From Paenibacillus sp. FSL R5-0517 (GTDB lineage: Bacteria; Bacillota; Bacilli; Paenibacillales; Paenibacillaceae), in the NCBI RefSeq assembly GCF_037974355.1, contig NZ_CP150235.1, forward strand, positions 6,386,001 to 6,450,000: 64,000 nt of DNA, read 5' to 3'. The notes below the pieces were generated by a model. That model saw nothing but the letters and a program-made list of their open reading frames with translations. It had not been told where the DNA came from and searched no databases. The translations under genes and the position numbers were made by a program. Each line of letters opens with the position of its first letter. Within the stretch, counting starts at the first letter, position 1. This document shows positions 1-64,000 of the stretch, piece after piece.

Positions 1-90
1 GAATCGATAGGACAGTGAATCTGTTTTGCTATTCGCCAGTCCTCGCCCGGTTACCGCATGTTTGACCATAAACCATTCCTGTTGCGCCAT
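1..90 (-). CDS. Unknown protein, N-terminal 30 codons only
   Basis: The window edge cuts this gene, leaving 30 codons that begin MAQQEWFMVKHAVTGRG. The ATG at 90 has a good GGAGG site with an 8-base spacing, so the start is credible. It lies 44 bases downstream of the pirin gene on the same strand and is probably co-transcribed with it. I do not recognise the family from so short a fragment, and no function is proposed. Confidence 0.6.
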   Translation of the reverse strand, partial: MAQQEWFMVKHAVTGRGLANSKTDSLSYRF

Positions 91-134
91 ACGTATATAT
101 CCTCCTTCATCTTGGAGTTCATTTCATCAGCCAT

Positions 135-836
135 TTACGGCAAATCAATAATCATATAGAACGTATCTTCGTTTCCTTGCAATTCTATTGAATTTCGCTG
201 TTCCACACGAGCTGTATCGCCTTCGTTCAACAGGTACTCTCCATCCAATCCCAGCTTGCCTTCGATGGAGAAAAGGTACATCCGACGGCCCGAATCCTGG
301 TTGAAGGTTAACGTCTCGTCTTTGGCCAATCGGCCAAGATAGATCGTCATATCCTGATGAATAGTCGCGACTCTTGGTCCTCCATCCGGGGATACAATCG
401 GCACGAGTGCTCCTGCCAGTGCCGCTGGATCAAAAGATGTGGTCTCATATGAAGGTTGCAACCCTTTCGTATGCGGCATGAACCAGAGCTGAAGCAGACG
501 TACTTCTTCGGTATCGGATGCATTATGCTCGGTATGAATCATGCCACTGCCTGCTGACATTCGCTGAATACCGCCAAAACCTGTAACGGCGACATTGCCC
601 AGATTATCTTCATGTCGTAGCTTGCCTCTGAGTACAATGGACACAATCTCCATATCACTATGTGGGTGAGCTCCAAAGCCGCGACCAGGTGCAATTACAT
701 CATCGTTCGCTACCCGCATCGGTCCAAATGCCATATTTTCCGGGTCTTGGTATTCTCCGAAAGAAAAGCTGTGACTGCCACGGAGCCAGCCTCGATCAAA
801 GCTGGAGCGGGCATCGGATGGAATGACGTTAATCAT
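135..836 (-). CDS. Pirin family protein (YhhW-type cupin)
   Basis: This is a bicupin of about 233 aa. The N-terminal cupin carries the pirin metal-binding set, His-x-His followed about 42 residues later by His-x-Glu (H60, H62, H104 and E106 counted from the upstream ATG). Pirins of this type are cytosolic Fe-containing proteins; the E. coli member YhhW has quercetin 2,3-dioxygenase activity in vitro, but the natural substrate is generally unknown. An ATG also exists at 845, but GGAGG ends directly at that codon. The ATG at 836, giving MINVIPSD, has a normal 9-base spacing and is preferred. A partial unknown gene follows 44 bases downstream. Confidence 0.9.
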   Translation of the reverse strand: MINVIPSDARSSFDRGWLRGSHSFSFGEYQDPENMAFGPMRVANDDVIAPGRGFGAHPHSDMEIVSIVLRGKLRHEDNLGNVAVTGFGGIQRMSAGSGMIHTEHNASDTEEVRLLQLWFMPHTKGLQPSYETTSFDPAALAGALVPIVSPDGGPRVATIHQDMTIYLGRLAKDETLTFNQDSGRRMYLFSIEGKLGLDGEYLLNEGDTARVEQRNSIELQGNEDTFYMIIDLP

Positions 837-1037
837 AAAATGCATCCTCCTTATTTTTTCTTAGTAGCATACTTATTCTCATTGTAACAAACCACAGGCA
901 TGTCGTCCAAACTAAAAAAGTTCTCTACCGATCAGCCCGGTTCGCAAATACAATTTCCGAACCGGCCTGGCCAATAAAGAACCTCGTTACAGGACTAATC
1001 CTGCACTTCATTATTTATTTAACAATCGTTAGCCGCG

Positions 1038-1457
1038 TCAAGCACTCACATTCTGACGAGCGTTACCCTGTCTGGAGAAAAGATAATCCACAGCCAGAAA
1101 GCGGCTTCCTGTGAAGAGCAGTGTCAGGGAACCCGCCAACAACAGGTAATCGAACTCGGTACCACTCATGAATGGCTGACCCACTTTGGCTGTAAGCAGA
1201 ACGCCACCCATAACGATAACAAATAGGGCAGCAAACACACGTGTTCCAAGACCCAGAATCATCGCTGCACCACCTACCAACTCAATGATTGCTACAACGG
1301 AGGCAAGAAATCCGGGAATACCAATACTTTCGAAAAATCCTACCGTACCGCTAATTCCACCTTCGAATTTACTCCAACCGTGCAATACAAAGATCAACCC
1401 GATCATAATCCTGGAGAAAAGCAGTCCAATCTCTACACTTTTATTATTCATGTTCAT
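1038..1457 (-). CDS. DoxX family membrane protein
   Basis: A 139-aa protein with four predicted membrane helices. It has the DoxX-like opening (GLLFSRIMIGLIFVLHGWSK) and a Gly-rich second helix (ELVGGAAMILGLG). DoxX proteins are integral membrane proteins; some take part in quinone or thiol redox chemistry, others are uncharacterised. The site GAGGAAGG precedes ATG codons at 1457 and 1451, and either could be used. It lies 54 bases below the M56 peptidase gene on the same strand. Pirin and DoxX genes are often neighbours in Firmicutes, but no shared role is shown here. Confidence 0.85.
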   Translation of the reverse strand: MNMNNKSVEIGLLFSRIMIGLIFVLHGWSKFEGGISGTVGFFESIGIPGFLASVVAIIELVGGAAMILGLGTRVFAALFVIVMGGVLLTAKVGQPFMSGTEFDYLLLAGSLTLLFTGSRFLAVDYLFSRQGNARQNVSA

Positions 1458-1510
1458 CTTCCTTCCTCGTTATATTCGAAATATTTGACCTCACATTTAG
1501 CCAAATTAAT

Positions 1511-2371
1511 CTATCCGATGGACCAGACAAACAAGACAGACAGCAATAGGAAAACAGTAACCGACATCAGAACAGCATAACGTGGCAATCTCAGCGTCAC
1601 GTCCTGTTCCGGGTCCAGCAGACGTGAAATTCGGACATTCACCGACGTATCCGCAAATGAGGATTGTACGGTCAGTTCTTTGGCCCCCCAAGGTTCAGGA
1701 CAAGCACGTAGTAGCTTGAGCAAAGCACTTCCAATACCTGCCACATTGCCTGTACGTTCAATGGCCTCATTGTCTGCCAGAATTTCTCTAACGATATGGT
1801 ATTGCTTTGAAGTGTGCTTTAAAACAGGAATATACGGCATCATGATTGCAAATACCGACAGTAACGTCGTCTTCAGAGGATCACGGTGCCACAGATGGTG
1901 TACTTCATGATAGACAACCGCTACTTCCTCTTCTGCATCAAGCATGTCCAGTAGCCCAGTGGAAAGTACAATATAGGGTCTCCATAAACCAATGGTAAAT
2001 GCGACGGGTGAACGCTTGTCCACCACAATGAAACTTGGCTGTCCTAGATCATGATATGTGGACTCCAACTCACGGGATAGCGCCCGAATCTCCATAGAGC
2101 GAAGCTTGTGGATTGCTGCCCGTGTTTTCATCATACGTACCGTTAGCAACCAGCCTGTTCCTGCAAAGGTCAGCAAGACCAGTGCCAGCAGGAAATGTCC
2201 AACGGATAACCAACCCAATCGACTCATCCAATGATTGCAGAGCCAGAGCAGATTAAACGGGATATCCCAGCCAAAGATTTTGTACATCGCATACATGAAC
2301 ATCTGCATGAACACGAGTAGCGGAATGCCAAACCCGACGGTAAACAAAAGTTTCGAGCGGGTCTTCCACAT
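1511..2371 (-). CDS. M56 family membrane zinc peptidase, BlaR1-like without a sensor domain
   Basis: A 286-aa membrane protein with helices near residues 8-30, 56-78 and 168-188 and at the C-terminus. The cytosolic zinc-peptidase motif HEVHH is at residues 155-159. It aligns with the protease half of BlaR1/MecR1 but ends where the extracellular penicillin-binding sensor domain would begin, so beta-lactam sensing is not supported. The start at 2371 is one base after the BlaI stop codon; the frame is open further upstream, but that region overlaps blaI. The pairing implies that the peptidase inactivates the adjacent repressor by proteolysis, directly or indirectly, in response to a signal that cannot be read from the sequence. 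Confidence 0.88.
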   Translation of the reverse strand: MWKTRSKLLFTVGFGIPLLVFMQMFMYAMYKIFGWDIPFNLLWLCNHWMSRLGWLSVGHFLLALVLLTFAGTGWLLTVRMMKTRAAIHKLRSMEIRALSRELESTYHDLGQPSFIVVDKRSPVAFTIGLWRPYIVLSTGLLDMLDAEEEVAVVYHEVHHLWHRDPLKTTLLSVFAIMMPYIPVLKHTSKQYHIVREILADNEAIERTGNVAGIGSALLKLLRACPEPWGAKELTVQSSFADTSVNVRISRLLDPEQDVTLRLPRYAVLMSVTVFLLLSVLFVWSIG

Positions 2372-2372
2372 C

Positions 2373-2789
2373 TTAATCGCTATCCTTTTTCCATTGCTTG
2401 ATCTTCTGTTCCAGGCGTTCAATCAGACCTTCATCTGCTTCGTCCAGTGCATCCAGCATATGATTCAATGCCAATGCTCCGAATTCATCCACCAACTCAT
2501 GCGACAGTTCCTTGGATTGGTCGTTCATAAACTCCTCCTTGCTCTGTACCGGTTGGTACAAAGATGTTCTGCCCTTTTGTGACTTTCCGAGAAGTCCCTT
2601 GTCCACGAGCCGGTTCATCACTGTCATGACTGTATTAAAATTGACGTCTTTGTCTTGTTCAAGTGCGGTCTGCACTTCACGGATGCTGCTGCCTGGACGA
2701 GCCCATAAAATGTCCATGATCTTGGCCTCCAGCGGACCGAAAAATCGGTTGAGCCCACGCTCACCCACTTTAAAATTGTGTATTCTCAT
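2373..2789 (-). CDS. blaI: BlaI/MecI/CopY family transcriptional repressor
   Basis: A 138-aa winged-helix repressor: HTH around residues 15-75 (GPLEAKIMDILWARPG, then FNTVMTVMNRLVDKGLL), followed by a helical dimerisation tail. Family members bind palindromic operators as dimers and are inactivated by proteolysis through an M56 partner, which is the next gene. The promoter upstream has a 17-bp palindrome over its -10, consistent with autoregulation. The same palindrome recurs near 47.4-47.5 kb. The gene lies at the head of a two-gene operon. The name describes the family and is not a claim of beta-lactam resistance. Confidence 0.92.
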   Translation of the reverse strand: MRIHNFKVGERGLNRFFGPLEAKIMDILWARPGSSIREVQTALEQDKDVNFNTVMTVMNRLVDKGLLGKSQKGRTSLYQPVQSKEEFMNDQSKELSHELVDEFGALALNHMLDALDEADEGLIERLEQKIKQWKKDSD

Positions 2790-2805
2790 GTTCTGACACC
2801 CCTCA

Positions 2806-2822
2806 CACTACCCATTGTAGTG
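2806..2822. promoter_or_regulatory. Probable BlaI operator
   Basis: CACTAC-CCATT-GTAGTG is a perfect inverted repeat with 6-bp arms and a 5-bp spacer. It overlaps the -10 of the blaI promoter. Two close relatives lie at 47433-47449 and 47532-47548. BlaI/MecI operators are palindromes built on ACTACA/TGTAGT-like halves, so this is the natural autoregulatory site. Confidence 0.75.
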
Positions 2823-2841
2823 CCATCAAATGAGAAGTCAA
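2814..2841 (-). promoter_or_regulatory. SigA-type promoter of the blaI-M56 operon
   Basis: On the minus strand TTGACT (2836-2841), a 16-bp spacer and TACAAT (2814-2819) precede blaI, which starts about 25 bases further on. The palindrome at 2806-2822 covers the -10, so bound repressor would block polymerase. Confidence 0.7.
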
Positions 2842-2894
2842 CCTCTATGTCAGCTATTTTATGTAAATGATTTGTAAATTTGTTTTCCATTTCA

Positions 2895-2945
2895 GTAAAA
2901 AAGGCCAAAGACCGGGAAATTCCGCACGTTTCGCGGTTTTCCCGG
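2895..2945 (-). terminator. Rho-independent terminator after the catalase gene
   Basis: A hairpin with arms CCGGGAAA (2912-2919) and TTTCCCGG (2938-2945), plus an inner CCGC/GCGG pairing, is followed on the minus strand by GGCCTTTTTTAC. Confidence 0.7.
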
Positions 2946-2999
2946 CCTTCACCGAATATCAGTCCATATGATGTTGTGAGAATATGATTTTACTGCGCT

Positions 3000-4463
3000 T
3001 TATTTTCCATCCTGTGAAGGCATATGTGCAGATATATCCACACCAAGTCCATGAGCCAGACGTCCGCCTAGCTGTCCATCCGCACGGAAGAAGTGGCATA
3101 AAGCACGCATTTGAATATCGACTGACACTCCCTTAAGATCATTGATCAGATTATCCAACAAGTGCTGCTGCTCTACTGGAGTAAATGAACGGAAAAGCTC
3201 TCCTGCTTGCGTGTAATCATCCGTTTTCTCAATTTTCTCGCGTGTAACATGCCCTTGTAATGGAACCTGACTGTCCCGGTATGCCGGATCTTCCTGCGGG
3301 CTGTTTCCGGAACTGTTCGGTTCATAGTTCACCGGAGATGGGTCCTGATTCACATTCATGAGTCCATCACGCTGATGATTACGAACGGGTGCGTACGGGC
3401 AATTCACCGGAATTTGCAAATAGTTCGTTCCAAGCCGGTGCCGCTGTGTATCCGGATAGGAGAATAGGCGCCCTTGCAGCAATTTATCTTCGGAAGGTTC
3501 AATTCCAGGGACAAGCGAACTAGGAGAAAAGGCCGCCTGTTCCACTTCAGCGAAGAAGTTTTGCGGATTCCGATTCAGTGTCATGGTCCCTACCGTATGA
3601 AATGGCAGTACATCTTCAGGCCATGTTTTGGTTGGGTCGAGTGGATCAAAAGCAAAATCATCCATTTGCTCCGGCTTTAAGAGCTGAACCTGTAGCTTCC
3701 ACTGCGGGTATTGCCCGTTCTTGATATGTTCATGCAGGTCACGGGTAGCATGATTAAAGTCCTGTCCTTGTACCTCGGCAGCTTCCTGACGAGAGAATCC
3801 CCGAACCCCTTGTGCAGACTCCCATTTGTATTTCACATAATGGACCTGCCCCTGTGCATTAATCCATTTGAAAGCATGTACGCCGAAACCATCCATCTCC
3901 CGATAACTGGCCGGTGTGCCTAGATCTGAGAACAACCAGGTCATCATATGCGTTGATTCAGGTGAGAGGGTCATAAAGTCCCAATATCGGGCGGGGTCCT
4001 GAATGTTCGTATCCGGAGCCGGCTTCAGAGAGTGAACCATATCGGGAAACTTCATCGCATCACGAATGAAGAACACAGGCAGATGGTTACCGACGATATC
4101 ATAGTTGCCTTCCCGGGTGTAGAATTTAACGGCAAATCCACGTGGATCTCGTGCAGTCTCTGGTGATCCTGTACCGTGAATAACGGTCGAAAAACGAACC
4201 AGCACATCCGTCTCCGTACCCGGATCTTGCAGGAAATCCGCTGTTGTATAAGCCTTCATACTCTGCTCCAGCGTGAATACACCATGAGCCCCGGCACCTC
4301 TTGCATGTACGACTCTTTCAGGAATACGTTCACGGTCAAAGTGGGCAATTTTCTCAATGAGATGATAGTCTTCAAGCAATGTCGGCCCTCTTCTGCCTGC
4401 TGTGCGGGAATTCTGGTTATCACCTACAGGTGCTCCCTGATTCGTTGTCATACGTTCTGTCAT
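3000..4463 (-). CDS. katA: Heme catalase, small-subunit clade
   Basis: A complete 487-aa monofunctional catalase that converts hydrogen peroxide to water and oxygen in the cytosol. Catalytic His53 lies in VVHARGAGAHG, Asn126 in GNHLPVFF, and the proximal heme ligand Tyr336 in RLFSYPDTQRHR. The length matches B. subtilis KatA. The start is set by GAGGAGG 8 bases before ATG 4463. A PerR-type box lies 83 bases upstream, and the perR gene lies just beyond an orphan regulator gene, so induction by peroxide through PerR is likely. The assignment to KatA is by family and context. Confidence 0.96.
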   Translation of the reverse strand: MTERMTTNQGAPVGDNQNSRTAGRRGPTLLEDYHLIEKIAHFDRERIPERVVHARGAGAHGVFTLEQSMKAYTTADFLQDPGTETDVLVRFSTVIHGTGSPETARDPRGFAVKFYTREGNYDIVGNHLPVFFIRDAMKFPDMVHSLKPAPDTNIQDPARYWDFMTLSPESTHMMTWLFSDLGTPASYREMDGFGVHAFKWINAQGQVHYVKYKWESAQGVRGFSRQEAAEVQGQDFNHATRDLHEHIKNGQYPQWKLQVQLLKPEQMDDFAFDPLDPTKTWPEDVLPFHTVGTMTLNRNPQNFFAEVEQAAFSPSSLVPGIEPSEDKLLQGRLFSYPDTQRHRLGTNYLQIPVNCPYAPVRNHQRDGLMNVNQDPSPVNYEPNSSGNSPQEDPAYRDSQVPLQGHVTREKIEKTDDYTQAGELFRSFTPVEQQHLLDNLINDLKGVSVDIQMRALCHFFRADGQLGGRLAHGLGVDISAHMPSQDGK

Positions 4464-4545
4464 CCTGTCGTCCTCCTCTAATGGATCTCACGGCTGCTAT
4501 ATATCTACTACTAAAATCATATTCGGCTTCGATATAAATATACAT

Positions 4546-4560
4546 TTAGACTTGATCTAA
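4546..4560. promoter_or_regulatory. PerR-type box upstream of the catalase gene
   Basis: TTAGACTTGATCTAA fits the 7-1-7 PerR palindrome (consensus TTATAATNATTATAA). It sits between a possible -35 (TTAACA) and an AT-rich -10 region of the catalase promoter on the minus strand. Near-identical boxes occur upstream of perR and dps. Confidence 0.7.
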
Positions 4561-4691
4561 CTGTTAAATTGATTCTAACATGTCCTACGTTGCTCTTGCA
4601 TGAGGTTCACATGAGATTAAGATGAGGTTCCTCAACACTTCATGAATGAACCATGAACATGTTTTCAAAAAGCATGATCTAAACGATAATC

Positions 4692-4724
4692 ATGGCAATA
4701 AAAAAAAGCGGACTAATCCGCCAG
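4692..4724 (-). terminator. Terminator overlapping the stop codon of the orphan regulator gene
   Basis: On the minus strand GGCGGA-TTAG-TCCGCT is followed by eight T residues. The stop codon TAG (4713-4715) forms the loop of the hairpin. Confidence 0.75.
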
Positions 4725-5519
4725 GCGGTAGCCCACTCCTCTTACCGTTACGATATATTGCGGCGAAGACGCGTTATCGCCCAATTTTTTGCGCAAGCTT
4801 TTGATATGAACATCAACCACATTACTTCCACCTGTAAAGTCTGTTTCCCAGATATCGCTGAGCATCTCCTCACGGGAAATGACTGCACCTTTGGCATCAA
4901 TCAGCTTGAGTAACAGATCATATTCGGTCTTGGTTAGATGGATCCGGTTATTATCACGCTGCACACTCATCCGTTCACGATCAAGCCACAGATCTTTGAA
5001 GCCGACACGCTGCCCTTCCTCAGGCAAAAAGCCGCGTTTGGGCAGAGCGGGACTGTTGCCAATCATACGCTGCACCCGGTAGAGAGCTTCCTGCGGGCGT
5101 GCAGGCCACACCAGCAATTCCTCCTGAAGCATCGGTCCACTCGCGCTGCCGATCATCTTCTCACCGACCAGATAGAGACAAGGGGTTGTATGCTCAGCCT
5201 CACGATTCAATCGACTGCTAATGCCGGCAAATGCATCGATCGTTCCGGCAACAGATAGATCATAGATCAACAGATCGAAGACAAGACGCTCATGCAGATC
5301 CGGTTCCCATCGATGAAAGACCAGTACATCGAAACAGCTATCCGTTAAGGCCTTTACCAGTTCATGAACTTGCCCTGGCATCGGGCTTATCAGAATAACC
5401 CGTCGTGTAACAGGACAATTATCCACAAGAGGTGCTGCATCGGACAAGGCAGGTTTAACCCTAAGTGGTAAGCGGCGGCCAGGAACTTTTATTTTTACTT
5501 GATCCGTTTGTTTCTGCAT
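4713..5519 (-). CDS. OmpR/PhoB-type orphan regulator with a degenerate receiver
   Basis: A 268-aa protein. Residues 40-150 have the outline of a receiver domain and residues 170-267 form a clear OmpR-type winged helix (LTKTEYDLLLKLIDAKG, then VVDVHIKSLRKKLG and TVRGVGYRL). The receiver lacks the usual acidic pair after the first strand (VILISPMPG) and the conserved Lys-Pro (LLVWPARP); only Asp87 (LLIYDLS) could correspond to the phosphoacceptor. No histidine kinase is adjacent. The gene overlaps the end of perR by 25 bases, which suggests translational coupling and a role near the peroxide response. Its targets cannot be read from the sequence. Confidence 0.85.
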   Translation of the reverse strand: MQKQTDQVKIKVPGRRLPLRVKPALSDAAPLVDNCPVTRRVILISPMPGQVHELVKALTDSCFDVLVFHRWEPDLHERLVFDLLIYDLSVAGTIDAFAGISSRLNREAEHTTPCLYLVGEKMIGSASGPMLQEELLVWPARPQEALYRVQRMIGNSPALPKRGFLPEEGQRVGFKDLWLDRERMSVQRDNNRIHLTKTEYDLLLKLIDAKGAVISREEMLSDIWETDFTGGSNVVDVHIKSLRKKLGDNASSPQYIVTVRGVGYRLAD

Positions 5520-5896
5520 TCCCCGCAGACACCTCCAAAGACCACATGAGCATGATCGATTGCATATCCGGTTTCTTCAGCTACCTGTTTCATCCATTGT
5601 GGAGGAACCTCTGTCATCACCTCGTCCACTTTGCCGCACACTTCACACATAATGTGCTGATGATCGTCCATCCGGGCATCGTAACGGCTTGCTGTCTCTC
5701 CGAGTTTAAGCTCTCGTATCAATTCTTTGTCCGTCAGATAACGTAGAGAATTATACACCGTACCATAGGCCAGATTATAACCTTGTTCCACTAGTCGATT
5801 CATAACATCAGCAGCTGTCGGGTGATCCTCCGAATGGCGCACCACATCATATACCGCTTGCCGTTGTATCGTCAGATTTAAAGTTCTCACAACCAT
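5495..5896 (-). CDS. perR: Fur-family peroxide regulator PerR
   Basis: A Fur-family repressor of about 133 aa with an N-terminal winged helix (AYGTVYNSLRYL), a metal-sensing segment SRYDARMDDHQH, and structural zinc cysteines CEVC and CGEC. Asp in CGKVDEV matches the position that separates PerR (Asp) from Fur (Glu). Iron-bound PerR represses peroxide-defence genes and is inactivated by histidine oxidation. The frame is open up to an ATG at 5917, but AAAGGAG lies inside that extension, pointing to ATG 5896 or GTG 5890 as the real start. A PerR-type box overlaps its own -10. The downstream orphan regulator gene overlaps it. Confidence 0.9.
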   Translation of the reverse strand: MVVRTLNLTIQRQAVYDVVRHSEDHPTAADVMNRLVEQGYNLAYGTVYNSLRYLTDKELIRELKLGETASRYDARMDDHQHIMCEVCGKVDEVMTEVPPQWMKQVAEETGYAIDHAHVVFGGVCGECRNKRIK

Positions 5897-5987
5897 TTCT
5901 CCTTTATATTGATGCATTTTATATGAAATCAGACACTGATCTTCTACTTAGGATGGTTTTCCCAAAAAACTAAGATTACATTTTGAT

Positions 5988-6025
5988 TTAGATTAAGTAT
6001 AAATCTTATTGTATATCGAAGTCAA
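5988..6025 (-). promoter_or_regulatory. perR promoter with overlapping PerR box
   Basis: On the minus strand TTGACT (6020-6025), 18 bp and TATACT (5996-6001) form a promoter. The box TTAGATTAAGTATAA (5988-6002, plus-strand reading) covers the -10, consistent with autorepression. Confidence 0.7.
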
Positions 6026-6163
6026 TATGCACGCCAACATCCTGGCAATGCAAATAAAACACCTTTCCCAGCAATCCCCTCATATATTTGGGATAATATG
6101 GTTCGCTACGACACCGCTTTTCAGATAAAATGTAGGGATGTGCGTAAAAAGGGGGAATGTCGG

Positions 6164-7282
6164 TTGTTTAGCACTTTTTTCATTAATATCTGTGTCATGA
6201 TTACGTTTATGTATGTATCCGGGATCATTGCAAAGTTCTATAGTATCCGATTGCCTTTTCCCTCGTTACGTGTTCAGTTGATCGGCGGCTTATTATTCGG
6301 CATATATGGCACAGTACTCATGAACTATTCCTTCCCTCTGAACGAGAGTACGATTGTAGATCTACGGCATCTGGCGATCGTTACCGCAGCGGTATATCTG
6401 GGAGGACTGGCTTCGGTCGTTACGGGACTTGTGCTCTCGATCCTTCGTATTCTGATGTTTGGCTTGTCATCCTCTGCCATAGATGCAGGATTTGTTATGA
6501 CTCTAATCGGGTTGTCTGGTGTATACTTCGCCTATGCTTCCTGGTCCAGACTGACCAAAATTATTACGATGAATCTACTCGGCATAACGTTAATCTTTAT
6601 CATCCTTATGTTGAATACAGACAGCATGAATTCATTAATGAAGGTATATCCGTTACAAATGACCATTTCCTTCATCGGTGGAATATTCATCTATTTCATC
6701 GCAGAATTCATCAATAAATCCAATGAAATGTTATTTCTATTGGAGAGAAGAGCATCTACCGATCATCTTACCAACCTTAGCAATCGACGACAGTTCGAAA
6801 AGTCACTTCTATCGGAACTTCAACATGCGCGGGATTACCAACAAAAGCTGTCCTTGCTTGCCATGGATATTGACCGATTCAAAAAGGTAAACGATACCTT
6901 TGGCCATTCTGCTGGCGATGCCGTTCTGAAGCAACTCGGACAACTTCTTGTTGAACACGCACGTTCTGCGGATATCGTGTCAAGAAACGGTGGTGAAGAA
7001 TTCGCTATACTCTTGCTCGACTGCGGACAACGGCAGGCCATGGCTATCGCCGAATCTATCCGGCAGGCAGTAGAGAAATATCATTTTGCCCTGCCTGACG
7101 GACACACCACACGTCTAACCATTTCCATTGGCGTAGCCGTGTATCCGGATCATTGTGTGGAGCAAGACGATGACGACTTCTTCGAACAGGCAGACCGTGC
7201 ACTATACGAAGCCAAGAATACAGGACGTAACCGTGTATGTGTCTTACCTTTAAGGTCCTTGCCTCTTACACTGGAAAGCTGA
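6164..7282 (+). CDS. Membrane-bound diguanylate cyclase (5TMR-LYT plus GGDEF)
   Basis: The N-terminal half has five or six membrane helices resembling the 5TMR-LYT sensor domain (DLRHLAIVTAAVYLGG). The C-terminal 165 residues form a GGDEF domain with an intact GGEEF active site. The inhibitory site RSAD is exactly five residues before GGEEF, so product inhibition by c-di-GMP is expected. It should make c-di-GMP from two GTP at the membrane. The frame is open from ATG 6098, which has no ribosome site. TTG 6164 is preceded by AGGGGG at 8 bases and gives a protein starting at the first helix (372 aa). It is a monocistronic gene with a terminator after it. Confidence 0.88.
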   Translation: MFSTFFINICVMITFMYVSGIIAKFYSIRLPFPSLRVQLIGGLLFGIYGTVLMNYSFPLNESTIVDLRHLAIVTAAVYLGGLASVVTGLVLSILRILMFGLSSSAIDAGFVMTLIGLSGVYFAYASWSRLTKIITMNLLGITLIFIILMLNTDSMNSLMKVYPLQMTISFIGGIFIYFIAEFINKSNEMLFLLERRASTDHLTNLSNRRQFEKSLLSELQHARDYQQKLSLLAMDIDRFKKVNDTFGHSAGDAVLKQLGQLLVEHARSADIVSRNGGEEFAILLLDCGQRQAMAIAESIRQAVEKYHFALPDGHTTRLTISIGVAVYPDHCVEQDDDDFFEQADRALYEAKNTGRNRVCVLPLRSLPLTLES

Positions 7283-7297
7283 CGGCTCCAATTGAAA

Positions 7298-7342
7298 AAG
7301 GGATGTCCCGCACGCCAATCACAGGCGTACAGGACATCCCTT
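7298..7342. terminator. Bidirectional terminator
   Basis: AAGGGATGTCC (7298-7308) pairs perfectly with GGACATCCCTT (7332-7342), with an inner CGC/GCG pairing. The A-run before and the T-rich stretch after allow it to serve both convergent neighbours. Confidence 0.75.
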
Positions 7343-7389
7343 GCTTTATATCTCACTCCATATCATCCCAGCCCAATATCTGACTGGAA

Positions 7390-8337
7390 TCAGGAAAGTA
7401 TCCCTTCAATTTCCTCAATAATGGTAGCATCCAGCTTCACGCCAGATGCAGCCGCATTTTCTTTTACCTGCTCGGGACGACTCGCCCCTACAAGTGCACT
7501 GGATACATTGTTCTGGCGCAGAATCCAGGCCAAGGCCAGTTGCCCAACCTTCAGGTCCAGCTTGTCCGCCACTTCAATCAATTGGCGAACTTTTCCGATG
7601 CGATCCGCGTTGATCTTGCCTTCGTCCCATCCAAGCTTAGCCGCACGACTGTTCTCGGGGATATCTGATACGGAAGTATATTTCCCGGTCAATAGACCTT
7701 GAGCAAGCGGGGAGTATACGACTTGTCCGATACCCTTACGCTCACCTAGCGGAATAATTTCATTTTCAATATAACGATCAAACATATTGTACACGGGCTG
7801 GTTCACCACGATATGATCCAAGAGCAAGCGATCTGCGGTACCCAAGGCAGCTTCCATCTGAGCCGCAGTCCACTGACTGACACCAACATACAGCACCTTG
7901 CCCTGACGTACCAGATCATCAAGTGCGCGGAGTGTTTCTTCAATTGGTGTCTCGGTATGATAGCGATGGCAGTAATAGATATCCACATATTCAACGCCTA
8001 GGCGCTTCAAGCTGGCTTCACATTGTTCCTTAATATGTTTACGAGACAGCCCCTGGTCATTCGGACCATCCCCCATTTTGCCAAATACTTTTGTTGCAAG
8101 CACGTAGGAGTCACGAGAATACGCTTTGAGCGTCTGTCCCAGCAGTTCTTCTGCTGCACCCCGTTCGTATACATTGGCTGTATCAAAAAAGTTAATGCCT
8201 TCATCGAATGCAGTTTCAATTGATTTCACCGCATTTTCACGTTCCACATACCCTCCGTACGTCAGCCAGCTTCCAAGGCTAATCTCGCTTACTTTCAGTC
8301 CGCTTCCACCCAATCTGCGATAATCCATTGATTGCAT
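7390..8337 (-). CDS. Aldo/keto reductase, Kv-beta/YghZ-like
   Basis: A complete 315-aa NADPH-dependent (beta/alpha)8 oxidoreductase. The catalytic tetrad is intact: Asp52, Tyr57, Lys83 and His124 (FFDTANVY, ATKVFG, YYCHRYH). It begins RRLGGSGLKVSEISLG, typical of AKR groups related to the Kv channel beta subunit and E. coli YghZ, which reduce aldehydes such as methylglyoxal. The actual substrate is unknown. GAGGAGG precedes ATG codons at 8337 and 8328, and the nine-base difference is not resolved. The gene stands alone between terminators. Confidence 0.93.
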   Translation of the reverse strand: MQSMDYRRLGGSGLKVSEISLGSWLTYGGYVERENAVKSIETAFDEGINFFDTANVYERGAAEELLGQTLKAYSRDSYVLATKVFGKMGDGPNDQGLSRKHIKEQCEASLKRLGVEYVDIYYCHRYHTETPIEETLRALDDLVRQGKVLYVGVSQWTAAQMEAALGTADRLLLDHIVVNQPVYNMFDRYIENEIIPLGERKGIGQVVYSPLAQGLLTGKYTSVSDIPENSRAAKLGWDEGKINADRIGKVRQLIEVADKLDLKVGQLALAWILRQNNVSSALVGASRPEQVKENAAASGVKLDATIIEEIEGILS

Positions 8338-8434
8338 ATCCTCCTCTATTGGTTATAAAGATGAAGTACATATTCTATTGTAACGTAACCAGCTCGGATG
8401 AAAAGGGCTTTGGCCTCAGAAATTGGAAAAATGC

Positions 8435-8473
8435 AAAGGCAAAAACAAAGAAGCGCACCTGTAGCAGGTGCGC
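8435..8473 (-). terminator. Terminator after the hybrid kinase gene
   Basis: A perfect hairpin, GCGCACCTG-TAG-CAGGTGCGC on the plus strand (8453-8473), is followed on the minus strand by TTCTTTGTTTTTG. Confidence 0.75.
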
Positions 8474-8505
8474 CAACGGAGATAACTTTCCATTCGGCTG
8501 CCCGT

Positions 8506-10143
8506 TTAGGGCAGCGTAATACTCAATGCATTCAACAAATCAGCTTGTCTGACCGGTTTCGTCAGAACAGCATCAAAGGTTTCCGCTTCGTGCGGGTCAA
8601 TGTGCATACCATATGGAACCAGAACAATGACGGGCAAGTTCTCCAGCCGCTGTTTCATTTCATGTACGAAATCAACTGCGCCGCCCTCTTGAAGTCCCAT
8701 ATCCACAACGGCTACATCCGGCTTGAAGCCCTCCTTGATCCACTCATGTGCTACACTCGAACCCGAGGTCATATGCACATCCATCTCCCATCTGCGCATC
8801 AGGGAAGAAACGCCTTGCAATATATCCGGGTCCTTGGCGAGCAACACCTTTTTCCCTTTTAACCGCTGCTGAATACTTGCAAGTTGAGGTAACTCCCAGT
8901 ATCTGCGTAAGGGAAGGGCAATATGGAATTCCGTCTCATTCTCTCCCGCACTACTCACCTGAATACGGCCATGCATGAGAATGGCAAGATTTTGGCTTAC
9001 TGCCAAACCCAGATTGCTTCCGATCAGTTTTTGGATATCCAAATTTTCATCTTGGCCGTTCAAAGTACGCAACTTCTTATCGGATACCATCTGACCCGTG
9101 TACTTCACCTTGAGCGCAAGTGTACCCATATCCTCTGTCTCTTCGCCGTTCACCATGGCCGTGATTAGAACTGAGCCTTCACGCGTTGAATCCAGAGCAT
9201 ATTGAATGACATGTGCAAGCAACTGTCCGATCTTGATCTCATCACCAACAAATACTTGCGACACATTCAAATCAAGATTCAATCCCAGATCAATATTCTT
9301 GCCCGATGCCATTCCGGCATAGAGATAAACGGTATTTTCAATGGTGCCGACCAGATCAAACGGATCATCATGGATAACCGTTTTGCCTGCCTCATTAATA
9401 TTGAAGTTCATCATATTATTCAGGAGCGAGAGTAGTATGTTGCCACTCGTCTCGATCATATTTACATACTCCGATTGCTCTTCAGGCATGTCCGGTGTAC
9501 GCATCAGATCCGTCAATCCCAGAATGCCGTTCAACGGATTGCGAATCTCGTGACTCATCAGCTTTAACATCTGTGATTTGGTCATCGCCTCGGATTCGGC
9601 TCGCTCTTTCTCTGCCTGGAGCTGCTCTTTCATTTGTTCCGAGTCACTCAATTTTCGTTCCTGCACATGCAGGGTGCTCTCCAGATCCACAACATATCCC
9701 AGAAAGACAGCCATCGCGTTCAGCGTCTTCATATCCGTTTCACTGATCACATAACCAGCATTGTCCATTAGACATATCGTTCCAAATGCTTCGCCAGATC
9801 TTCGTATGATAGGTACACCCACGAAGAAACGACTCCCAAGTCCACTCGTGACGTCCATGGAGCTTGTCATTGGGTTTTCACATGTATTCTGAATGGTAAG
9901 AACGCTACCTTTGTCTCTTAACACCAGACTGCAATATGATTCGTTAAATGAAAGCTCACTGCCTTTAACAATCAACTCTTCCGTACGGTTAAAGGCCTCC
10001 AAAATGAAATTCGTCACCCCATCATTCGTGGCAACGAAGATGGTATTGACCTTCAATATCCCGCTTAATACGTCCACGATATGGGCCGCAGCTTCCTTTA
10101 TGTCTTCATAGAAGCCTCTCGTAATGCCTTCTGCCGTCCCCAT
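8506..10143 (-). CDS. GAF - histidine kinase - receiver hybrid protein with a degenerate ATP-binding domain
   Basis: A 545-aa soluble protein: GAF domain at about 20-155, coiled coil at about 160-190, HisKA at about 190-255 with His198 in MSHEIRNPLNG, HATPase-like region at about 260-412, and a C-terminal receiver at about 430-543 with Asp481 (VVDMG) and Lys in LTKPV. The ATPase part looks inactive: the N-box Asn is Gln314 (HVIQYAL) and the G1-box Asp is Tyr348 (KVKYTGQ), although a G2-like SNLGLA remains. It may act as a scaffold or phosphoacceptor instead of an autokinase. The start is set by AGGGGTG before ATG 10143. It is monocistronic, and the signal sensed by GAF is unknown. Confidence 0.85.
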   Translation of the reverse strand: MGTAEGITRGFYEDIKEAAAHIVDVLSGILKVNTIFVATNDGVTNFILEAFNRTEELIVKGSELSFNESYCSLVLRDKGSVLTIQNTCENPMTSSMDVTSGLGSRFFVGVPIIRRSGEAFGTICLMDNAGYVISETDMKTLNAMAVFLGYVVDLESTLHVQERKLSDSEQMKEQLQAEKERAESEAMTKSQMLKLMSHEIRNPLNGILGLTDLMRTPDMPEEQSEYVNMIETSGNILLSLLNNMMNFNINEAGKTVIHDDPFDLVGTIENTVYLYAGMASGKNIDLGLNLDLNVSQVFVGDEIKIGQLLAHVIQYALDSTREGSVLITAMVNGEETEDMGTLALKVKYTGQMVSDKKLRTLNGQDENLDIQKLIGSNLGLAVSQNLAILMHGRIQVSSAGENETEFHIALPLRRYWELPQLASIQQRLKGKKVLLAKDPDILQGVSSLMRRWEMDVHMTSGSSVAHEWIKEGFKPDVAVVDMGLQEGGAVDFVHEMKQRLENLPVIVLVPYGMHIDPHEAETFDAVLTKPVRQADLLNALSITLP

Positions 10144-10508
10144 GATTCACCCCTCTTGTCTCAGCTGCACTTTCAAATCTGTATATCAGAATGTTTAATC
10201 ACGTACAAGGGTTCATCAAGAATCCGAATATCTGTCACAATCTATACTTATATGATTAACACCGTAGAAGTAAAAGAGAATCATACTCCCTGCCAATCGC
10301 CCCTTTTTTGGACAAAAGCAGGTCTTGAACTAATGACGTAACAAGCGTAAATATACTGCAAATTGCCTTTTCAAATGGCTCAAAGTTCATCTTGTCCAAC
10401 TTCGGATATTTTACATGCAGAATAACTAGAAATTATACGCTTCTACTCAGACTTTGGGAACCTTTATCCGCAGTAATTAAAGGAAAGTCCATTTTGTCCA
10501 TTAAGTTG

Positions 10509-10524
10509 TGTGACCATTATCACA
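10509..10524. promoter_or_regulatory. Fnr-type box
   Basis: TGTGA-CCATTA-TCACA is a perfect match to the Crp/Fnr palindrome TGTGA-N6-TCACA. B. subtilis Fnr uses TGTGANATANNTCACA. Its position upstream of an oxygen-sensitive reductase operon supports anaerobic activation. Confidence 0.75.
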
Positions 10525-10530
10525 CCCAAA

Positions 10531-10546
10531 AAACCACATATAGTTT
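10531..10546. promoter_or_regulatory. NrdR box 1
   Basis: Read on the minus strand, AAACTATATGTGGTTT matches 12 of 16 positions of the NrdR consensus ACACWATATATWGTGT. It overlaps the likely -10. Confidence 0.65.
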
Positions 10547-10562
10547 ATAAATGGATAATACA

Positions 10563-10578
10563 AATCTACATATAGTAT
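10563..10578. promoter_or_regulatory. NrdR box 2
   Basis: ATACTATATGTAGATT (minus strand) matches 12 of 16 NrdR consensus positions. It starts 32 bases after box 1, three helical turns, the usual NrdR tandem spacing. Confidence 0.65.
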
Positions 10579-10625
10579 TTAACGCAATTTAAATGATCAA
10601 TACATCATTTTAGGAGGAACCTTAC

Positions 10626-12587
10626 ATGAACTTGCTTGAGTATGCCACTCCACCGGCATCCGATCTATTATCCGACCTGGGAAGACGAATTATTGGCGCT
10701 GAAGATGCCGATACGCTGAGGGAAAATGCGAATCTGAACGGGGACTCCTTCAGCGGCAAGATGAGCAGGCTCGGTTCGGAGACCGCCAAGTGGCATGCTC
10801 TGCGTCATGTGTTGCCGGAAGAGCTTGCTCAAGCTGTGGAGAACGGGGATCTGTATGTACACGACCTGGATCAGTATGCACTTGGCACGACCAACTGCAT
10901 CTTTATCCCGTTTGACCGTCTTCTTGCTGCGGGTTTCAATACAGGCAACGGATCGGTTCGCACACCTCAGACGATCATGTCTGCAATGGCTCTGGTTGCA
11001 ATCATCTTCCAATCCCAGCAGAACAGTCAGTATGGTGGCGTATCGGCCAATAAGATTGATTGGGATCTAGCGCCCTATGTGCAGCGATCGTTTCGCAAAC
11101 ATTATCGCAAAGGACAACGACTTTTTGGTGAGAATGCTCTGATTGAAGATGAACAACTTCATCTGGACAGTATGGAAGCGAAGAATCAGTGCCCACGCGC
11201 ATATGACTTCGCCTATGAAGAGACTGAACTGGAGACGGGACAAGCTGCCGAATCGCTGATCCATAACCTTAATACGATGAGCAGTCGGGCTGGTGGACAG
11301 ATTCCATTCACATCACTGAATTATGGACTATGTACTTCTGCGGAAGGACGGTTGGTATCACGTTCATTGCTCGAAGCAACGATTCGCGGCCTGGGCAACG
11401 GGGAAACTCCCGTGTTCCCTCAACATATTTTCCAATGTAAACAAGGGATCAATCAGGCTCATGGCGAGCCAAACTATGATCTGTTCCGCCTTGCGGTCAC
11501 CTGTTCATCCCGGCGGATGTATCCTAACTTTGTCAATGTGGATGCCTCGTTCAATCTGCCTTTCTATCATCCGGAAGATCCGGATACGATCATTGCAACC
11601 ATGGGATGCCGCACACGTACTCTGGCTGACCGGTTTGGTCGTAATCGTCAAAGTGGTAAAGGTAATCTGTCGTTTAATACCATCAACCTGGTCAAGCTCG
11701 GCATCCGGTTTGGCATCTGCCAGGGCAACAGAGCGGTTGCCGATCGGGCGGGATTCTACACTGCACTGGAATCCGTGATGCAAAATGCTGCGCATGGTCT
11801 GTTGCATCGGTACCGTATCCAGACTGTTCAACCTGCTAAGGCGTCAGATTTCATGATGCGGGAGGGTGTATGGGAAGGCGGGGAGCAACTTGCTCCGAAT
11901 GAACCCGTTGGGGATCTGCTCAAACATGGTACGTTATCCCTGGGTTTTATCGGTCTGGCAGAATGTATGACAGCTCTCTATGGACGCCATCATGGACAGG
12001 ACCCTCATGTGCATCGTGAAGCGCTGAATATTATTCGCACCATGAGAGAGTTCTGTGATCAGATGAGCGAGCAACATAACTTGAATATCACCCTGTTTGC
12101 TACACCTGCTGAAGGGTTATCCGGCAAATTCACGAAGATCGATAGAGCGCGATATGGGCTTATTCCTGGAGTTAATGATCGGGAGTATTATACGAATTCA
12201 TTCCATATCCCCGTATACCACACTCTTCCAGCTTATCGGAAGATTGAACTGGAGGCCCCGTTCCATACTTTGTGTAATGCGGGGGCAATCTCCTATGTGG
12301 AGCTGGACGGGAACGTTCGAGCCAACACCGCAGCTTTCCTGCGAATCGTGCAATATGCACTGGCGCAGGATATCGGGTATTTTTCCATTAATCATCCGAT
12401 TGATCGCTGCCCTGCATGCGGTTATGAAGGTGTTATCGGGGATGTATGCCCAGGCTGCGAAGCTCATGAGAACCATGTACACTTCCAGCGGTTACGCCGT
12501 GTAACCGGCTATCTGACCGGAAATTACAAAGTGCGATTTAATGCTGCGAAGCAGGCTGAAGTACGGGATCGGGTGAAACACCGATGA
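10626..12587 (+). CDS. nrdD: Anaerobic (class III) ribonucleoside-triphosphate reductase
   Basis: A 653-aa glycyl-radical enzyme that reduces NTPs to dNTPs without oxygen. The C-terminus has the zinc cysteines CPAC and CPGC (CPACGYEG, then VCPGCEAHEN) and the radical site Gly628 in RRVTGYL, matching the E. coli NrdD ending. The protein starts at the catalytic barrel: about 70-100 residues corresponding to the ATP-cone of longer NrdD proteins are missing, so dATP overall-activity inhibition may be absent. AGGAGG precedes the ATG. The gene overlaps nrdG by four bases and is controlled by Fnr and NrdR boxes. Confidence 0.95.
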   Translation: MNLLEYATPPASDLLSDLGRRIIGAEDADTLRENANLNGDSFSGKMSRLGSETAKWHALRHVLPEELAQAVENGDLYVHDLDQYALGTTNCIFIPFDRLLAAGFNTGNGSVRTPQTIMSAMALVAIIFQSQQNSQYGGVSANKIDWDLAPYVQRSFRKHYRKGQRLFGENALIEDEQLHLDSMEAKNQCPRAYDFAYEETELETGQAAESLIHNLNTMSSRAGGQIPFTSLNYGLCTSAEGRLVSRSLLEATIRGLGNGETPVFPQHIFQCKQGINQAHGEPNYDLFRLAVTCSSRRMYPNFVNVDASFNLPFYHPEDPDTIIATMGCRTRTLADRFGRNRQSGKGNLSFNTINLVKLGIRFGICQGNRAVADRAGFYTALESVMQNAAHGLLHRYRIQTVQPAKASDFMMREGVWEGGEQLAPNEPVGDLLKHGTLSLGFIGLAECMTALYGRHHGQDPHVHREALNIIRTMREFCDQMSEQHNLNITLFATPAEGLSGKFTKIDRARYGLIPGVNDREYYTNSFHIPVYHTLPAYRKIELEAPFHTLCNAGAISYVELDGNVRANTAAFLRIVQYALAQDIGYFSINHPIDRCPACGYEGVIGDVCPGCEAHENHVHFQRLRRVTGYLTGNYKVRFNAAKQAEVRDRVKHR

Positions 12588-13093
12588 ATCTATATGGATA
12601 CATCCCGGAATCGGTGAATGAGGGGACCGGCCTGCGTGCGGTGTTGTTCATCAGCGGTTGCCGCCACGCCTGTCCGGGCTGCTTCAGTCCGGATTCGTGG
12701 AGTTTTCGGGCGGGTGAGCCTTTTACAGAGGAGCGGCAGCAGCAGATTCTGCATGAAGTGACGAACCATCCGTTGCTCGATGGCGTGACGTTGTGTGGTG
12801 GTGATCCCTTTTTCTCGGCAGCAGAATGTGCGAACTGGATTCAGCAGCTCCGCACTGCACGTCCTGATATGACAGTATGGGCCTATACCGGATTCGCATA
12901 TGAAGAGCTTGTTACTGACCCTGCGAGAGCGCAGCTTGCCCGACTATGCGACGTTATTATCGATGGGCGATATATTCAAGCTGAGCGTGACGTCTCTCTA
13001 CCCTTTCGCGGCAGTCGGAATCAACGCTTGATTGATGTTAGTGCAACACTAGCCACTCAGACTATCGTTACGATGCAGCTCAGTATGCCATAA
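12584..13093 (+). CDS. nrdG: Anaerobic ribonucleotide reductase activating protein (radical SAM)
   Basis: A 169-aa radical SAM activase with the cluster-binding motif CRHACPGC (Cys-x3-Cys-x2-Cys) and the SAM-binding GGDP segment (TLCGGDPFF). It generates the glycyl radical on NrdD using S-adenosylmethionine and reduced flavodoxin or ferredoxin. Its ATG lies in the ATGA that ends nrdD, so the two are translationally coupled. A terminator follows. Confidence 0.95.
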   Translation: MNLYGYIPESVNEGTGLRAVLFISGCRHACPGCFSPDSWSFRAGEPFTEERQQQILHEVTNHPLLDGVTLCGGDPFFSAAECANWIQQLRTARPDMTVWAYTGFAYEELVTDPARAQLARLCDVIIDGRYIQAERDVSLPFRGSRNQRLIDVSATLATQTIVTMQLSMP

Positions 13094-13124
13094 ACATTGA
13101 TTGTACTCCCCCTCCCCAATTATC

Positions 13125-13162
13125 AAGACATGAGTCCCCCAGTGCGGACTCGTGTCTTTTTG
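13125..13162 (+). terminator. Terminator of nrdDG
   Basis: AAGACATGAGTCC (13125 onward) pairs with GGACTCGTGTCTT, with one mismatch, and is followed by TTTTT. Confidence 0.75.
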
Positions 13163-13314
13163 GCGTATAGAGATCTGCCTTAAAGAAATAGGATTTATCC
13201 ATTCTCTCTATTTTCTTCTCTATTGCATGACGATATATTATATAGGTAGTTATTAATTTAGCATTTAAAATTTAACCGTTTACATAAGGTAATCAGGGAG
13301 GAATCATCTTTTAT

Positions 13315-14154
13315 ATGGATATTGTTCAAGCTTTAATTACATGTATGCCTTTCTTTCGAGATACGATTCGTCAGGATGTAACCCTCTCCGTTATTGATCA
13401 TGAAAAATTCTTATATTTCTCAGCAGGAGAATCATTAAAGCAACTGAATTATCAACCCGGCGACCCTCTATTAGATGTAAATCGAAATTTTGCTGATCTC
13501 AACGGCGGTACAGTCAAACGATTCGATCACTATCCTAAAGATTTGTTTGGTGTTCCTTTTGATGTAGCTTTTATTCCCATTAAAAATGAACAAGGTGAAG
13601 TCATCGCCCTGTTTAATCTGCTCTACAGTATGGATGACCAGGACCAGCTGCAACAACTCATGGATGTTACCGAAAATCTGACCAACCAATTAATTGACAG
13701 TGTTCAGCATGTAGCTGCACACTCCGAGGAACTCAGTGCCACAACCGAAGAGATCCGGAACAACTCCAAACAAGCCGTGCAGAAATCAGGAAATGTAACT
13801 CAGGTTGCCAGTTTCATTCGTGAAATCTCCGAACAGACGAATCTGCTCGGCTTAAATGCGGCCATTGAAGCGGCTCGTGTAGGTGAAGCAGGTGCAGGTT
13901 TTGGCGTTGTTGCCAAAGAAATTCGCAAACTGTCTGTGGACACCAAGGAAGCGACGGCCCGTATTGAAGATTCTCTTCTATCCGTTCGACAATCCATTCA
14001 GGGCATGGAGAATGAACTGGGTGAGATCACGGCAAGCTCTCAAGAGCAGGCTGAACTCGTAAACAATTTCATGAGCACAATTGAGCAGCTGAACGAAACC
14101 AACAAACAATTGAAGCAATTTGTGCAAAAAATGATTACGTTTGACGGAAAATAA
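13315..14154 (+). CDS. Soluble methyl-accepting chemotaxis-type protein (YfmS-like)
   Basis: A 279-aa protein with no membrane helix. Residues 1-105 form a small sensory region resembling a PAS-like or cache-like fold, and residues 115-276 form an MCP signalling hairpin with the conserved tip [22 protein letters not shown]. It resembles B. subtilis YfmS, a cytosolic chemoreceptor. It should couple to CheA/CheW at the cell-pole arrays. The only candidate ribosome site, GGGAGG, is 13 bases before the ATG, longer than usual. It is a single gene; the signal sensed is unknown. Confidence 0.85.
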
Positions 14155-14172
14155 AAAGGCGTACAGACGAAC

Positions 14173-14202
14173 AAAAGCCTCCGAATGCATTCGGAGGCTT
14201 TT
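14173..14202. terminator. Bidirectional terminator
   Basis: AAAAGCCTCCGAATG continues directly into its complement CATTCGGAGGCTTTT, a 15-bp-arm palindrome between convergent genes. Confidence 0.8.
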
Positions 14203-14217
14203 CCATGAGCTATTGAC

Positions 14218-17040
14218 TTAACGAATCTCGAAATGGCTGATACGTACACCTGCCGACAGCACAATGTATACATCCTGCGCGCCTGATGCACCTGTGAGTT
14301 CTGCCTTCACGGTAGACCACTGTTGGGCTGCGCCTTGCACCAGTTCCACACGTCCTGCAAGTGTACCATCCGGTGAGCCGAGTCGCACTTCCAACACAGC
14401 GCCAGCTTGTTCTGCGGAGACACGTGCTTCCATTGCTGCTGCCCCACTACCCAGATCGGCATCTTTGAAGGCAATCCATCCTTGCTCTCCAACTACACGG
14501 ACAGCACTGCCACCCTCTTTGCTCTCATCCAGATCAACACCCAGGTAAGCATCATAATTCTCGGCGCGGGTAGCCACGCCTAGATTACGAGCTGGGATCG
14601 TCTCTCCTTCTACCGCGAGGTCTGCAACCAGTTGAACATCGGAAGATGACTTGGCCACCATAATGGAGTAAGTTCCACTTTCCACGACATAGCGATCACG
14701 AGTCACATCCCAGATAGCCAGTTCCTGAACAGGCAAGGTAAAGCTGACTTTCACTGTAGCTCCCGCTTCGATAGGAAGACGACGGAATCCTTTTAACGTT
14801 TTGAGTGGACGTTTCACCCGGGATTTGCCTGCACGAACGTACAACTGTACAACCTCGTCACTGGCGATTGAACTGGTATTGGTCACATCTACGGTTACCG
14901 TTACGTTGCCCGCTGTATCAACTTGAGCTGGGTTAAGTTCCAAATTGCTGTATTTAAACGTTGCATACGTCAGACCATGTCCAAACGGATATAGTACATT
15001 GCCTTCAAAATATTGATACGTCCGACCGGATTGAATGATATCGTAATCCTTGATGTCGGTCAGTTGATCTGCGGATTGTACCCATGTCATGTTCAGACGG
15101 CCTGCTGGCGCATAGTCGCCATACAATACGTCAGCCACTGCGTTACCCAGCTCCTGTCCTGCGTGTGAAGTGTACAATACCGCCGGGATGTTCTCCTGAA
15201 CCCAATTGGACGTGAACGGATAACTACCAACAATGACGACAACCGTGTTCGGGTTCGCGGCATAGACCGCCTCAACCAGACGTTGCTGCGATTCGGCGAG
15301 ATCCAGACTTGGACGGTCAATCTCTTCTTTCCCGTTTACAAGCGGATTATTACCAACAAAGACAATCGCCGTTTCCGCAGCCTTGGCAGCTGCTACCGCT
15401 TCCTCAATTCCGTTCACAACCACATCCTGCTTGAATGTTTCTGTGGCACCGAAAGTCTTCAGTTCTTCTGACACTGCGAATGCATCGTTTCCACCATTAG
15501 GTGCAGTCACCGTTTTGCCATTCCATGTAGTCAGACCTATACTGCCATCCTGTTGTGGCAACAGGTGGAATACTTCCTTCACGAACCAGCCATACACTTC
15601 ATCAGCGGAAGCCGTTACGGTCTCTTCATCAGTCGTTAGATATTTGCCGTTACTTTCGGCCTGCAAAGTATAACTTCCGAAGCCCCAGTCGGACACCATG
15701 AACGTCTCCGCTTCTCCCGATGCAATAACAGGTGATTTCTCACCATCCGCCAGTCCAATCTTCTTCCCATTGGCTACGGAAGTTAACGTAATGCGATCAT
15801 TTCCATCCTTGTACGCCACGTTATCGCTGCCTACTTTGCCACGGATTGCTTCAAGCGGGGTTACATTATACGGCATGGTGCCTGCATACCAGTCACGATA
15901 GACGGTTCCGCCCAATTGACCAATCACAGCCACTTTACCTGCCTTCGTTTTGTCCAGCGGCAGTGTGCCTTTGTCGTTTTTGAGCAATACCACTTGTTCT
16001 CTCGCAGCTCGAAGCGACAGTTCTTTTGCTTTCTCCGTCATCATGGACTCTTCACCAATAGCCGCGTATGGATTACCTTCTTCCGGATCGAACTCGCCCA
16101 GACGGAAACGCACACGGAACGTATTAAACAACGCCTTGTCGATGTCATCCATCGTGAGTGTGCCTTGTTCCAACCCTTCACGCAGTGCCTGTTTGGACAG
16201 CTCAGCATCATCGGTGATGCTATCAATTCCTGCCTTTACGGACTCTACCGTACCCGGTGTGTGGGAATCATAGTACTGATGATCGTTCTTGATGCCCATT
16301 ACGTCGCCTGCATCACTGACAATGAAACCATCCATACCCCATTCGCCTTTGACAATCTCGTTTACAAAAGGATGCAACAATGCTGGCGTACCATTAATGG
16401 AGTTGTACGCAGTCATCATGGACTGTGCGCCACCTTCTTTGAACGGCTTCTCAAATGCTTTCAGATAATATTCACGCATGTTGCGCGGATCAATGCTAGA
16501 TGAACCACTTCCACGATCCACTTCGTTATTATTCGCAAGAAAATGCTTCAACGTAGCTACCGCTTTGTAGTACTTTGGATGGTCGCCCTGAATTCCTTTG
16601 ACCAATGCTGTCGTCAGCTCCGCTGTCAGTTCCGGATCTTCCCCATACGCCTCTTCATTCCGTCCCCAGCGCGGGTCACGTTCCATATCCACAGTAGGTG
16701 CCCACAGCGTAAGACCGTTCACTGCCGGATTGCGTTTATAAAATACACGTGCCTCATCTCCGAGAACGGAGCCAATCTCCTTCATCAGATCCGTATCCCA
16801 TGTGCATGCCAGCCCCACCGGTTGTGGGAAGGATGTTGCTTCGCCAAGCCAGGCCAAGCCATGTGCCGCTTCTGTTCCGTGTTTGTAGGCAGGCACACCC
16901 AAGCGATCTACTGCTGGCTGATATTGCAGCATGGATTCAATTTTTTCATCTTCAGTCAAGCGGGATACAAGATCTTTCACGCGGGAATCCAAGTCTAGTG
17001 CTGTATCTTGAAACGGATATTTCGTTTGGTTGGTGGTCAT
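14218..17040 (-). CDS. GH3 family beta-glycosidase with a C-terminal CBM6
   Basis: A 940-aa glycosidase. The GH3 barrel spans about 20-330 with KHF at 165-167 and the nucleophile Asp243 in GFIVSDAGDV. A beta-rich insertion (about 400-520) follows, then the alpha/beta sandwich, a fibronectin-III-like domain (about 690-770) and a CBM6-like domain at the C-terminus (about 845-940). This architecture is found in beta-glucosidases and beta-xylosidases acting on plant oligosaccharides; the exact specificity cannot be read. No signal peptide is present, so it should act in the cytosol on imported oligosaccharides. The frame is open to 17082, but AAAGGAG before ATG 17040 fixes the start. Confidence 0.9.
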   Translation of the reverse strand: MTTNQTKYPFQDTALDLDSRVKDLVSRLTEDEKIESMLQYQPAVDRLGVPAYKHGTEAAHGLAWLGEATSFPQPVGLACTWDTDLMKEIGSVLGDEARVFYKRNPAVNGLTLWAPTVDMERDPRWGRNEEAYGEDPELTAELTTALVKGIQGDHPKYYKAVATLKHFLANNNEVDRGSGSSSIDPRNMREYYLKAFEKPFKEGGAQSMMTAYNSINGTPALLHPFVNEIVKGEWGMDGFIVSDAGDVMGIKNDHQYYDSHTPGTVESVKAGIDSITDDAELSKQALREGLEQGTLTMDDIDKALFNTFRVRFRLGEFDPEEGNPYAAIGEESMMTEKAKELSLRAAREQVVLLKNDKGTLPLDKTKAGKVAVIGQLGGTVYRDWYAGTMPYNVTPLEAIRGKVGSDNVAYKDGNDRITLTSVANGKKIGLADGEKSPVIASGEAETFMVSDWGFGSYTLQAESNGKYLTTDEETVTASADEVYGWFVKEVFHLLPQQDGSIGLTTWNGKTVTAPNGGNDAFAVSEELKTFGATETFKQDVVVNGIEEAVAAAKAAETAIVFVGNNPLVNGKEEIDRPSLDLAESQQRLVEAVYAANPNTVVVIVGSYPFTSNWVQENIPAVLYTSHAGQELGNAVADVLYGDYAPAGRLNMTWVQSADQLTDIKDYDIIQSGRTYQYFEGNVLYPFGHGLTYATFKYSNLELNPAQVDTAGNVTVTVDVTNTSSIASDEVVQLYVRAGKSRVKRPLKTLKGFRRLPIEAGATVKVSFTLPVQELAIWDVTRDRYVVESGTYSIMVAKSSSDVQLVADLAVEGETIPARNLGVATRAENYDAYLGVDLDESKEGGSAVRVVGEQGWIAFKDADLGSGAAAMEARVSAEQAGAVLEVRLGSPDGTLAGRVELVQGAAQQWSTVKAELTGASGAQDVYIVLSAGVRISHFEIR

Positions 17041-17431
17041 AGTGAATCTCCTTTGGTTATCGGTAATTAGGACGTTTCTCAAAACTCGCTAAATTCAAAA
17101 TGATAGCGAATACATACATTAATAAAAAACGAGGGTAAATTCGGATGAATTCGTTCTTCCATGAATAGATTAACCCTTTTATAATCAACGTTTTCGGGTA
17201 AATAATTATATCTCCTCCTAAAACCTAAAACGGTTTCGATAATCCTATCATATAGCATGTTTAACAAAAAAAACAGAGGTCCTGCGCAGGAAATTGTGAA
17301 CATCTCCTCTGCAAAATCTGAACCGCACCGTTTTTTCCTGGCATAGTCTGGCAATCATGATTAAGAGTACAACGATGTGCACTGAACGATACGCGAATCA
17401 ACCGAATGAAGATAAATAAGGAGGAAGACTA
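17041..17431. promoter_or_regulatory. Divergent intergenic region between the GH3 and FAD-Rieske genes
   Basis: This stretch of 391 bases holds a possible promoter for the GH3 gene (minus strand TTGTTA, 17 bp, GATTAT; 17239-17267) with a LacI-type operator directly downstream. An AGGAGGAGA lies near 17213-17221 without a usable start codon after it. An open frame at 17079-17354 has no ribosome site and is not called. Confidence 0.4.
17225..17238. promoter_or_regulatory. Possible LacI/GalR-type operator
   Basis: On the minus strand CGAAACCGTTTTAG has the central CG and near-palindromic AAACCGTTTT of LacI-family sites. It sits just after the putative -10 of the GH3 gene. It is a poor match to the CcpA cre consensus, so a dedicated sugar repressor is more likely. 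Confidence 0.35.
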
Positions 17432-18976
17432 ATGAGCGACAATCAGCATCCCAAGACGGGTCTGCCGCCCGTCCCCGAATCACTGTGGCGTGCTACGCAT
17501 AAATTCAATGCCTATCCGAAACTGACCGAAGATATCACCGCCGATGTAGCGATTATCGGTGCCGGTATTGCAGGGATTACTACCGCTTATCTGTTGGCCC
17601 AGACGGGTATGCGTGTGGTCGTACTGGAGGCTGGAAAAGTGTTGGATGGCACGACCGGTCATACCACTGCCAAGGTATCTGCACAGCACGGCGTCATATT
17701 TGATGAGATTATGCATCACTTCGGACAAGAACAGGCCCGGATGTATTACGAAGGCAATGCCGAAGCCGCCAAATGGATGCGCAATCTGATGAAGGAAAAA
17801 CAAATTGATTGCCAATGGGCAGAGGAAGATGCCTACGTCTATATTCAATCAGAGGAAAACATCAAAAAAATGGAGATCGAGCTGACCGCCTATGGCAAAC
17901 TCAATATCCCTGGTGAGTGGGTAGACCCGCTCCCTATTCCAGTTCCCGCCAGGGCAGGTATTCGCATGCCGGGTCAGGCACGCTTTGATCCGTTGGCCTA
18001 TCTGCACTACTTGCTCGATTCTGCTGTGAAACAAGGGGTACAGATTTATGAGCATACGACAGTTACGGATGTAGAGGAAGATGCTTCACTGCATGTCAGA
18101 ACTTATGGAGATGGCCCATCTGTTACGGCTGAACATGTCGTCGTAGCTTCCCATTTTCCCGTCTATGATCCTGGATTTTATTTCACACGATTACACGCAG
18201 AGCGATCCTATGCTGTATTAGTCGAACCGGATAAACCCTATGCTGGTGGCATGTACATCTCGGACGATACACCGTACCGATCTCTGCGTACTGTCCTTCA
18301 TGATGGAAAAGAACTCATTCTCTTCGGGGGAGAAAATCACAAAACCGGACAAGGCATCTGTACCTTTGGTCATTATGAACGCCTCGAGCAGTTTGCGGCG
18401 GAGACATTTGGCATTCGCAACATTCCATATCGCTGGTCAGCCCAGGATCTGATCTCCATTGACAAGGTGCCTTACATCGGACCGATTACGGGAAGACATG
18501 AACGTGTCTACGTGGCGACCGGTTTTGCCAAATGGGGAATGACGACGGGTACAATGGCCGGGCATCTTCTCGCAGATCGCATCACCGGACGTGACAATCC
18601 TCATGCCGCTGTATTCGATCCGGCAAGATTCAAAGCTGACCCTGGCATGAAGCACTTTATTGTGGAAAATATGAATGTCGCCAAGGAATTGATCTCTGGC
18701 AAAGTGGGTATTGTGCACAAAAGCGTTAGCGATATTGGCGAAGATGAAGGAGCTGTCGTTCGTCATAATGGTAAACGGGCTGGCGCCTACAAAGACACCA
18801 GTGGCAAGCTGTTCCTGGTGGATACCACCTGCACTCACTTGGGGTGCGAAGTCGAATGGAACAAAGGCGAGCGTTCATGGGATTGCCCATGCCATGGTTC
18901 CCGCTTCAATTATGCAGGTCATGTAATTGAGGGCCCTGCTGTGGAAGATCTTAAAGTTCTGGACGCACAGGATTAA
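17432..18976 (+). CDS. FAD-dependent oxidoreductase with a C-terminal Rieske [2Fe-2S] domain
   Basis: A 514-aa fusion. Residues 35-380 form a DAO-type FAD domain with the dinucleotide motif IIGAGIAGITTAYLL, and residues 425-512 form a Rieske domain with CTHLGC and CPCHGSRF ligands. It resembles B. subtilis YhfW. An electron path from a flavin-oxidised substrate to the Rieske cluster is implied, but the substrate is not known. AGGAGG precedes the ATG. It is monocistronic with its own terminator. No signal peptide is evident, so it is cytosolic. Confidence 0.9.
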   Translation: MSDNQHPKTGLPPVPESLWRATHKFNAYPKLTEDITADVAIIGAGIAGITTAYLLAQTGMRVVVLEAGKVLDGTTGHTTAKVSAQHGVIFDEIMHHFGQEQARMYYEGNAEAAKWMRNLMKEKQIDCQWAEEDAYVYIQSEENIKKMEIELTAYGKLNIPGEWVDPLPIPVPARAGIRMPGQARFDPLAYLHYLLDSAVKQGVQIYEHTTVTDVEEDASLHVRTYGDGPSVTAEHVVVASHFPVYDPGFYFTRLHAERSYAVLVEPDKPYAGGMYISDDTPYRSLRTVLHDGKELILFGGENHKTGQGICTFGHYERLEQFAAETFGIRNIPYRWSAQDLISIDKVPYIGPITGRHERVYVATGFAKWGMTTGTMAGHLLADRITGRDNPHAAVFDPARFKADPGMKHFIVENMNVAKELISGKVGIVHKSVSDIGEDEGAVVRHNGKRAGAYKDTSGKLFLVDTTCTHLGCEVEWNKGERSWDCPCHGSRFNYAGHVIEGPAVEDLKVLDAQD

Positions 18977-19025
18977 CGTGTAGAGATTAATCGATAAGTC
19001 ACAGATACAAAAGTTCATCTCTCAG

Positions 19026-19072
19026 ACCGGATCGGAATCCGCCTTCAGGCGGAAGTAACCGATCCGGTTTTT
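19026..19072 (+). terminator. Terminator after the FAD-Rieske gene
   Basis: ACCGGATCGG pairs with CCGATCCGGT, and an inner CCGCC/GGCGG pairing is present; TTTTTG follows. Confidence 0.8.
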
Positions 19073-19269
19073 GCTTATGCTGAATTATAGCTAAACAAAC
19101 AGCTTCGGCTTGAGCATCAACATCATACGAACAAATTAACGATATTTCATGATACGGAACTATTTTAAAATCACTACCTTGCATTAAACAGTACTGAATG
19201 CTATGATGAACACACTACTACTGAACAATACACACTAGCGATTAATGAAGCTACGAAGGAGGAACCTGC

Positions 19270-19599
19270 GTGAATGTGAACATCCAGTTCAAAAAAGGAG
19301 TATTGGAGCTGTGCGTCCTGGTATTAATTAACCGCCAGGATCGGTATGGCTACGAACTGGCTCAGGCGGTCTCCAAACATATTGAAGTTGCTGAAGGTGC
19401 GCTATATCCCTTGCTTCGACGCCTTGTCAATGATGGGTACTGTACCACCTACTTGCAAGAGTCAAGTGAAGGGCCGCCGCGCAAGTATTACCGACTGTCT
19501 GATACAGGTCGTGAATACATGACGGCATTGACGACGGAATGGAATGAATTTGTGCGCAATGTCGCAAATCTGATTGAGGAAGGAACCCCTAATGAATAG
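19270..19599 (+). CDS. PadR family transcriptional regulator
   Basis: A 109-aa PadR winged-helix repressor (FKKGVLELCVLVLI, YGYELAQAV, EGALYPLLRRLVNDG, RKYYRLSDTGRE). It starts at GTG 19270 with AAGGAGG seven bases before. It is the first gene of a three-gene operon with DUF1700 and DUF4097 proteins, a widespread Firmicute arrangement linked to cell-envelope responses. PadR proteins of this group usually repress their own operon. The ligand is unknown. Confidence 0.92.
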   Translation: MNVNIQFKKGVLELCVLVLINRQDRYGYELAQAVSKHIEVAEGALYPLLRRLVNDGYCTTYLQESSEGPPRKYYRLSDTGREYMTALTTEWNEFVRNVANLIEEGTPNE

Positions 19600-20185
19600 A
19601 CAACAATTTATGAAAGCCATGGAAGTTCATCTCCGGCCGATGGACCCATTCGAACGGGCGGAGCTGCTCGCCGACTATGATCAACATTTTGAGCTTGGAC
19701 TCAGAGAAGGACGGCGTGAAGAAGAGATCGCTTGGGAACTCGGACAGCCGGAAGAGATCGCCAAGGAAGCACTCGGTGATCGATATGACGCTCATACACC
19801 AGGTTCAGATGCATTCTATGCACCGACATATCAGGAAATGCGGTCTCCTAGAAACAGCACCAAAGCTACTCGCAACTTCTTCACCGCCGTTGGCCTGTTA
19901 TTCCTGAATCTGATGCTAGGTATTCCACTTGGTCTTACTCTATGGTCAGTATGGCTTACGGTTGCCAGCCTATCCTTGCTGGTATTGGCTCCAGTGGCAG
20001 CAGTTGTGGACTTCGTATTCCTTGGCCAACTCGATAAAGCAGAGATTTTCGTTGCGATTGGCGCATTCGGTGTCGGCATTTGTTTTGCCCTTGCATCGAA
20101 GTCCGTGTATAAAGCCTTCAAAAAAATCACTCTTCAATACATTAAATGGAATAAAAATACGATGAAAGGGGATGTATCCGCATGA
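19592..20185 (+). CDS. DUF1700 family membrane protein
   Basis: A 197-aa protein. The first 70 residues are a conserved cytosolic HAAS-type segment (DYDQHFELGLREGRREEEIAWELGQPEEIAKE without a break); residues 95-175 hold two or three membrane helices. The frame is open from 19574, but ATG 19592 has AGGAAGGA at 8 bases and overlaps the end of the PadR gene (AATGAATAG). It overlaps the next gene by four bases. It is probably a membrane partner that lets PadR respond to envelope state; that role is an inference from operon structure. Confidence 0.85.
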   Translation: MNRQQFMKAMEVHLRPMDPFERAELLADYDQHFELGLREGRREEEIAWELGQPEEIAKEALGDRYDAHTPGSDAFYAPTYQEMRSPRNSTKATRNFFTAVGLLFLNLMLGIPLGLTLWSVWLTVASLSLLVLAPVAAVVDFVFLGQLDKAEIFVAIGAFGVGICFALASKSVYKAFKKITLQYIKWNKNTMKGDVSA

Positions 20186-21081
20186 GTACCAAGAAATGGC
20201 TTGCTTTAGCCGTGATCTGTATCGGAATCGGTTTGCTCGGAACATCCATCTATGGCGTTCAGTTCGGAGATCAACGGGAGAGCTATTCCAAACGATGGGA
20301 TTTCAAGGCGAATGAATTGCAGAATATTATCATGAATGCTAATTTCAGTGCAGATATTGAATTTGTCGTAAGTCCGGATTCGAACGGATATATCGAAGTG
20401 GATGGAAAATTTGACCCTGCCGTAGTCAAGAGCTTCGAACAAGCCACTATATCCAAAGGAACCTTCCAACTGTCCCAGACAGAACGTGAACGATTGCAAT
20501 TCTTCACCCTGTACTGGAATGATCGAGACTCCACAATAACCGTGGCCCTGCCTGAAGGACACCAATTAAATGAGGTTACGCTGGACTCTTCTTCAAGTGA
20601 CTGGCATCTGACGGACCTGACTGCCAAACAGCTTGAGCTGAATAACACCTCAGGTTCCATACGTCTGGAAAACATCAAGGTACCTACTATTGAACTTTCC
20701 CTAACTTCAGGTGACATTAACGCTTCCTTTATTAATGGAGACATGACGGTGAAACAGACATCAGGAAGCTTCACTGCTGATCAGGTAGCTGGTCATGTAA
20801 ATAGTAAGATTCAATCAGGAGATATTGAGATCACTGAGTTAAACGGTGCAGCCGATGTTCAATTCACTTCGGGTAGCATTCATATTGAGCAGTCCCATTC
20901 CGCCCCGATTAATGCTTCCGGGACATCAGGCGATATTTTCATTCAGGCTGCACCTGATTTTGAAGGAATCTATGATGCTAAGGCTACTTCCGGAGATGTA
21001 GATGTACCTGAATCGCCAATGGTGAGCCGGGAAGTGATTAAAGCCCGTACCTCTTCTGGCAGCATTGAGATTACCAAATAG
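20182..21081 (+). CDS. DUF4097 family beta-helical protein (LiaG/YvlB-like)
   Basis: A 299-aa protein with an N-terminal membrane anchor (about residues 5-24) followed by an extracellular repeat region. From about residue 150, units of roughly 20 residues contain TSGSI/TSGDI motifs, the mark of a right-handed beta-helix or adhesin-like repeat. It begins in the ATGA that ends the DUF1700 gene. Related proteins are encoded in LiaRS-type and PadR-type envelope-stress operons of Firmicutes. Its biochemical role is unknown. No clear terminator follows before the SDR gene. Confidence 0.85.
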   Translation: MSTKKWLALAVICIGIGLLGTSIYGVQFGDQRESYSKRWDFKANELQNIIMNANFSADIEFVVSPDSNGYIEVDGKFDPAVVKSFEQATISKGTFQLSQTERERLQFFTLYWNDRDSTITVALPEGHQLNEVTLDSSSSDWHLTDLTAKQLELNNTSGSIRLENIKVPTIELSLTSGDINASFINGDMTVKQTSGSFTADQVAGHVNSKIQSGDIEITELNGAADVQFTSGSIHIEQSHSAPINASGTSGDIFIQAAPDFEGIYDAKATSGDVDVPESPMVSREVIKARTSSGSIEITK

Positions 21082-21158
21082 TGATGAAGCAAATTTCCGA
21101 ACTGTGGGTAATATAGTATAATCAAATGCCAGTCCAATTCTAAGGAGGAATTATCCAC

Positions 21159-21878
21159 ATGGAACTTAAAAATAAAACAGCTATCATCACAGGTGCCGGT
21201 AAAGGCATCGGTCGTGCCATCGCTGAAGCACTTGCCAAAGAAGGAGTGCACCTCGGCCTTATCGCTCGCACCGCTTCGGATCTTCAGGCTCTGCAGCAGT
21301 CTCTTAGTCAAGAATACGGTGTGAAAGTAACCAGTGCTGTGGCAGATATCTCGGATCGCACACAGGCGGAAGCCGCTGTAGCAGCCATCGAGATGGAACT
21401 CGGAGCGGTGGACATCCTGATCAATAATGCAGGCATCGGAAGCTTCGGTACATTGCTGGAAATGGACCCCGAAGAGTGGGAACGCATTCTGCATGTGAAC
21501 GTTATGGGTACATATTACGTCACTCGTTCCGTGCTTCCAAGCATGATCAAGGAAAGTAGCGGCAGTATCATCAATATTGCTTCCACTGCAGGTGAGCGTG
21601 GGTTCGCTACAGGTTCGGCATACTGTGCATCCAAGTTTGCTCTACTCGGCATGACCGAATCTCTGATGCAGGAAGTGCGCAAGTCCAACATTCGTGTAAC
21701 CGCATTGACACCAAGCACAGTTAATACGGAGCTTGCGTCCAATGCCGGACTGAAAATTGGCGACGAAGACCGCATGATGCAAGCGGAAGATGTAGCTGAA
21801 CTTGCACTCGCAACGCTCAAGCTGTCCGATCGTGTCTTCGTTAAAGCCGCAGGCATCTGGACAACGAATCCACAATAG
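21159..21878 (+). CDS. SDR family 3-oxoacyl-ACP reductase-like oxidoreductase
   Basis: A 239-aa classical short-chain dehydrogenase. The cofactor motif TGAGKGIG is at 11-18, NNAG at 89-92, and the catalytic Ser142, Tyr155 and Lys159 are intact. Most annotated relatives are called FabG-like, but the enzyme lies outside any fatty-acid cluster, so the substrate is open. AAGGAGG precedes the ATG. It is followed by a bidirectional terminator shared with the convergent XRE gene. Confidence 0.9.
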   Translation: MELKNKTAIITGAGKGIGRAIAEALAKEGVHLGLIARTASDLQALQQSLSQEYGVKVTSAVADISDRTQAEAAVAAIEMELGAVDILINNAGIGSFGTLLEMDPEEWERILHVNVMGTYYVTRSVLPSMIKESSGSIINIASTAGERGFATGSAYCASKFALLGMTESLMQEVRKSNIRVTALTPSTVNTELASNAGLKIGDEDRMMQAEDVAELALATLKLSDRVFVKAAGIWTTNPQ

Positions 21879-21916
21879 ATAGCGTGCTTCTGACCTTCCC
21901 AGTTCGTTAGAAATAT

Positions 21917-21982
21917 AAAAAGGACGTCTCCATTGTACATGTATGCATGTCACATGTTCATGACTAGGGAGTCGTCCTTTTT
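21917..21982. terminator. Bidirectional terminator
   Basis: AAAAAGGAC...GTCCTTTTT arms enclose a further ACATGT-rich loop, between convergent SDR and XRE-cupin genes. Confidence 0.7.
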
Positions 21983-21987
21983 GCATT

Positions 21988-22530
21988 CTACAAATGATCC
22001 AAACCTAATTCCTTGGACACCGCAATGAGCACCACGGCGGGCTCCTCACCGATATTGGTTACTTCATGGGGCACGATCGCATTCCAGGTGAACGAATCAC
22101 CCACTTCAAGAACTTCCACATCTTCGCATTGCTCCGCCCGAATCTTGCCCTGCAACACCAGATGGCTTTCTTCCCCCGCATGTTTGCTAACCCCTGTCGA
22201 TGCGCCTGGCGGCAATTCTACAATGGACATGCGCATGGCGCCTTTGGCGGTAAGGTGCTGCACTTTGATCTGTCCACTACCGGCCGTCGTTTCCTTGCGT
22301 TCGTTTTTGCGTACCACGTTCATCCGTTGCTCCGGTGTCAACAGCAAGTAGGGAAGTGGCACTTCCAGATAATCCGCAATACTTTCAAGCGTAGCAATGG
22401 AAGGTGACGTTTTGTTATTTTCCACGTTGCTGATAAAACCTTTGGACAACCCCGTGCCCTCGCACATCTGCATAATCGTAATCTGTTTCTGCTTACGGAT
22501 TGTTCGAATAGCCAAGCCAATATCCATCAT
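21988..22530 (-). CDS. XRE-family regulator with a cupin domain
   Basis: A 180-aa protein with an N-terminal HTH (residues 5-62, including GLSKGFISNVENNKTSPS) and a C-terminal cupin_2 domain (about 95-170, SKHAGEESHLVLQGK). Such regulators sense small molecules through the cupin; known relatives control polyamine, amino-acid or sulfur metabolism. ATG codons at 22530 and 22527 both lie near GGGGAGG. A perfect 18-bp palindrome 34 bases upstream is the likely operator. The gene is divergent from the hydrolase/dioxygenase pair, which could be its target. Confidence 0.9.
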   Translation of the reverse strand: MMDIGLAIRTIRKQKQITIMQMCEGTGLSKGFISNVENNKTSPSIATLESIADYLEVPLPYLLLTPEQRMNVVRKNERKETTAGSGQIKVQHLTAKGAMRMSIVELPPGASTGVSKHAGEESHLVLQGKIRAEQCEDVEVLEVGDSFTWNAIVPHEVTNIGEEPAVVLIAVSKELGLDHL

Positions 22531-22563
22531 GCGTCCCTCCCCTTCTAATGATCTATATAAGAC

Positions 22564-22581
22564 ACCAGGCGTACGCCTGGT
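22564..22581. promoter_or_regulatory. Perfect 18-bp palindrome, likely XRE-cupin operator
   Basis: ACCAGGCGTACGCCTGGT has 9-bp arms with no spacer, in the divergent region between the XRE-cupin gene and the hydrolase gene. The lack of a loop argues for a protein-binding site and against an RNA hairpin. Confidence 0.6.
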
Positions 22582-22767
22582 TTCTACTACTTATCTATCC
22601 GGTGCGTGCCTCAACATATATTCATCATACAAAAAAAGTATTGACCCTACAATCAAACCATGATAGATTCTGTTCATAAATAAGAATATTTATTTCATAT
22701 TGGTGAACTTCATCATGCAGCATCAGAATAATATATGTAACTCAATCCTCATCAGGTGGTGTTTTCA

Positions 22768-23442
22768 ATGAATTCTCCTTATATACATGAAGTCCGATTA
22801 CCGTCTCATTACAATCCAGATCAACGTTATCCTGTCATCTTCGCCTTACATGGTATGGGATCAGATGAGCAAGATATGCTTCGTTTGATGGAGCCTATGC
22901 AGTCTGATTTTATTATCGTCGCCATCCGTGGGCCAATCGTTCAGGGTAGTGGTTATGCTTATTTTCAGATCAAAAGCATCGGCAATCCCATCCGCGAATT
23001 ACATGATGCCTCCGTGCTGGGACTGCAACAGTTGATTGTTGATCTGTCCGGCAAATATGCGATTGATCCCAAGCGGCGTTATATCGCCGGATTCAGTCAG
23101 GGTGCCATTATGGCAATGACCCTATCACTGATCATGGGAGATGCCATTAAAGGCATTGTAGCCATGAGTGGGTACATCCCGCAATTTGTGAAAGACGAGT
23201 ACAAGCTGCAACCCGATTCGGAACTGTCTGTGTTTATCTCGCATGGGGATCAGGATCATCTATTCCCGCTGCAACTGGGCGAAGACAACGCCAATTTCTT
23301 CCGTCAACATACCCATCACGTCACGTATGTACCTTACAACGGTGGGCATCAAGTGACACCCGATCTATATCAACAATTCCAACAATGGCTCCGGATAGAT
23401 GCAAATGTGACTACCGAAGACCCGAAAGGACTGAATTCATAA
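22768..23442 (+). CDS. Alpha/beta hydrolase (carboxylesterase/phospholipase family, MhqD-like)
   Basis: A 224-aa serine hydrolase with Ser110 in GFSQG, Asp163 in HGDQDHLFP and His194 in NGGHQV. The size and motifs fit the small carboxylesterase family that includes B. subtilis MhqD, encoded near a ring-cleavage dioxygenase. The frame is open from GTG 22756, but AGGTGGTG then becomes part of the gene; ATG 22768 is correct. The stop codon overlaps the start of the dioxygenase gene (TAATG), so the pair is translationally coupled. Confidence 0.88.
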   Translation: MNSPYIHEVRLPSHYNPDQRYPVIFALHGMGSDEQDMLRLMEPMQSDFIIVAIRGPIVQGSGYAYFQIKSIGNPIRELHDASVLGLQQLIVDLSGKYAIDPKRRYIAGFSQGAIMAMTLSLIMGDAIKGIVAMSGYIPQFVKDEYKLQPDSELSVFISHGDQDHLFPLQLGEDNANFFRQHTHHVTYVPYNGGHQVTPDLYQQFQQWLRIDANVTTEDPKGLNS

Positions 23443-24212
23443 TGATGCCATCCCTGTTTATTGCTCACGGTGCCCCATCACTGGCACTGGAGGAGAATGC
23501 GTACACCGAATTTTTACAGAAACTCGGACAGGAACTGCCAAAACCCAAAGCAATCGTATTGTTCTCTGCTCACTGGGAATCCACAACTCAGCTTGTATCC
23601 TCGGTAGCCAATTACGAAACCATCTATGATTTTGGCGGTTTCCAGCCCGAGCTGTACCAGATCAAATATCCGGCTCAAGGAAAGGCAGAAACCACTGCCG
23701 ATGTAGAGCTGTTATTGCAAGAAGCCGGGATTCCAGTACAGACGGATGATGTCCGTGGCCTAGATCATGGCGCTTGGGTCGTTCTGCGCCTGCTCTACCC
23801 GGATGCGGATATTCCCGTAATTGCCTTGTCTGTGAATCGCTATCTGACAGGTGAGCAGCAATATCAGGTCGGACAGGCGCTCGCTTCCTTGCGTGAGCAA
23901 GACATTCTTGTCATTGGCAGCGGCGGAACCGTTCATAACCTGCGTCGATTGAACTGGGAAAGTAACGGCGTTGACCCGTGGGCATCCGAATTCGACAACT
24001 GGCTGCATGACAAGCTGGTGAGTTGGGATACGGAGTCTCTCTTCTCCTATGATAAATTGGCACCTTCAGCTCAAGCGGCCGTACCTACGCCGGAGCATTT
24101 TGTACCACTACTGCTCGCCATGGGTGCAGGTCATCAAAATAAGCGGGCATCGCTCCTGTTCAAAGCCTATCAGTATGGCAACCTGAGCTTGTCCTGTTGG
24201 AAATTTGATTAA
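23442..24212 (+). CDS. Extradiol ring-cleavage dioxygenase, DODA/YgiD type
   Basis: A 256-aa class III extradiol dioxygenase of the 4,5-DOPA type. Metal and active-site histidines are visible: His9 (FIAHGAPS), His44 (FSAHWES), His109 (GLDHGAW), His165 (GTVHNL) and His219 (PEHFVPL). Such enzymes open catechol rings using a divalent metal. It starts at ATG 23442 overlapping the previous stop, with AAAGGA ten bases before. Pairing with a hydrolase suggests catechol or quinone detoxification; the substrate itself is unknown. Confidence 0.9.
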   Translation: MMPSLFIAHGAPSLALEENAYTEFLQKLGQELPKPKAIVLFSAHWESTTQLVSSVANYETIYDFGGFQPELYQIKYPAQGKAETTADVELLLQEAGIPVQTDDVRGLDHGAWVVLRLLYPDADIPVIALSVNRYLTGEQQYQVGQALASLREQDILVIGSGGTVHNLRRLNWESNGVDPWASEFDNWLHDKLVSWDTESLFSYDKLAPSAQAAVPTPEHFVPLLLAMGAGHQNKRASLLFKAYQYGNLSLSCWKFD

Positions 24213-24540
24213 AGAGGACGATGTGAAAAGCTAGTTTCATTTATATAGTTGATAAATAAGTAAGCGTGGGTTACAGGGGATTGCCCCTGTAAACCATGCT
24301 TATTTGTTGTTAGGAGCGACTTTCATGAAAGCTGTACATCATTGATTAGGATGGAGCCAGGTGTGCTAATTACGCAACAACCGCCTTAGAATAATGAGAC
24401 CATTGTAGTATGTAAAGCAAGGACTCCGGTTTCTTGTGTGCTTTTGCGGCTTATAACTATAATATGAGGTGAAATCAGGCAGAGTTTGCTCGCGTAACAA
24501 TTGCCATATTATCTGAATAGCTCATACGGAGGGGAAATGC
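24213..24540 (+). other. Intergenic region, terminator then no recognised feature
   Basis: These 328 bases start with the dioxygenase terminator. I see no ORF with a ribosome site and no clear RNA motif in the rest. It presumably holds the promoter of the SMI1/KNR4 gene. Confidence 0.4.
24255..24305 (+). terminator. Terminator after the hydrolase/dioxygenase pair
   Basis: TTACAGGGG-ATTG-CCCCTGTAA with flanking TGG/CCA and AAGC/GCTT pairs, followed by TTATTTGTTG. Confidence 0.7.
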
Positions 24541-25137
24541 ATGCCAGAACAGCGTATATATGAATTGATGGATGAACTGGATATGTTGCTGGAGGAGAAG
24601 GTACAAGATGAGGAAAACCGGGAGCTCTTGGAGGCATATCGCCAGTTTGAAGGTGTGACGGATGAGCAGCTCGACGCATTCGAGAGGGAACATGGCATTC
24701 GTTTACCTGCTGATTTTCGTGCGTTTTATAAACGTAAAAATGGAAGCGGTTATGGCTTTCACGTCTTGTATCCAAGCCTTGAGGAAGGACGGGAAACTGA
24801 GCCATTTTATCTATTGTCCTTGGAAAGGATTCAAAAGGGGCAATCCACGCTGGTGGAGAACCGCATGGATGATTATTTTACCGAAGAAGAGATCGGAGAA
24901 CTTGATCCCCGAATCAAACCCTACCTTTTTCAGAAAAAATGGGTTACGTTTGGCATGCTCGGAGGTGGATCACTGTATCTGATGTTCGACTTTGATCCGA
25001 CAGAAGAAGGTTCGTACGGGCAGATTATTATGTACATACATGATCCGGATTTTGTATATTACGTGGCTGGGACATTTACGGAATTGTTGGAACAGTCCAA
25101 TCGGAATCTACGTGCCTTGGAGGCCATTGAGTACTAA
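24541..25137 (+). CDS. SMI1/KNR4 family protein
   Basis: A 198-aa acidic protein. The SMI1/KNR4 fold spans about residues 35-185 (GVTDEQLDAFEREHGIRLPADFRAFYK opens it in pieces, and GGGSLYLMFDFDP lies in the middle). Many family members are immunity proteins of contact-dependent or polymorphic toxin systems, but others are housekeeping. No toxin gene is adjacent. GGAGGGG precedes the ATG by six bases. It is monocistronic. Confidence 0.85.
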   Translation: MPEQRIYELMDELDMLLEEKVQDEENRELLEAYRQFEGVTDEQLDAFEREHGIRLPADFRAFYKRKNGSGYGFHVLYPSLEEGRETEPFYLLSLERIQKGQSTLVENRMDDYFTEEEIGELDPRIKPYLFQKKWVTFGMLGGGSLYLMFDFDPTEEGSYGQIIMYIHDPDFVYYVAGTFTELLEQSNRNLRALEAIEY

Positions 25138-25330
25138 GGAAGTGTAAGTTACTTCAGCTGTAATCTCTTCACTTCCTATGGATTACATTAATCCATGATG
25201 ATATGACCTTTTTTGCATAATGCTGGGATATGTCAAAGCGGTTATAATAACATTTAGTGGAAATGCACAACCTATGTAGATGAGGACTACCTTTTCTACA
25301 CATTACATTGATCTGGGAGGAACATACGAA

Positions 25331-26332
25331 GTGGCTGAACAACCAAAGTCTGAGAGCTTTATGTCTCTCGTCAAAAAGGGGAACACCTCCTCCGCCGTCG
25401 CGATGGCAGGTAATGCTGTACTTGCTGTGTGCAAAGGGGGAGCTTTCCTATTCAGTGGCAGTGGCGCCATGTTCGCTTCGGCGATGCATTCACTCGCTGA
25501 TGCCATTAACCAAGGGTTTGTCTTTGTCGGAAGTGTGTTATCCGAGAAAAAACCTACACGCCGCTTCCCAACCGGATTCGGACGGGTCATTAACATTTTT
25601 TGTATGATCGCTGTTATTGTTGTGACGATTATGGCCTATGAGACCATTCATGAAGGGATTCACTTGCTCCAGCATCCTGCCGGTCATTCCGGGGGACTCT
25701 GGATTAATATCGGTGTGCTCGTCTTGAACATTCTGATTGATGGGGCCATTCTGATCAAAGCCATGAAGGAAATCTTAAAAGAAGCACGGGCACCCAAAGC
25801 CGCCGGATTGGCCCTGGTCCCTGCTGCCATCAAAAATGTTGGCCGTGCTGCGCCACCAACCCGTCTCGTATTCTACGAAGATGTTGTCGCTGTACTGGGT
25901 GCCACGCTCGCGTTAATCTCTGTCGTGGTCATTGCCTTAACCAATTTTGCATTGCTTGATGGCATTGTAACCACGATTATTGGATGCTTGATGATCGCTG
26001 TAGCATTCCGTGTCGGTTACGATAATATGATCGGATTAATTGGTGTTGCGGCTCCGCAGGATATTGAGGACAAAGTATCCCAGACCATTCTGGCAGATAC
26101 GCATGTTGCCGATATTCAGATGATGCGTATCATTCAGGAAGGCCGTTATTATCATGTCGAAGGTCTGATTGAGTTAACCAAAGGACTCAGCCTAGCGGAT
26201 GCGGATGACATCAAGTTCCGGATTCAGGAGAAACTGATGACGAACCCCGACATCGCCGACGCAGCCATCTCCATCATTGAGGATGACGGTGTGAACAGCT
26301 GGGGCAAGAAACATTCGGATGTGGTGAAGTAA
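25331..26332 (+). CDS. Cation diffusion facilitator family transporter
   Basis: A 333-aa membrane protein with about six helices and a C-terminal cytosolic domain (about 250-325). The helix-II metal motif is HSLAD (His53-x3-Asp57), and helix V has a Glu-Asp pair (FYEDVVAVLG). CDF proteins export Zn, Mn, Co or Fe in exchange for protons; specificity is not readable. The frame is open from 25280, but GGGAGG lies inside that stretch and points to GTG 25331 ten bases later. A TATAAT lies near 25245. A terminator follows. Confidence 0.88.
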   Translation: MAEQPKSESFMSLVKKGNTSSAVAMAGNAVLAVCKGGAFLFSGSGAMFASAMHSLADAINQGFVFVGSVLSEKKPTRRFPTGFGRVINIFCMIAVIVVTIMAYETIHEGIHLLQHPAGHSGGLWINIGVLVLNILIDGAILIKAMKEILKEARAPKAAGLALVPAAIKNVGRAAPPTRLVFYEDVVAVLGATLALISVVVIALTNFALLDGIVTTIIGCLMIAVAFRVGYDNMIGLIGVAAPQDIEDKVSQTILADTHVADIQMMRIIQEGRYYHVEGLIELTKGLSLADADDIKFRIQEKLMTNPDIADAAISIIEDDGVNSWGKKHSDVVK

Positions 26333-26363
26333 CAGGCTACGTTTTGGATAAAAAGAATGACAG

Positions 26364-26390
26364 AACCCACTCTTTAAAGAGTGGGTTTTT
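26364..26390 (+). terminator. Terminator after the CDF transporter gene
   Basis: AACCCACTCTTT directly followed by AAAGAGTGGGTT, then TTT. Confidence 0.8.
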
Positions 26391-26443
26391 AGTATGTTCA
26401 ACTACACCCTCATCTAGGGAGTATAGTTTCTCAAATCTACATA

Positions 26444-26461
26444 CCTAGACTTTGGTCTAGG
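26444..26461. promoter_or_regulatory. Palindrome upstream of the LiaI-like gene
   Basis: CCTAGAC-TTTG-GTCTAGG has perfect 7-bp arms and lies 126 bases before the start codon. A further CTAGGG half lies at 26414-26419. It may be a binding site for a response regulator or may sit in the leader RNA. Confidence 0.45.
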
Positions 26462-26586
26462 TTCACTTTAACTCCAAAGACGGAGGATAGACTTTTCCAG
26501 TTCATGGTATGCTGTGAGTAACGAAAGTAATTGCTCTACATACACCGTTCGGAAATTTGATCTTTGTATTGAGAAGGAGAGATATT

Positions 26587-27087
26587 ATGGCTAAACGTAC
26601 GATCCTTGCGCCTGTTCTCATTTTGCTGGGCGTGTACCTGATTCTGAACCAGGGAGGTTCACTCGGTCCGGGTACGATCTTTGCGACCTTCTGGCCCACG
26701 TTATTCGTGATTCCACTCGGGCTGTTCTTCCACTGGCTGTACTTCTCCATGATTGGCAGAGGGGTTGGACTGCTGGTTCCCGGTGGATTGTTGCTCACTG
26801 TCGGTATTGTCTGTCAGATCGCCATGCTGTTTAACAACTGGGGTACGATGTGGCCGGGCTTCATTCTGGCTGTAGCTGTGGGTTTGTTTGAACTCTACTG
26901 GTTCGGTGGTCGGAACAAATGGTTGCTGATCCCCATCAACATTCTGACGGTTATCTCGCTGCTGTTCTTCGCTGTGATGTCGATTGGCACGATGCTGAGC
27001 AGTTTGAGCTTTATCCAGCCTTTTGTAGCGATTGTACTGATTATGGGTGGGGCTTGGATCATGGTGGGTCGCAAAAAGCGCATGTAA
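26587..27087 (+). CDS. LiaI/LiaF-like small membrane protein (DUF5668 type)
   Basis: A 166-aa protein with four to six hydrophobic segments (LAPVLILLGVYLIL, GTIFATFWPTLFVIPLGL and so on) and the phrase FWPTLFVIPLG typical of LiaI/LiaF transmembrane domains. Such proteins belong to cell-envelope stress modules. The frame is open from 26557, but AAGGAGAG before ATG 26587 sets the start. No two-component system is adjacent here. A copy of the 108-bp hairpin repeat follows the gene. Confidence 0.75.
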   Translation: MAKRTILAPVLILLGVYLILNQGGSLGPGTIFATFWPTLFVIPLGLFFHWLYFSMIGRGVGLLVPGGLLLTVGIVCQIAMLFNNWGTMWPGFILAVAVGLFELYWFGGRNKWLLIPINILTVISLLFFAVMSIGTMLSSLSFIQPFVAIVLIMGGAWIMVGRKKRM

Positions 27088-27119
27088 CCCTTTATTCGTT
27101 TCCACTTGATCACTGCGGT

Positions 27120-27228
27120 GACAGAACAACTTCGGATCGCTGTTATCCCCGGATTTTTTTGATTCCCCTTTACAATGGGAAAATCCGGTGATAAAGGCGA
27201 ACGCTCTGCTTCCTTCGTTTGTTCTGTC
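27120..27228 (+). repeat. Dispersed hairpin repeat, copy A (about 109 bp)
   Basis: Outer arms GACAGAACA (27120-27128) and TGTTCTGTC (27220-27228) are perfectly complementary. Inside are a conserved CTGTTATCCCC followed by a T-run, a complementary AAAATCCGG-type arm, and GATAAAGGCGAACGCT. Copies B (42988-43095) and C (45329-45436) share the core and the length. Confidence 0.8.
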
Positions 27229-27290
27229 CCCTCCGTTAACGTGTGCACGAAAAAACATAACCTACGCTTTTGCTCTGAAGTAGGTAATAT

Positions 27291-27344
27291 AAAAAGGGTA
27301 GCTGCTCGTCATTCAAGTGAAATGACGAGCAGCTACCCTTTTTG
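27291..27344. terminator. Strong bidirectional terminator
   Basis: AAAAAGGGTAGCTGCTCGTC and its complement form a perfect stem of about 23 bp around a short loop, between the LiaI-like gene and potD, which converge. Confidence 0.85.
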
Positions 27345-27388
27345 TCTTTTTTTGAGGATCTAACGAACTGTGTACACGCTATTGGCGG

Positions 27389-28462
27389 TTATTTACTATG
27401 CATTTTAAACTCCAGGAACAGGTCATTATAATGCGAGAGCATTTTTTTACCCAGATTATCGTAGACCTCCAGCTTGCCTGTCAGTGTCTCGTCTGGATAG
27501 AAGCGCTCATCCTCGGAGATGTCCTCTGGCAGTAACTTCAGCGCCTCGGCGTTCGGTGTGGAATACCCGACATACTCCGCATTGCGAGCGGCATGATCCG
27601 GGTCCAGCATGAAGTTGATAAACTGGTGCGCCCCTTCAATATTAGTCGCCGTCTTCGGAATAACCATATTATCAAACCAGAGGTTTGAGCCTTCTTCCGG
27701 CACCATATAATCAAGCTTGTCGTTCTCATCCATAATCTCCGACGCATCCCCGGACCATACAAGTCCAACTGCCGCTTCCTCGTTCGCAAGCAGCATCTTG
27801 ATCTCGTCTCCGACAATTGCTCTGACGTTCGGCGTCAATGTAGACAGCTTCTTCAGTGCTTCTTGCAGATGGTCTTCGTTGGTATCGTTCAGGGAATACC
27901 CGAGACTGTTCAATCCCATGCCAATGACTTCGCGTGCGCCATCCAGGAGCAGGATTTGATTTTTCAGACGTGGGTCCCACAAGTCATTCCAGCTATCAAA
28001 CGTCAACCCGTCCACCAGCTCAGGATTGTATACAATCCCCACCGTGCCCCAGAAATACGGAATGGAGTACTTGTTGCCTTCATCAAAGGACAAGTCCATG
28101 AATCGCGGATCAATGTTGTCCAGGTTGGTTAATTTGCTATGATCGAGTGGTACGAGCAGGTCTTCTTCTTTCATTTTGCTAATCGCATATTCAGAAGGAA
28201 TCGCCACATCAAACGTAGTACCGCCCTGTTCGATCTTGGTCAGCATCGCTTCATTGGAATCAAACGTCTGATAGATGACTTTAATGCCTGTCTCGTCCTC
28301 AAACTCCTTGAGCAGATCAGGATCGATATAATCGCCCCAGTTATAGATGGTCAGTGTGTTGCCGCCAGAATACCCCTGACTCTTGTTCAGATACGAAGCC
28401 AGGATCATCAGGGCAAAGGCGGCCACAAAAACAAGCGCAAATGTCCGTACCAGTTGCTTCAT
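27389..28462 (-). CDS. potD: Spermidine/putrescine-type ABC transporter substrate-binding protein
   Basis: A 357-aa periplasmic-binding-type protein (NTLTIYNWGDYIDPDLLKEF in the first lobe, PYFWGTVGIVYNP, TFDSWNDLWDP). It captures polyamines for the PotABC importer. It starts in the ATGA that ends potC. The N-terminal signal segment (about residues 5-23) ends LAS-Tyr24 where a Gram-positive binding protein normally has the lipobox Cys; TAT instead of TGT/TGC is a one-base difference. It may be anchored by an uncleaved helix or released. It is the last gene of the potABCD operon. Confidence 0.9.
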   Translation of the reverse strand: MKQLVRTFALVFVAAFALMILASYLNKSQGYSGGNTLTIYNWGDYIDPDLLKEFEDETGIKVIYQTFDSNEAMLTKIEQGGTTFDVAIPSEYAISKMKEEDLLVPLDHSKLTNLDNIDPRFMDLSFDEGNKYSIPYFWGTVGIVYNPELVDGLTFDSWNDLWDPRLKNQILLLDGAREVIGMGLNSLGYSLNDTNEDHLQEALKKLSTLTPNVRAIVGDEIKMLLANEEAAVGLVWSGDASEIMDENDKLDYMVPEEGSNLWFDNMVIPKTATNIEGAHQFINFMLDPDHAARNAEYVGYSTPNAEALKLLPEDISEDERFYPDETLTGKLEVYDNLGKKMLSHYNDLFLEFKMHSK

Positions 28463-29268
28463 GGTCGCAGCCCCTTTCCTCCAGGTGGTATCCGTGTTGC
28501 ACGGCGGTTAATGAAGTAATATCCAACCACCAGCAGCACCGTGAGCAGGAATAACAGGGTAGACAACGCATTGATGGACAACGAAACGCCCTGCCTTGCT
28601 CTGGAGTATATCTCTACCGAGAGCGTGGAGTATCCATTACCCGTGACAAAGAATGTTACTGCAAAATCATCGAGCGAGTACGTCAAGGCCATGAAAAATC
28701 CGGCAAAAATACCGGGTTTCACGTATGGCAGCACCACACGCGTCAGAATCTGCCATGAGCCGGCACCCAGATCACGTGCCGCATCCATCAGTGTTGGGCT
28801 CATCTCCTGCAGCTTTGGCAGTACCATGATGACGACAATCGGCACACTGAATGCGATATGAGACAGCAGGACCGAAGTGAAGCCCAGTTTGATGCCAATC
28901 ATCGTGAACAGGATCAGGAAAGACGCACCAATGATGACATCCGGACTCACGATCAGCACGTTGTTGAGTGATAGCAGCGTATTCTTGGTCCGTTTGCGCC
29001 GCACATGGTAGATCGCCAGTGCTCCTGCTACACCAAGGATCGTTGAGATCGCTGATGACAGGAGCGCAATGATAAATGTATTCAGCACAATGATGAGCAG
29101 CCGTGTATCGGCGAACACCTCTCTGTACCATTCAAGCGTGAATCCTTCGAAGCTGCGCATATGACCGCCGCTGTTGAAGGAATAGAAGATCAGATACGCA
29201 ATCGGTGCGTACAGGATGGCGAATACAACGGCCAGATAGACGTTAGACAGCTTTCCGTTTCTTCCCAT
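28459..29268 (-). CDS. potC: Spermidine/putrescine-type ABC transporter permease PotC
   Basis: A 269-aa permease with six membrane helices and the EAA loop (MDAARDLGAGSWQILTRVVLP). It forms the channel with PotB. AAGGAGG precedes ATG 29268. The gene overlaps the end of potB by 26 bases and potD by four, which points to tight translational coupling. Confidence 0.93.
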   Translation of the reverse strand: MGRNGKLSNVYLAVVFAILYAPIAYLIFYSFNSGGHMRSFEGFTLEWYREVFADTRLLIIVLNTFIIALLSSAISTILGVAGALAIYHVRRKRTKNTLLSLNNVLIVSPDVIIGASFLILFTMIGIKLGFTSVLLSHIAFSVPIVVIMVLPKLQEMSPTLMDAARDLGAGSWQILTRVVLPYVKPGIFAGFFMALTYSLDDFAVTFFVTGNGYSTLSVEIYSRARQGVSLSINALSTLLFLLTVLLVVGYYFINRRATRIPPGGKGLRP

Positions 29269-30076
29269 TACGCACCTCCTTCTTGCCTGATCCGGTCAGG
29301 AACATAATAATCGCCATCGCAATAATCAAAAAGACGGCAATCGTTGATCCCATCCCCCAGTCCTGAGTGACGAGAAAATGCTGTTCAATCGCTGTTCCCA
29401 GCGTAATTACACGGTTTCCCGCAATCAGGCGGGTAATCATGAACAGGGAGAGCGCAGGAATAAATACAGCCTGACAGCCTGATTTCACTCCGCTAATCGT
29501 CAGCGGAAAGATCACCCGGCGGAATGTCAGCCACGATGAGGCTCCCAGATCTCGCGCCGCGTAGATCAACGATGGATTCATCTCTTCGAGCGCATTGAAG
29601 ATCGGCAGAATCATGAATGGAATGAAGATGTACACCGAGACAAAGATGAAACTGAAGTCGGTGAACAAAATCTGCTGTGTGCCAATCCCCACCACTTCAA
29701 GCAAGGAGTTGGTCAGACCATACGTTCCAAACAGGCCGATAAAGGCGTACGCTTTTAACAAAAGATTGATCCAGCTTGGCAGAATGATCAGCAGCAACCA
29801 CAGCTGCTTGTGCTTCGTCCGGGTCAGCATATACGCCGTTGGATACGAGATCAGCAGCGAGAACGCCGTAATCAGAAATGCATACCAGAACGAACTGAGC
29901 GTCATCTGCAAGTACACCGGCGTGAAGAACCGGGCGTAGTTGCCAAACGTGAAGTTACCCTCCACATCGAAGAACGAATAATAGATGACCAGCAGAACCG
30001 GCGCCACAACGAACAACACCATCCATAATACATATGGAATCAGATACGCATTGCGTGTGCTGGCCTTAGTCTGCAT
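29243..30076 (-). CDS. potB: Spermidine/putrescine-type ABC transporter permease PotB
   Basis: A 277-aa permease with six helices and an EAA loop ([21 protein letters not shown]). The reading frame stays open far upstream to 30346, but that part overlaps potA and is not a transporter sequence. The ATG at 30076 ([15 protein letters not shown]) starts just before the first helix and overlaps the potA end by 11 bases. Confidence 0.92.
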
Positions 30077-31175
30077 GAGCGGCCTCTTGATACGCTTCGA
30101 GTCGTTTGTCGAACTCTTCTTCAGTCTCGTTAAAGCGCATGACGTGCACAGCTTCCGGGTCAAAATAGAGTCCAATCCGCGCGCCAACAACGGCTTTCTT
30201 CGTTGAATGAACAAGCCACTCATTGCCCGCATCATCATATGTGGATATTTCGTAATGCACCCCGCGGAATAACTGGGAGTCCACATTGACCTTGAGTTTG
30301 CCCTGTTCTTCCGTTGTAATCTCCAGATCCTCTGGGCGAATGACAATCTCTACCGGCTCGTCCGGCTGGAGACCCTGATCGACACACTCGTGCTGTGCAC
30401 CAGCGAATTCCACAACGAAGTCCTGCTTCATTCTGCCCGATACAATGTTCGATTCCCCAATAAAGTCCGCTACAAAACGGTTAATCGGCTCATCATAGAT
30501 ATCGTTCGGTGTACCGCTCTGTTGAATGACGCCGCCATTCAGGACAAAGATCTCATCCGACATCGCCAAGGCCTCTTCCTGATCATGCGTAACAAAGATA
30601 AACGTAATACCCAGTCGCTGTTGCAGCTCCCGCAATTCATACTGCATCTCGGTCCGCAGCTTCAGATCGAGTGCAGACAAAGGCTCGTCCAATAACAGGA
30701 TTTCAGGCTCGTTCACAATTGCGCGTGCGATCGCAACACGCTGCCGCTGTCCGCCAGACATTTCGCCAATTTCACGGTTTTCATAACCGGACAGATTGAC
30801 GAACTTGAGGGCTTCCAACACTTTGCTGCGAATTTCAGCCGTTTTCATCTTTTTGATTCGCAAACCAAAAGCTACGTTCTCAAATACATTCAAATGTGGA
30901 AATAACGCGTAATCCTGAAATACGGTGTTCACCTGCCGCTGGTGGGCAGGCACCCGGTTAATGAGCGCACCATTAAAATAAATACTGCCCTGAGTCGGCT
31001 CCGCAAAACCGGCAATCAGCCGCAATATCGTTGTTTTTCCGCAGCCCGATGGGCCAAGAAGCGTATAAAATTTACCCCGCTCAATCTCAAAGCTGACTGC
31101 CTTCAATACGGCTTCATCCTGATCGTATTGCTGAGTCACCGCTTCGAAGCGGATAATCGGTTGTTGTTCTGACAT
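30066..31175 (-). CDS. potA: Spermidine/putrescine-type ABC transporter ATPase
   Basis: A 369-aa ATPase. Walker [10 protein letters not shown] is near residue 40, signature [14 protein letters not shown] near 140, Walker [12 protein letters not shown] near 160, switch His in VTHDQEEA, and a TOBE domain from about 285. It drives polyamine import through PotBC and PotD. It is the first gene of the operon, preceded by a GGGGGCGA site. The upstream 255 bases hold divergent promoters for this operon and the MFS gene. Confidence 0.94.
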
Positions 31176-31430
31176 GCTTCACATCGCCCCCTTATACTTG
31201 AGGTACCTCTTTATTCTGTTACTTTCGTTCATGCATCCTTATAGATAACCCATCTATTATATATGATTCAGGTATAACCGCAATGGTTTTGATGTAAACG
31301 CCGCGTGTCATTTTCTTCTTATTCTCAAAAATCCTGCATACATTACGGATATATGTCGATATCTACGCATTCCTTTGGGATATGAAGCACGTTTGGGATT
31401 CCATTTTATATGTGAAAGGAGTCTTGGCTC

Positions 31431-32657
31431 TTGGATATTCGTCGTAATCTGCCTTTGCTGATAACGATTTGTTTCCTTAGTCAGATGGGCGGGTTCATGA
31501 TCCTGCCCCTGTTTCCTTTGTTTATTGAGGAATTTGGCCTGTCTGGCTGGATGATGGGGGTTATTTTTGCGCTTTTCTATGTGGGGAAAGTGATTGGTGG
31601 CATTCCTGCTGCGGCAATTTATAAGAAACTCGGGGGTAAACGTGCTCTCATCCTCATGCTGTTACTGCTCGCTGTCTGCATGGGTGGCTTTGCGGTGTCT
31701 ACTGCTGCGGTGTTGTTCGGCCTGCTCCGACTGCTGCAAGGGCTGGCTTCCACCGGGCTTACCGTGGTCGTGCGTTCCATCATCGGAGATGGGGGCAATG
31801 CAGACAACCGCGGCCTGTATAATGGATATATCAGCAGCAGTGAGGGTGGCGGAATGGTGCTCGGTCCGGTTATTAGTGGCTGGCTCGCGCTGCACTGGCC
31901 TCTGTCAGTTCCTTTTCTGCTTGTTGCGTTATGTTGTCTGATGGCTGTGGTCGCTGCGATGGGAATGAAGATGACGGCACCTCCTTTACCTTCAACAAAA
32001 TCCGATGCACTGCATACGCAAGGTACGGGTATCTCCCAATCCAATCAAGCTTCCGACTCAATAACGATTAGCCCAACTACAGAGCTTACCCAGCGTCAGC
32101 AGCTTCTCGGCTATGGTACAGTACATTTTCTGGAGATGAGCGCCTATGCGGTGTTTCTCACCTACTTCGCATTGTATGCAGCTCACATCATGCATTGGGA
32201 CCCCTTTGCAACCAGTCTCGCCTTCACTGTATCCGGGATTTCTACGCTTGCCGCTGCACCCCTTGTTGGTTATCTCTCTGACCGGATGGGGGATCGTCTG
32301 TTGCTATGTATGCTCGGCATGTTCCTGATTGGCATCGAAGTTGCTGTATTTCTAAGCACGTCATCCCATCTATGGGTCTACGTTGGCATGCTGATCGGCG
32401 GGGTTGGCGGGGCATGTTACATGGACTCGTTCTTTGCCCATGTCGGTGATCATATCCCCGATGAGAGTCGAAGCTCTGTCATAGGCAAAATTGTCTCTGC
32501 GGCTGAGATTGGCTCCATCGTATCCCCACTGGTTGCAGCGCTGCTGATAGAGGTTGGTTCGCTGTACTCCGTGTTTGTGTTCAATCTGTTGCTGATTGCT
32601 GTTGCTATTGTAGTTCAAGCCGTGATGCGCAGACGGTACAAGACAAGACGGGTGTAA
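31431..32657 (+). CDS. Major facilitator superfamily transporter
   Basis: A 408-aa permease with about 12 membrane helices and a Ser/Thr-rich central loop (about residues 183-220). Motif A-like segments are present after helix 2 (KKLGGKR) and helix 8 (LSDRMGDR). It resembles drug or metabolite exporters of the DHA1 type; the substrate is unknown. It starts at TTG 31431 with AAAGGAG nine bases before. It is divergent from potA. Confidence 0.88.
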   Translation: MDIRRNLPLLITICFLSQMGGFMILPLFPLFIEEFGLSGWMMGVIFALFYVGKVIGGIPAAAIYKKLGGKRALILMLLLLAVCMGGFAVSTAAVLFGLLRLLQGLASTGLTVVVRSIIGDGGNADNRGLYNGYISSSEGGGMVLGPVISGWLALHWPLSVPFLLVALCCLMAVVAAMGMKMTAPPLPSTKSDALHTQGTGISQSNQASDSITISPTTELTQRQQLLGYGTVHFLEMSAYAVFLTYFALYAAHIMHWDPFATSLAFTVSGISTLAAAPLVGYLSDRMGDRLLLCMLGMFLIGIEVAVFLSTSSHLWVYVGMLIGGVGGACYMDSFFAHVGDHIPDESRSSVIGKIVSAAEIGSIVSPLVAALLIEVGSLYSVFVFNLLLIAVAIVVQAVMRRRYKTRRV

Positions 32658-32662
32658 ACGCA

Positions 32663-32710
32663 AAAGGGAGACGTCCCACAAGTCATGAATATGACGGAGG
32701 TCATCCCTTT
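32663..32710. terminator. Weak bidirectional terminator
   Basis: AAAGGGA and TCCCTTT arms with additional GACG/GTC pairing lie between the convergent MFS and Nudix genes. The stem is imperfect. Confidence 0.45.
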
Positions 32711-32720
32711 ATTGGCAAGA

Positions 32721-33185
32721 TTATTTTCCCAATAATGTTGCGATGTTCACTGCATTTTCTTGGATTTTGCTTTTTAAGTAAGGGTCAGTCCTGTCAGGTA
32801 ATTCGGTTGGTTTGTAAAACTTTGCTTCAAGAACTTCCACCCCATCTGGCTTCAATTCTCCCTCATACTCCGTGCAAACATAACCAATGACCACATTGTA
32901 GTATTCATGCCCATTTCTTAATTTCGTATATAACTCTTTTCCTGAGAAGACGCCATACAGATGAAGTTTCTTAATCTCTATCCCAATCTCTTCTCTGACC
33001 TCTCGTATTGCAGACTCTTCCACCGATTCGCCGAGCTCCATAAATCCACCCGGTACTCCCCAAGTGTCATCCAGATGTCGAACCAATAGAAGCTCACCCG
33101 TCTTATTCAAGATCAGTATACTCGGTCTCACCAGAATAACAGGAGCATTGCCAATCATTCCTCGCAACGTTTCAATGTAACCCAT
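32721..33185 (-). CDS. Nudix hydrolase
   Basis: A 154-aa protein with an intact Nudix box starting at GGFMELGESVEESAIREV and ending REEIGIEI (about residues 46-69). It hydrolyses nucleoside diphosphates linked to another moiety; possible roles include clearing oxidised nucleotides. The substrate is not readable. It is a single gene, with a weak ribosome site, GGGAGGGAA, before the ATG. Confidence 0.92.
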   Translation of the reverse strand: MGYIETLRGMIGNAPVILVRPSILILNKTGELLLVRHLDDTWGVPGGFMELGESVEESAIREVREEIGIEIKKLHLYGVFSGKELYTKLRNGHEYYNVVIGYVCTEYEGELKPDGVEVLEAKFYKPTELPDRTDPYLKSKIQENAVNIATLLGK

Positions 33186-33337
33186 GGATTGTTGTTCCCT
33201 CCCTTATGTGAAGCCATGACCTCATTATAGGCATGTTATATATTTCCATATAGAGAAAGAATCTTCTTCGTTTTTTCCTATTTTATAGCCCTTTATTTGA
33301 TAAAAAAGGATCACAAAAAATAACCGGTCTGCACAAT

Positions 33338-34552
33338 TTAATGTGCAAACGGGCATTTCATTGGTGCATCCCCGGCCAGTGGCTGGGGATGCTCTACCTG
33401 TGCATTCTGCTGCTCGCTGCTTCGCAGCTCTGCTGCAGATGCCACGCCATCTTTCAGGGTATACGCCTGATCCTGATGGAAAAAGTTCGGCTTCACAATC
33501 TCATTGCGATACGAGCCGTGAAAAATATGCGTTGTCGCCGGGGACACTGGCGGAATCAGCCACACCCAATCCCCGGTCAGCTCACGCCCAGCCTTCTCTT
33601 CCCGCTGTTCAAACATCGCAAATTGCGCTGCTGCCGTGTGGTGATCCACAATGCTCACGCCTGCTTTCTTAAATGAATGCAGCACAGCGACATTCAGTTC
33701 CACCAAAGCCCGGTCCTTCCATAATGTCGTTTCACTTGATGTATTCAACCCAAACGCTGCCGCCACCGCAGGCAACTTGTTATAGCGGAACGTGTCCGCC
33801 AGATTACGGGCGCCAATCTCCGTACCCATATACCAACCATTAAACGGCGCTGCCGGGTAAGATATACCGCCAATCTCCAGACGCATATCGGCGATCATCG
33901 GCACACCATACCAACGCATACCCAGCTCAGCAATTTCCTTCTGCTCCGGGTGCTCAATCATCACTTCCACAATCTCTTCTTCGGGTATAACATACCACTC
34001 TGGCGCTTGTCCTTGTGCCTGAATGATGAGCGGTAACACATCATAAGAGCCACCTGTTCCTTGCCAGCCAAGTGACATGGCTACCTTGGTCAGCTCCACG
34101 GAAGCAGGATCGCCAATAATGCCTTGCTCTGTCTCATATCCTGCATAACGAATGAGCTGATGATTCCAGACACGTACCGGGGCTCCATTCGGACCATCCG
34201 GAGGAAGAATTGTAATCATCGGAATGACCTTGCCTCCGTTGGATGCCACATGAATATGATTCAACACAGCATCAGCTGCCGTTCCTGCCGTATCGGCATG
34301 ACGGGCATCCACAATCCGCAATTTATCCCAGAACAGCCGCCCGATGCAACGGTTGCTGTTCCGCCAGGCCATTTTGCAACCCTGTTCCAATTCTTCTGTG
34401 GTATGCACATAGGTACCCGTTACTTCGATCTCCTCCATAACAGCAACAAGCCGGGCCTGCGCATCTTCACGCGAATGGCCCAGCTCTTCATAACATGTAT
34501 ATATAAACCGTTCAGCTTCTTCCTGCAATTGTTCCAGGTCTGACCGCATCAT
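33338..34552 (-). CDS. nos: Bacterial nitric oxide synthase, oxygenase domain
   Basis: A 404-aa heme protein that makes NO and citrulline from arginine with electrons from host flavodoxins. The heme-thiolate Cys69 lies in MAWRNSNRCIGRLFW, and the substrate Glu in GWYMGTEIGARN. B. subtilis NOS is about 363 aa; this protein has an extra C-terminal tail of about 40 residues ending MKCPFAH, a Cys-Pro motif of the kind that can bind heme. Bacterial NOS protects against oxidative stress in Bacillus, and the adjacent dps plus the catalase gene at 3-4.5 kb fit that theme. Start: GGTGGAA before ATG 34552. Confidence 0.95.
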   Translation of the reverse strand: MMRSDLEQLQEEAERFIYTCYEELGHSREDAQARLVAVMEEIEVTGTYVHTTEELEQGCKMAWRNSNRCIGRLFWDKLRIVDARHADTAGTAADAVLNHIHVASNGGKVIPMITILPPDGPNGAPVRVWNHQLIRYAGYETEQGIIGDPASVELTKVAMSLGWQGTGGSYDVLPLIIQAQGQAPEWYVIPEEEIVEVMIEHPEQKEIAELGMRWYGVPMIADMRLEIGGISYPAAPFNGWYMGTEIGARNLADTFRYNKLPAVAAAFGLNTSSETTLWKDRALVELNVAVLHSFKKAGVSIVDHHTAAAQFAMFEQREEKAGRELTGDWVWLIPPVSPATTHIFHGSYRNEIVKPNFFHQDQAYTLKDGVASAAELRSSEQQNAQVEHPQPLAGDAPMKCPFAH

Positions 34553-34676
34553 TCATTCCACCATTCTGTACATCTTGGATGCCATCATTATACGGCAAGC
34601 GCACTGGATTTGTAAGCGAACGGGCACTTTGTTCACGGACTCTACATATCGTTGTCAGGATGAAGGGTAACTTTGC

Positions 34677-35156
34677 TTATTTGCCCAGAAATGCGTTTAA
34701 CATCCAGACCTCTTTATCCAGCGCAGCGGTGAATCCAATTAACATATCTTCCGTTGCGTTATCTTCTGCTTCTCCCGCTTCGTGAATACCTTGATGAATC
34801 ACTTCCACCATGGTACGCAGATCAGCAACCACCGACTCTACCATACGCTCAGCAGACAATTGGCCTTGTACCTCTTCAATTGGAGACAGACGCAGCTGTT
34901 CAGCCATCGTAGCCACCGGACGTCCACCAATGGCAAGCAAACGTTCTGCAACTTCGTCCATGTTCGCCGTAGCCAGGTTGTACAGTTCTTCAAATTTGGC
35001 ATGCAGTGTGAAGAAATGAGGTCCTTGGACATACCAGTGGAAGTTATGCAGTTTCGTGTACAATACGGACCAACCTGCGATCTGACGGTTCAGGACATCT
35101 TGAAGTGCTGTGGCATTGTTAGCAAAAGTGTTGTTTCTAGTTTGGATTGTGCTCAT
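34677..35156 (-). CDS. dps: Dps family DNA-binding ferritin
   Basis: A 159-aa ferritin-like protein. The intersubunit ferroxidase ligands have canonical spacing: His40, His52, Asp67 and Glu71 (NFHWYVQGPHF, then ANMDEVAERL). Dodecameric Dps oxidises Fe(II) with peroxide and protects DNA. GAGGGG precedes the ATG. A PerR-type box 77 bases upstream suggests repression by PerR, as for B. subtilis mrgA. It lies directly upstream of nos on the same strand with 124 bases between. Confidence 0.95.
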   Translation of the reverse strand: MSTIQTRNNTFANNATALQDVLNRQIAGWSVLYTKLHNFHWYVQGPHFFTLHAKFEELYNLATANMDEVAERLLAIGGRPVATMAEQLRLSPIEEVQGQLSAERMVESVVADLRTMVEVIHQGIHEAGEAEDNATEDMLIGFTAALDKEVWMLNAFLGK

Positions 35157-35232
35157 GGAATTTATCCCCTCTCGAATATAAAAATAGAATGTAAATGATT
35201 GTTATGGCGCTGCTTTGATTCATCGTTTTAAT

Positions 35233-35247
35233 TTAGACTTAATCTAA
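35233..35247. promoter_or_regulatory. PerR-type box upstream of dps
   Basis: TTAGACTTAATCTAA is a 7-1-7 palindrome, 14 of 15 bases identical to the catalase box TTAGACTTGATCTAA. A second, partial match (TTTTAATTATAA) lies about 8 bases further upstream of dps. Confidence 0.72.
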
Positions 35248-35313
35248 ATCTTGTTTTAATTATAACACTGCATTTATAGTTTGGGAAGGCTTTTGCACTG
35301 TCTTGTGAATGAA

Positions 35314-35342
35314 GATTCCATGAAGTATAACTTCATAGAATC
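35314..35342. repeat. Interrupted palindrome, possible operator
   Basis: Arms GATTC-x-ATGAAGT and ACTTCAT-x-GAATC surround a 3-base ATA loop (12 of 13 positions pair). It lies 173 bases before the cupin gene start and has no T-run, so an operator is more likely than a terminator. Confidence 0.45.
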
Positions 35343-35514
35343 AACGGCACAGGCATTAACGAAATGAGAGTTGTAAACAAACTATTCCTCAACGATTGGA
35401 GCTATGATAGACTCATCTGATGGGGTTTCCATATTATTTTGGATTAGGATGATACCATCATAAGGAACGTTGCCTTTGTAGGAAGTTAACTTAGTCACGA
35501 TTGCGGAGGTAAAC

Positions 35515-35865
35515 ATGAGGATATTTCAATTTAAAGAAGAGTCAGGGAAAAAGATTACCCAATTTGATTCTAATTTCGTCATGTCACGTATTACGCAGAC
35601 CGACAAAACAGCTCATATCGGATGTATGCACTTGCCACAGGGTGGAGTAGTCGGTTATCACCAAGCTGTGGTTCCTCAACTGCTTTTGATCGTAAGTGGA
35701 GAAGGTTGGGTTAGAGGCGAAGCAAATGAATACATTAAAGTGCATTGTGGGGAAGCCGTACTCTGGGATAAACATGAATGGCACGAAACCAAAACAGAAG
35801 CTGGACTCATGGCCATTGTAATTGAAAGCGAAGAGTTAGACATGTCATTATTAATGCCTTTATAG
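35515..35865 (+). CDS. Small cupin domain protein
   Basis: A 116-aa single-domain cupin with the HLPQGGVVGYHQ and GEAVLWDKHEWHE strands expected for a metal-binding beta-barrel; His at the second motif (KHEWHE) could ligate metal. GGAGGT before the ATG gives a clear start. Function is unknown; such proteins often sense or bind small molecules. It is monocistronic. Confidence 0.8.
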   Translation: MRIFQFKEESGKKITQFDSNFVMSRITQTDKTAHIGCMHLPQGGVVGYHQAVVPQLLLIVSGEGWVRGEANEYIKVHCGEAVLWDKHEWHETKTEAGLMAIVIESEELDMSLLMPL

Positions 35866-35904
35866 AAGGTATAACGTAAGAAATGGAGTCCTTCTTTAAA
35901 CACT

Positions 35905-35948
35905 AAAAAGCAGACCTGCACCTAAAACGGTAACAGGACTGCTCCTTT
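35905..35948. terminator. Bidirectional terminator between cupin and HAD genes
   Basis: GCAGACCTG (35910-35918) pairs with CAGGACTGC (35934-35942) with one mismatch. An A-run lies before it and TCCTTT after. Confidence 0.5.
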
Positions 35949-35962
35949 CAACAAATATCTCC

Positions 35963-36700
35963 TTAAACTCGGACAACCTCAAAAGTCAGAATACGACTGA
36001 TCTCTTCATAGCTCGATGCTACAAAATGAGGCTGATGATCGGATTCCGGCAGCGCCTCCCGATGATTGAACCAGATAACCTTCCAGCCTGCATCCACTGC
36101 ACCTACCACATCATTACGCCACGAGTCTCCGATGTAATAGCTGGAACGGGCATCTGTCCCGGACTGCTTACTCACATATTCAAACAATCTGCGATCCGGT
36201 TTCGCATAACCAGTCGTACCAGAGATGAAGATCAGATGCTCGTCCACGAGACTGAGCACATCCAATGCTTCAAGCTTGCGCCGCTGATGCTCTCCTTCTC
36301 CATTGGTGATTAGTCCAACGGTATGGCCCTCTGCCTGAAGCCTTCTAATTAGCTCATAGGCTCCTTCAAAAGGCACAATCTCAAACTGTCTGCTCAGATA
36401 CCGAGCTTGCAGTTCTTCAGCCTGACCTGGTTGTAGGGCGAGTCCAAACTCCTCCATCGTCAGCTCAAACCTCCGACGGCGCATTCGCTCCACCGCATCC
36501 GGCTCCGGTACAGCAGACAGATCTTCTTGTGCAGACAGCCAGTCACTGTAATAACGAAAACGGTGATAGGCATCAGCATAAGGGAAATTATCCGGCAGGC
36601 CGAGAACGTCCTGCAACGCCCCGCGAAGCGGCTGCAAGTGATCATATAACGTATCATCTACGTCGAAAAATATGGTTTTGGCATTATTTAATTCACTCAT
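35963..36700 (-). CDS. HAD family hydrolase (YjjG/YfnB-like)
   Basis: A 245-aa haloacid-dehalogenase-type phosphatase: nucleophile Asp13 and Asp15 in FFDVDDTLYD, motif II Thr/Asn in LITNGEG, Lys in GYAKPDRRLF and motif IV GDSWRNDV. Cap type C1. Relatives dephosphorylate nucleoside monophosphates or sugar phosphates; the specificity here is unknown. AGGAGGA lies about 12 bases before the ATG. It is monocistronic. Confidence 0.9.
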   Translation of the reverse strand: MSELNNAKTIFFDVDDTLYDHLQPLRGALQDVLGLPDNFPYADAYHRFRYYSDWLSAQEDLSAVPEPDAVERMRRRRFELTMEEFGLALQPGQAEELQARYLSRQFEIVPFEGAYELIRRLQAEGHTVGLITNGEGEHQRRKLEALDVLSLVDEHLIFISGTTGYAKPDRRLFEYVSKQSGTDARSSYYIGDSWRNDVVGAVDAGWKVIWFNHREALPESDHQPHFVASSYEEISRILTFEVVRV

Positions 36701-36843
36701 AATGGTTGTCTATCCTCCTGCTTTTGCGTCCAAACACTCTTTTCTTACTACTATATATGTATTCCTATGCCTCGTCCAAAAGGGATTTGTTGCGTGATCA
36801 TCTCTACTCCAGAACAGTGCCCATAATAACGCTTAGACCAGAA

Positions 36844-36871
36844 TTGATCGGACGGCTTTATATGTTAAAAT
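36844..36871 (+). promoter_or_regulatory. Promoter of the leader-ORF transcript
   Basis: TTGATC (36844-36849), 16 bp, TAAAAT (36866-36871). A start near 36878 would leave about 22 bases before the leader ORF. Confidence 0.5.
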
Positions 36872-36899
36872 AAGGATGATTAAATCTGAGGTGATGACG

Positions 36900-36929
36900 A
36901 TGTTCAACCCAAAATTCTTCTTCTATTAG
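36900..36929 (+). CDS. Leader peptide MFNPKFFFY
   Basis: A 9-codon ORF with GAGG eight bases before its ATG and TAG stop at 36927-36929. An in-frame ATG also occurs at 36894. The last base of the stop codon is the first base of the hairpin arm GTTGTAC. Four of the nine residues are aromatic. Its placement, directly before a hairpin that leads to the next start codon, suggests a regulatory role, not a product role. Confidence 0.5.
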   Translation: MFNPKFFFY

Positions 36930-36978
36930 TTGTACTCAAGGCACTGGCTACTCAAGCCAAAATCTAGCCCGGTACAAC
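36929..36978 (+). promoter_or_regulatory. Candidate translational attenuator hairpin
   Basis: GTTGTAC (36929-36935) pairs perfectly with GTACAAC (36972-36978); an inner GGCT-ACTCA-AGCC stem is also possible. The 3' arm ends three bases before the ATG of the unknown 89-aa gene, so the stem would hide its initiation region unless a ribosome occupies the leader. Confidence 0.5.
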
Positions 36979-36981
36979 GGG

Positions 36982-37251
36982 ATGAAGATGTTCACACAGG
37001 AAGAGATTCAATCATGGGAAAATGAAACAGCTTTTGCACAGAGACACAACAAGAAGTTCATTGATCCAAGAAAAGAAAAGCTGAAAGATCACCGTAAAGG
37101 AATCAAGAACACTCATTTCAACAAAGAAAGCAAACCGAATCGAAAGCACGATTATCATCAATATCGAACCAGAATGAAGCGTCTCATGTACCACGAGCAA
37201 TACGATCTTCTGCACAACTATAAACGAACGAGCGGTTGGCTAACTTGGTAA
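36982..37251 (+). CDS. Small basic protein of unknown function
   Basis: An 89-aa very hydrophilic protein rich in Lys, Arg and His (HRKGIKNTHFNKESKPNRKH, then HQYRTRMKRLMYHEQYDLL), with no membrane segment and no cysteine. I do not recognise the family. The basic central stretch could bind nucleic acid. ATG codons at 36982 and 36988 are possible, and neither has a strong ribosome site. It follows a short leader ORF and a hairpin, implying controlled translation. Confidence 0.6.
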   Translation: MKMFTQEEIQSWENETAFAQRHNKKFIDPRKEKLKDHRKGIKNTHFNKESKPNRKHDYHQYRTRMKRLMYHEQYDLLHNYKRTSGWLTW

Positions 37252-37258
37252 ACTGGAG

Positions 37259-37337
37259 TTAGAAGAGTAGTCCTTACATAACATTACTGCGCTACATCAA
37301 AATCAGTAGCCTTTTTAGTTAAGAAGGACTTCTTTTT
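37259..37337 (+). terminator. Probable terminator after the small basic protein gene
   Basis: An imperfect stem pairs GAGTAGTCCTTA with TAAGAAGGACTTC, followed by TTTTTT at 37331-37337. Confidence 0.5.
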
Positions 37338-37402
37338 TCAATCAATTACATATCGTTTCATTCGTTACTGACAGTTAGAATATATCGAGGAGGCCTTTAT
37401 TC

Positions 37403-37834
37403 ATGTGGAAAGAGCATCTTCATAGCATTTCGAAGGAGTACACGTTCAGTCCCCCTGCATCTGGTGATGACATTGCAAAGGTGGAAGACTCCTTACAGGT
37501 TACGCTCCCTCGTGAATTAAAAGAAATATTGCTCGAAACCAATGGAGTCAGAGCTATTTACGATTTGGGACTTATCTGGTCAGAAGATCGAATTAAGTAT
37601 GAAAACAGACATTATCGGGATGACCACTCCCAAGATTACTATATGCCCTTTGATCACCTGCTCTTCTTCGGGGAAAGTGGGATTGGGGATTTATTTGCTT
37701 TTCCTGTGACAGGGGATGGAACGTGTAGAGATGACGTGTTTGTGTGGAATCATGAAAATGACAGCCGAAAATGGGTCGCACCTTCAGTGTCCAAATATTT
37801 GGAGTGGACTTTAGAAGGCAAAATAAAAATTTAG
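37403..37834 (+). CDS. SMI1/KNR4 family protein (YobK-like)
   Basis: A 143-aa protein with the SMI1/KNR4 pattern: an N-terminal helix followed by LPRELKEILLETNGV, central FGESGIGDLFAFPV, and a C-terminal VWNHEND segment. Several B. subtilis members of this size are immunity proteins for LXG/YeeF-type nuclease toxins, but no toxin gene is next to it. GAGGAGG gives a firm start. The window holds a second, unrelated-length member at 24541-25137. Confidence 0.85.
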   Translation: MWKEHLHSISKEYTFSPPASGDDIAKVEDSLQVTLPRELKEILLETNGVRAIYDLGLIWSEDRIKYENRHYRDDHSQDYYMPFDHLLFFGESGIGDLFAFPVTGDGTCRDDVFVWNHENDSRKWVAPSVSKYLEWTLEGKIKI

Positions 37835-37951
37835 TTTACACGGACTAACGGACCCTAATCTACGATGAATAATTAGATAATTTTGTATTTCCATTTAATG
37901 GATATTATATTAATGAACACATTACAAATGAACAAAAGGTGGAATGAACTT

Positions 37952-38137
37952 ATGAATATATCAGAAAAGAAATGTCATGATTGCGGAGGAACATCTTTTG
38001 TAGAAGCATCGGACTATATCAACCTTCGTCCATTGGATAAGAAAATGACTCTCGGTGTGGAAAAAATGTACACGGTTTGTCTGGATTGCGGAGAAGTGGT
38101 CTCCATTAAGGTGAAGAATCCAGAGAAATTAATATAA
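37952..38137 (+). CDS. Small zinc-ribbon protein
   Basis: A 61-aa protein with two CxxC pairs (Cys8/Cys11 in KCHDCGG and Cys43/Cys46 in VCLDCGE), which should bind one zinc. The frame is open from 37883, but AAGGTGGA nine bases before ATG 37952 marks the start. Function is unknown. It has no operon partner; a terminator follows. Confidence 0.7.
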   Translation: MNISEKKCHDCGGTSFVEASDYINLRPLDKKMTLGVEKMYTVCLDCGEVVSIKVKNPEKLI

Positions 38138-38194
38138 ACAGGGTTCGTATTAACTATAATTACAAGAACATAATAATACGTATATGAATTTGCC

Positions 38195-38238
38195 AAAAAG
38201 AAGCCCCGGTTCACTTGAATGAACCGGGACTTCTTTTT
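38195..38238. terminator. Bidirectional terminator
   Basis: AAAAAGAAG-CCCCGGTTCA and TGAACCGGG-ACTTCTTTTT arms between the zinc-ribbon gene and adenine deaminase. Confidence 0.75.
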
Positions 38239-38318
38239 CTTATAGAACACACCAACGATATAACAACGAATAATCTAATCAATCATCGGAAGAAGACCAC
38301 CAGATGTGTCTATCCCAC

Positions 38319-40061
38319 TTAAACAATCAACGATACAACCTTACCTGCATTCACATCAATCAGGCCATGGTCCGTGATCTTCAGCGCCGGACTTACCGCG
38401 AGAGAATGAGTGCTGATCGACATGATCGGGTTGTAATGCACGTAACCAAGAGACAACATGGCTGCACGCAGTTCCTTCACTTGATGGGATACCACTGCGA
38501 GTGGTTCTTCCGTCAGAATGCCACCTACGGGAAGTTCAAGATGGGACAGCACCTTGCCATCTTCCACCACGCAGAAGCCACCCTGGCTCGAAATTACGTT
38601 GTTAGCTGCCAATATCATATCTTCACGATTACGTCCTACAACCAGCAGGTTATGATTGTCATGTGAATATGTCGTTGCAATGGCGCCTCGTTTGATGGTG
38701 TCTCCACCGATCAAGCCATGTGCTCGATTGCCGTTCACACCATAACGTTCAAAGGTCGCGATCTGCGCATATCCGCTCTCTTCCCAGCGCAATTCGCCAT
38801 CCGAAGACTGAACCGGTGCAATATGTTCTTCCACAAAAGTAGAACCATCCTTCACCATCATGACACGGCATTGGTACTCACCTTCACCAGCGAGATCAAC
38901 ACCTGATCCACTGACTTTCGGGTCGGACAACTGAATAGCAAAATCTGCTGCGCCCAGTTTCTCTAACTGCACACTCTTATAGAAGTGAGGTGGGAATTGC
39001 CCGATGATCCGTTCCTGCTTATACGGTTCGTAATCGTCATAAGCTTTGCGGCCATTTTTGTACACCTGATCAATGGAGAGATCATGCAAGTTGGATACCA
39101 GCACATAATCGGCCACTTTGCCAGGGGCAATGCTGCCGCGATCGGTCATTTTCATCCGGGAAGCAGGGGTAGACGTTGCTGCGTAGATCGCATCTTCCGG
39201 ACGCATCCCCATCTGAATTGCCTTGCGTACGATATGATCCAGATGACCACGCTCCACCAGTGAATCCGGCATCACATCATCTGTGACGAAGCAGAAGTGC
39301 TGTGCCACATCATGTTGAATCAGATACTCCATGACTTCAGGCGTCATCGATTTCTCCTGGATTTCAATAAACATACCTGCTGCAATCCGTGCCTGTAATC
39401 CCTCAATGCTCTGATGGGTATGATCGGAATCAATACCTGCGTAGATCAGTCGATGCAGATCGAGTCCAAGCAGTTTCGGTGTATGACCTTCGATCACGAG
39501 ATCGGGATAGTTTTTGCGGATATGCTGTAAAATCTGGTTCGTCTTGCACTCCGGATCACGGATGACATCGACATAGTTCATGATCTCACCCAGACAGATA
39601 ATCTCGCCAGTGGCGAGCAGCACGTCCATATCTTCGATTTCAATCGAACCACCTGTCGTCTCCATCGGGGTTGCCGGAACGGAGCTTGGGATCGCATAGA
39701 ACATGTCCACCATCGTCTCTCGACTTGCAGCCATCATCTCCTGAACTCCTTCAAGCCCAAACACATTCGCCATTTCATGCGGTTCTGCAACAATGGACGT
39801 TACCCCGCAGCCAATCAAGCCATGGGAAAAGGTTTCCGGTGTCACCATCGTACTTTCAATATGCAGATGGATATCGATCAAACCAGGAATCATGTATCTT
39901 CCTCGTGCATCAATGACTTCGTCTGCCTGAATCATCTCCGGTCCACCGGGTCCAACATATAGGAATCTGCCGTCCAACACAGCAGCGACGTTGTTCATTT
40001 CAAATCGTTTATAATAACTGTTATACACATGTACATTCACAATCAGTTGATCTGCACGCAT
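38319..40061 (-). CDS. ade: Adenine deaminase
   Basis: A 580-aa amidohydrolase of the Ade family converting adenine to hypoxanthine and ammonia. The metal-binding GLIDIHLHIEST motif is near residue 60, and the C-terminal ATTYSHDNHNLLVVG segment is typical of Ade. AAGGAG lies ten bases before ATG 40061. It is the last gene of the purine-salvage cluster that begins with the binding protein at 45246: nucleoside hydrolase yields adenine, which this enzyme deaminates. Confidence 0.93.
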   Translation of the reverse strand: MRADQLIVNVHVYNSYYKRFEMNNVAAVLDGRFLYVGPGGPEMIQADEVIDARGRYMIPGLIDIHLHIESTMVTPETFSHGLIGCGVTSIVAEPHEMANVFGLEGVQEMMAASRETMVDMFYAIPSSVPATPMETTGGSIEIEDMDVLLATGEIICLGEIMNYVDVIRDPECKTNQILQHIRKNYPDLVIEGHTPKLLGLDLHRLIYAGIDSDHTHQSIEGLQARIAAGMFIEIQEKSMTPEVMEYLIQHDVAQHFCFVTDDVMPDSLVERGHLDHIVRKAIQMGMRPEDAIYAATSTPASRMKMTDRGSIAPGKVADYVLVSNLHDLSIDQVYKNGRKAYDDYEPYKQERIIGQFPPHFYKSVQLEKLGAADFAIQLSDPKVSGSGVDLAGEGEYQCRVMMVKDGSTFVEEHIAPVQSSDGELRWEESGYAQIATFERYGVNGNRAHGLIGGDTIKRGAIATTYSHDNHNLLVVGRNREDMILAANNVISSQGGFCVVEDGKVLSHLELPVGGILTEEPLAVVSHQVKELRAAMLSLGYVHYNPIMSISTHSLAVSPALKITDHGLIDVNAGKVVSLIV

Positions 40062-40236
40062 GGGGCATAATCTCCTTCTTCACAAGCATTTCACTGCGAT
40101 CCGAACCGGACAATGAACCTGCACTTTAATCTGCTGTGCTGCACATGACTGCGCACCACCGCCATCATCCGGAATCATCGCATGAGTTGCCTTCTTTGCT
40201 GCTCTTATTTCTTCAAGCTATTCCATATATTCATCG

Positions 40237-41295
40237 CTACTCTACCAGTACAAGCTTGTCCTGTGGGAAGATCAGGCTAACACGCTGCCCGCTAAGGTAC
40301 GGTGTCTCCATCTCCTGATTGGCTGTAAAGTCACCCAGTTCCGTCTCAACTACATACTGATAGCTGCGTCCCAGATACGTGCTGACTTTGATAATGCCCG
40401 GCAAAGCGTTCACCACATCCGCAGAGGTATCACCACTTACGATCAGATCATCCGGGCGAATCGCGCCTTTACGTGCACCGGGACGTGCTGTTCCGGGATG
40501 TGCTGTTGCTGTAAATGTGCGTCCACCCGCATGTAATGTGATGACTTCACCTGCATCGCTGCGATCCGCGAATTCAATAAAGTTATGGAATCCGATGAAT
40601 CGTGCGACAAACTCCGTTGCCGGATATTTGAAAATCGTTTCCGGGCGGTCGAGCTGCTCGACCACACCTTTGTTCATGATGGCTACCTGATCAGAGATCG
40701 AGAAGCACTCTTCCTGGTCATGAGAGACATACAACGTTGTAATGCCCAGCTCTTGCTGAATCCGGCGAATCTCCACCCGCATGTTCAGGCGCAGGTTCGC
40801 ATCCAGGTTACTGAGTGGTTCGTCGAACAAGAGCAGGTCAGGCTCAATAACCAATGCGCGAGCAATGGCCACACGCTGACGCTGTCCACCAGACAGTTCT
40901 TGTGGAAAACGTTTCTCAAATCCGTTCAGGTTAACAACTTCCAGGATTCGCATTACACGGGAAGAGATATCCTTGTCTTTCACCTTGCGCATCCGCAGGC
41001 CAAAGGCCACGTTGTCATAGACAGACAAATGCGGGAATAATGCATAACTCTGAAATACAAATCCGAAGTTGCGCTTGTTCGCCGGAACTTTCGTATAATC
41101 CTTGCCGCCGAACATAAACTTGCCCTGTGATGCTTCCAGAAATCCGGCGATGAGGCGCAGCGTAGTTGTTTTGCCGCAACCGCTCGGTCCGAGCAGGGAG
41201 AGCAGTTTACCTTTTTCCAGCTCCAACTGAAAATCCTTCAGGATTGTCTGCTTATCGTATGCCACGGATACGTGGTCTAATGTCAGCAATGCCAT
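40237..41295 (-). CDS. ABC transporter ATPase, PotA-like, of the purine-salvage cluster
   Basis: A 352-aa ATPase with Walker [10 protein letters not shown], signature [14 protein letters not shown], Walker B LLFDEPLSNLD and a TOBE region from about residue 270. It belongs to the polyamine/iron/thiamine group by sequence. The frame extends to TTG 41313, but GGAGG lies within that stretch and ATG 41295 (MALLTLDHVSV) is the likely start. It energises the two permeases directly upstream. Neighbouring nucleoside hydrolase and adenine deaminase suggest a nucleoside or purine cargo. Confidence 0.9.
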   Translation of the reverse strand: MALLTLDHVSVAYDKQTILKDFQLELEKGKLLSLLGPSGCGKTTTLRLIAGFLEASQGKFMFGGKDYTKVPANKRNFGFVFQSYALFPHLSVYDNVAFGLRMRKVKDKDISSRVMRILEVVNLNGFEKRFPQELSGGQRQRVAIARALVIEPDLLLFDEPLSNLDANLRLNMRVEIRRIQQELGITTLYVSHDQEECFSISDQVAIMNKGVVEQLDRPETIFKYPATEFVARFIGFHNFIEFADRSDAGEVITLHAGGRTFTATAHPGTARPGARKGAIRPDDLIVSGDTSADVVNALPGIIKVSTYLGRSYQYVVETELGDFTANQEMETPYLSGQRVSLIFPQDKLVLVE

Positions 41296-41313
41296 AGCGT
41301 TCTGCGCCTCCAA

Positions 41314-42105
41314 TTAACGTTTAGTAAAGTATGAAAATCCGCCCATGATCCGTTCGATCACGAACATTAAAAGTCCGGTCAGTACCATCAATAGCATGGA
41401 AATCGCTGCAATCGTTGGGTCAAAGTAATTCTCCACATACGTCAGCATCTGAATTGGCAATGTACTAACTCCTGGTCCGGTCATGAATACCGAGATGTCC
41501 ACGTTGTTGAACGATTCCAGGAAGGCAATCAACACTGCAGCGATAATGCCTGAGCGGATGTTGGGAAGCACTATTGTGAAGAACGTTCTCACCCGTCCCG
41601 CCCCAAGACTCAGCGCAGCTTCTTCCACGGCGAAGTCAAAGCTCGACAGACTCGACGCGATAACCCGAATGATGAATGGAAGCATGATAATCGTATGACC
41701 AATCAATAGTCCAAGGTACATCGGCAGATGGTAGATTACGATCAGATATTTCATCAATGTAAAACCAAGCACGATTCCCGGGATCAGTACCGGGGACAGG
41801 AACAGTGCATTCAGCACGGACTTGCCTTTGAAATCGTAACGACTAAGTGCATACGCAGCCGGAACTCCAAGCACCAGTGCCAACAGGTTCCCCAGCAAGG
41901 AAATGATGATGGACGTCTGGAACGTGCGGAGGAAACCGCCTGTGTTGAAAATATTCTCATACCAGCGGAAGGAGAACCCTTCCGGCGGAAATTTGAGTAC
42001 CGTTCCCGGTTCAAACGAAGTGATCGATATGATCAGAAGCGGGCCCAGCAGAAAGATAAAGACCAGCAGACTGAACAGGCCCAGCCCGATATGTTTCTCC
42101 CGCAT
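41314..42105 (-). CDS. ABC transporter permease, PotC-like
   Basis: A 263-aa permease with six helices and EAA loop (EEAALSLGAGRVRTFFTIVLP). AAGGGG lies before ATG 42105. It starts four bases after the upstream permease stop and ends 18 bases before the ATPase start, so the three form one translational unit. Confidence 0.92.
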   Translation of the reverse strand: MREKHIGLGLFSLLVFIFLLGPLLIISITSFEPGTVLKFPPEGFSFRWYENIFNTGGFLRTFQTSIIISLLGNLLALVLGVPAAYALSRYDFKGKSVLNALFLSPVLIPGIVLGFTLMKYLIVIYHLPMYLGLLIGHTIIMLPFIIRVIASSLSSFDFAVEEAALSLGAGRVRTFFTIVLPNIRSGIIAAVLIAFLESFNNVDISVFMTGPGVSTLPIQMLTYVENYFDPTIAAISMLLMVLTGLLMFVIERIMGGFSYFTKR

Positions 42106-42109
42106 ATGT

Positions 42110-42931
42110 CTACCCCTTCGGATTTAAAGTTTTGGCCATTTTGTTCATGACACCGACCACGACAAATGTAATCACAATCATAATCGCGGCAACAACCGAG
42201 GCCAGATACCAGTCGTTGAGAGTCATGGCGTTCTGATACAGGAACGTAGCAATCACGCGCTGCTTGCCTCCAAGGAGGGCAGGTGTGGTATACGCCGTCA
42301 GGCTTCCGACAAAGACAAGCACGGCTCCGATCACAAGTCCTGGCACAGCCAGTGGGAATACAACCCGGCGGAATGCCGTAATGCGCGATGCGCCGAGACT
42401 TTGCGCTGCCTTGAGCAAATCACCGTCAATGTTCTCCAGCACGCCCACCAGAGAGATAATCATCAATGGCAGGAACAGATGCGTCAGACCGATCATCATC
42501 GCTGCTGGCGTGTACAGAATATCCAATGGTTTGTCCACGATCCCCAGACCAACAAGGGTGTTGTTGATCAGCCCTTTGCGTCCAAGGATGATCATCCAGC
42601 TAAACGAACGCACGACCGGGCTGGTCAGCAGCGGGAAGATCGCCAGTGCCAGCAAAATGCCTTTGCGGCGCGGCGCTTTCTGCGAAATATAATAAGCTGT
42701 CGGGAATCCGAGCACCACACAGACGATGGTGGTGACCACGCTGACTTGCAGCGTCGTAAGCAGTATTTTCAAAAAGTATGGGTCTCTGAAAAAATGCATG
42801 TATCCTTCAAACGTGAAGGAGTTTTCTTGGAAAAACGTCGATCCGATCGTCAGGACAATCGGAATGATCATAAATGCCGCCAAAAACACGAACCCCGGCA
42901 GCAATAGCCAGTAGATTACTGATTTTTTCAT
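42110..42931 (-). CDS. ABC transporter permease, PotB-like
   Basis: A 273-aa permease with six helices and EAA loop (LKAAQSLGASRITAFRRVVFP). AGGAGT abuts the ATG at 42937; the ATG at 42931 (MKKSVIYW) has a workable 6-base spacing and is chosen. A copy of the 108-bp hairpin repeat lies just upstream, between this gene and the nucleoside hydrolase. Confidence 0.92.
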   Translation of the reverse strand: MKKSVIYWLLLPGFVFLAAFMIIPIVLTIGSTFFQENSFTFEGYMHFFRDPYFLKILLTTLQVSVVTTIVCVVLGFPTAYYISQKAPRRKGILLALAIFPLLTSPVVRSFSWMIILGRKGLINNTLVGLGIVDKPLDILYTPAAMMIGLTHLFLPLMIISLVGVLENIDGDLLKAAQSLGASRITAFRRVVFPLAVPGLVIGAVLVFVGSLTAYTTPALLGGKQRVIATFLYQNAMTLNDWYLASVVAAIMIVITFVVVGVMNKMAKTLNPKG

Positions 42932-42987
42932 CGCCATACTCCTGACTTGTAAATTTAATTCGAGATTGATACTTGAGTACTCCGATT

Positions 42988-43095
42988 GCAGTACCGTCCT
43001 TCGATCCCTGTTATCCCCCGATTTAATGATTTATTTTCATAGGTAAAAATCGGGGGATAAAGGGGAACGCTTCGCTTCTCCAGATCGGTTCTGCA
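42988..43095 (+). repeat. Dispersed hairpin repeat, copy B (108 bp)
   Basis: Outer arms TGCAGTACCG and CGGTTCTGCA pair at 9 of 10 positions, and flanking CGATTGC/GCAATCG extend the stem. Inner arms TTATCCCCCGATTT (43011-43024) and AAATCGGGGGATAA (43047-43060) are perfect. The core CTGTTATCCCC and GATAAAGGGGAACGCT are shared with copies A and C. Confidence 0.8.
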
Positions 43096-43135
43096 CTCTC
43101 CGCAATCGTATAAATATCTAATTGGGGCAGAGCAA

Positions 43136-44074
43136 CTACGCGTTTAACGCGTTGATAAACAGTTCAAGGAAGCTTTCTGCGTCTACGGTTTCGCAGACGA
43201 GGGTGTTGGGCTGCTCGCCCAAACGGTTTTGGAAGTCGCATACCATCTGGCCATCGCACAAGCGGCTGGCGGTTTCGACATCGACGTAATACGATTTGCG
43301 TCCAACGAGTTCGGGGGCAAGGGCTACGCCCACGGCCAGTGGATCATGCAACGCGCAAGCGCGAACACCGTTCATTTGTTCATACCGGTTGATGTAGATC
43401 TCCGTGCTCTGAGCCACGTACGCGCGCAGTGCAGGATCGGTGAGACGCTCAATCGTTGCTTCATTCAACAGCGTTTGACGCGTCACATCCAGTCCGACTT
43501 GTGTAAGTTTCTCGATGCCTGCGTGCAATACGATGCGTGCCGCCTCTGGATCAGCGTATGTGTTGTACTCGGCTGTCGGCGTAATGTTGCCATGTCCGCG
43601 AACCACGCCACCCATGAAGATGACTTCCTTCAATAAAGAAGGCAATTCAGGACACTTCATCAGCGCGAGTGCCAGATTGGTTAATGGAGCAGTCATGATC
43701 AATGTCAGTTCGCCTGGATACAACTTGGCTTGCTCCACGATAAAGTCCGGCGCAAAACCTTCCTCGGCTTGTTTGGACACCGCCGGATCAGGCAGCGCAC
43801 CGCCCAATCCGTCCTGTCCATGTACCCGGTGTTCATAATGCGACTTGCGAGTAAGGGGTCCTGCCGCTCCAGCAATCACCGGAATTTCAGGTGCACCCGC
43901 AAGTTCAAGGATTTTGCACGTATTCTCTGTTGCCTGCTGGAGTGATACGTTCCCACAGACTGTGGTGATACCGAGAATGTCCAGCTTCCGGCTTTTGACC
44001 GCCAGCAAAATTGCCAGTGCATCGTCAATCCCCGTGTCCACATCCATAATGATGCGATTCAGCGATTCACTCAT
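43136..44074 (-). CDS. Nucleoside hydrolase
   Basis: A 312-aa N-ribohydrolase with the calcium-binding motif DVDTGIDDALA (Asp11, Asp13, Asp17 and Asp18) and a conserved GGVVRGHGNITPTAEYN segment. It splits nucleosides to base plus ribose. AGGAG lies ten bases before ATG 44074. It lies between the ABC binding protein gene and the permease genes, so imported nucleosides are its likely substrate, with adenine deaminase acting on the product. Confidence 0.93.
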   Translation of the reverse strand: MSESLNRIIMDVDTGIDDALAILLAVKSRKLDILGITTVCGNVSLQQATENTCKILELAGAPEIPVIAGAAGPLTRKSHYEHRVHGQDGLGGALPDPAVSKQAEEGFAPDFIVEQAKLYPGELTLIMTAPLTNLALALMKCPELPSLLKEVIFMGGVVRGHGNITPTAEYNTYADPEAARIVLHAGIEKLTQVGLDVTRQTLLNEATIERLTDPALRAYVAQSTEIYINRYEQMNGVRACALHDPLAVGVALAPELVGRKSYYVDVETASRLCDGQMVCDFQNRLGEQPNTLVCETVDAESFLELFINALNA

Positions 44075-44172
44075 CCGTTCTCAACTCCTATACGGTGATT
44101 GGTTGCTTGCTGCAAATGATAAGTTGAACATGTTGATCCAAGAAAACTTTTAAGTCAGTCGGTTACTTGTTT

Positions 44173-45246
44173 TTATTGTGCAATCTCGCGGTTCCAACGA
44201 TCTGTCCAGCCTTTAACCTGTTGATTGACGAATTCCATATCCAGCTTGTTCAGTTTCTCAACAACGTCAGCACCGTAGGTTACGCCTTCTGCTTCTTCAG
44301 CAGTCAGTTCAACCTTGGTATTAACCGGAGAGTCAACTTTAGCTTTAGCAGATTTTGCTTGTACATCTTGGCTAAGCTGCCAGTTAATGAATTCTTCAGC
44401 CAGTTCTTTATTTTTGCTACCCTTCACGACATTGATCGTGTTCATCACGGCATATGCACCTTCACTCGGTGTAACAAACTTCGCATTAGGTACAGCTGCT
44501 TTCAGATCTTTGAAATACATTTCCATGATCGGTCCGCCTGCAATCTCTTCCTGAGAGAACATGTTCACGAACTCGGACGTTTGGCTATAGAATTTCACCA
44601 CATTGCCGCTCAGTTTTTTCAGTTCAGCAAATGCCGCATCTTCATTAAACGTATCATTACCAGCTACACGAGAAGCTGCATCCACAACCATCGGGCCTGC
44701 TGTTGCCGTAATATTCGGGATAGTCAGATTACCCTCAAACGCCGGGTCCCACAGGTCACTCCATGAAGTCACTTCTTTGGAAACGAGGTCCGGGTTATAA
44801 GCGATTCCGAGTTGTCCAACTGTGTAAGCCGGGCCATAATCTTCACCAAGCGGGGCTTTGGCAATATCATAAATGTCATTTACATTTGGAATTTTGGAGC
44901 GGTCGATTTTTTCAAACAAACCTTCATCAATACCTTGTTGTGCATAGTAGTCAGATAGGTAGATAACATCGACATTGGATGTACCCTGACGAATTTTGTT
45001 CAGACGTTCAGCGTTATTGCCGACTTCCAGTACGATGTCTACATTATGTTCTTTTTCAAAAGGACCAAATACCGATTCATTGAAGAAATCTTCGGAGAAG
45101 CCCCAAGTGGAGATAACCAATTTGGTAGCTGCTGTTCCCCCACTGCCTGATCCACCTGCTGCATCCTCTGTGCTGCTGCCACAACCTGCAAGTAATACCG
45201 ATGTCATTGCCACTGCTGCCAAACCGCTAATCCACTTTTTCATCAT
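44173..45246 (-). CDS. ABC transporter substrate-binding lipoprotein, PotD/FbpA-like
   Basis: A 357-aa lipoprotein with a signal peptide ending in the lipobox LLAGC, followed by a Gly/Ser linker. The body matches polyamine/iron-type binding proteins (TKLVISTWGFSEDFFNESVF, SWSDLWDPAFEGN). The frame is open to 45369, but GGGGGAATCAGG before ATG 45246 or 45243 sets the start. It is the first gene of the purine-salvage cluster. The ligand is unknown; a nucleoside or purine is inferred from the neighbours. Confidence 0.9.
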   Translation of the reverse strand: MMKKWISGLAAVAMTSVLLAGCGSSTEDAAGGSGSGGTAATKLVISTWGFSEDFFNESVFGPFEKEHNVDIVLEVGNNAERLNKIRQGTSNVDVIYLSDYYAQQGIDEGLFEKIDRSKIPNVNDIYDIAKAPLGEDYGPAYTVGQLGIAYNPDLVSKEVTSWSDLWDPAFEGNLTIPNITATAGPMVVDAASRVAGNDTFNEDAAFAELKKLSGNVVKFYSQTSEFVNMFSQEEIAGGPIMEMYFKDLKAAVPNAKFVTPSEGAYAVMNTINVVKGSKNKELAEEFINWQLSQDVQAKSAKAKVDSPVNTKVELTAEEAEGVTYGADVVEKLNKLDMEFVNQQVKGWTDRWNREIAQ

Positions 45247-45328
45247 GATCCTGATTCCCCCTGATATATGTGTTTTAACAACCCAACCAATAAGTTGAAC
45301 TAGCTTGATAACACATCTTACGTAGAAA

Positions 45329-45436
45329 ACAGAAAGAACCTGGAGAAACGAAGTGTTCGCCTTTATCACAAGATTTCTCCCTTAGATAAGGGAATAAAAG
45401 AAATCTGGGGATAACAGCGATTGAAAGGTCTTTCTG
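45329..45436 (-). repeat. Dispersed hairpin repeat, copy C (108 bp)
   Basis: Read on the minus strand, it carries ATCGCTGTTATCCCC and GATAAAGGCGAAC, the same core as copy A. Outer arms CAGAAAGAACCT (45329-45340) and AGGTCTTTCTG (45426-45436) pair with one bulge; inner AGATTT/AAATCT and CTCCCTTA/TAAGGGA pairs are present. Confidence 0.75.
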
Positions 45437-45484
45437 ATTTTCGAAGAATATGATGTGTTATACAGGGCTAGTTCGACTTAAAAA

Positions 45485-45525
45485 ACAAAAAGAAAAGCAT
45501 TCTTGTATAAACAAGAACACTTTTC
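45485..45525 (-). terminator. Terminator after the DUF2294 gene
   Basis: Minus strand: AAAAGTGTTCTTGT-TTAT-ACAAGAATGCTTTT, then CTTTTTGTTTTTT. Confidence 0.65.
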
Positions 45526-45690
45526 TTCGTAAACAAAGGAAAGCGACACCCGCTGCCGGTACATCATCGGTTTCTGCTTCAGAATCAATCCGAAGACAGA
45601 CGCCATCATATGAAATTGTACGGAACCTGATCATGGATCCGGGCCATAACCTTCGTATGCTTCAACAAGAATCTATCCTGCCGATCCATC

Positions 45691-46047
45691 CTAGGCCTGT
45701 TCCAGAATCACATTCGTGATCGCCCACTGGGTGGACGCATCATAATCCCGCAATATAGCTTCAATTGGCAAACCCATGTGTTGCTCGAGCTTCTCCCGGA
45801 ATTTCTTCTTATATAAGACAGACATGCGGAAGTCCACTTCCAGCTTTAAGCCGGGGGCCTCCCCTTCCAGGGCGTCAGAGCGCGGTGAACGTCGGTGCTT
45901 CGCGTAGAAGGTCACAATGTTCTGGTCAATGGTCACTCTCAGGAGAGTGGTGCCAAATCCGAACAGTTCCTTCGAGATTTCGTTATAATACTGGCACATC
46001 TTCTTCTTGCTCTCATTGCTGTCCAGTAGTTCCATGAACTCACCCAC
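45691..46047 (-). CDS. DUF2294 family protein
   Basis: A 118-aa soluble protein with the DUF2294 pattern: a leading helix (NEISKELFGFGTTLLRVTI), a beta hairpin (NIVTFYAK), a central helix (KKKFREKLEQHMGLPIEAIL) and a closing DYDASTQWAITNVIL strand. The function of the family is poorly known. It may start at GTG 46047 or ATG 46035 (MELLDSN). A good SigA promoter lies 40 bases upstream. Confidence 0.65.
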   Translation of the reverse strand: MGEFMELLDSNESKKKMCQYYNEISKELFGFGTTLLRVTIDQNIVTFYAKHRRSPRSDALEGEAPGLKLEVDFRMSVLYKKKFREKLEQHMGLPIEAILRDYDASTQWAITNVILEQA

Positions 46048-46409
46048 ATCTCTTACTACCGTACATTCGACGTGTTAACACGATTGATTATACATAAATC
46101 TTCTGAAATGAGCAACCCAAAAGATATACTTAACATGTAAATTACACACAGAAGCGAACGATAAGATATTTGCCTCCAAAAAAAATTCGTCTTAAACCGC
46201 AGTAAATTTACATTAATATGCCTGCATGTAAGTCCTATACTATTGTTACTTCTAAACTACGTTTTAATACACCGTGTTCGAGTCTTCGTTTCAACTTTCC
46301 TTAAAAGGGTATTAATTCCTGCGAAACATAGACAAACTTCGTCAACAACCGTTAAAATGAGACACAATGTTAACATGCTTTTATTTTCTAGAAATTGGAG
46401 GCTTATACC
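46048..46409. other. Divergent intergenic region
   Basis: These 362 bases hold the DUF2294 promoter and presumably that of the zinc-ribbon membrane protein gene. I recognise no further element. Confidence 0.4.
46087..46115 (-). promoter_or_regulatory. SigA-type promoter of the DUF2294 gene
   Basis: Minus strand TTGCTC (46110-46115), 17 bp, TATAAT (46087-46092). Confidence 0.65.
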
Positions 46410-47327
46410 ATGCAATGTCCAGTATGTAACCACGAAAATGGAGATGCCCAGTTTTGCGAGAGGTGCGGATCTAATCTAACGCAAACTAACTCTTCACCCT
46501 CTCTTGTAAAGAACCCGGAATCTGCTGCTGCTTCAGAACCTGAATATACTCGCTGGTCCAGTACGCAGAACACATCTTCCGAGACACCCGTTCGACCGAA
46601 CACAACATCCGTCTCTACTCAGAAACAACAGACAACAGAATCAACAGGCACCAATGATCATGCTTCTGCAGGAGACAACAGCTCCAATCAGTGGAATAAT
46701 ATCGTGCAGAATGAGAAAGTTCAGCAAGCCAAAGAAGTAAGCAAACAGTATCTATCCTATTTCCTCAGTGTATTAGCTCGTCCTTATCAGACGATGAAAA
46801 CCGTTGGCGACCAGCATTCACTAAACGGATGGCTAACGATGGCGCTGATTGCAGTCCTATCTTCTACATACTTCTTAATTACCTTTAGTCGCATAGGCAT
46901 GGACGGCTTGTTCATTGGTGGATTTGTAAGGCCGCTATTGTTCACCGTCATTATCCTGATTGCCTCAATTGCACTGATGTACGCTATTCTGAAAATTGAA
47001 AAAATAACCTTCCGTCCCAAAACATTGGTTGCCCAGTTCGGTACATTGCTTGTTCCTGCTGTCGTATCCCTTGTTCTGGCGAATCTGTTTATTATCATCT
47101 CGTATTCCATCGCGATCGCCTTGCTTGTGATCTCGTACATCATCATATTTGTCGCTCTGAACTCGGTGCTATTCCACTATCCACTGAATCGTACCAAAGC
47201 GGCCATCGACAGTATGTACAGCGTACTCATCGCCAATGTGGTCGTATTCTTTATTCTGTATCGATTGTTGGGTGAGGTTATTATGGGACTGATCGGATTG
47301 ATGCTGTCGCCGTTTGGTCGTCTGTAA
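46410..47327 (+). CDS. Zinc-ribbon membrane protein, Yip1-like
   Basis: A 305-aa protein. Residues 1-22 form a zinc ribbon (CPVC at 3-6, CERC at 16-19). A Ser/Thr/Gln-rich linker runs to about 105, and from about 125 there are five or six membrane helices resembling the Yip1 domain. The frame is open from TTG 46395, but GGAGG lies inside it and ATG 46410 is eight bases later. Function is unknown; Yip1-type bacterial proteins are membrane proteins of undefined role. A strong terminator follows. Confidence 0.75.
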   Translation: MQCPVCNHENGDAQFCERCGSNLTQTNSSPSLVKNPESAAASEPEYTRWSSTQNTSSETPVRPNTTSVSTQKQQTTESTGTNDHASAGDNSSNQWNNIVQNEKVQQAKEVSKQYLSYFLSVLARPYQTMKTVGDQHSLNGWLTMALIAVLSSTYFLITFSRIGMDGLFIGGFVRPLLFTVIILIASIALMYAILKIEKITFRPKTLVAQFGTLLVPAVVSLVLANLFIIISYSIAIALLVISYIIIFVALNSVLFHYPLNRTKAAIDSMYSVLIANVVVFFILYRLLGEVIMGLIGLMLSPFGRL

Positions 47328-47360
47328 ACATTATCCCCGTTATCCGTAAAATTGTATTGA

Positions 47361-47394
47361 GGCGCTCCCTGCTCACGTGGGGAGCGCCTTTTTT
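47361..47394 (+). terminator. Terminator after the Yip1-like gene
   Basis: GGCGCTCCC (47361-47369) pairs with GGGAGCGCC, then TTTTTTT. Confidence 0.85.
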
Positions 47395-47411
47395 TGTTTT
47401 CCAAGGCAGCA

Positions 47412-47441
47412 TTGCACTGTGCATGTATCATACACTATAAT
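47412..47441 (+). promoter_or_regulatory. Promoter of the DUF3105 gene
   Basis: TTGCAC (47412-47417), 18 bp, TATAAT (47436-47441). The -10 lies within the BlaI-type operator, the same layout as at blaI. Confidence 0.65.
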
Positions 47442-47449
47442 GTGTAGTG
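47433..47449. promoter_or_regulatory. BlaI-type operator 1 at the DUF3105 gene
   Basis: CACTAT-AATGT-GTAGTG, one base from a perfect version of the blaI operator CACTAC-N5-GTAGTG. Confidence 0.65.
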
Positions 47450-47531
47450 CAACAGGTATGTTCTTATTGACGTAATAAACCAATCCAGCAACTCCCCGTT
47501 ACGTAATGAAAGGATTCATCGTTGTTATGAA

Positions 47532-47548
47532 CACTACATTGTGTAGTG
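47532..47548. promoter_or_regulatory. BlaI-type operator 2 at the DUF3105 gene
   Basis: CACTAC-ATTGT-GTAGTG, with the palindrome extending to ACACTACA/TGTAGTGT around a TTG centre when re-phased. It lies 42 bases before the start codon and 99 bp from operator 1. Confidence 0.7.
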
Positions 47549-47589
47549 TTATATTCACTCATTTTACAAAGAAAGCAGAGGAACTCTCT

Positions 47590-48336
47590 ATGGACATGAC
47601 CAATATGAATCATATGCAAATGGAGCATGAGGCAGGTACATCCTACCTGTGGCTCATCGTTGGTGTAATTGTGTTACTGTTCTCCATCGCCGCCTATATC
47701 TGGGCATCACGCACACAGGGCAAAATCCTGGGCCACATGAAAAAGAAAGAACGGGCGGACATTCAGAAAAAAAGTCGATCCCTTCGGCTGTCTGCACATG
47801 TAATGATGGCTGTGTCGATTATTACGTTTGGCCTGTTCTTCATGCAAGGAGCAGGTAAAACATATAATGTAGCCGATCTGGAATCCAACGCGACAATCGA
47901 CGTGACAGACGATAAATATTATGGGGCTGACCATACGGAGGACCCTATCCAGTATGAGATGACAATTCCAACATCCGGGCCGCATAATCCGCATGATATC
48001 AAGTTTGGATTTTACACCGACTTCCCGGGCTATAATTACCTGGTACACAATCTGGAACACGGGGATATCATCATCTATTATCGTGAGAACGCAAGCGAGG
48101 ATTTGAAGGAACATCTGAAATACCTCGCTAAATTCCGCGAAGCCGGAGCAGGTATTCTGGCTGTACCCAACAAGGATATTCCCGAAGGCAGTGAAGTCGT
48201 GGTGACCGCATGGACCAAAACGATGAAACTCGACCAATTCGACGATGCCAAAGTGGGTACTTTTATCAATAAATATATTAATCAGGGACCGGAAAAAATT
48301 CCTGCCTCTGTTCGCCAGGGCGGCGGAACAATGTAA
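47590..48336 (+). CDS. DUF3105 family membrane-anchored protein
   Basis: A 248-aa protein. A Met/His-rich N-terminus (MDMTNMNHMQMEHE) is followed by two membrane helices (about 18-40 and 68-87) and an extracellular DUF3105 domain with the conserved TSGPHNPHD and LVHNLEHGDIIIYY motifs. The Met/His content could bind metal such as copper, but that is speculation. The frame is open from 47506, through an operator; ATG 47590 with GAGGA seven bases before is chosen. Two BlaI-type operators precede it, so control by the BlaI/M56 pair at 1.5-2.8 kb is likely. Confidence 0.8.
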   Translation: MDMTNMNHMQMEHEAGTSYLWLIVGVIVLLFSIAAYIWASRTQGKILGHMKKKERADIQKKSRSLRLSAHVMMAVSIITFGLFFMQGAGKTYNVADLESNATIDVTDDKYYGADHTEDPIQYEMTIPTSGPHNPHDIKFGFYTDFPGYNYLVHNLEHGDIIIYYRENASEDLKEHLKYLAKFREAGAGILAVPNKDIPEGSEVVVTAWTKTMKLDQFDDAKVGTFINKYINQGPEKIPASVRQGGGTM

Positions 48337-48426
48337 TGGCGTAATCACTTAGTCATGTGAAGGCATCAAGTCGTAACCATGAAGCTTGTACCAATAATGT
48401 ACATGGTCAATATAATATTAAAACGT

Positions 48427-48470
48427 AATTAGCTCCCGGATCAAAATTGACTTGGGGGCTAATTCTTTAT
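48427..48470 (+). terminator. Probable terminator after the DUF3105 gene
   Basis: AATTAGCTCCC (48427-48437) pairs with GGGGGCTAATT (48454-48464, one G-T pair), followed by CTTTAT. Confidence 0.55.
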
Positions 48471-48606
48471 CGCCCGGATGCCGATATTTCAAGTAGAAAA
48501 CTGTATATTTGATATACAATACATACGAACCAAAGAAGCGACAAACACCATCTAAAGAGACAAAGAGACGATTCATCCAACAGATCAAGGGGGAACACTT
48601 TTACCA

Positions 48607-50325
48607 ATGAACAGTTTGTTTATGAGGATCTTTTTATTTTTTTCCTGTCTGATGCTGGCCGCGGGTGCGGTTCTTGGCATTACCATGTATCGTTCATCGG
48701 CTCAACTGGTCGAACAATCCATGGGGATGCAGGCACAGGCTGTGGCTGAAAGGGCAGCTGCATTAATTGATACTTCTCTGTATGCACCACTCAGTACCGG
48801 ACAGAACAAGACAGCGTATTATGGCACATTGCGTGAGCAGCTCAGTCAACTGCGCGAGGCCAATGGGCTCAAGTATCTGTATACACTGGGTACACGCGAA
48901 GAAAATGGAACTAATACATATTTCTATGTTGTAGATGGGGCCGCTGCCGATGTGGCAGAGGACGACTTCTCCCCTTACGGTTCCGCAGAAGAGACCCCTT
49001 ACGCGGGTATGTTACAGGCTTTTGAGCAGAATGAACCTATTCGAGGCGAGCTCACCCAGGATGACTATGGAGCTACCATTACAGCGTATGTGCCCATCCA
49101 TGGGGCTGACGGAAAAGTGTTGGGGTTAGTCGGTGCGGATCTGGATTCCACTGCGGTCTATGAACTGATGTCTCGCAACCGTATGACCATGATCTGGACA
49201 GCGCTCGTTATTGTGCTGCTCAGTGTCTTGTTGGTGTATGGATTCGCACACTACTTGACCCGCCCGTTGGTGAAGCTGAAGAAGTTGATTACCGAAGTGG
49301 GAAAAGGCGACCTGACCGTCAATGTCGAACTTGGACGAAAGGATGAAGTCGGACAACTGGCTTCCGAATTCAAACATCTGGTCACAGGTACCCGTGATGT
49401 TATGACGGGCATCCGTCAAAGTTCCGATTCTCTGCTGCAAGCCGCAGAGGGTGTATCGAAACACTCGCAGGCTACTGCCGAAGCGAGTCAGCGTATTGCC
49501 GAGCATACTCATCATACAGCCAGTGGAGCTGCCGAACAGGTGGCACGAGCAGGCGAAGTCACCGTTGCCATGGAAGAGATCACGCGCAGCATGCAGCATA
49601 TTGCGAACTCTTCTTCTATGGTCGCGGATGTCTCACAGGAGACGACCAATAATGCGGTGCAAGGTCAAGCCAACATCAATACGGCAATAGACAGCATGGA
49701 CAAAATTCATCAAGCGAATGTGCAGATGGTGGCCTCCACCTCTCAGCTAGAGCAGTACTCTGATAAAATTGAGTCGGTTGCACATCTAATGAAGGGTATC
49801 GCTTCACAGACCAATCTGCTCGCCCTTAATGCGAGTATTGAAGCGGCTCGTGCAGGAGAGTATGGCAGCGGGTTTGCAGTGGTTGCCTCAGAGGTTCGCA
49901 AGCTTGCGGGGGAATCAGAGCAATCGTCCCAGCATGTCACCGAACTGATCGCCGAAATGACACGTCAGACTTCCCTGTTGTCAGAACATATGTCAGCAAG
50001 CACATCTGCCGTACAGTCCGGTCTCGCTGTTGTACAGGAAGCAGGTCGTTCGTTCACATCCATTCATACCGGAATTGAGACGATGAATGAACGTCTGCAC
50101 GAAGTATCCGCAGCATCCGAGCAGCTGTCTGCCAGCGCAGAGGAAGTGTCCGCTTCCGTGGAGGATATGGAGCATATCTCGCGCGAATCCTCTTCCAGTA
50201 TCCAACAGGTGTCACACGCTACCGGAAGCCAGCTGCAATCCATGGATGAGATGAGTGCATCCGCTGAATCCCTCCGGGTACTTTCCAGTGAACTGAACGG
50301 GCTAATTAGTCGATTTAAAATATAG
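48607..50325 (+). CDS. Methyl-accepting chemotaxis protein
   Basis: A 572-aa transmembrane chemoreceptor: helix at about 7-28, an extracellular dCache/sCache-type ligand domain (about 30-190), second helix (195-217), HAMP (about 218-270) and MCP signalling domain with the tip [20 protein letters not shown]. It senses an extracellular ligand, not identifiable here, and signals to CheA/CheW. GGGGGA before the ATG has a long spacing of about 13. It is a single gene with its own terminator. Confidence 0.93.
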
Positions 50326-50354
50326 CGGTAGATTGTTAGATATAGTCCACAGCA

Positions 50355-50427
50355 AAAAAGCCGCACGGCAGGGACGGGATTATGGGGTCAACCCCATTTC
50401 CAGACACTGCCTGCGGCTTTGTTTTTG
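50355..50427. terminator. Terminator between MCP and nucleoside hydrolase genes
   Basis: AAAAGCCGCA-GGCAG and CTGCC-TGCGGCTTT arms with an inner TGGGGT/ACCCCA hairpin, then GTTTTTG. It can serve both convergent genes. Confidence 0.7.
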
Positions 50428-50466
50428 TTGTACCTTTAAGGATGGCGAGCCCTAAGGCTGCCTGAA

Positions 50467-51432
50467 TTAGTAGCGCTGCGGAGCAGCTTTTTTACCCAAA
50501 TCCGTCATGTACGTAAAGAACGCTTCCGGATCGGTATCATACACCAGCTGTACTGGGCGTCCGTCTGCTTGCTCCACTGTGCGGCCTTGGCTAGGACCAT
50601 CCGGAATAACAATACAGTTGACCGTTTTCTTCTTCACGATGTCCTCGCGTCCAACGGAAGCCGTTGTCAGCACATCCCACAGATAATATGTGGAATTTGT
50701 CTCACTGTACACCAGTGGCGGACAACCTGCGTAACAGTTCCCCAGGAAATCTACACCTTCGAAGCGACGCTCTGCTGCCCAACGGTTACGAACGGCTGGA
50801 GTCAGAGGTACTTTGTTGGTGCTTTCGAGTGCAACCAGATCGATCTGGATGCCGCTCTGCCATACACGGTAAGCCGCTTCCGGGTCCCAGAATACGTTCC
50901 ATTCCGCTGTGCCGTCATGCTCGGGCTCTTCTACGTTACCACGCTCGAATGTGCCGCCCATCCATACGAGCTTGTCGATTTTCTCTTCAATGTCTGGTGC
51001 TTCGTCCAGTGCACGCGCAAGGTCTGTCAGTGGTCCTGTGAACAGGAGCAATGTTTTGCCTTCGGTGTTACGCACTTTCTCGATCAGATGCTGGTGTGCA
51101 GGAATAGCAGAGAGTGGTGCTTCCATTTTGCCGGACTCGTTCAGTACAGGAAGTGCATCTACATAGAAGGAATGCAGTCTCCACGCCGCAGGAAATGGAT
51201 TTTTTCCTCTGGAGTTGGATTTGGATACCTCTACGGAATATGTACCGAAACGATCGATAATTTTACGGCTGGCATCTGTTGCTGGCTCCAGATATCCGTC
51301 TGCCGGAATAACCGATACACCGGTTACATGTACATTGTCCATTTGCAGAAGCATGAACAGCGATACGAGGTCATCCACGCCGCCGTCATGGTTAAAATAC
51401 ACATTAAGTTGGTTCGTCATGCTTGCTTTCAT
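50467..51432 (-). CDS. Nucleoside hydrolase family protein
   Basis: A 321-aa member of the inosine/uridine-preferring nucleoside hydrolase superfamily. The metal motif reads FNHDGGVDDLVSL: the first Asp of the usual DxDxGxDD is Asn14, while Asp16, Asp20 and Asp21 remain. Central TGPLTDLARAL and WMGGTFERGN segments match the family. It is distinct from the one at 43136-44074 and is not linked to a transporter. The start is either ATG 51432 or 51420; GGGGAAGG lies close to the first. Confidence 0.85.
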   Translation of the reverse strand: MKASMTNQLNVYFNHDGGVDDLVSLFMLLQMDNVHVTGVSVIPADGYLEPATDASRKIIDRFGTYSVEVSKSNSRGKNPFPAAWRLHSFYVDALPVLNESGKMEAPLSAIPAHQHLIEKVRNTEGKTLLLFTGPLTDLARALDEAPDIEEKIDKLVWMGGTFERGNVEEPEHDGTAEWNVFWDPEAAYRVWQSGIQIDLVALESTNKVPLTPAVRNRWAAERRFEGVDFLGNCYAGCPPLVYSETNSTYYLWDVLTTASVGREDIVKKKTVNCIVIPDGPSQGRTVEQADGRPVQLVYDTDPEAFFTYMTDLGKKAAPQRY

Positions 51433-51637
51433 CCTTCCCCTGGTTGTCCCATTGATGTTGATTCATCCGTCTGCCCTAAGCCGACGCTTCCTCTATTATG
51501 TCCCATAACCCTTGTCTACGTAAACCTTCCCTACGCAAAGAAAACAAGGATCACGCCTCATCCTGCGGATATTTTACAGTTCTACCATTCCATCTCAGGA
51601 GCAGACCCGTTCAACTCAATTCTGTGCCATTGTTATG

Positions 51638-51678
51638 CAAAAAGAAATGGACAGCAGGCTTGAGGCCCCGCCGTCCAT
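51638..51678 (-). terminator. Terminator after the MMPL gene
   Basis: Minus strand ATGGACGGCGGGGCC...TGCTGTCCAT, then TTCTTTTTG. Confidence 0.6.
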
Positions 51679-51694
51679 ACTACCCATCCATGCA

Positions 51695-53926
51695 TTACAC
51701 GGACTGGTTCTGTTTCTCTTCATTCTTCTCGGCAATCGGTACATACTTGCCTGGCCAGAAGGCCCATTTGCCCAGCAATGTGGTGATTGCCGGAACCATG
51801 AACGGACGTACTAGGAATGTATCCAACAACACACCAACAGCCGTTATAATACCAAACTGTACCAACACCTGAATTGGCAATGTAGCAAGTACCGCAAACG
51901 TTCCTGCCAAGATCAGACCTGCAGATGTAATAACCGAACTTGTCTCGCCAACACCTTCTCTGATAGCTTGACGAAGCGGCATCGTTTTGCGTTTCTGCCA
52001 GATGCTGGAGATCATGAAGATGTTGTAGTCTTCACCCAATGCCACCAGGAATACGAAGGAATACAGCGGAATCGCGCCTTGGATAGCATCTGCGCCAAGG
52101 CCATAGTGAATGATGATCCAACCCAGACCCAGTGCAGAGAAATACGACAGAACAACCGTTGCAATCAGATACGCCGTAGCTACAACAGAACGCAAGTATA
52201 ATAGCAGCAATAGTGTAATCATGCCGATGACCACCGGAATAATGATCTTGGCATCCCGTTCTCCAGCCACTTCAATGTCATACTGCTCTGCTGTCTGACC
52301 ATCAATCCAGACCTGACTGTCCGCATTGGTTACACCGGCATCTTGAAGCGCCTGTTCCGCAGTAGCCCGCAGATCTGGAATATGCTGCATCGCCTCCATG
52401 GAGTATGGATTCAGATCGAATTCCACATCAAAGGCGGTAATGTTGGCGTTCTCGGCACCCTGTTGGGCATCGCCTACTTTGCTAATGTAGTCCAGTGATT
52501 CGAGACGCTGCTTCAGATCGGTTTCTTTGCCACCTGAATCTACAATCACTTTTACCGGAGCCAGCTCGCCTTGGGAGAACTGTTCACCAATGACCGTGAA
52601 ACCTTCGCGGGAAGGTACATCCTCCGGGAACGAAGACAACAGATCATATGTGAATTTAACCTGAGTTGAGAATGCTGCCAGTCCTCCCAGCAGTACCACG
52701 GTAATTGCAAGCACTGCCCAAGGTTTAGTGACCACCGTACGGCCAATCCAGCTTTCCTTCACTTTGCGTGGAGCAGGAGCCGGCTTGCCTTTTTTCTTGG
52801 CTCGTTCCACTTCCATCTCATGAGTACGCGGTACGAACGGGTAGAATGAACCCCGGCCGAAGATCGCGAGAAGTGCCGGAACCAGTGTCAGACTTGCTAT
52901 AAACATAATAAAGATGGACAGACTGAATGGTACGGCAAAACGATGATATGCCCCATATTCAGCCAGCAATAGCACCAGCAGTGCTGCAACGACCGTGAAT
53001 CCACTCATGGCAATAGCGCCGGAAGATCCGGTAATGGCCTGGAAAATGGCTTTCTTTTTGTCCGGCTCATGATAGAGAATCTGGCGGTATCTGGAGATCA
53101 TAAACAGGCAGTAATCCGTTCCTGCTCCAAATAACAATACAGTCATGATCGAGATGGACTGTGCGTCCACCGTAATCCAGCCTTGATCCGCCATGAATCC
53201 GAGTATCGGACTGGTCACCATATACGCGAATCCAACCGCAATAATTGGGATAATCGCGAGTACCGGTGAGCGATAGATCAATAGCAGCAACACCAATACC
53301 AGTACAACCGTAGCGATCAACAAGGATACATCGGCGGAGGAAAACAGTCCGCTCGCATCAATGGATATCCCTACGGGCCCGGTCACACGGGCAATCAGTG
53401 TATTGGTATCATCTATAGCCACATCGAACGGGTTTGCCCCGAAGATGTCTTGTGTTTTTTGCTCAAGTGCTTCAATGCCTTGCTCTAATTGTTCTGCATC
53501 GGCACCTTCATTGAAGAAAAGCGGCATAACCAGGGTGCTTCCGTCTTCCGAAAGCTGACCTTTCAACGCCTGTGGCGGCAATTGATAGAGTGGCACAACG
53601 GACTGCTGCTGTTCTACCGGATCTTGATCCAGTCGTTCCGTTAATGCCTGAATGTTCTCAATCTGCTCATCCGTCAAACCACCGGCTTGACGCCATACGA
53701 TCAGCGCGGGCAATCCTTCACCACCAGGGAATTCCTTCTCGGCAAGTGCAGCTGCCTGAACCGATGGTTTGGACTCACTCAGATCCTGCGCGTTATTAGT
53801 TTCACGATCACCTACAGCAGGCCATACCATGCCAAGCACAACGGCGATAATGATCCATACCAACAGTGTAATCCATTTGCTTCGTTTGCCAGCAACCCAG
53901 CGACCATAACCCGAACCTTCCTGCAT
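51695..53926 (-). CDS. MMPL family RND-type transporter (YdfJ-like)
   Basis: A 743-aa transporter with two halves, each an N-terminal helix, a large extracellular domain and five helices. Proton-relay motifs GAGTDYCLFMISR (near residue 270) and ALGEDYNIFMISS (near 640) are intact. Family members export lipids or hydrophobic compounds. It is divergent from a TetR gene, whose product is the expected local repressor. No lipid-biosynthesis gene is adjacent, so drug or fatty-acid efflux is a reasonable guess. Confidence 0.92.
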   Translation of the reverse strand: MQEGSGYGRWVAGKRSKWITLLVWIIIAVVLGMVWPAVGDRETNNAQDLSESKPSVQAAALAEKEFPGGEGLPALIVWRQAGGLTDEQIENIQALTERLDQDPVEQQQSVVPLYQLPPQALKGQLSEDGSTLVMPLFFNEGADAEQLEQGIEALEQKTQDIFGANPFDVAIDDTNTLIARVTGPVGISIDASGLFSSADVSLLIATVVLVLVLLLLIYRSPVLAIIPIIAVGFAYMVTSPILGFMADQGWITVDAQSISIMTVLLFGAGTDYCLFMISRYRQILYHEPDKKKAIFQAITGSSGAIAMSGFTVVAALLVLLLAEYGAYHRFAVPFSLSIFIMFIASLTLVPALLAIFGRGSFYPFVPRTHEMEVERAKKKGKPAPAPRKVKESWIGRTVVTKPWAVLAITVVLLGGLAAFSTQVKFTYDLLSSFPEDVPSREGFTVIGEQFSQGELAPVKVIVDSGGKETDLKQRLESLDYISKVGDAQQGAENANITAFDVEFDLNPYSMEAMQHIPDLRATAEQALQDAGVTNADSQVWIDGQTAEQYDIEVAGERDAKIIIPVVIGMITLLLLLYLRSVVATAYLIATVVLSYFSALGLGWIIIHYGLGADAIQGAIPLYSFVFLVALGEDYNIFMISSIWQKRKTMPLRQAIREGVGETSSVITSAGLILAGTFAVLATLPIQVLVQFGIITAVGVLLDTFLVRPFMVPAITTLLGKWAFWPGKYVPIAEKNEEKQNQSV

Positions 53927-54102
53927 TGTCTCTTCATCTCCCTATTCTGTTTCTATGAAGCCCTATTTATGTGATGATGTAGTAATGAACCACGGGTCAT
54001 AGTATAATCGACTTAATTATATATACCGGAAGGTTAATTTTGCAATGCCTAATTTGTGAACTTGCTAAACTAGCAATTAAATACGTAAAGAGGTCAGTGA
54101 TT

Positions 54103-54729
54103 ATGAGCAAAAAAACAAACATTCCCCGGTCTCCGGGCAGACCCAAAACGGGTGCCGATCAAGCATCTGTACAAACCAACATATTGATGACAGCTTCACG
54201 TCTGTTTATGGAATATGGGTATGAACCCGTCTCTCTTCAACAGATTGCTTCATTATGTAATGTAACCAAAGCATCGATCTATTATCACTTCACCAGCAAA
54301 GCCGATCTGTTCACCGTTGCCATTACACGCATGATGGCAATGAGTATGCAGCAGACTTCACTCCGCTTGGATGAACCTGGCACACTACAAGAGCGGCTAA
54401 TCAAGGTTGCAGAAGCGAAGATGCAACACTCCCATATTGAAACCGAGACCATGATGCGAGAAGCCGAGAAGCATCTGAATACGGAGCAACTCAGCCAGAT
54501 TCGAGAAGCCGAGGTTCGTATCTTTGAAGTGCTTGCGACCCACTTCCAGCAGGAGATGGATAACGGCTATTTGCGGGTCGCCAATCCCATGTTGCTTGCT
54601 CATGCATTTACGTCACTGCTCATGCTCGCGAACCGCGAAGATGTGCGCAACATGAATGGCGGCAGCATTAAGGAACTCGCACGGGAACTTGTTGCCCTGT
54701 TTCTGGATGGAGCGGTTAAGCAGGACTAA
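54103..54729 (+). CDS. TetR family transcriptional regulator
   Basis: A 208-aa TetR protein with HTH in residues about 18-65 (PVSLQQIASLCNVTKASIYYHF) and a variable ligand domain. The frame is open from 54040, but AGAGGT before ATG 54103 (MSKKTNIPRS) sets the start. Divergent from the MMPL transporter gene, it probably represses that gene and itself. Its stop codon overlaps the convergent MocR stop by four bases. Confidence 0.92.
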   Translation: MSKKTNIPRSPGRPKTGADQASVQTNILMTASRLFMEYGYEPVSLQQIASLCNVTKASIYYHFTSKADLFTVAITRMMAMSMQQTSLRLDEPGTLQERLIKVAEAKMQHSHIETETMMREAEKHLNTEQLSQIREAEVRIFEVLATHFQQEMDNGYLRVANPMLLAHAFTSLLMLANREDVRNMNGGSIKELARELVALFLDGAVKQD

Positions 54730-56195
54730 AGATCGCCCCAGATTTGGGCCAATGCGGCAATACCCGGGGCAATGTGCTCCGGTTCTATTCCGGCAAAACC
54801 GATAATGAACTCTCTTTTGCCGTCTGTTGGTACGCTCCCGTTCGCCCACAAATATTCCGTTGAACTGATCTGTATCCCTGCATTAATCGCTGCGGTCACC
54901 AATTCTTTGGCTGACGATGTGGTTGCCATTCGCAGAACCAGATGAAATCCGGAATCTTGGCCCCTTATATCAACCCGATCTCCGAAATGTAATTGAATGG
55001 CCTGAATAATCAGGTCATGTTTTCGTTTGTAGACATTACGCATCTTACGAATATGCTTGCCCAGCTCCCCTTCACGCATGAACATCTCCAATGTTCTCTG
55101 ATGAAGCCGGGAAGCCGACTGTTCGAACAGGATCGTCTTATACATTTCTTGAAAATCATCTAGCAATTCTCTGGGAAGTACCATGTAATGTACACAAAAA
55201 GCAGGTGCGAGTACTTGCGAGAAACCACCCATATAGATCACGCGACTTCCCTCACGCAGACCCTGCATGGAAGGAATTGGCCGTCCATAATACCGGAACT
55301 CCCCATCGTAATCATCCTCGATAATGTATGCCTTTGTTCGTTCTGCCCAATCCAGCAATGCTAATCTGCGTGTAATCGGCATGGTCATACCTAGCGGAAA
55401 TTGGTGAGAGGGTGACACACCTACCAATTTAACTCCGGCCTTTTCCAGCTCCATCAAGTTTATGCCCTCATGGTCTAGTGAGATCGGAACAACCTGATAA
55501 CCATAATTTTGGAATGTACCAGGTAATAGCCGGTATCCAGGATTCTCTACACCGATGGATTGGGTTGATTCTCCCTTGTGAAGCAAGGTCTGTGCCAATA
55601 GAGACATTAGCAGATGCTGTTCAGCACCTACAACAATCTGCTCAGGAGAACAGCTGACTCCCCTGAACTGCGCAAGATAGACAGCAATTTCACATCGTAA
55701 CCCCCATTCTCCCTGTGGTTCTCCATAGAACAATAGCTCTTTTGCTTCTTCCCGCCAGATTCGATTAACATATTGGTGCCATTTCGCAATTGGAAACAGG
55801 CTGAAATCATTACGTGACATATGAAAATCATATTGAACGGCTCGGGCAGGGCGTATGCCCTGCTGATCTGACCCTACCGTTTGAGTTGCGGGAGCCTGCT
55901 CGGTTAACTGTGTATCTGTTTTCCCGATCTGCATGCCATGGTAGCTGTTCACCATGGCACGAACGCGATAGCCACGACGTGGCTGACTGTATATATATCC
56001 TTCGGCGATCAATTGTTGATAAGCCCATTCCACCGGTGTGGTGCTTAACCCAAGCATCTCGGCAAGCTTTCGCACCGACGGCAATCGGCTATGTTCAGCC
56101 CATTCCCCGTGAATGATCTCTCTTTTGATATGATCTGAAAGTTGTACATAGATTGGCGCACTATCGTTCTCATCCAGCTTTGGTAATTGAATCAT
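54726..56195 (-). CDS. MocR/PdxR-type GntR regulator with altered PLP-binding site
   Basis: A 489-aa fusion of a GntR winged helix (about 10-75) and an aminotransferase-like domain (about 120-485). The cofactor Asp region IIEDDYDGEFRY is intact. In the Schiff-base motif, usually GTFSK, the sequence is GGFSQVLAPAF, so the PLP lysine is Gln327 (codon CAA at 55215-55217). The usual Arg shortly after is also absent (FCVHYMVLP). PLP could still bind non-covalently, or another ligand is sensed. GAGGTG seven bases before ATG 56195 sets the start; the frame is open to 56210. It is divergent from the GNAT gene, its likely target. Confidence 0.9.
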   Translation of the reverse strand: MIQLPKLDENDSAPIYVQLSDHIKREIIHGEWAEHSRLPSVRKLAEMLGLSTTPVEWAYQQLIAEGYIYSQPRRGYRVRAMVNSYHGMQIGKTDTQLTEQAPATQTVGSDQQGIRPARAVQYDFHMSRNDFSLFPIAKWHQYVNRIWREEAKELLFYGEPQGEWGLRCEIAVYLAQFRGVSCSPEQIVVGAEQHLLMSLLAQTLLHKGESTQSIGVENPGYRLLPGTFQNYGYQVVPISLDHEGINLMELEKAGVKLVGVSPSHQFPLGMTMPITRRLALLDWAERTKAYIIEDDYDGEFRYYGRPIPSMQGLREGSRVIYMGGFSQVLAPAFCVHYMVLPRELLDDFQEMYKTILFEQSASRLHQRTLEMFMREGELGKHIRKMRNVYKRKHDLIIQAIQLHFGDRVDIRGQDSGFHLVLRMATTSSAKELVTAAINAGIQISSTEYLWANGSVPTDGKREFIIGFAGIEPEHIAPGIAALAQIWGDL

Positions 56196-56233
56196 CCTGC
56201 TGCACCTCATCTGTCCTGTGAAATTTAATCAAA

Positions 56234-56255
56234 CTGTATATTTGGAAGTATACAG
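56234..56255. promoter_or_regulatory. Candidate MocR operator
   Basis: CTGTATA-TTTGGAAG-TATACAG is a perfect inverted repeat with 7-bp arms, 39 bases before the MocR start and about 100 before the GNAT start. A further GATATACT half lies at 56262-56269. Confidence 0.5.
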
Positions 56256-56357
56256 TATTGGGATATACTCTTGTCATTATCAATATGTAATACCAATTTT
56301 AAGAGGCAGGGCATTCTTACTCTTTTCGAAAGCCTTGAACTATAGGAGGAACAACTT

Positions 56358-56948
56358 ATGTCACATTCAAAACCATCCCCACGCATCCCCCGTCTGCTGG
56401 AAACAAAGCGCATATACCTGCGTCCTTTCGAGATTACAGATGTGGATGCTTACTTCTCCGGTCTGTTTTACACTGAGATGCGCAGGCTGACAGGAACACA
56501 GAATAGTTTCACACGCGCTCAGGTTGAACGTTATGTTGAAAACGCAGCACAGGATGATTCCAGACTCATGCTACTTATTGCTTTACAGGAAAATGACCAG
56601 ATCATCGGAGATGTCGTCCTGATGGATATGCATGCCAAGAATCGCAGTGCACATATTCGTGTAGCCATCGATCAGGCGGAGCATCAAGGAAAAGGCTACG
56701 GCAGCGAGGCGTTACTGCTTATGCTGGACTACGGCTTCGGTATCTGTAACCTGCATCGAATCGAACTTGAAGTGTACGCCTTCAACGAGAGAGCTATCCG
56801 CACGTATGAGAAACTCGGATTCCAGCGCGAGGGTGTGAAGCGGGATGTCTTGTTCTATAATCACCAATATCATGATGCCATTCAGATGAGCATGCTGGAG
56901 GAGGAGTTCAGGCAACGTCATATGAAAGGACAGGCAGGGAATAATTAA
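56358..56948 (+). CDS. GNAT family N-acetyltransferase (RimJ/RimL-like)
   Basis: A 196-aa acetyltransferase. It opens LLETKRIYLRPFEITDVDAY and has the acetyl-CoA loop QAEHQGKGYGSEALLLML and the closing NERAIRTYEKLGFQREG typical of RimJ/RimL relatives, which acetylate protein N-termini, polyamines or small molecules. The substrate is unknown. AGGAGG precedes the ATG. It is transcribed divergently from the MocR regulator gene, which may control it. Confidence 0.9.
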   Translation: MSHSKPSPRIPRLLETKRIYLRPFEITDVDAYFSGLFYTEMRRLTGTQNSFTRAQVERYVENAAQDDSRLMLLIALQENDQIIGDVVLMDMHAKNRSAHIRVAIDQAEHQGKGYGSEALLLMLDYGFGICNLHRIELEVYAFNERAIRTYEKLGFQREGVKRDVLFYNHQYHDAIQMSMLEEEFRQRHMKGQAGNN

Positions 56949-56970
56949 GTTTCCGTTCAGCCAAAATGAG

Positions 56971-57006
56971 ACAAAAAAACCGGGGATTTAGTACACCTCC
57001 CCGGTT
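56971..57006 (-). terminator. Terminator overlapping the diacylglycerol kinase stop codon
   Basis: Minus strand AACCGGGGA...TCCCCGGTT, then TTTTTTG. The stop codon (56988-56990) is in the loop. Confidence 0.75.
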
Positions 57007-57884
57007 AGAAACTTCAGATGGCCCGTCAGCACCGATAGCTCGGCGGGTGTCTTCATATACAATTCGCCATCCGTGTCAGCTGACATCGGCGTATCTGTGT
57101 TCACTTTTAGTGTAGATGCCTTGAAGTATGAAATGCTCTCACTCTGGGGTTGCCAATCTCCCTCGGGCTTATGTGACAGGATCTCTCGCAGCAGCGGGAT
57201 GCCTGTCTCATGAATAATGAGCACGTCCAGCTCGCCATCCTGCAACGCATCCGGTGCAAAGGGTAATGCATTTGTTCCCAGAAAACGGCCATTGGCTGCA
57301 TAGATCATCACCGCGTCGCCTTCCATCTCTTTCCCATCTGCCTCCAATTGATAATGAAACGGCTCCGTATGACTAATCGTCTGCAGCGTGCTGATAAAAT
57401 AACTAAGCTTACCCAGCGTGCCTTTCAGATTCTCGTTAATATTCTGCGATGCATCACTGATCAAGCCAATACCAAAAAAGTTCGTGAACACCCGATCATT
57501 GGCTCGTCCAACATCAATAGATACTACCCGACCTGCGAGCATTTCTTGTGCAGCAGTCTCTGCGTCGGGTGAAATGCCGAGCGAACGCGCAAAGTCATTA
57601 CATGTGCCTCCAGGCAATATGCCAATCAACGGAGGATGCTGCAGATCAGCCAGTCCATTCACGCATTCATGCACCGTGCCATCCCCACCCAGAATAAACA
57701 CCACATCGAATTGTTCACCGCGTTCACGACACAACTTCTCTCCTTCGCCGGGTTCATCGGTACGCATAATGACGAGTTCATAGACAGCGGGGGCCAGCAC
57801 ACCAACCACGAGACCCACTGTATTCTCACGATTGGCCTTGCCTGAATGATGATGATGAATTAACAATGCTTTGTTAAACTCCAT
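56988..57884 (-). CDS. Diacylglycerol/lipid kinase family protein
   Basis: A 298-aa lipid kinase of the DagK/YegS family: catalytic LGGDGTVHECVNGL near residue 66, LPGGTCNDFARSLG near 90, and DTDGELYMKTP at the end. It phosphorylates diacylglycerol or a related lipid alcohol, returning lipid-headgroup by-products to phospholipid synthesis. GGAGGAAGAGAAGG precedes the ATG. An unusual run of four His residues (IHHHHSG) replaces the more common N-P segment near the N-terminus. It is monocistronic. Confidence 0.92.
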   Translation of the reverse strand: MEFNKALLIHHHHSGKANRENTVGLVVGVLAPAVYELVIMRTDEPGEGEKLCRERGEQFDVVFILGGDGTVHECVNGLADLQHPPLIGILPGGTCNDFARSLGISPDAETAAQEMLAGRVVSIDVGRANDRVFTNFFGIGLISDASQNINENLKGTLGKLSYFISTLQTISHTEPFHYQLEADGKEMEGDAVMIYAANGRFLGTNALPFAPDALQDGELDVLIIHETGIPLLREILSHKPEGDWQPQSESISYFKASTLKVNTDTPMSADTDGELYMKTPAELSVLTGHLKFLTGEVY

Positions 57885-58216
57885 CCTTCTCTTCCTCCAT
57901 TCTAATGCTTGTTAACCTTTACCCAAGAAGGTTGAATCCATAAACAATCCCTGCGCTAAGCACTCATCATTCCAAATAGGTTCCCCGATCAGATATGCAT
58001 CCTAATCCTCATTCATTCGTAATAGCTATATAAATTCAACTATTTAGATAACTCGTTGATCTTACAAACCATTTCCTTGGTTAACCAGATGTATGCATGA
58101 GAAAAAGGGTTTCTCCGCACCTTATGTCATAAGGCTGCAAATTTTGCTGGTGAGAACCCATTCAAAACGATTCAAAACGGTTATATCTATACCATATACG
58201 AATGGAGGGATTCCCT
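57885..58216. other. Divergent intergenic region
   Basis: These 332 bases separate the lipid kinase and DUF697 genes. The only notable element is a tandem 10-bp repeat at 58160-58179. No gene or RNA was recognised. Confidence 0.4.
58160..58179 (+). repeat. Tandem 10-bp repeat upstream of the DUF697 gene
   Basis: ATTCAAAACG occurs twice in direct succession, 38 bases before the start codon and next to TATATC/TATACC, so it may be an activator site. Confidence 0.45.
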
Positions 58217-58810
58217 ATGATTCCGGCAACGTTGGAACAATTGGAGCAAGTTCGCAAGGAATGCCGTACCATGGTTCGCAAAAGAGCTACCGCATCTGCC
58301 GGTACAACACTCGTTCCGCTGCCCGGTACAGACGTGCTGGCTGATGTGGGGATGCTGATGCAGCTGTTGCCTGCCATTAACAATAAATTCGGATTATCAC
58401 AAAAACAGCTGGACGGCATGGACCCCGAGACCAAATCCATGATCTATGGATTCGTCATGTCCATCGGAAGCAAAGTCATCGGACGTATGGTGACGAAAGA
58501 ACTGGTTGTCCAGGTTTTAAAAAGAGTTGGCGTACGCGTAGCTACTAAGTCCGTTGCCAAATTTGTCCCATTTGCTGGACAGGGACTGGCTGCTGCACTC
58601 AGCTTCACAGCTATGCGATATGTGGGTAACAAACATGTCGATGACTGTTATGAAGTCGTCAAACGCATGATTGAGCAGCGCGAATTGATCCCGGGTGAAC
58701 CCGCTCCGTCTGCACTGGAGGAAGCTAACAATGACGACATGAAGATAGAAGCGAGGTCGATCTCTAGCAACGGCGCAGATGAACCTGCTAAGGAGTCTAA
58801 GGATCAGTAA
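58217..58810 (+). CDS. DUF697-like membrane-associated protein
   Basis: A 197-aa protein. Residues 5-145 contain the DUF697/YcjF-like features: charged helix ECRTMVRKRATASAG, a glycine/proline turn LVPLPGTDVLADVGML, and hydrophobic helices IYGFVMSIGSKVIG and FVPFAGQGLAAALSF. The C-terminal 40 residues are acidic and low-complexity. The frame is open from 58202, but GGAGGGA six bases before ATG 58217 sets the start. Function is unknown. Confidence 0.7.
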   Translation: MIPATLEQLEQVRKECRTMVRKRATASAGTTLVPLPGTDVLADVGMLMQLLPAINNKFGLSQKQLDGMDPETKSMIYGFVMSIGSKVIGRMVTKELVVQVLKRVGVRVATKSVAKFVPFAGQGLAAALSFTAMRYVGNKHVDDCYEVVKRMIEQRELIPGEPAPSALEEANNDDMKIEARSISSNGADEPAKESKDQ

Positions 58811-58855
58811 CTAAAACGATCCATATCCTAATGTCACTCCTCTGGATACACGATA

Positions 58856-58892
58856 AATAGCCAGGAACCCCTAATAGGGGCTCCCGGCTATT
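58856..58892. terminator. Bidirectional terminator
   Basis: AATAGCC...ACCCC-TAAT-AGGGG...GGCTATT, between the DUF697 gene and the convergent ABC exporter gene. Confidence 0.7.
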
Positions 58893-58911
58893 CTTGTTAT
58901 TTACATTTTCA

Positions 58912-60792
58912 TCAAATCGCCTGCGGTTGCTGCTCCGCAAACTGACTATTGTACAGATCCGCGTAGAAACCTTGACTCGCCATTAATTCCTCATGATTGC
59001 CCTGCTCAATCACGTTACCATGATCCATAACCAGGATCAGATCGGCGCCGCGAATGGTGGACAAACGGTGTGCAATGACAAAGCTCGTGCGATCCTTCAT
59101 CAGATCATTCATGGCTTTCTGAATGAATACTTCAGTCCGTGTATCCACGCTGCTCGTCGCTTCATCCAGAATGAGGATGGCCGGGTTCGCCAGAATCGCT
59201 CTTGCAATGGTCAGCAACTGTTTCTGCCCTTGAGAGATGTTCGACGCCTCTTCATTCAGCACCGTGTCATATCCATCAGGCAATGTACGAATAAAGTGAT
59301 CCGCATGTGCCGCAACGGCTGCCTTGATGACATCCTCTTCCGTTGAACCTTCTCGACCATAGGCGATGTTGTCCCGAATCGTTCCGTTGAACAACCAGGT
59401 ATCCTGAAGCACCATACCGAACAGACTGCGCAGCTTGCCACGCTCCATGTCCTTAATGTCGGCACCGTCAATCGTAATCCGACCATCCTGAATTTCGTAG
59501 AAACGCATTAACAGGTTGATCAGGGTCGTTTTACCGGCTCCCGTTGGTCCAACAATGGCTACGGTCTGTCCCGGTTTTACATCAATGTTCATGTTATGAA
59601 TGAGCAGTTCATTTTCTTTATATCCAAAATTAACACCTTGGAATGTAACCGCGCCTCTAGGCTGCTGTAATTGCACGGGTTGTTTGGACTCCGGAACTTC
59701 TTCCTCTTCATCCAGCAACTCAAATACCCGTTCTGCCGATGCAATCGTCGATTGAATGATATTAGAGATATTAGCAATCTGGTTAATCGGTTGTGTGAAT
59801 TGACGGGAGTACTGTGTAAAGGCCAGAATATCCCCGATGGAGATAGATCCGCGAGTAACAAAGATCCCACCGACCACACAGATCAGTACATACCCCAGGT
59901 TACCGACAAAACTCATGAGCGGCATAATAATACCGGAGATAAACTGGGCTTTCCAGCCGGATTCATACAACTCTTCATTGACCTTCTCGAATTGCTGTAC
60001 CGATTGTTCTTCGCGTCCAAATGCTTTGACAACCTTGTGTCCTGTGTACATCTCTTCGACATGACCATTCAGTTCCCCGAGGGACTTCTGTTGGCCTGCA
60101 AAGTGTTTTTGCGAACGGGAAGCGACCAGCATAACAACAACGACACTGAGTGGCAGTGTCAAAATCGTGATCAAGGTCATCCATGGACTAATCGTCAGCA
60201 TCATGATAATTACGCCGACAATCGTGACGATGGACGTAATGAACTGTGCCAAACTTTGCTGAAGGGTATTACTGATATTGTCCACGTCATTCGTGGCACG
60301 GCTCAGTGTCTCCCCAGTCGTGCGGGAGTCGAAATATTTCAAAGGAAGGCGTCCAACCTTCGCACTGATCTGCTCACGCATGTCATAGACAACACGTTGG
60401 GCTACACCAGCCATCAGGTATTGCTGAATATACATGAATGCAGCACTGAACAGATAGAGCCCGCCAAGCAGGTATAATACTTTCATCAATGCAGGAAAAT
60501 CAATCCCGGCTCCCTGCACACCCTGAAGGATGGCAATGGCGCCTTCACTAAGAATATCCGTACCTTGGGCCATGATCTTAGGACTGATGATACTGAATAC
60601 GGTACTCAGAATGGCTGCAACCAGCACCCCAAGTAGACGAGAGCTGTGGGGCTGGAGATAACGAATCAAACGCCGCAGTGTGCCTTTGAAATCTTTTGCT
60701 TTCTCAGCGGGAGGTCGCATGCCCATACCCGGACCGGGTCCCGGTCCGCGAGAGACACGGGGTGCTTTATGTTTTTCTGTATGATCACTCAT
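58912..60792 (-). CDS. ABC multidrug exporter subunit, BmrD/YheH-like
   Basis: A 626-aa half-exporter: Gly/Pro-rich N-terminus (GPGPGPGMGM), six helices (about 55-360) and a nucleotide-binding domain with Walker A GPTGAGKTT, signature ISQGQKQLLTIARA, Walker B with catalytic Glu (LILDEATSSVD) and switch His (IAHRLS). It pairs with the upstream half-exporter as a heterodimer of the BmrCD type. Its ATG lies in an ATGA overlap with that gene. Export of drugs or lipids is expected; the substrate is unknown. Confidence 0.92.
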   Translation of the reverse strand: MSDHTEKHKAPRVSRGPGPGPGMGMRPPAEKAKDFKGTLRRLIRYLQPHSSRLLGVLVAAILSTVFSIISPKIMAQGTDILSEGAIAILQGVQGAGIDFPALMKVLYLLGGLYLFSAAFMYIQQYLMAGVAQRVVYDMREQISAKVGRLPLKYFDSRTTGETLSRATNDVDNISNTLQQSLAQFITSIVTIVGVIIMMLTISPWMTLITILTLPLSVVVVMLVASRSQKHFAGQQKSLGELNGHVEEMYTGHKVVKAFGREEQSVQQFEKVNEELYESGWKAQFISGIIMPLMSFVGNLGYVLICVVGGIFVTRGSISIGDILAFTQYSRQFTQPINQIANISNIIQSTIASAERVFELLDEEEEVPESKQPVQLQQPRGAVTFQGVNFGYKENELLIHNMNIDVKPGQTVAIVGPTGAGKTTLINLLMRFYEIQDGRITIDGADIKDMERGKLRSLFGMVLQDTWLFNGTIRDNIAYGREGSTEEDVIKAAVAAHADHFIRTLPDGYDTVLNEEASNISQGQKQLLTIARAILANPAILILDEATSSVDTRTEVFIQKAMNDLMKDRTSFVIAHRLSTIRGADLILVMDHGNVIEQGNHEELMASQGFYADLYNSQFAEQQPQAI

Positions 60793-62516
60793 GCGATCTC
60801 CTCCTCAGTCAGCTGGGAGGATACAATTTCGCGATATACTTCATTGTGCTCCAGCAGCTCTTTATGTGTTCCTGAACCGACAATTCGTCCCTCATCCATA
60901 ACCAGAATACGATCGGCATCCATTACTGTACTTACGCGTTGGGCAACAATCAGCACAGCCGCTTCTGTCGTTTCGGACTTCAGCGCAGCACGAAGTTTAG
61001 CATCCGTTTTGAAATCAAGCGCAGAGAAACTGTCATCAAAGATATAGACTTCCGGACGGCGAACAAGTGCGCGAGCGATGGACAGACGTTGCTTTTGTCC
61101 ACCAGACACGTTGTTACCCCCTTGTGCAATTAGGCTGTCATATCCATCTTTCATCTCGGTAATGAAGTTCTCTGCCTGAGCCGTACGAGCCGCATGAACA
61201 ACTTCATCCATTGTGGCATCGTCTTTCCCGTGACGGATATTGTCCGTAATTGTACCCGTGAAGAGGACTGCCTTTTGTGGCACAAAGCCAATTTTGGCAC
61301 GCAAATCTTCCTGCCGAAGTTCCCGCACATCCGTACCATTGACCCGAACGCTGCCTTCAGTCACATCATAGAATCGTGGAATAAGACTGAGCAATGTCGA
61401 TTTCCCGGAACCCGTACCCCCAATAATGGCTGTTGTCTCACCTGAACGAGCTGTGAAGGATATATCGGACAACGCTGGATTCTCTGCGCCCGGATAACGG
61501 AAAGTTACATGGTCAAACTCAATCATCCCCTGCATGGATTTCATGCCACGAGGCTGCTCGGGATTGCTAAGATCCGGCTGCATATCAAGTACTTCGTTAA
61601 TCCGTTCTGCCGATGCTGAAGCTCTTGGAATCATGACAAAGATCATGGAAACCATAATCAGTGAGAACATGATTTGCATGGCATATTGAATGAAGGCAAT
61701 TAATGCACCGATGTTCATATTGCCGCTGTCAATCCGCATTCCACCAAAATAAAGAATGGCAATCATCGAAAAGTTCATAACCAGCATCATAACAGGCATG
61801 ATGGTCGCCATGAGCACATTAACTTTAATCGAAGAATCCCTCAGTTCCGTGTTGGCCCCGTTAAAGCGCACGCGCTCATGCTCACCACGGTTAAAGGAAC
61901 GCACGACACGAATCCCTGTTAACTGCTCACGCAACACCAGGTTGAGTCGGTCCAGCTTTTTCTGAATGGTTTTGAACAAAGGCAATCCCTTGGAACCAAT
62001 CAGCGCAATGGCTCCGCCCAGTACAGGCAGCACGACCAGGAAGATCGTAGATAATTTGGCGTCCTGCGAGACCGCCATGAAGATACCACCGATACACATC
62101 AATGGAGCCATAATCATCATGCGCAGCATCATCGTAAGTACGTTCTGTACCTGCGTGATATCATTCGTCGTACGCGTAATCAGGGAAGCCGTACCCATCT
62201 TATCGAACTCCTGGAGCGAGAAGTTCTCCACATGGCGGAATACTCTGCTGCGAAGTTGTTTGGCAAATCCACCCGCAGTGCGGGAGGAGAGGTAACTGGC
62301 GATCACTGAACACGCTGTTCCGCCAATCGCAATGACCAACATCCATCCACCAATCTGCCAAATATAAGGGACATCTCCCTTAATGATGCCGAAATTCACG
62401 ATATCCGCCATTAACGTAGGCAGGTACAATTCGGCAAGCGACTGAAACAGTACCAATACCAGAATGAAGATAATCGGTATTCGATAAGGCTTCAGCATGC
62501 GAAACAGTTTCATCAT
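60789..62516 (-). CDS. ABC multidrug exporter subunit, BmrC/YheI-like, with degenerate catalytic site
   Basis: A 575-aa half-exporter: six helices (about 12-300), Walker A GGTGSGKST, signature VSGGQKQRLSIARAL, and Walker B IFDDSFSALD in which the catalytic Glu is Asp. The switch His is also changed (VAQRVS). This asymmetric pattern marks the non-hydrolysing site of heterodimeric exporters such as BmrCD and TM287/288. It overlaps the MarR gene and the next exporter gene by four bases each. Confidence 0.92.
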   Translation of the reverse strand: MMKLFRMLKPYRIPIIFILVLVLFQSLAELYLPTLMADIVNFGIIKGDVPYIWQIGGWMLVIAIGGTACSVIASYLSSRTAGGFAKQLRSRVFRHVENFSLQEFDKMGTASLITRTTNDITQVQNVLTMMLRMMIMAPLMCIGGIFMAVSQDAKLSTIFLVVLPVLGGAIALIGSKGLPLFKTIQKKLDRLNLVLREQLTGIRVVRSFNRGEHERVRFNGANTELRDSSIKVNVLMATIMPVMMLVMNFSMIAILYFGGMRIDSGNMNIGALIAFIQYAMQIMFSLIMVSMIFVMIPRASASAERINEVLDMQPDLSNPEQPRGMKSMQGMIEFDHVTFRYPGAENPALSDISFTARSGETTAIIGGTGSGKSTLLSLIPRFYDVTEGSVRVNGTDVRELRQEDLRAKIGFVPQKAVLFTGTITDNIRHGKDDATMDEVVHAARTAQAENFITEMKDGYDSLIAQGGNNVSGGQKQRLSIARALVRRPEVYIFDDSFSALDFKTDAKLRAALKSETTEAAVLIVAQRVSTVMDADRILVMDEGRIVGSGTHKELLEHNEVYREIVSSQLTEEEIA

Positions 62517-63055
62517 GGCGTATCATCTCCTTGTGTGGACGTCTCCGTCTGTTGGAAAACCACTGTATCAAAAAAGGTATAAACCTTGGTCAACAACTCC
62601 GTCAATTGAATGCTTTCTTCCTCACCCAAATGCTCGACGAGCTGGTTGAACGTTTGCATGCGCTCCTCATGTGCCGCCCGAATAATGTTCCGCCCTGCCT
62701 CTGTAATGGTGATACGCACAGCACGGCGATCCGTCGGGTCCATGGTCCGTTCGACAAGCCCTTCATCCTCAAGCCCACGAATAACCGGGGTTATTGTTGG
62801 TGATTTCACCCGCAGTAACGCACTGATTTCCGATACTTTAAGTCCTGGGCGACTCTCATTCAGTTCTCTCTCAAAATCTGGCGGATTATCCCGCCAGTCC
62901 AGACGTTCTCCTGGATGCGTACCATGCAGCAAACAAGCAAGCACCATAATTTCATTATGATTGCGCCCATGAGGTTTATTTTGCCTCCACTTGCCTTTAT
63001 TAAACTGCATGATGGAGTATAAAAGCTTCTGAGCGACCGGATCTATACCAGTCAT
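62513..63055 (-). CDS. MarR family transcriptional regulator
   Basis: A 180-aa MarR protein with winged helix (LKVSEISALLRVKSPTITP, then VIRGLEDEGLVERTMDPTDRR) and dimerisation helices at both ends. A loop insertion of about 20 residues (about 46-70) precedes the HTH. GGGAGG before ATG 63055 gives a clear start. It is the first gene of the operon with two exporter subunits, so it probably represses the operon and is relieved by the exported compound. Confidence 0.93.
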   Translation of the reverse strand: MTGIDPVAQKLLYSIMQFNKGKWRQNKPHGRNHNEIMVLACLLHGTHPGERLDWRDNPPDFERELNESRPGLKVSEISALLRVKSPTITPVIRGLEDEGLVERTMDPTDRRAVRITITEAGRNIIRAAHEERMQTFNQLVEHLGEEESIQLTELLTKVYTFFDTVVFQQTETSTQGDDTP

Positions 63056-63457
63056 ATTGGATTCCTCCCTCTTTCTTTATTAATGCATAGATATCCAATA
63101 TCATAGGACACCTATTAAATAGCATCGCAATTAAATAGATATGCAATTAATTAGGTGTACTAAGTATATTATCGCAGGAAGCGAAAGTCAAACAACTAAA
63201 AATAACCAAGAGTAACCCATACTAAACGCTTATAACCGCTTCGTTATGGGCTTTGTCATTTTGCCGTCATTGGAGCTGGCTATAGTTATTGTGCGCAATA
63301 TCAGGAAGGAAACTCAAAAAAGCTCCCATCCAATACTCCGGTAGATGAATACCCGGTGTACTTAATGGGAGCATTGTTATACATATGGAATGAAGAAACA
63401 AGGTAGCCTCTCTTATTGCAAAATTAGATGAACTTGTTGAGCATCACGCATCACCTA
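63056..63457. promoter_or_regulatory. MarR operon control region and uxaC terminator
   Basis: These 402 bases hold, next to MarR, an AT-rich region with inverted arms ACACCTATTAAAT (about 63109-63121) and ATTAATTAGGTGT (63146-63158). It also has direct repeats GCAATTAAATAG (63127-63138) and GCAATTAATTAG (63143-63154), likely MarR sites. The uxaC terminator lies at its far end. Confidence 0.5.
63316..63372 (-). terminator. Terminator after uxaC
   Basis: GCTCCCAT (63322-63329) pairs with ATGGGAGC (63365-63372); on the minus strand TTTTTTGAG follows. Confidence 0.65.
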
Positions 63458-64000
63458 TCACGACTGTGACGCCGAAACCGTTTTAAGCACGGAAGCAAAT
63501 GGGAAATACTCTTTTGCATTGTTGTAGGCGATGCCCTGTACGATCTGACCGAGCAGCTCCATATCCTGCGGTGCTTCGCCCTGTTCAGCCCATTCACCAA
63601 TGAGATTGCAGACCAGGCGGCGGAAATACTCATGCCGTGTGTACGACAGGAAGCTGCGTGAATCAGTCAGCATACCGACAAATCGGCTGAGCAGACCCAC
63701 ATTCGCAAGTGCCTTCATCTGGGCGAGCATGCCGTCCTTCGTATCATTGAACCACCATGCTGCACCAAGCTGGATTTTGCCTGGAATACCACCGCCCTGG
63801 AAACTGCCGATGATCGCTGCAAGAACTTCATTATCCCTTGGATTTAAGGAATACAGAATCGTTTTGGGTAACGCCTGCTGCTGTTCTAACGCATCGAGCA
63901 ATCCAATCATTGCTGATGACAGTGGTGTATCATTCACGGCGTCATAACCGGTATCCGGCCCAAGCTTGGCAAACATCCGTGTGTTGTTGTTACGGGCTGC
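63458..64000 (-). CDS. uxaC: Glucuronate isomerase, C-terminal part
   Basis: The gene runs off the window edge; 180 C-terminal residues are present. Signature UxaC segments are visible: [39 protein letters not shown] and [11 protein letters not shown]. The enzyme interconverts glucuronate/fructuronate and galacturonate/tagaturonate in hexuronate catabolism, which suits a plant-polysaccharide degrader. The frame continues in phase through base 64000, so the start lies outside. Confidence 0.93.

Follow-up and report, generated by a model that had tools for sequence, protein, structure and literature searches.

Three hairpins in the window, i.e. the whole stretch of 64,000 nucleotides analyzed here (C1:6386001-6450000 in a genome of 6.92 Mb on one contig), belong to a dispersed repeat family whose copies are probably non-autonomous IS630/Tc1-mariner-type MITEs built around a folded core. 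The sequence-only reading had placed these hairpins, each about 108 bp long, at 27120-27228, 42988-43095 and 45329-45436, and all three were recovered there with common CTGTTATCCCC and GATAAAGGNGAAC cores and self-pairing outer arms. Shuffle folding, a pattern control and a covariance model marked them as non-chance, each copy folding, whichever strand is read, much more stably than its dinucleotide shuffles (z from about -4.3 to -5.4; 0/200 shuffles equal). Copy 3 runs on beyond these coordinates to terminal inverted repeats, and occupies about 45289-45482.

Copy 1, with core and paired arms at 27107..27241 on the plus strand (covariance model score 131.9 bits, and sequence), carries the type A arm GACAGAACA/TGTTCTGTC and degenerate terminal inverted repeats. 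Its core, CTGTTATCCCC...GATAAAGGCGAAC, is an exact pattern match at 27140..27202 (C1:6413140-6413202, plus strand), and the copy is placed between convergent genes. Adjoining it, also between convergent genes, is a long hairpin with T runs (27290-27345), likely a terminator common to both. Copy 2 (core and paired arms at 42974..43108, plus strand, 116.2 bits), with the type A' arm TTGCAGTACCG/CGGTTCTGCA, degenerate ends and an exact core match at 43008..43068 (C1:6429008-6429068, plus strand), takes up most of the gap between two minus-strand genes called from ORFs, for an ABC permease (42110-42937) and a nucleoside-hydrolase-like protein (43136-44074). Copy 3 was delimited by the end search as a whole element of 194 bp at 45289..45482 on the minus strand, between recognizable terminal inverted repeats AATAAGTTGAAC ... 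GTTCGACTTAAA; its core matches the pattern exactly at 45355..45417 (C1:6431355-6431417, minus strand), and it lies directly upstream of an ABC binding-protein gene. Going by functions read from the sequences, the initial placing of two copies beside genes of a purine-salvage cluster was only loosely right.

An exact search of the genome with the core pattern gave 37 matches, and the reversed control pattern none. A covariance model built from 33 copies raised the count for this genome to at least 150; further ones beyond the 150 were found by the model in retrieved sequence pieces alone. At E <= 0.001 matches occur in every one of the 75 genus genomes and, across 29 of 49 genera, in 230/298 genomes of the order. 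The further copies that the initial reading called for, in this and other genomes, were found. In GTDB, each of the 80 named records listed as carrying this core belongs to Paenibacillus. Copies are often found near gene starts or ends. Tandem arrays of three copies, regularly spaced by about 180-260 bp, occur at C1:5875755, 5876013 and 5876271 (L126), at L077:3157-3705 and at G041:C1:4640871-4641370. The core was also found in nine viral-contig records, which we infer to be probably prophage regions; phage records gave no match to the element, and plasmid records one weak match. In the IMG/VR viral contigs L237, L239-L243 and L245 the same element sits beside an identical flank, with a second common site in L239 and L244. 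No Rfam covariance model matched the window at gathering score, or five loci up to E=5. No description of such a Paenibacillus repeat was found in the literature consulted, which is no proof that the family is undescribed; set against Rfam, that literature and the RUP, BOX and REP elements, it appears to be so.

The commonest form, type A, extends from TATAARTTGAACTAAAGATTATTTACAC to GTGTAAATGNTTAGTTCAAYTTATA and lies between TA dinucleotides about 188 bp apart. In another form, lengthened to about 226 bp, there is an additional hairpin cassette of 38-41 nt, GCGTATGCTTCCGAAGCAGCTTTCTTTCAGAAAGCTTTTAG; it may be present or missing at each of two set positions, one following GATA and one following GGCGAA, and rarely occupies both. 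By outer arm, the 150 matches listed comprise about 100 of type A, 12 A', 16 B and 22 other, several of the last being B-like by sequence. Type B, which accounts for some 16-20 of the 150 matches listed, has none of the terminal repeats TATAARTTGAACTAAAG.

The best-preserved copies end in TATAARTTGAACTAAAG within a CTAG target, with TA duplications outside; in the 58 copies with both ends readable, TA stands on both sides in 31, and C...G outside the TA in 24. Empty sites are seen as CTA|G in L179/L181 versus CTA[element]TAG at C1:3827936, and as a single TA in CTAG at C1:2918980, where the element is present here, the empty sites being those of sister species; these two loci are the only ones with clean single-TA empty sites, several other sites compared being rearranged and lacking a clean junction. 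About 15 relatives lack the element at the copy 3 site and about 12 have it there, in the form of different subtypes; the copy 2 site holds different element types in different species. Nesting was seen too: in L002 and in L014, a type A element has inserted into a type B loop. Short length (188/226 bp), lack of a transposase gene, terminal inverted repeats TATAARTTGAACTAAAG and TA target duplication together characterize a MITE, with type B departing from this in its ends. A 78-bp internal-deletion remnant with both ends and no core lies at G000:C1:2713276-2713353 (L372), and truncated copies account for the remaining solo ends of L366-L373.

The mobile, MITE-like half of the original interpretation, which had called for a look at target-site duplications, is borne out in part by the TA duplications, with a single TA at two empty sites, by the nested copies and by matching insertion sequences in relatives. 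The same observations weigh on another explanation, i.e. that this is a host structured RNA family with a regulatory or processing role, not basically a transposon, spread by old duplications. It would fit the conservation of the core throughout the order while the arms drift, the conservation at an orthologous site of type B copies that lack transposon ends, and the frequent closeness of copies to gene starts or ends. Against it, the main types are shown to be mobile by their terminal repeats and TA duplications, by sites lacking the element and by nesting, and we regard this explanation as distinctly unlikely.

As to the mobilizing enzyme, elements of about 1.16 kb of the IS630 family, with the same ends as the MITE, were found in four sister species (G041, G061, G008 and G018), and not in this genome. 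Their proteins match NF033545 and PF13358, CTA/TAG flanks were seen at 5/5 copies inspected, and two G041 copies are 100% identical. Two ORFs meet in these elements at a conserved A7G run (AAAAAAAG; L208, L213, L228, L229, L230), which is consistent with a predicted programmed frameshift. Insertion of IS630-family elements takes place at TA, which becomes duplicated (PMC2170065). A transposase of this family, working in trans, would recognize the TATAARTTGAACTAAAG ends, cut the element out and insert it at the TA within CTAG, with duplication of the TA; judged from the shared ends, the transposase of the sister species plausibly moves the MITEs. In this genome, no IS630 (DDE_3) transposase was detected, tblastn of the IS proteins against all its retrieved loci gave no match, and the ends that stood apart from any listed copy, at eight places, proved to be truncated remnants; by these searches no IS630 relic was found. 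Since no intact mobilizer was detected in the genome, its copies probably remain from transposition in the past or await the arrival of a new IS. The IS630 account also leaves some copies uncovered, namely those of type B.

A different partner, a transposase of the TnpA-REP type, had been suggested at the outset. Of that suggestion, a cognate transposase is found in the form of the IS630-family elements of the sister species, while the TnpA-REP type was not detected here: PF01797 (Y1_Tnp) gave no match in this genome at E <= 0.001, with five control genomes giving matches. An element of the REP/REPIN type, moved by a Y1 (RAYT) transposase, would be in line with the high copy number, the intergenic placement and the palindromic structure, as well as with the orientation of the copies, since single-strand transposition is known to favor one orientation with respect to replication. 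With no Y1 transposase detected, and with TA duplication and IS630-like terminal repeats, we hold it to be extremely improbable.

The orientation bias itself is strong, as some 80% (79-82%) of the copies among the matches listed face one way relative to replication in two species. With the origin taken as near 0 from dnaA at C1:328, and a boundary at 3.13 Mb that was placed by the data themselves, close to where the terminus is expected, 46/62 copies to the left of the boundary are on minus and 72/88 beyond it on plus (p ~5e-12; 150 matches listed). The same rule is obeyed by 123/150 matches listed in G041, where copies common by descent to both species are not independent. A logistic fit, with genes called from ORFs only, gave an independent replication effect of -0.79 (95% interval -1.37 to -0.38) and a smaller gene effect; by the same gene calls, copies between convergent genes show no orientation bias.

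The interior of the element is not passive filler, in that a core of fixed sequence, sitting in a stem whose outer arms change freely and stay complementary, is kept across the order. For 144 distinct copies of this genome and a structure of 32 pairs, 90.1% of the cells are paired and 25 pairs have double changes, with 258 double-change cells versus 56 +/- 6 after shuffling (0/500), and for 70 copies from many species 92.8% are paired and 24 pairs have double changes (168 double-change cells versus 40 shuffled), figures that lean towards the structure, the alignments having been fitted to a model containing part of it. The covariation expected of the three copies is thus significant in a larger alignment, although it could come partly from arm-to-arm correction of quasi-palindromes. 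By eye, the outer arms differ outright between types, and Paenibacillus wynnii, P. monticola and P. timonensis have the same core between unrelated, still self-pairing arms. At the copy 2 site, in 12 species with a type B copy, the core has a mean identity of 91%, compared to 77-79% for the flanking intergenic DNA and 85-92% for the genes on either side; this comparison rests on one locus, two other sets there, of closer species, giving no discrimination.

A rival explanation is a purely selfish MITE with an unconstrained interior, in which template switching would correct the arms, and youth or gene conversion would keep the core alike. The arms do form a quasi-palindrome, and conversion could yield both the 38-nt cassette carried by only one of a pair of orthologous copies (L149 vs L144) that are nearly identical elsewhere, and the differing inner loop of two species at the same type B site. 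Arm correction would, however, erase the mismatches fixed in the core (G-A, A-C), and a locus-specific CCTTGG/CCAAGG variant is kept in 10/12 species at the type B site while the flanks diverge, which speaks against homogenization. We consider the purely selfish element possible but the less probable reading.

We take the constraint on the MITE core to reflect selection on the folded nucleic acid, likelier as RNA in transcripts of the neighboring genes than as a DNA cruciform, and give this reading about an even chance. Read in the direction of most neighboring genes, that of the leading-strand genes, the element is about 5.5 kcal/mol more stable as RNA than its other strand, and in 79-92% of copies this is the strand that folds better. 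In the G-T versus A-C wobble test the apex and lower stem favor one strand and the outer stem the other. The initial proposal that a folded RNA or a cruciform may be under selection is supported in part, by the kept fold and its significant covariation.

The closest analogues of the Paenibacillus family are RUP and BOX of Streptococcus pneumoniae. RUP is a 107 bp MITE with ends like those of IS630-Spn1 (PMC3049150), and shares with our family the short, non-autonomous make-up, the IS630-type ends, the hairpin fold and the many intergenic copies; as described, it is set apart as a simpler repeat from the present elements, with their length of about 188-226 bp, constrained core, optional cassette and interchangeable arms. 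BOX, in which boxA and boxC enclose a tandem row of modules and which lies on the leading strand in 60.8% of cases (PMC3049150), is likewise modular, dispersed and strand-skewed, with an optional internal hairpin module. By comparison with its published description, the present cassette differs in being placed at one or the other of two set positions, and one orientation is common to 79-82% of copies. Compared to the IS630 family (ISY100, PMC2170065; NF033545), the ends and the TA/CTAG target match the IS630 elements of the four sister species, whereas the MITE has no transposase and only the first 17-21 bp or so are in common.

Spread as an IS630-type MITE does not account for three features: the folded core with its fixed sequence, the cassette and the orientation rule. 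It is conceivable, if rather improbable, that the folded core, rather than the ends, is the lasting unit across the order, around which the arms, the internal cassette and the terminal repeats, and with these the transposase involved, are exchanged, the core aiding its own spread or the host at the level of RNA or single-stranded DNA. The family shapes intergenic regions throughout Paenibacillales, and a likely mobilizer can now be named. If the core constraint holds at more loci, the family would be a small transposon carrying a conserved folded module with an assayable role, and the orientation of such a transposon follows replication in two species.
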